From assembly GCA_001789205.1 (NCBI GenBank), contig MFYT01000034.1:1-11687 (forward strand): DNA of 11,687 bases, written 5' to 3'. Under the pieces are notes generated by a model. It had not been told where the DNA came from. It ran no database searches and saw only the letters and a program-made list of their open reading frames with translations. A program made the position numbers and the translations under genes. Each line of letters starts with the position of its first letter. Position 1 is the first letter of the stretch. Of this stretch, positions 1 to 11,687 are shown one piece after another. This stretch comes from Candidatus Raymondbacteria bacterium RIFOXYA2_FULL_49_16 (lineage in GTDB: Bacteria > Fibrobacterota > OXYB2-FULL-49-7 > XYB2-FULL-49-35).

Positions 1-144
1 TTGGGAACAACGTGAAGCAGGAAGCGGCGGTTTGTTGAAGTGGCGCACGCAGCGGGAAACACACTCGACATAGTTCTGGATGGTGGCCTGGGAAAAGCAC
101 TTGAGCTTGAGATGATCGATAAGTTGACGGCAGACTGCGGACAT
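1..144 (-). CDS. Tyrosine recombinase (integrase), N-terminal fragment
   Basis: The gene runs off the left edge, so only 48 residues are visible (MSAVCRQLIDHLK... ending ...PPLPASRCSQ). They match the SAM-like core-binding domain at the start of tyrosine recombinases: a short helix, then a 'F/S-Q-A-T-I-Q-N-Y-V' helix and 'RCVRHFNKPP'. The ATG at 144 is preceded by a strong ribosome binding site, AAAAGGAGGT, on the minus strand. The catalytic R-H-R-Y part lies outside the window. The gene is transcribed away from the attC-like repeats, the layout of integron integrases with the recombination site beside the 5' end. However, the visible motif resembles the recombinases found beside IS91-type elements as much as classical IntI. 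Identity as IntI is therefore inferred from context. Being a tyrosine recombinase is fairly sure. Confidence 0.72.
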   Translation of the reverse strand, partial: MSAVCRQLIDHLKLKCFSQATIQNYVECVSRCVRHFNKPPLPASRCSQ

Positions 145-306
145 GGGGACCTCCTTTTTGTTGGTTTAATGGGATACACAAAAAGGATGTCGGCAGATAC
201 CGAACGCGGCATGAGACCAATGGCGGTTGGATAAATAGAAAGATTGTCAGGCGGCTGGTGAATATCTATATTGACGCTATGATTGTGGCTTCCGCGAAGC
301 GGATTT
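145..306. other. Recombinase leader / candidate attI region, no gene
   Basis: This stretch lies between the recombinase start and the first attC-like repeat. I see no credible gene. It holds GTTGGAT at 226-232, an exact fit to the GTTRRRY integron crossover consensus, in the position expected for attI. A small perfect hairpin (TCCGC-GAA-GCGGA, 291-303) lies just before the first repeat. If 226/227 is the crossover, 227-382 is a cassette of about 156 bp without a coding region. A 7-base match can occur by chance, so the attI call rests mainly on position. Confidence 0.4.
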
Positions 307-388
307 GTTCAACAGCGCCAGCCCGTCATGCCGCATAGGGCACGACGCAAACTTGCCAGTTTGCTACGGCATGGGGCGGCCGTTGCGC
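307..388 (+). repeat. attC-like site 1
   Basis: Bounded by GTTCAAC (R'', 307-313) and GTTGCGC (R', 382-388). The single strand can fold into a long imperfect hairpin: CAAC 310-313 with GTTG 382-385, GCC 317-319 with GGC 378-380, GCCC 321-324 with GGGC 374-377, CATGCCG 327-333 with CGGCATG 367-373. The tip is a perfect 7-bp stem, GCAAACT (347-353) and AGTTTGC (358-364), around a TGCC loop. Length, imperfect symmetry and complementary ends fit attC sites, whose folded strand is used by integron integrases. Three related copies follow at cassette spacing. Confidence 0.75.
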
Positions 389-432
389 GAAATTGCTGGC
401 CGAATAAAACCAAATTCCCTTGAAAATACCTT

Positions 433-474
433 TTGCCTTTTCTTCGTAAATTTCTTATATTCTTACTAGTAAGA
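433..474 (+). promoter_or_regulatory. Promoter and candidate operator of cassette 1
   Basis: TTGCCT (433-438), 17 bases, then TATATT (456-461) make a plausible sigma-70 promoter. A perfect 14-base palindrome, TCTTACTAGTAAGA (461-474), overlaps the end of the -10 box and covers the likely transcription start. It is a good candidate operator for autoregulation by the downstream AbrB-type antitoxin or the TA complex. The ribosome binding site GAAAGGAG lies at 498-505. Confidence 0.55.
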
Positions 475-510
475 TAATAGATATTCATTAATTCTCCGAA
501 AGGAGCGCAT

Positions 511-774
511 ATGCCTACCCTATCCACGACAAGAATGTCCTCAAAAGGACAGGTTGTAATCCCTGAAGAGGTCCGCAAATCTCTTCATCTCCAATCTGGT
601 GCTCAATTTGTGGTTCTCGGCGAGAATGACGTAGTCATTCTAAAGACAATTTCCAGGCCTTCCATGTCTGACTTTGATTCAATTATTTCGAGGGCAAGGA
701 CTCAAGCTAAGCGTGCTGGCCTTAAGAAATCAGATATTTCCCGTATTATTTCAGAAGTCAGGTCTGGGAAATGA
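511..774 (+). CDS. AbrB/MazE-like (SpoVT-AbrB) antitoxin
   Basis: An 87-residue protein. Residues about 5-48 form the swapped-hairpin DNA-binding domain, with the signature S-S-K-G-Q-V-V-I-P-E-E-V-R-K and a following G-A-Q-F-V-V strand. The rest (FDSIISRARTQAKRAGLKK...) is a helical tail that probably wraps the toxin. Proteins of this family dimerise, bind palindromic DNA and neutralise a partner PIN or MazF toxin. GAAAGGAG lies five bases before the ATG. The stop overlaps the start of the PIN gene by four bases, so the two are translationally coupled. A 14-base palindrome sits at its promoter. It is the first gene-bearing cassette after attC-like site 1. The function is well supported by family and partner. 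Confidence 0.88.
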   Translation: MPTLSTTRMSSKGQVVIPEEVRKSLHLQSGAQFVVLGENDVVILKTISRPSMSDFDSIISRARTQAKRAGLKKSDISRIISEVRSGK

Positions 775-1124
775 GGATCATTCTTGATACAAATGTCCTG
801 GTTTCGGGAATTTTCTTTAAAGGCCCGCCTTTCAGAATACTTGAGACATGGAAGCAAAGTAAAATAAAGATTGTCGCCTCGAACTCAATACTTGAAGAAT
901 ATACGCGTACGATACACAGGTTATCGCACCAGTTTCCGGCAATTGATGTTTCTGATTTCTGGGATCTTTTAACCGTCAAAGCAGAAATTGTAGCAGAAAT
1001 TGTGCTTCTAAAACCCATATCCCGGGATAAGTCTGACGATAAATTCCTGGCATGTGCGCTTTCTAGCAAGGTTTCAATAATTGTTTCGGGCGACGATGAC
1101 CCTTTTATCTCTTCATCCTTTTAG
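771..1124 (+). CDS. PIN-domain toxin, C-terminus frameshifted
   Basis: A PIN-family ribonuclease toxin of the kind paired with AbrB antitoxins. Acidic residues of the metal site can be seen: D6 in LDTNVLVSG, E42/E43 in ILEEY, D89-D90 in SRDKSDDKFLACA, and D108-D110 in SGDDD. As written it ends at 1124 with an unusual tail (PFISSSF). Removing one C from the CCC at 1100-1102 restores a family-like ending (LLSLHPFRGIEIISP..., ending LKGTR) that stops at 1185. So there is a one-base insertion after the last catalytic motif. The truncated product keeps the active-site residues but loses the last strand and helix. It could be a real inactivating mutation or a sequencing or assembly error in a short homopolymer. 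The start overlaps the antitoxin stop (ATGA). Confidence 0.82.
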   Translation: MRIILDTNVLVSGIFFKGPPFRILETWKQSKIKIVASNSILEEYTRTIHRLSHQFPAIDVSDFWDLLTVKAEIVAEIVLLKPISRDKSDDKFLACALSSKVSIIVSGDDDPFISSSF

Positions 1125-1209
1125 AGGCATAGAGATTATTAGTCCAAGCAATTTTATGATAAGATTTTTAAAAGGCACAAGGTAATCCAAGGCATCGGCC
1201 AGCAACATC

Positions 1210-1291
1210 AACCAACAGCGCTAGCCCGTCACACCGCATAGGGGGCGACGCAAACTTGCCAGTTTGTTACGGCATGGGGCGGCCGTTGCGC
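1210..1291 (+). repeat. attC-like site 2
   Basis: The second copy closes the AbrB/PIN cassette. It has CAAC at 1213-1216 and GTTGCGC at 1285-1291. The terminal stem GCAAACT (1250-1256) and AGTTTGT (1261-1267) encloses TGCC, with one G-T pair replacing a G-C of site 1. The right half, including CGGCATGGGGCGGCCGTTG, is the same as in site 1. The predicted cassette boundary is G1285/T1286. Confidence 0.75.
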
Positions 1292-1349
1292 GAAATTGCC
1301 CCACCGTCTTTTAAATAAATAGTAACGCCCCCCCAAATTCTTAATCAAT

Positions 1350-1390
1350 TTGACTTTTTCGAATATTTTATATATATTACAATTGTACAA
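1350..1390 (+). promoter_or_regulatory. Promoter and candidate operator of cassette 2
   Basis: TTGACT (1350-1355), a 17-base spacer and TATATT (1373-1378) form a near-consensus promoter. The palindrome TTGTACAA (1383-1390) falls at the expected transcription start and could be the operator for the Phd-type antitoxin. AAAGGAG (1394-1400) is the ribosome binding site for the ATG at 1405. Confidence 0.6.
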
Positions 1391-1404
1391 CTGAAAGGAG
1401 TCGT

Positions 1405-1803
1405 ATGGACATCGTTGTCGATACTTCGGTGATTATTGCGGTCATAGCGGAGGAAACCACCAAGCAATCCGTTGTTGAAGCAACCACAGGAAAGTCCCTT
1501 CTTGCGCCTCCTTCCCTGACCTGGGAAATCGGAAACGCTTTTTCAGCCATGTTCAAAAGAAGAAAATGCACCATAAAACAAGCGATTCAGGCTCTTCATG
1601 TATTTCAAAGTATCCCAATCAGGTATGTGCCGATCGAACTAGAGGATGCGCTGGAATTATGCTCTACCTACAATATTTACGCTTATGATGCATATATTCT
1701 GGCGACCTCGATCAAACATAAATGTCCACTTATTACACTAGATGAGAACCTTGTTGAAATAGCAAAAAAGCTGCACATTGAAACAATCGAGGTGAAATTA
1801 TGA
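1405..1803 (+). CDS. VapC-like PIN-domain ribonuclease toxin
   Basis: A 132-residue PIN domain of usual VapC length. The metal-binding acidic residues are all visible: D6 (VVDTSVII), E41 (LTWEIGNA), D95 (AYDAYILA) and D113 (LITLDENL). VapC proteins cut tRNA or rRNA and are silenced by the partner antitoxin. Here the toxin comes first and the antitoxin second, the reverse of the usual vapBC order. The antitoxin start overlaps the toxin stop (ATGA, 1800-1803). A strong promoter and an AAAGGAG site precede it. It shares little with the PIN protein of the first cassette, so the two were acquired separately. The RNA target cannot be told from the sequence. Confidence 0.88.
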   Translation: MDIVVDTSVIIAVIAEETTKQSVVEATTGKSLLAPPSLTWEIGNAFSAMFKRRKCTIKQAIQALHVFQSIPIRYVPIELEDALELCSTYNIYAYDAYILATSIKHKCPLITLDENLVEIAKKLHIETIEVKL

Positions 1804-2018
1804 CAGTCTTTACTTACTCCCAAGCACGCCAGAACCTTGCTACCCTGTTGAGTATTGCAACAAAAGAAGGTGAAGTCCTTGTCAAACGCAGGGATGGGCA
1901 GACATACGCCATCAGGCCCGAGAAGAAGAATGAATCGCCCCTCGATGTCAAAGGCGTAAAGCTTAATCTGGGACCGAAAGACATTATGAAAATCATGAGG
2001 GAAATCAGAAGAAGGTAA
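1800..2018 (+). CDS. Phd/YefM-like antitoxin
   Basis: A 72-residue protein. Residues 1-45 fit the Phd/YefM DNA-binding fold: 'TYSQARQNLATLLSIATKEG' is the helix pair and 'EVLVKRRDGQTYAIRP' the hairpin. The C-terminal 25 residues (LGPKDIMKIMREIRRR) are charged and helical, typical of the part that threads through the toxin. It is coupled to the PIN toxin by a four-base overlap and has no separate promoter. By family knowledge it would repress its own operon together with the toxin, perhaps at the palindrome at 1383-1390. The next attC-like repeat starts about 38 bases after the stop, as expected for a cassette. Confidence 0.83.
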   Translation: MTVFTYSQARQNLATLLSIATKEGEVLVKRRDGQTYAIRPEKKNESPLDVKGVKLNLGPKDIMKIMREIRRR

Positions 2019-2055
2019 TGGTGGGGTGGCTAAAGAGGACGGTGGGGGCAACTCC

Positions 2056-2135
2056 GCGCAACAGCGCCAGCCCATCATGCCGCATAGGGCACGACGCGTG
2101 TTACCACACGCTACGGGCATGGCATACCGTTGTAG
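2056..2135 (+). repeat. attC-like site 3
   Basis: GCGCAAC (2056-2062) and GTTGTAG (2129-2135) bound the third copy. The terminal stem is GCGTGT (2096-2101) with ACACGC (2106-2111) around a TACC loop. This differs in sequence from the stems of sites 1 and 2 but keeps the pairing and nearly the same loop. It closes the VapC/Phd cassette at about G2129. Confidence 0.75.
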
Positions 2136-2190
2136 GCAATATGCCCCCCCCTAAAACCAATAGGAACGCGCGCGAATACCAAGAAAAGAC

Positions 2191-2226
2191 TTGATTTCCG
2201 GTTAACTCAGATGTTAACTTATTAAT
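2191..2226 (+). promoter_or_regulatory. Promoter and GTTAACT direct repeat of cassette 3
   Basis: TTGATT (2191-2196), 17 bases, then TTAACT (2214-2219) make a plausible promoter. The heptamer GTTAACT occurs twice (2201-2207, 2213-2219), 12 bases apart, with the second covering the -10 box. This is a likely operator for the HigA repressor. The expected start of transcription is about 2226, right at the toxin ATG (2227), and no ribosome binding site is seen. Confidence 0.5.
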
Positions 2227-2571
2227 ATGCGAAATATCGTATTTTATACCACTTCATCTGGAAATTCTCCTGTACAAGAATTTCTCGATGATTTATCAGA
2301 TAAACAAGCGGAAAAAGTACTTTGGGTTTTGAAAATCATCAAAGAAATGGAGAGGGTGCCCGCTTCCTATTTCAAGAAATTGGTGAATACCGATGGCATT
2401 TGGGAAGTGAGAGTGACAATTTCAGGGGATATCTTTAGAATTCTTGGATTTCTTTTAGAACATTCAATCGTACTTCTGACCAACGGGTTTCAGAAGAAAA
2501 GCCAAGAAACCCCTCGATCAGAAATCGAACTGGCAGAGAATAGGAGAAAGGAATATCTACACAGGAGGTAA
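2227..2571 (+). CDS. higB: HigB/RelE-type toxin (Gp49-like)
   Basis: A 114-residue member of the RelE/HigB group of mRNA interferases (phage Gp49-like family). It has the usual N-terminal 'F-Y-T-T-S-S-G-N-S-P-V-Q-E-F-L-D-D-L', the helix 'KQAEKVLWVLKIIKE', 'LVNTDGIWEVRV' and the core strand 'ILLTNGFQKKSQETP'. The 'GFQKK..ETP' motif is typical, with basic residues likely at the mRNA-cleaving site. It cuts translated mRNA on the ribosome by family knowledge. HigA follows after four bases, giving the toxin-first order normal for higBA. No Shine-Dalgarno is seen before ATG 2227, which lies at the predicted transcript start, so the message may be leaderless and weakly translated. Confidence 0.87.
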   Translation: MRNIVFYTTSSGNSPVQEFLDDLSDKQAEKVLWVLKIIKEMERVPASYFKKLVNTDGIWEVRVTISGDIFRILGFLLEHSIVLLTNGFQKKSQETPRSEIELAENRRKEYLHRR

Positions 2572-2575
2572 CTTT

Positions 2576-2851
2576 ATGGATGATCTTGAAAAATACATCG
2601 AAAAACGGAAAAAACGGAGCAAGACTTTTGCGCATTCATTCGAGCTTGGGTATCGTGATTTCAAAATTGGGGCCATCTTGAAGCTTGCTCGCGAAGATTC
2701 TGGTTTGACCCAGGACGACGTTGCACGAAAGCTTCATACGAAGAAGACTGCGATTTCCAGAATCGAAAATCATGCTGAAGACATTAAGCTGTCAACTTTA
2801 GAACGTTTCACTCATGCTATTGGAAAAGAGCTTAAACTTCAAGTCGTCTGA
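2576..2851 (+). CDS. higA: HigA-type antitoxin, XRE helix-turn-helix
   Basis: A 91-residue protein. The N-terminal 25 residues are highly charged (MDDLEKYIEKRKKRSKTF). A Cro/C1-type helix-turn-helix follows: 'IGAILKLAREDSGLTQDDVARKL' and 'KTAISRIENHAEDIKLSTLERF', ending 'IGKELKLQVV'. This matches HigA antitoxins that bind HigB and repress the operon. A very strong ribosome binding site (AGGAGGT) precedes the ATG, in contrast to the toxin gene. That would favour antitoxin excess. The GTTAACT repeats upstream of higB are candidate binding sites. Confidence 0.88.
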   Translation: MDDLEKYIEKRKKRSKTFAHSFELGYRDFKIGAILKLAREDSGLTQDDVARKLHTKKTAISRIENHAEDIKLSTLERFTHAIGKELKLQVV

Positions 2852-2910
2852 ACGAAGAAAAAGGAAGACCGCGCGCGAAAAAACTAAAAACGGGGTGGTC
2901 ATACAGCTTT

Positions 2911-3096
2911 GATGACACCAAACATTCCGAGAAAGAACAAAGGACACTTGCACTGGGAAAAACATTTGATGAAAGATTATTGTCCATCACATTCACCATA
3001 CGGCACAATAGGATCAGACCAATTTCAGCAAGAGACATGTCCAGGAAGGAGCGGAAAACTTATGAAGAAAATGCTAAAGAAGATTCCACAATTTAA
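2911..3096 (+). pseudogene. BrnT-like toxin remnant, N-terminus missing
   Basis: This frame reads from DDTKHSEKEQRTLALGKT through LLSITFTIRHNRIRPISARDMSRKERKTYEEN and stops at 3096. It corresponds to the C-terminal two thirds of a BrnT toxin, whose hallmark end is 'R-I-R-x-I-S-A-R-x-x-x-x-x-E'. The N-terminal part that should hold F-x-W-D-x-x-K and K-H-G-V-x-F is not found. The frame is open further upstream (about 2815) but reads there as unrelated sequence overlapping the end of higA, with no start codon and ribosome binding site pair. I read this as a toxin inactivated by deletion, leaving its antitoxin intact. The deletion may mark a fusion of two former cassettes, since no attC separates it from higBA. 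Confidence 0.72.
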
Positions 3097-3388
3097 AAAC
3101 GAAGACGCTGAAAGAGATTTCTGGGCAAAAGCGGACACTTCCGAGTATTTCGACATGTCCAAACCTAAAAGGGTTATTCTTCCGAACTTGAAGCCATCAA
3201 CGGAGAAAATATTTTTAAGGCTGCATGCGAACCTTTTATACAGAATAAAATCTGTAGCCAACAAAAACGATATCCCCTATCAATCGTACATGAAATTAAT
3301 TCTTTCAGATAAAATCCAGGAATTATTTCATTTGCCCATGAAGGCCGCCACCGTCCATGGTGGCGGCACAAAGGTAGGCAGGGGGTAA
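3062..3388 (+). CDS. brnA: BrnA-like antitoxin
   Basis: The start at 3062 was chosen because the protein begins 'MKKMLKKIPQFKNEDAERDFWAKADTSE', the standard opening of BrnA-family antitoxins. AGGAAGGAG lies upstream inside the BrnT remnant. It continues 'YFDMSKPKRVILPNLKPST' and a ribbon-helix-helix part 'IFLRLHANLLYRIKSVANKNDIPYQSYMKLILSDKI'. It overlaps the BrnT remnant by 35 bases, as in intact brnTA operons. The last 15 residues (KAATVHGGGTKVGRG) are coded by a GC-rich hairpin running toward the attC site and look like an acquired tail. With the toxin broken, this is probably an orphan antitoxin. It could still neutralise a related BrnT, such as the one at 7251. Confidence 0.83.
   Translation: MKKMLKKIPQFKNEDAERDFWAKADTSEYFDMSKPKRVILPNLKPSTEKIFLRLHANLLYRIKSVANKNDIPYQSYMKLILSDKIQELFHLPMKAATVHGGGTKVGRG
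3344..3367 (+). repeat. Perfect GC-rich hairpin at the end of brnA
   Basis: GCCGCCACC (3344-3352) and GGTGGCGGC (3359-3367) pair perfectly over nine bases around GTCCAT. It lies within the last codons of brnA. No T-run follows, so it is not a normal intrinsic terminator. It may still pause transcription or protect the 3' end. Confidence 0.6.
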
Positions 3389-3392
3389 CCCC

Positions 3393-3471
3393 AGCTAACA
3401 GTATTATCCAGTCAACCGCATTTGGTCGACGCGTGTTACCACACGCTACGGGCGTGGCGCGGCCGTTGTTG
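3393..3471 (+). repeat. attC-like site 4
   Basis: AGCTAAC (3393-3399) and GTTGTTG (3465-3471) bound the most divergent copy. The terminal stem GCGTGT (3431-3436) and ACACGC (3441-3446) encloses TACC, as in site 3. CTACGGGC and GCGGCCGTTG are also kept. It begins only five bases after the brnA stop. The following cassette is the one broken up by introns and a transposase remnant. Confidence 0.7.
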
Positions 3472-3539
3472 CGGCTCATTGCCGCTTGTCAATATATAGA
3501 GAAGGGCGCAAGGATGCGCACAATCAATCCGGTGTTCCG

Positions 3540-4050
3540 TCACCGCGTGCTTACGGGGACATGGTTTCAGCGGTCCTGCCGTTGAGGGTATGAAGCTCCC
3601 CGGACACTGCGCCGTAGTTCCATGAGAAAGGAACGGGAAGCGAACCGCAAGGAACGCATCCTTCTGAGAGTTTCACAATCGGATAAGGCGTCCGCACCGT
3701 CTGTAATGGTCAACACATGTGAATGCGGTCAACTGTCGTCACGCGCAGGAGCGAAAGGAACTGACACGCTCGAACCAAAACGGTACCAGAGGCGAGGCCG
3801 CCGACTATCAACGGGAAACCGGCACGGACAAGAGAAAGGCCTCTCGGCAGACAACGCAGACCTTCCACAGACAAAGGATTGACAGGCTGGACAACGAGTA
3901 ACCCTGCGACTTTCGCCCTTACTCAAGGGCAAGCCGTCCGAAAGGTGGGCTGACGGAAGCGCGGGTGGAGAAGACGAAAGAAGCGAACGGGCTGTGTAGC
4001 GCAGTTCATAGGGATTGAGGGCCCTTGCCGGGCCTGACATCATCCTTTCC
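3540..4050 (+). ncRNA. Group II intron 5' ribozyme-like RNA region, no gene
   Basis: About 510 bases without a believable gene on either strand. It is rich in short stems and purine loops, for example GCCCTT-ACTC-AAGGGC (3915-3930) and GCCC/GGGC around 4019-4034, with many GAAA and GCGAA stretches. The style (GTGCTTACGGGG at 3547, 'GCGCCGTAG', 'AAACCGGCACGG') resembles domain I-III RNA of group II introns. It lies directly upstream of the inner intron's predicted 5' end. Open frames here, including a 104-codon one on the minus strand, show no protein-like features. I could not draw the full secondary structure by eye. Confidence 0.5.
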
Positions 4051-4567
4051 GTGAGGGTGCCCGCCTCTTTCCAGAGGCGAGGCAGGCTGACGTTCGTCTG
4101 GTGCTTCGTTGCGAGAGAATGTGAAGAACCGCTTGTAGGGAGGAAAGCAAATGAAGACTGTCCCCTGGACAGTTTATGCGCCTACCCGCCTGAAGCAACA
4201 CTGGACTCCGGACGGCATTGACAGATGAATCGCCGAGAACTTGTCGAAAGCGTAGGAATGTCGTCGAAACCAGGAGGGAGTCGTTGGCCTGGGACGAGTC
4301 TGGAGGAAACCTGTTTACTGTCCAGATGGCGACCGGCATGAAGGCGGCGTGAACTTGGCATAGGCTTGTGCGTGGAACGTGGGAACCTGTCGCACCGATG
4401 CAAAAGGAGCGGTTCAAGTGGAAGCCCCACAAGAATTTGAGTACTGATGCGGGGCACAGGGACAGACCGGAGCGTAGTAGCGAAGAGGCCTCTGTAATGG
4501 GGGTGGAGCGAAGGTCTCCGGGTCATTGATGCTTAAGAAATGGACCAACCAGTAATGGGAGGAGTCT

Positions 4568-5816
4568 TTGGAAGAAGCAAAACCGTTTGCGATATCCAAA
4601 CGGGCGGTGTGGAACGCATATAAGAAGGTGAGAGCCAATCACGGTGCAGCCGGGATTGATGAGGTATCGATTGAGGTGTTTGAGAAGGATATGAAAGACA
4701 ACCTTTACAAACTCTGGAATCGGATGGCTTCAGGCTCGTACTTTCCGCCAGCGGTAATGGCTGTGCCGATACCGAAGAAGAGCGGAGGTACGAGAGTCCT
4801 GGGAGTGCCGACAGTAGCTGACCGAGTTGCTCAGATGGTGGCGAAGGAGTTCTTAGAGCCGATAGTGGAAAAGCACTTTCATAAGGACTCTTACGGATAT
4901 CGTCCTGGCAAATCGGCGCATGAAGCACTCGCCGAAACGCGGAAGCGCTGTTGGCGCTATGATTGGGTGCTTGAATTCGACATACGGGGATTGTTCGACA
5001 ACATCGACCATGAACTACTGATGCGTGCGGTGCGGAAGCACACGGATAACCGATGGGTCATTCTCTACATAGAACGATGGCTTAAGGCGCCGATGCAGGC
5101 CGCGGGCGGTGAACTTGTCTCACGAGGAAAGGGAACTCCGCAAGGGGGGTGTTATCAGTCCTTTGCTGGCGAACCTGTTCCTGCACTATGTATTTGACGT
5201 GTGGATGGTGAGGCACAGTCCGCAAACGCCATGGGCGCGATACGCGGATGATGGTTTGGTGCATTGCCGGAGCAGGGAGGAAGCGGAGCAATTGCTGCAA
5301 CGCTTGAAAGAGCGTTTTAAGGTGTGCGGTCTTGAGCTTCATCCCGACAAGACGGGGTTTGCCTATTGTAAGGATGATGACCGACGGGAGGAACACCCGG
5401 AAATGTCGTTCGACTTTCTGAGTTATACCTTTCGGCCAAAAAGGGCGAGGAATTGGCGAGGAAAGTTTTTTGTCAGTTTTCTGCCTGCCATAAGCAATGA
5501 GGCTGCAAAAGCATTGCGCCGCGAAATCCATGATTGGCGTATGCACCTCAAGCCTGATAAGTCGATTGAGGACCTTTCTCGAATGTTCAACCCATGTATC
5601 CGGGGTTGGATTAACTACTATGGACGCTTTTACCAGTCACAGTTGTATGCGGTTCTACGCTACTTGAATAGAGCGCTTGTCCATTGGGTACGCAGGAAAT
5701 TTAAACGGTATGAAACCCATCGTCGAAATGCGGAACACTGGCTGGGCCGATTGGCGCAGCGTGAACCGCATTTGTTTGCGCACTGGCAGATGGGGATAGT
5801 ACCGACGGTTAAATGA
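4568..5816 (+). pseudogene. ltrA: Class-D group II intron reverse transcriptase/maturase, frameshifted
   Basis: The intron-encoded protein would be 415 residues, close to RmInt1's 419. It starts at TTG 4568 behind GGGAGGAG. Visible RT blocks: 'FPPAVMAVPIPKKSGGTRVLGVPT', 'SYGYRPGKSAHEAL', 'LEFDIRGLFDNIDH', 'KGTPQGG', 'YADD' (5241-5252), 'GLELHPDKT', 'FDFLSYTFRP'. The maturase domain 'FNPCIRGWINYYGRFY' follows, and the end 'LFAHWQMG' is typical of class D, which lacks an endonuclease domain. After KGTPQGG the frame breaks: CAA is followed by six Gs (5144-5149), where five would give ...QGGVISPLLANLFLH. As written the first frame ends at 5197 and the second is open from about 5109 to 5816. This is either a true inactivating +1 indel, a sequencing error in a homopolymer, or less likely slippage that rescues the protein. 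Confidence 0.88.
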
Positions 5817-5819
5817 TGG

Positions 5820-5892
5820 GAGCCGTATGAGCCGAGAGGTTCACGTCCGGTTCTGGGAGCAGCGAGGGGGGAGGTTCCTCTCGTTGACTCAC
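5820..5892 (+). ncRNA. Inner intron domains V and VI
   Basis: Domain V is the 34-base hairpin 5820-5853. The lower stem GAGCCG pairs with CGGTTC and holds the AGC triad. The upper stem TGAGCC pairs with GGTTCA around a GAGA tetraloop. Domain VI (about 5860-5886) pairs GCGAG with CTCGT. A5887 is a candidate branch-point adenosine a few bases before the 3' end. Domain V looks fully catalytic, so the RNA could still splice if maturase is supplied. Confidence 0.82.
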
Positions 5893-6585
5893 TTTGTCGT
5901 AGCCGGAAGGACCCGCGAAACACTCGAAAACCAGGCCCTGCCCGCCATACGGGCGTTTCTGATGAAACGGGGACTGTTATTGTTGGCGGAGAAGACACGC
6001 ATCGTCAACATACGCGAAGGATTTGAGTTTCTCGGGCAACACCTGAGAAAGTATGATAACGGCAAGCTTATCACCAAACCGGCATCGGGCTCCCTTCGAA
6101 AGATACAGGACGCGGTGACGGAAATACTCAAATCACATGACGCGGGTTCCGTGTATTCAATGATACGGCGGTTGAACCAGATACTACGGGGATACTGCAA
6201 TTACCACAGGAGCTCATGCGCGAGCAGAATGTTTGGGCGATTGGACAGTTGGATGTACGGCGCAATCCGGCAATGGCTCCATGGCCGTCACCCGAACAAG
6301 GGGCGGCGATGGATGCTGAGGAAATACTACCGGTCGCGGAATGGCTACCGGTGGATATTTCACGCCAAGCGTACGAATGAAAACGGGAGGACAGCGATCC
6401 TGGATTTGCAGCAGGCCAGCATGATAAGCATTATCCGGCACGTGAAAATACGGTCTGAGGCGAATCCGTATGATCCCGCCTGGACAGATTACTTTGCAGA
6501 TCGCAAGAGGAATAAGCGATATTGTAATCCGGACCGGCGCTTTATCGAGGAGTGTGGGCCGTCCCATGACAGGGATTGCCTTTGA
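5893..6585 (+). pseudogene. C-terminal fragment of a second group II intron reverse transcriptase (CL/B-like)
   Basis: The frame resumes at TTT 5893 with F-V-V-A-G-R-T-R-E-T-L-E, the residues that normally follow YADD in intron reverse transcriptases. It continues 'LLLLAEKTRIVNIREGFEFLGQHLRKY' (RT 6-7), the maturase part 'LNQILRGYCNYHRSSCASRMFGRLDSWMY' and 'RRHPNK'-like 'GRHPNKGRRWMLRKYYRS', then 'HVKIRSEANPYDPAWTDYF'. This family usually has a C-terminal HNH endonuclease; here the protein ends soon after YF (...FIEECGPSHDRDCL) with no Cys-x-x-Cys/HNH. The open frame extends upstream to 5827, but that part is domain V/VI RNA of the inner intron. The N-terminal half with the catalytic aspartates is missing. 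Confidence 0.85.
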
Positions 6586-6592
6586 AGTGCTT

Positions 6593-6626
6593 GAGCCGTA
6601 TGAGCAGAAACCATCATGTACGGTTC
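6593..6626 (+). ncRNA. Outer intron domain V
   Basis: GAGCCGTA (6593-6600) pairs with TACGGTTC (6619-6626), an exact 34-base domain V frame with the AGC triad. The upper part (TGAGCAGAAACCATCA) keeps only a few pairs, unlike the perfect upper stem of the inner intron, so this ribozyme is probably decayed. Confidence 0.72.
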
Positions 6627-6657
6627 TGAGGGCTATCTATTACCCACAAACATACGG

Positions 6658-6963
6658 TCATTTCACCGGCTGAGTCCATTTCTCGATAGCTTTTGATGAT
6701 TCACGTTTCCATTTTTCTATCTTGGTCCTCAGCTTCCGCATATTTTTAATTGCTTTTCTACAGAATCTTGCCTGTGCCTCAGACAGACATTTTGTGATCG
6801 TTTTTTTGTTTTCTTTCCTAGTCCATATATAATAAGGGCCATGCCAATTCTTTTTGTCGTCGGCACAACAGCAGCCTCTTTTACCGCACGGACCATACCT
6901 CTTCATGATCGTTCCTGTTAAGATATAGTCCAACCCTGCGATTTGATTCTTTTCTGTTTTCAC
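6658..6963 (-). CDS. DUF6788-like small cysteine-rich protein
   Basis: A 101-residue basic protein. The core 'RYGPCGKRGCCCADDKKNWHGPYYIWTRKENKKTITKCLSEAQ' fits the DUF6788 pattern (G-x-C-G-x-x-x-C-x-C ... H-G-P-Y-Y). A lysine/arginine-rich helical tail follows. Proteins like this are of unknown role and often lie beside transposase genes; the Cys cluster could bind a metal. Translation likely starts at GTG 6963 behind AGAGGG; an internal ATG at 6906 is possible. It is divergent from the transposase remnant at 7026, with a 15-base inverted repeat between them. The stop lies right against the end of the intron remains. Confidence 0.6.
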   Translation of the reverse strand: MKTEKNQIAGLDYILTGTIMKRYGPCGKRGCCCADDKKNWHGPYYIWTRKENKKTITKCLSEAQARFCRKAIKNMRKLRTKIEKWKRESSKAIEKWTQPVK

Positions 6964-6987
6964 GACATCCCTCTTTATGGTATCTTA

Positions 6988-7002
6988 AAGTATAATATAC
7001 TT
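6988..7002. repeat. 15-base inverted repeat between divergent genes
   Basis: AAGTATA-A-TATACTT is a perfect inverted repeat between the DUF6788-like gene and the transposase remnant. Being AT-rich and in a divergent promoter gap, it could be an operator or hold overlapping -10 boxes. Confidence 0.45.
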
Positions 7003-7025
7003 AAAGACAACAACATGGGGTAGTC

Positions 7026-7184
7026 ATGAAAGACTCGTGGACAAGTAATGAGTTCTTTTCCGTGGATCTCGGTGATGAGCGACTGAATAAACGATTGTCA
7101 ATGCTTTCCCATAGGTTTACACAATCACCGCTCAGCCCAATAAATCAGGCATGTGAAAATTGGTCCGAGATAAAAGCGGCGTAG
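7026..7184 (+). pseudogene. IS4/Tn5-type transposase, N-terminal remnant
   Basis: The 52 codons from ATG 7026 read 'MKDSWTSNEFFSVDLGDERL' then 'NKRLSMLSHRFTQSPLSPIN' and 'QACENWSEIKAA'. This is the N-terminal DNA-binding domain of Tn5-like IS4-family transposases (W-x-x-x-E-F..DLGD-x-R-L-N-K-R-L ... Q-A-C-x-x-W-x-E-x-K-A-A-Y-R-F). The frame stops exactly where 'YRFF' should follow, and none of the DDE catalytic domain is found downstream. It is a truncated insertion sequence, cut at the join to the next TA cassette. Confidence 0.78.
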
Positions 7185-7204
7185 TAATTTTTAAAACCTT
7201 TTTA

Positions 7205-7238
7205 TTGCTTTTTATTATAACTCTAATTATATTATAAT
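7205..7238 (+). promoter_or_regulatory. Promoter of the brnTA operon
   Basis: TTGCTT (7205-7210), 17 bases, TATATT (7228-7233). An overlapping TATAAT lies at 7233-7238. The predicted start would leave a leader of about ten bases or fewer before ATG 7251, with no Shine-Dalgarno. Confidence 0.5.
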
Positions 7239-7250
7239 TATACATTAATT

Positions 7251-7550
7251 ATGAATAAGATTGAATTTATCTGGGATGAAAAGAAAGCAGAATTAAATTA
7301 CAAGAAACATGGGGTCACCTTTAACGAAGCTGTGACGGTTTTTTATGATGAGTTCGCAACAGAATATTTTGATGAGGAGCATTCTGATGATGAAGACAGG
7401 TATTTGCTTCTTGGCATTAGTTCTCAGTTACGAACCCTTATCGTTTGCTATTGTTCACGAGAAAACAACAAGGTGATCCGAATCATATCGGCTCGAAAAG
7501 CAACAAAAAATGAATCAAAATACTATAGGAGGTTCCCAAATGAAAGATGA
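7251..7550 (+). CDS. brnT: BrnT toxin
   Basis: A complete 99-residue BrnT. It starts 'KIEFIWDEKKAELNYKKHGVTFNEAVTVF', the standard F-x-W-D-x-x-K-A-x-x-N-x-x-K-H-G-V-x-F motif. It goes on through 'DEEHSDDEDRYLLLGISS' and ends with 'VIRIISARKATKNESKYYRRF'. By family knowledge it is a RelE-fold ribonuclease that inhibits translation and is neutralised by BrnA. No ribosome binding site is seen, and the leader is very short, as for the HigB toxin. The antitoxin gene overlaps its end by 11 bases. It shares the family with the broken BrnT at 2911 but is clearly not a recent copy. Confidence 0.9.
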   Translation: MNKIEFIWDEKKAELNYKKHGVTFNEAVTVFYDEFATEYFDEEHSDDEDRYLLLGISSQLRTLIVCYCSRENNKVIRIISARKATKNESKYYRRFPNER

Positions 7551-7755
7551 ATATGATTTCTCAAAGATGAAGGGCAGAAAGAACCCGTATGCCCAGCTTC
7601 TTAAGCAGCAAATTACGATTAGGATCAATAAAAATGCTCTGGGCTATTTCAAGGATCTTTCTACAGAGATTGGTGTCCCCTACCAGAACCTGATTGATTC
7701 CTATTTAACAGATTGTGCCACGCATCACCGTAAGCTTCAAATGAAATGGGCATAA
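7540..7755 (+). CDS. brnA: BrnA-type antitoxin
   Basis: The start at ATG 7540 was chosen because ATAGGAGG lies just upstream; a longer frame from 7510 would begin inside the toxin gene without a binding site. The 71-residue protein begins 'MKDEYDFSKMKGRKNPYAQLLKQQITIRI', where the K-G-R-x-N-P-Y segment is typical of the antitoxin tail that covers the toxin. A ribbon-helix-helix part follows (ALGYFKDLSTEIGVPYQNLIDSYL). The strong ribosome binding site against none for the toxin would keep the antitoxin in excess. A cut-off attC-like arm lies about 67 bases downstream, marking this as the last part of an old cassette. Confidence 0.87.
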   Translation: MKDEYDFSKMKGRKNPYAQLLKQQITIRINKNALGYFKDLSTEIGVPYQNLIDSYLTDCATHHRKLQMKWA

Positions 7756-7822
7756 AGAATTAAACGATCCAAAGAGTCGCCATTCCTGACGACGAAGCGC
7801 CATGAAAAGGTAAAGGCAGCGG

Positions 7823-7840
7823 GGCAACTCCGCGCAACAC
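7823..7840 (+). repeat. Truncated attC-like site 5 (left arm only)
   Basis: GGCAACTCCGCGCAACA (about 7823-7839) is identical to the start of attC-like site 3 (2047-2063), including R'' GCGCAAC. After that, nothing of the stem, loop or R' GTTG is found. The site is cut right after its first arm, so this cassette can no longer be excised precisely. Confidence 0.62.
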
Positions 7841-7857
7841 TATGGATTCTTTCTGAA

Positions 7858-8289
7858 ATGGTTACCTCTTTAATTGTCTTTTTTATATTTTTTACATTTA
7901 TTTCTTTTTGTTTTTCTCAAGAACCGTCGACTTTCAGAGCTGTTTCTTCGGACATAATTATTATGCCTTTCTCATATCCCACGCAAGGCCTTTCCAAATA
8001 TTTCAAGCCAAACTGGGGTGGGGTCGGATTTGGGTTTGATTATTTCTGGTCCAAACATCGTGGCCTGGTTTGTGATGCAATGTTATACGAACAAAGTTCA
8101 CCGACCCAACCATTTTCATCTGGAGAAAATTGGGTAAAAGACCATAATGTTATACTACTTAATTTAAACGCTAATTATTCATTTTTAATTTTAAATTCAA
8201 ATAAACCCTATTTCTATCCCTACACTGGACTTGGCGTCGGATGGTTGAAAACGAATGGAATAGACTCATTCGCTAACCATAACACATAA
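7858..8289 (+). CDS. Beta-barrel-like outer membrane protein, truncated
   Basis: A 143-residue protein with a clear signal peptide (MVTSLIVFFIFFTFISFCFS, cut before QEP). Alternating aromatic strands follow: 'GGVGFGFDYFWSKHRGLVCDAMLY', 'HNVILLNLNANYSFLIL', 'PYFYPYTGLGVGWLK'. The last is typical of small porin-like barrels ('Y-P-Y-x-G-x-G-x-G'). A full barrel needs about eight strands; this one ends after about four, so the C-terminal half is missing. No ribosome binding site or promoter is seen in the short gap after the broken attC. Both ends therefore look cut by rearrangement. Function unknown. Confidence 0.5.
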   Translation: MVTSLIVFFIFFTFISFCFSQEPSTFRAVSSDIIIMPFSYPTQGLSKYFKPNWGGVGFGFDYFWSKHRGLVCDAMLYEQSSPTQPFSSGENWVKDHNVILLNLNANYSFLILNSNKPYFYPYTGLGVGWLKTNGIDSFANHNT

Positions 8290-8297
8290 GAAACGCG

Positions 8298-9203
8298 ATG
8301 CGCAGTATGACCATAAAAACAACTCTCGGAGCAAGTGCAACCAGGCGCACGCGCCAAACTCTGATAATTCTTTTTCTCGCCATGGCATTTTTTGCCACAG
8401 TCATGCATCACCAGGCAAAGAGCAGCGCCAAAATTGTCAAAAAATATTCATCCGCAACTATGGCCCTCAGGACAATAATCCAGACAACAAATCCGCGCGT
8501 CATAGGATTTGGTGAGTTCCACCAGCAGGAGGACACCAGCGGCATTCCCTCTGCCCTGAAACTGTTCACCGACTCTCTGCTTCCGGAGCTTGCGACAATT
8601 ACTTCAGACCTCATCATTGAGACCTGGATGCCTGAGGGAGACTGCGGCGAAGCAGAGGAGCAGGTTGTGGAAGATATTCAGGAGACTATCAAGCGTCCTG
8701 AAACCACGGTGAACGAAGTTGAGGCGCTTATTCTAAAGGCGGCTGATCTAGGGGTTCAGCCCCATATTCTAGAATTGTCATGCGAAAATTACAAAAAGCT
8801 CCAGGAGTCGGACACAAGCGTTGATTACGACACGCTCCTTGCCATGATTCCCCGGCAGATAGAGGAAAAGTGCGCGGTCATTCTTGGGTCCAGACTGGAC
8901 AGCTCTTCCCTGGCGCCTTTGATCGCGATTTACGGCGGTGCGCTGCACAACGACATTGCACCTGATTCTGGCATGGGCAACGCCGCATTTGGCCCTGCGC
9001 TAAAGAAAATGACAAAGGGCAAGTATGTGGAAGTCGATGTTTTTGTGCCTGAATTTATTGCCAGCGACGAGGAGTACCGGAAAGAGACGTGGTTTCCGGC
9101 ATATCAGAAAAACGCGGGTCCTGATAGCGTGATTCTATTCAGGCCAGGCCCGGACAGGTTTGTTATCATTCTGCGTACAACAGGCAACCCTGCGGTCAAA
9201 TAG
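8298..9203 (+). CDS. Membrane-anchored TIKI/ChaN-like protein
   Basis: A 301-residue protein. Residues about 19-36 form one hydrophobic segment (TLIILFLAMAFFATVM), a signal anchor, with the rest outside the inner membrane. The body carries G-F-G-E-F-H at 70-75 and Y-G-G-A-L-H at 212-217. A GE-x-H motif near the start and a G-x-x-H motif later are shared by the TraB/TIKI, ChaN and erythromycin-esterase-like superfamily, where Glu and His bind a metal or act in catalysis. The link is inference from motif order; overall similarity was not tested. The tail 'KYVEVDVFVPEFIASDEEYRKETWF' is acidic and aromatic. The start could also be ATG 8307. No clear ribosome binding site. The substrate is unknown. 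Confidence 0.55.
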   Translation: MRSMTIKTTLGASATRRTRQTLIILFLAMAFFATVMHHQAKSSAKIVKKYSSATMALRTIIQTTNPRVIGFGEFHQQEDTSGIPSALKLFTDSLLPELATITSDLIIETWMPEGDCGEAEEQVVEDIQETIKRPETTVNEVEALILKAADLGVQPHILELSCENYKKLQESDTSVDYDTLLAMIPRQIEEKCAVILGSRLDSSSLAPLIAIYGGALHNDIAPDSGMGNAAFGPALKKMTKGKYVEVDVFVPEFIASDEEYRKETWFPAYQKNAGPDSVILFRPGPDRFVIILRTTGNPAVK

Positions 9204-9291
9204 AGAAGAAAATTTATTTTCTATAAAGGTTTGCGGTGGATATGAATGGCGCTGAAGGTGAAAAATGTTTATTTTTAGCATAGAGGGAAAT

Positions 9292-9570
9292 ATGTCAAAG
9301 AAAGCATTGTTCAAAAGAATTTCAACCAGACTTAAGAATATGGGCGCAAACAAGGTTGGTATTTTCGGTTCATATGCCAGAGGAGAGGACAATAAAAAGA
9401 GCGACATTGATGTTCTTGTTCATTTTAAGAATAGAAAAAGCCTTCTTCAAATGGTGGAAATAGAACAGGCGCTTTCCGAGGAACTTGGCATAAAAGTCGA
9501 TCTTCTCACAGAACAAGCCATAAGCCCTTATTTGATCGATCGAATAAAGAAGGAAACAATACCAGTCTAG
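9292..9570 (+). CDS. mntA: MntA nucleotidyltransferase antitoxin
   Basis: Start ATG 9292 behind AGAGGGAAA gives 92 residues; an ATG at 9265 would add an unconvincing MFIFSIEGN. The minimal nucleotidyltransferase signature is complete: G26-S-Y-A-R-G and, ten residues on, D38-x-D40 (KSDIDVLV). In the HepT-MntA system this enzyme adds AMP to the HepT toxin near its active site and blocks it. The order here, mntA then hepT separated by seven bases, is common. An inverted repeat, AGAAAAT-TT-ATTTTCT (9207-9222), upstream may be an operator. No attC-like site is seen around it, so this pair appears to lie outside the array. Confidence 0.9.
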   Translation: MSKKALFKRISTRLKNMGANKVGIFGSYARGEDNKKSDIDVLVHFKNRKSLLQMVEIEQALSEELGIKVDLLTEQAISPYLIDRIKKETIPV

Positions 9571-9577
9571 AATCCCG

Positions 9578-9907
9578 ATGAAAAAAGACGATAGCGTTTA
9601 TATTCAGCATATGCTGGACGCCATTAAACGGGTTGAAGAATACATCGGCGGGACTGATAATTCAGGTTTCTGTGGCAATAAAATGCTACAAGCCGCCGTA
9701 TGCAGGGAGATTGAAATTATCGGCGAGGCATCAAAGCATCTTTCAAGGGGCTTTAAGGCGAAACACCCGGACATTCCCTGGAAGGCGATAGCCGGTATGC
9801 GGGACAAGCTGATTCATGATTATTTTGGCATTGACTACAATGCGGTTTGGGACACGGCGATCAAAGATATTCCGTTTTTACGATCATTGCTTTTAAAACC
9901 TGTCTAA
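9578..9907 (+). CDS. hepT: HepT (HEPN) ribonuclease toxin
   Basis: A 109-residue HEPN-domain protein. The catalytic R-x4-H-x-Y motif is seen as R75-D-K-L-I-H80-D-Y82-F. The upstream helices 'YIQHMLDAIKRVEEYI' and 'AAVCREIEIIGEASKHL' are typical of HepT. It is an RNase that dimerises and is AMPylated on the tyrosine of the motif by MntA. It lies seven bases after mntA and is surely co-transcribed. It ends 21 bases before the end of the convergent hexosaminidase gene; no clear terminator is seen in that gap. Confidence 0.92.
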   Translation: MKKDDSVYIQHMLDAIKRVEEYIGGTDNSGFCGNKMLQAAVCREIEIIGEASKHLSRGFKAKHPDIPWKAIAGMRDKLIHDYFGIDYNAVWDTAIKDIPFLRSLLLKPV

Positions 9908-9928
9908 TAATTATTCCCCAAGCTTTTG

Positions 9929-11413
9929 TTACCATGAGCGCTGTCTTGAAAGCCGCTCAAACAACAATTTCATCTTCCGCTTTCGCGACCAATTTTCCGT
10001 CCGTATTTCCGAACCGTACAAATACCCCTTGAAGGCCCTGGCAAAGGCCTTGTCCAAAGCATCGGCCCTATTGAGAAGTTTTGCCAAGTCGCGCAGGGTT
10101 TTTGGTATGTCTTTGTTTTTAAAAGATGCGGATTGGGTTTCCACTTCAATTGCTTTGAAGGCCAGGTAATGTACCCGGATGTCAAAATACAGCTTGAATA
10201 GATCGAATTCGTTTCTATTTTTCGCGGGTGTAATTTTCGCGAGTACGGCCCTGGCTTTGCTGACATTAGAGAGTACACCGGCAATGGCCCGATTGTCACT
10301 GGTTTTGCTCTGCGTCAACCAGGTGGGGTCGGAAAAGAGGGCTTCGCGGAAAGCACGCGCAGCAGGTGGTGTGAGATTGAACCGCTCCTGCGCATAGTTT
10401 TCAGCAAAGGTCGAGGGGTCCAGAGGACTGTCCTGGTTTATGGCAGTGACAAAAGCAGCCAGCAGCAGGTGGCATCCTTTTAACGGAAACACGCGGCGTA
10501 TAGTGTGCATTTCAATGGGTTCGTAATCAGCGGCCCACTCAAAACCGTATATGCCTGAGGTTGACCACGATGTGAGAATGACGCCTTTATATCCGGTACG
10601 GCGAGCATAAGGGATAAAATCACTGAAATTACGCAAATGTTTTTCATAGCTGACAAGGAAATGATCATCAGGGTGCGAACGGAGCGCGGGTGCGCCCCAG
10701 AATTCAAGACCTGTTTTTAGCAGTGGCGCCGGGTCGCCAAAATGATCCATGGCCCAGCCGTAATTCCAGTCAACCAGTACAATATCTTTGGGCAGGTCAG
10801 CGGCAGCTTCGGGGTGGGCCAAAAGCATGTCGGCCCAAATAATCGGCCTGCGGCCCAGATCCTTGACTATTTTGCACATAACCTTGACATAGTCGACAAA
10901 CAGTTTTGATTTTCCTTTTTTTAAGGCTTTGGCGGAGCAGTCCGGGCATTTACCGAGCAGATAGGTTTCGTCGCAGCCAATGTGCAGATATTTCGAGTCG
11001 TGGGTTTTGCAGAGTTCGGCAAAAAGGTCGGAGAAAAGTTCGGCTGCCTGGCCGGGTTTCAGTGGACAAAGCTGGCAGATGTCTTTTTTGTCCTCGCGGA
11101 GCGCGGCGTATCGCGTGTGGCGGAGAATATATTCCACATGGCCGAAACATTGTTGGAGCGGGATGACGTCGAGGTTGAGCTTAGTGCAATGGTTTAAGAA
11201 ATCATTGACCTCTTTAGGCGTATATGCGTTTGCAGACGGAATTATCGGGTGCTTTTGAAAGGGGTAGCTGGCCTCCCACTCCATTATCAACGTATTCAGG
11301 CCAAAATCTTTGATTTTGCGGGCCATTTCTTTCAGGGCATTGAGTGTCATGACTTGGATACGAAGGTCAAGATGAAATCCACGGACTGAAAAAGTGGAGG
11401 TTTGGGGGGGCAT
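9929..11413 (-). CDS. GH20 beta-N-acetylhexosaminidase (GcnA-like)
   Basis: The start at 11413 (MPPQTSTFSVRGFHLDLR) was chosen because AAAAGGAAC lies upstream and the barrel begins right there; the longer reading to 11524 adds an unlikely 37 residues. The 494-residue protein opens with 'RGFHLDLRIQ', then 'FGLNTLIMEWEASYPF', 'PLQQCFGHVEYILRH' and the catalytic pair D148-E149 in 'YLHIGCDETYLLG'. The Asp assists the substrate acetamido group and the Glu is the acid in GH20 enzymes. Later 'WADMLLAHPEA', 'VDWNYG' and 'GVILTSWS' fit the barrel. No N-terminal GH20b domain and no signal peptide, as in cytoplasmic GcnA-type enzymes, so it likely releases N-acetylhexosamine from imported oligosaccharides. 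The C-terminal 150 residues are helical and of unknown role. Confidence 0.9.
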   Translation of the reverse strand: MPPQTSTFSVRGFHLDLRIQVMTLNALKEMARKIKDFGLNTLIMEWEASYPFQKHPIIPSANAYTPKEVNDFLNHCTKLNLDVIPLQQCFGHVEYILRHTRYAALREDKKDICQLCPLKPGQAAELFSDLFAELCKTHDSKYLHIGCDETYLLGKCPDCSAKALKKGKSKLFVDYVKVMCKIVKDLGRRPIIWADMLLAHPEAAADLPKDIVLVDWNYGWAMDHFGDPAPLLKTGLEFWGAPALRSHPDDHFLVSYEKHLRNFSDFIPYARRTGYKGVILTSWSTSGIYGFEWAADYEPIEMHTIRRVFPLKGCHLLLAAFVTAINQDSPLDPSTFAENYAQERFNLTPPAARAFREALFSDPTWLTQSKTSDNRAIAGVLSNVSKARAVLAKITPAKNRNEFDLFKLYFDIRVHYLAFKAIEVETQSASFKNKDIPKTLRDLAKLLNRADALDKAFARAFKGYLYGSEIRTENWSRKRKMKLLFERLSRQRSW

Positions 11414-11439
11414 GGTACAGTTCCTTTTAAGAAGATTTT

Positions 11440-11469
11440 TATAAACGGTTGACCATTGGTTTCTCTCAA
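11440..11469 (-). promoter_or_regulatory. Possible promoter of the hexosaminidase gene
   Basis: On the minus strand TTGAGA (11469-11464), 18 bases, TTTATA (11445-11440). It would give a leader of about 20-25 bases before the ATG at 11413. A plausible but not strong match. Confidence 0.35.
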
Positions 11470-11554
11470 GAACCCGCTGTAAATATAAGATATTTGAGTT
11501 CAGGCTGGATATGGATTGACGCAAGGGATGGAAGACCCGGTAAGAGGTACGAGG

Positions 11555-11687
11555 CTATTTAACTATCACCATTTTCTTTGTTTTCAGATACTTATCGCCG
11601 ATATTGATTCGGTATACATAGACCCCTGATGCCACATATCTTCCATTGTTCGCCTTGCCATTCCATGCAACCTTGTACCTGTTTGGC
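11555..11687 (-). CDS. C-terminus of a secreted protein with T9SS/FlgD-like sorting tail
   Basis: The last 43 codons of a leftward gene entering from the right edge. The sequence 'YKVAWNGKANNGRYVASGVYV' is followed by 'YRINIGDKYLKTKKMVIVK' and a stop. W-N-G-K-x-x-N-G-x-x-V-A-S-G-V-Y-x-Y-R and the ending 'T-K-K-M-V-I-V-K' match the C-terminal domain (T9SS type A / FlgD Ig-like) found on exported proteins of Bacteroidota, Fibrobacterota and related phyla. The body of the protein, possibly an enzyme, lies outside the window. It is in the same direction as the hexosaminidase, with about 140 bases between. Confidence 0.85.
   Translation of the reverse strand, partial: PNRYKVAWNGKANNGRYVASGVYVYRINIGDKYLKTKKMVIVK

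Follow-up and report, generated by a model that had tools for sequence, protein, structure and literature searches.

A decayed nest of two group II introns, one probably aimed at the reverse transcriptase codons of the other, in a toxin-antitoxin cassette array of Candidatus Raymondbacteria

Positions 3500-6640 of a cassette array in Candidatus Raymondbacteria bacterium RIFOXYA2_FULL_49_16 carry parts of two group II introns, and the locus raises the question of whether one intron lies inside the other and whether the pair could still act as a twintron, as a sequence-only reading of the letters had proposed. The window, that is, the whole stretch of DNA analysed, corresponded to the complete 11,687-bp contig C34 of a 5.43-Mb genome. 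We found that two different group II introns are nested in the array, the inner one being flanked on either side by sequence of the outer; the nested element itself thus stood, while its bounds had to be moved to about 3469-6649. Judged from its sequence, the locus appears to be a relic rather than a working twintron, because the inner intron is without its 5' splice site, the inner reverse transcriptase (RT) is frameshifted and the outer RT is without about 257 codons. We assign a probability of about 0.88 to the reading that it is what remains, in decayed form, of a two-step insertion followed by a deletion.

The array in which the introns lie is marked by four attC-like repeats, the last of which adjoins the outer intron:

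310-390, forward strand: attC-like site 1, part of an 87-nt repeat with 93% identity to 1213-1299; bottom-strand fold z −2.28
1213-1293, forward strand: attC-like site 2, a repeat of site 1
2058-2135, forward strand: attC-like site 3, repeat; bottom-strand fold z −3.79
3396-3468, forward strand: attC-like site 4, repeat, the 5' exon of the outer intron with terminal CCGTTG; CGTT(G) core before the same hairpin in seven relatives

Bottom-strand folding clearly exceeded that of shuffled sequences at sites 1 and 3 only, the folds of sites 2 and 4 not being significant by this comparison. The cassettes between the four repeats carry toxin-antitoxin genes (PIN toxins, a Gp49/HigB-like gene and a CopG antitoxin). 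No integron integrase (IntI) scored over the cut-off in the whole genome, and the best matches skipped model positions ~182-234; since these roughly 50 mid-model positions are missing from them as from ordinary tyrosine recombinases, the array is of the CALIN type and not an integron with intI. A BrnT-type toxin gene at 7251-7547 and an attC-like fragment, GGGGCAACTCCGCGCAAC, at 7800-7835 lie downstream of the introns, and from these the array seems to continue past them. Further on, at 9265-9907, a small nucleotidyltransferase-like gene is followed by a HepT-like gene, a pair that by eye resembles an MNT/HEPN toxin-antitoxin system.

The outer intron was delimited by alignment with its relatives and by searches of Rfam and protein models:

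about 3469-6649, forward strand: whole outer group II intron, IIB/CL1-type, directly 3' of the attC-like site and in cassette orientation
3469-4222, forward strand: its 5' half, domains I-III and the start of IV; RF02012 at 3528-3690; 88% identity with L008, 66% with L038
3809-3814, forward strand: candidate EBS1, CAACGG, complementary to the attC end CCGTTG
4151-4222, forward strand: first 24 codons of the outer RT (MKTVPWTVYAPTRLKQHWTPDGID), then cut; aligned with the RT starts of L037, L038 and L039
5894-6585, forward strand: C-terminal part of the outer RT, from just after YADD (FVVAGRTRE...) to the stop; PF08388
6593-6649, forward strand: outer domain V (6593-6626) and a shortened domain VI, 3' end about 6649; RF00029

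The 5' domain RF02012 scored 58.5 bits (gathering 34), and both domains V noted earlier were recovered by the covariance search, RF00029 matching at 5818-5893 (50.8 bits) and again at 6591-6726 (36.4 bits). The second score falls under the gathering threshold of 40 because the outer domain VI is shortened; the two domain V copies are 78% identical across 41 nt. In agreement with the earlier reading, the C-terminal half of the outer RT directly follows the inner domains V/VI, the ORF at 5827-6585 carrying a group II maturase domain (PF08388, 5.6e-22) and matching TIGR04416 only from model position 216 onward, that is, after YADD. This part is 52-53% identical to the RTs of L038 and L039, two complete outer-type relatives of the same phylum with intact RTs. 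L008, on contig C39 of the same genome, is a ~1-kb ORF-less copy with 88% identity over 3445-4190 and 94% over 6566-6650. As these three align both to 3469-4222 and to 5894/6566-6649, on either side of the inner intron, the sequence at 5893-6640 is not an unrelated neighbouring intron. Contig C11 of the same genome holds a further 3' fragment matching 6383-6649; there (L009, 2380-2860) the fragment continues in frame from the beginning of another gene (MSQARVVVSKTEDQRFYEVKVPYNINQ...), forming a chimeric ORF.

Outer-type relatives occupy the same attC-adjoining position elsewhere in the genome and phylum. One boundary is common to eight copies (window, L008, L010, L037, L038, L039, L131 and L133): after a CGTT(G) core, which resembled attC in the cases examined, come a TTGCGG-like start and a hairpin with covarying arms (GCGGC/GCCGC, GCGGTC/GACCGC, CGCGGC/GCCGCG and CGCGAC/GTCGCG). 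The window's outer intron begins TTGCGGC and its hairpin lies at 3471-3485; we infer the exact first base from this common boundary and from one published case, discussed below. A start at GTGCG (L008 3115, equivalent to window 3503) was rejected because this arm of a stem-loop differs from relative to relative (GTGCG, GGGCG, GTACA, AGCAC, AGCGA), whereas the attC-TTGCGG boundary is common. The likely outer EBS1 is the loop CTATCAACGG, found in the window, L008, L038 and L039 alike; it could base-pair with the attC end CCGTTG, a pairing that brings no covariation, as its target is invariant. In all three own-genome outer copies (window 6627-6649, L008 and L009) domain VI is reduced to GGGCTATCTATTACCC, a form that differs from that of relatives in other genomes.

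Group IIC-attC introns (S.ma.I2 type) also reside at attC sites, but they use the bottom strand, lie opposite to the cassettes and encode a class C RT. The outer intron was excluded from this class, since it has the same orientation as the cassettes and the RT of its relative L038 is nearer to 6me0, which we take to be the Thermosynechococcus elongatus TeI4h RT (2.5e-156), than to GsI-IIC (2e-35) or LtrA (3e-36). This best-match comparison of the L038 RT supports a CL1 assignment of the outer intron. Its position directly after attC, its cassette orientation and its TTGCG start are those of UHB.I2, a IIB/CL1 intron with an unusual 5'-UUGCG boundary directly after an attC, in cassette orientation and among toxin-antitoxin cassettes (PMC7923331). 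Unlike the window's introns, UHB.I2 is single, not nested, comes from a metagenome and has an intact ORF (PMC7923331).

The inner intron occupies the following positions:

4223-5893, forward strand: inner class D-like intron without its first ~200 nt, 3' end at 5893; relatives align from 4226
4279-4284, forward strand: inner EBS1, AGTCGT, matching YADD codons (ACGACT)
4568-5816, forward strand: inner RT/maturase, frameshifted at the G6 run 5144-5149 into two overlapping ORFs
5820-5893, forward strand: inner domains V and VI, branch A at 5887

We call this intron class D-like because its rhizobial relatives (L105 and others) appear similar to RmInt1-type introns. The RT/maturase is split by a sixth G in the run into ORFs 4568-5197 and 5109-5816, which match TIGR04416 1-185 and 181-352, respectively. 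While the 3' end is exact, the intron starts abruptly within domain I: alignment of its closest relatives with the window begins only at 4226, and their introns start with GTGCGCCACGAAGGC, 195-202 nt further upstream, indicating that the window's copy is 5'-truncated and that one of the two inner splice sites, the 5' one, is absent. An inner 5' end near 4050, as the sequence-only reading had it, was discarded, since the 88% match to L008 runs on to 4190 and L008 also has the palindrome that the window carries at 4060-4085. This palindrome may have misled that reading. The palindrome, CCCGCCTCTTTCCAGAGGCGAGGCAG, is dispersed and REP-like, lying inside the outer intron in the window and in L008 (about 2523-2548) and, on a third contig (L011, 2060-2085), near similar GC-rich hairpins.

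One scan of 84,980 species' genomes yielded 80 loci with related introns; domain V was searched per locus with strict patterns, so that 3' flanks were read for part of the relatives. In 20 of the 84 related copies, spread over several phyla, the 5' exon ended in TAY GCN GAY GAY N, that is, in the codons for YADD plus one base. When the readable flanks were joined, a continuous RT frame resulted in nearly all of them (RYADD|WVILCRT, RYADD|FVILVGS, RYADD|CNVYVKS and RYADD|FKIMCST, as well as RYADD|FVIL and RYADD|CNIYV), and the targets mostly resemble group II intron RTs, so that the earlier statement that bacterial twintrons are known from few genomes understates their number. Two targets are of the inner intron's own type (the second copy of L052, and L073). 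L052, from Desulfosporosinus metallidurans, has tandem class D copies at 2501 and 3739, of which the second apparently lies in the YADD codons of the first copy's class D RT, a case of self-nesting. Two IMG/VR contigs classed as viral (L143 and L144) show YADD and a class D intron start in a non-typical RT (ELPQGTPLSPILTNW...YTRYADD). At L060 and L066 the same lineage sits at chance YADD codons in genes unlike RTs, the former resembling a phage terminase; because these genes encode YADD without looking like RTs, they point to an address that would be read by DNA pairing and not through the protein. An RT fragment on contig C107 (L041) was rejected as a further break at YADD, as there is no class D sequence there and the fragment starts later.

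To locate the pairing element, we aligned domain I from 56 relatives whose 5' exon could be read, and paired each candidate EBS1, in the column corresponding to window 4279-4284, with its own last six exon bases. Of 336 positions, 303 paired, whereas 2000 reshuffles averaged 165 and never exceeded 200; this covariation identifies the column as EBS1, and the window's AGTCGT is of the YADD type, as in most YADD-sited relatives. In a tree of the N-terminal part of the RT, the window fell inside a set of 24 rows (support 95/80) that included 15 of the 20 YADD-sited rows, all 20 lying within one half of the tree, while six other members of the clade have non-YADD sites. Site type clustered on the tree, with 8 changes against 18.8 when shuffled (0 of 200 shuffles). 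The window's inner RT has a long branch (0.57), so its exact place is unsure.

At the window's own junction, the 3' exon starts at 5894 with TTGTCGTAGCC, read as (T)TT GTC GTA or F-V-V(A), the residues just past YADD; the outer RT family continues from this F-V-V, leaving the 3' side of the target intact. The 5' exon, with its expected end TAYGCNGAYGAYN, was lost in the deletion. The putative insertion site therefore rests on the 3' junction and on the relatives, the 5' side (outer YADD plus GTGCGCC) being missing, and a pattern of YADD plus GTGYGCCACGA gave 0 matches in 294 genomes of the same phylum and beyond.

Two losses are directly visible in the alignments. The inner intron is 195-202 nt short, and the outer RT, measured against that of L038, lacks about 772 nt (257 codons) extending up to YADD. 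In the nested layout the two lost stretches are neighbours, and since they touch in a complete twintron, one deletion of ~1 kb is enough to account for both. The boundaries and relatives suggest the following history. The outer intron would have spread by homing to attC ends, and the class D-like intron by homing to YADD codons. With its EBS1 AGTCGT complementary to GAY GAY N, the latter would have entered the outer RT gene by retrohoming at its YADD codons, between the first and second base of the next codon, and the resulting twintron would have silenced the outer RT unless spliced. A single deletion of ~1 kb would then have taken away the outer RT from codon 25 to YADD as well as the initial ~200 nt of the inner intron with the 5' splice site, and splicing would have been lost; a one-base change in the G-run would have frameshifted the inner RT. 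The order of these events is that which the layout suggests.

Copies truncated at the 5' end are a known product of abortive retrohoming, and the abrupt start of the inner intron within domain I, together with its exact 3' end, would also fit an arrival in truncated form, in which reverse transcription stopped ~200 nt short and repair to outer codon 24 cost ~770 nt of the target. Incomplete reverse transcription has been proposed for two 5'-truncated integron-associated introns (PMC7923331). We nevertheless consider this course rather unlikely at our locus, as it needs a truncation and a large target deletion together, where a later single deletion in a complete twintron is one step. Also unlikely, and slightly more so, is continued splicing of the whole outer intron, from the attC to 6649, as a single unit that carries the class D remnant in domain IV: outer domains I-III, V and a basal VI with the branch A region are present, and trans mobilisation of ORF-less or ORF-interrupted copies is possible in T. 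elongatus (PMC2882425), but the outer RT is destroyed, the only complete related RT in the genome (on C1) is divergent, with about 36% identity in the C-terminal part, and each of the three own-genome copies has a shortened domain VI.

That the assembly collapsed or joined two unrelated intron copies is a concern with a contig of just 11.7 kb, with group II introns being repeats and with a case judged from the assembly alone. We hold such an artefact to be highly improbable, given that the missing parts occur nowhere else in the assembly, where the own-genome outer copies are just 88-94% identical and class D is represented by one copy, and that the 3' junction falls at the lineage's conserved site. 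In particular, a search for an N-terminal half of an outer-type RT in the rest of the assembly gave none, and this speaks against a simple misjoin. Least credible is an arrangement of two introns side by side; each has its own domain V, but outer sequence flanks the inner intron on both sides, and the RT frame breaks exactly at YADD. The decayed two-step insertion thus remained our preferred reading.

Bacterial twintrons are already known (PMC2882425, PMC4649490). In T. elongatus (TeI4/TeI3) the inner introns are ORF-less, close kin of the outer ones and placed between two start codons (PMC2882425). The window resembles them in having an intron lodged at a conserved position within another intron's ORF, with a mobile element serving as a safe site (PMC2882425), and in an outer intron of CL1/IIB type, but its inner intron is of another class, had its own RT, targeted YADD and is truncated. 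The Trichodesmium erythraeum twintron interrupts a protein-coding gene, and its splicing in vivo is sequential (PMC4649490), whereas the window's is decayed. In Methanosarcina acetivorans, site-specific homing into related group II intron ORFs produces nested arrays, according to the account of Dai and Zimmerly (2003) cited in PMC4424553; these introns are archaeal and the window's bacterial, yet they may use the same address, and the outer 5' model RF02012 also matches in M. acetivorans. In the literature searched, which covered few subscription papers, we found no description of a bacterial class D lineage addressed to YADD codons, which is weak evidence that this lineage was previously undescribed; the window is a decayed example of it in a new setting. 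The locus also supports the IIB/CL1 type that follows attC in cassette orientation, of which the literature searched describes one complete case so far.

Hardly any protein motif of reverse transcriptases is more conserved than YADD; an intron pairing with its codons would therefore always find a target where RT-bearing elements live. We think it probable that a bacterial class D lineage with an RT active-site codon address can parasitise RT-bearing elements generally, its targets being group II introns of several classes, its own kin, other RTs and occasionally non-RT genes sharing the codons, and that the window preserves the fossil trace of one such attack, made on an integron-associated intron. 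If this is true, each YADD insertion would interrupt the enzyme of a competitor, and the lineage would provide a simple rule for where bacterial twintrons form.
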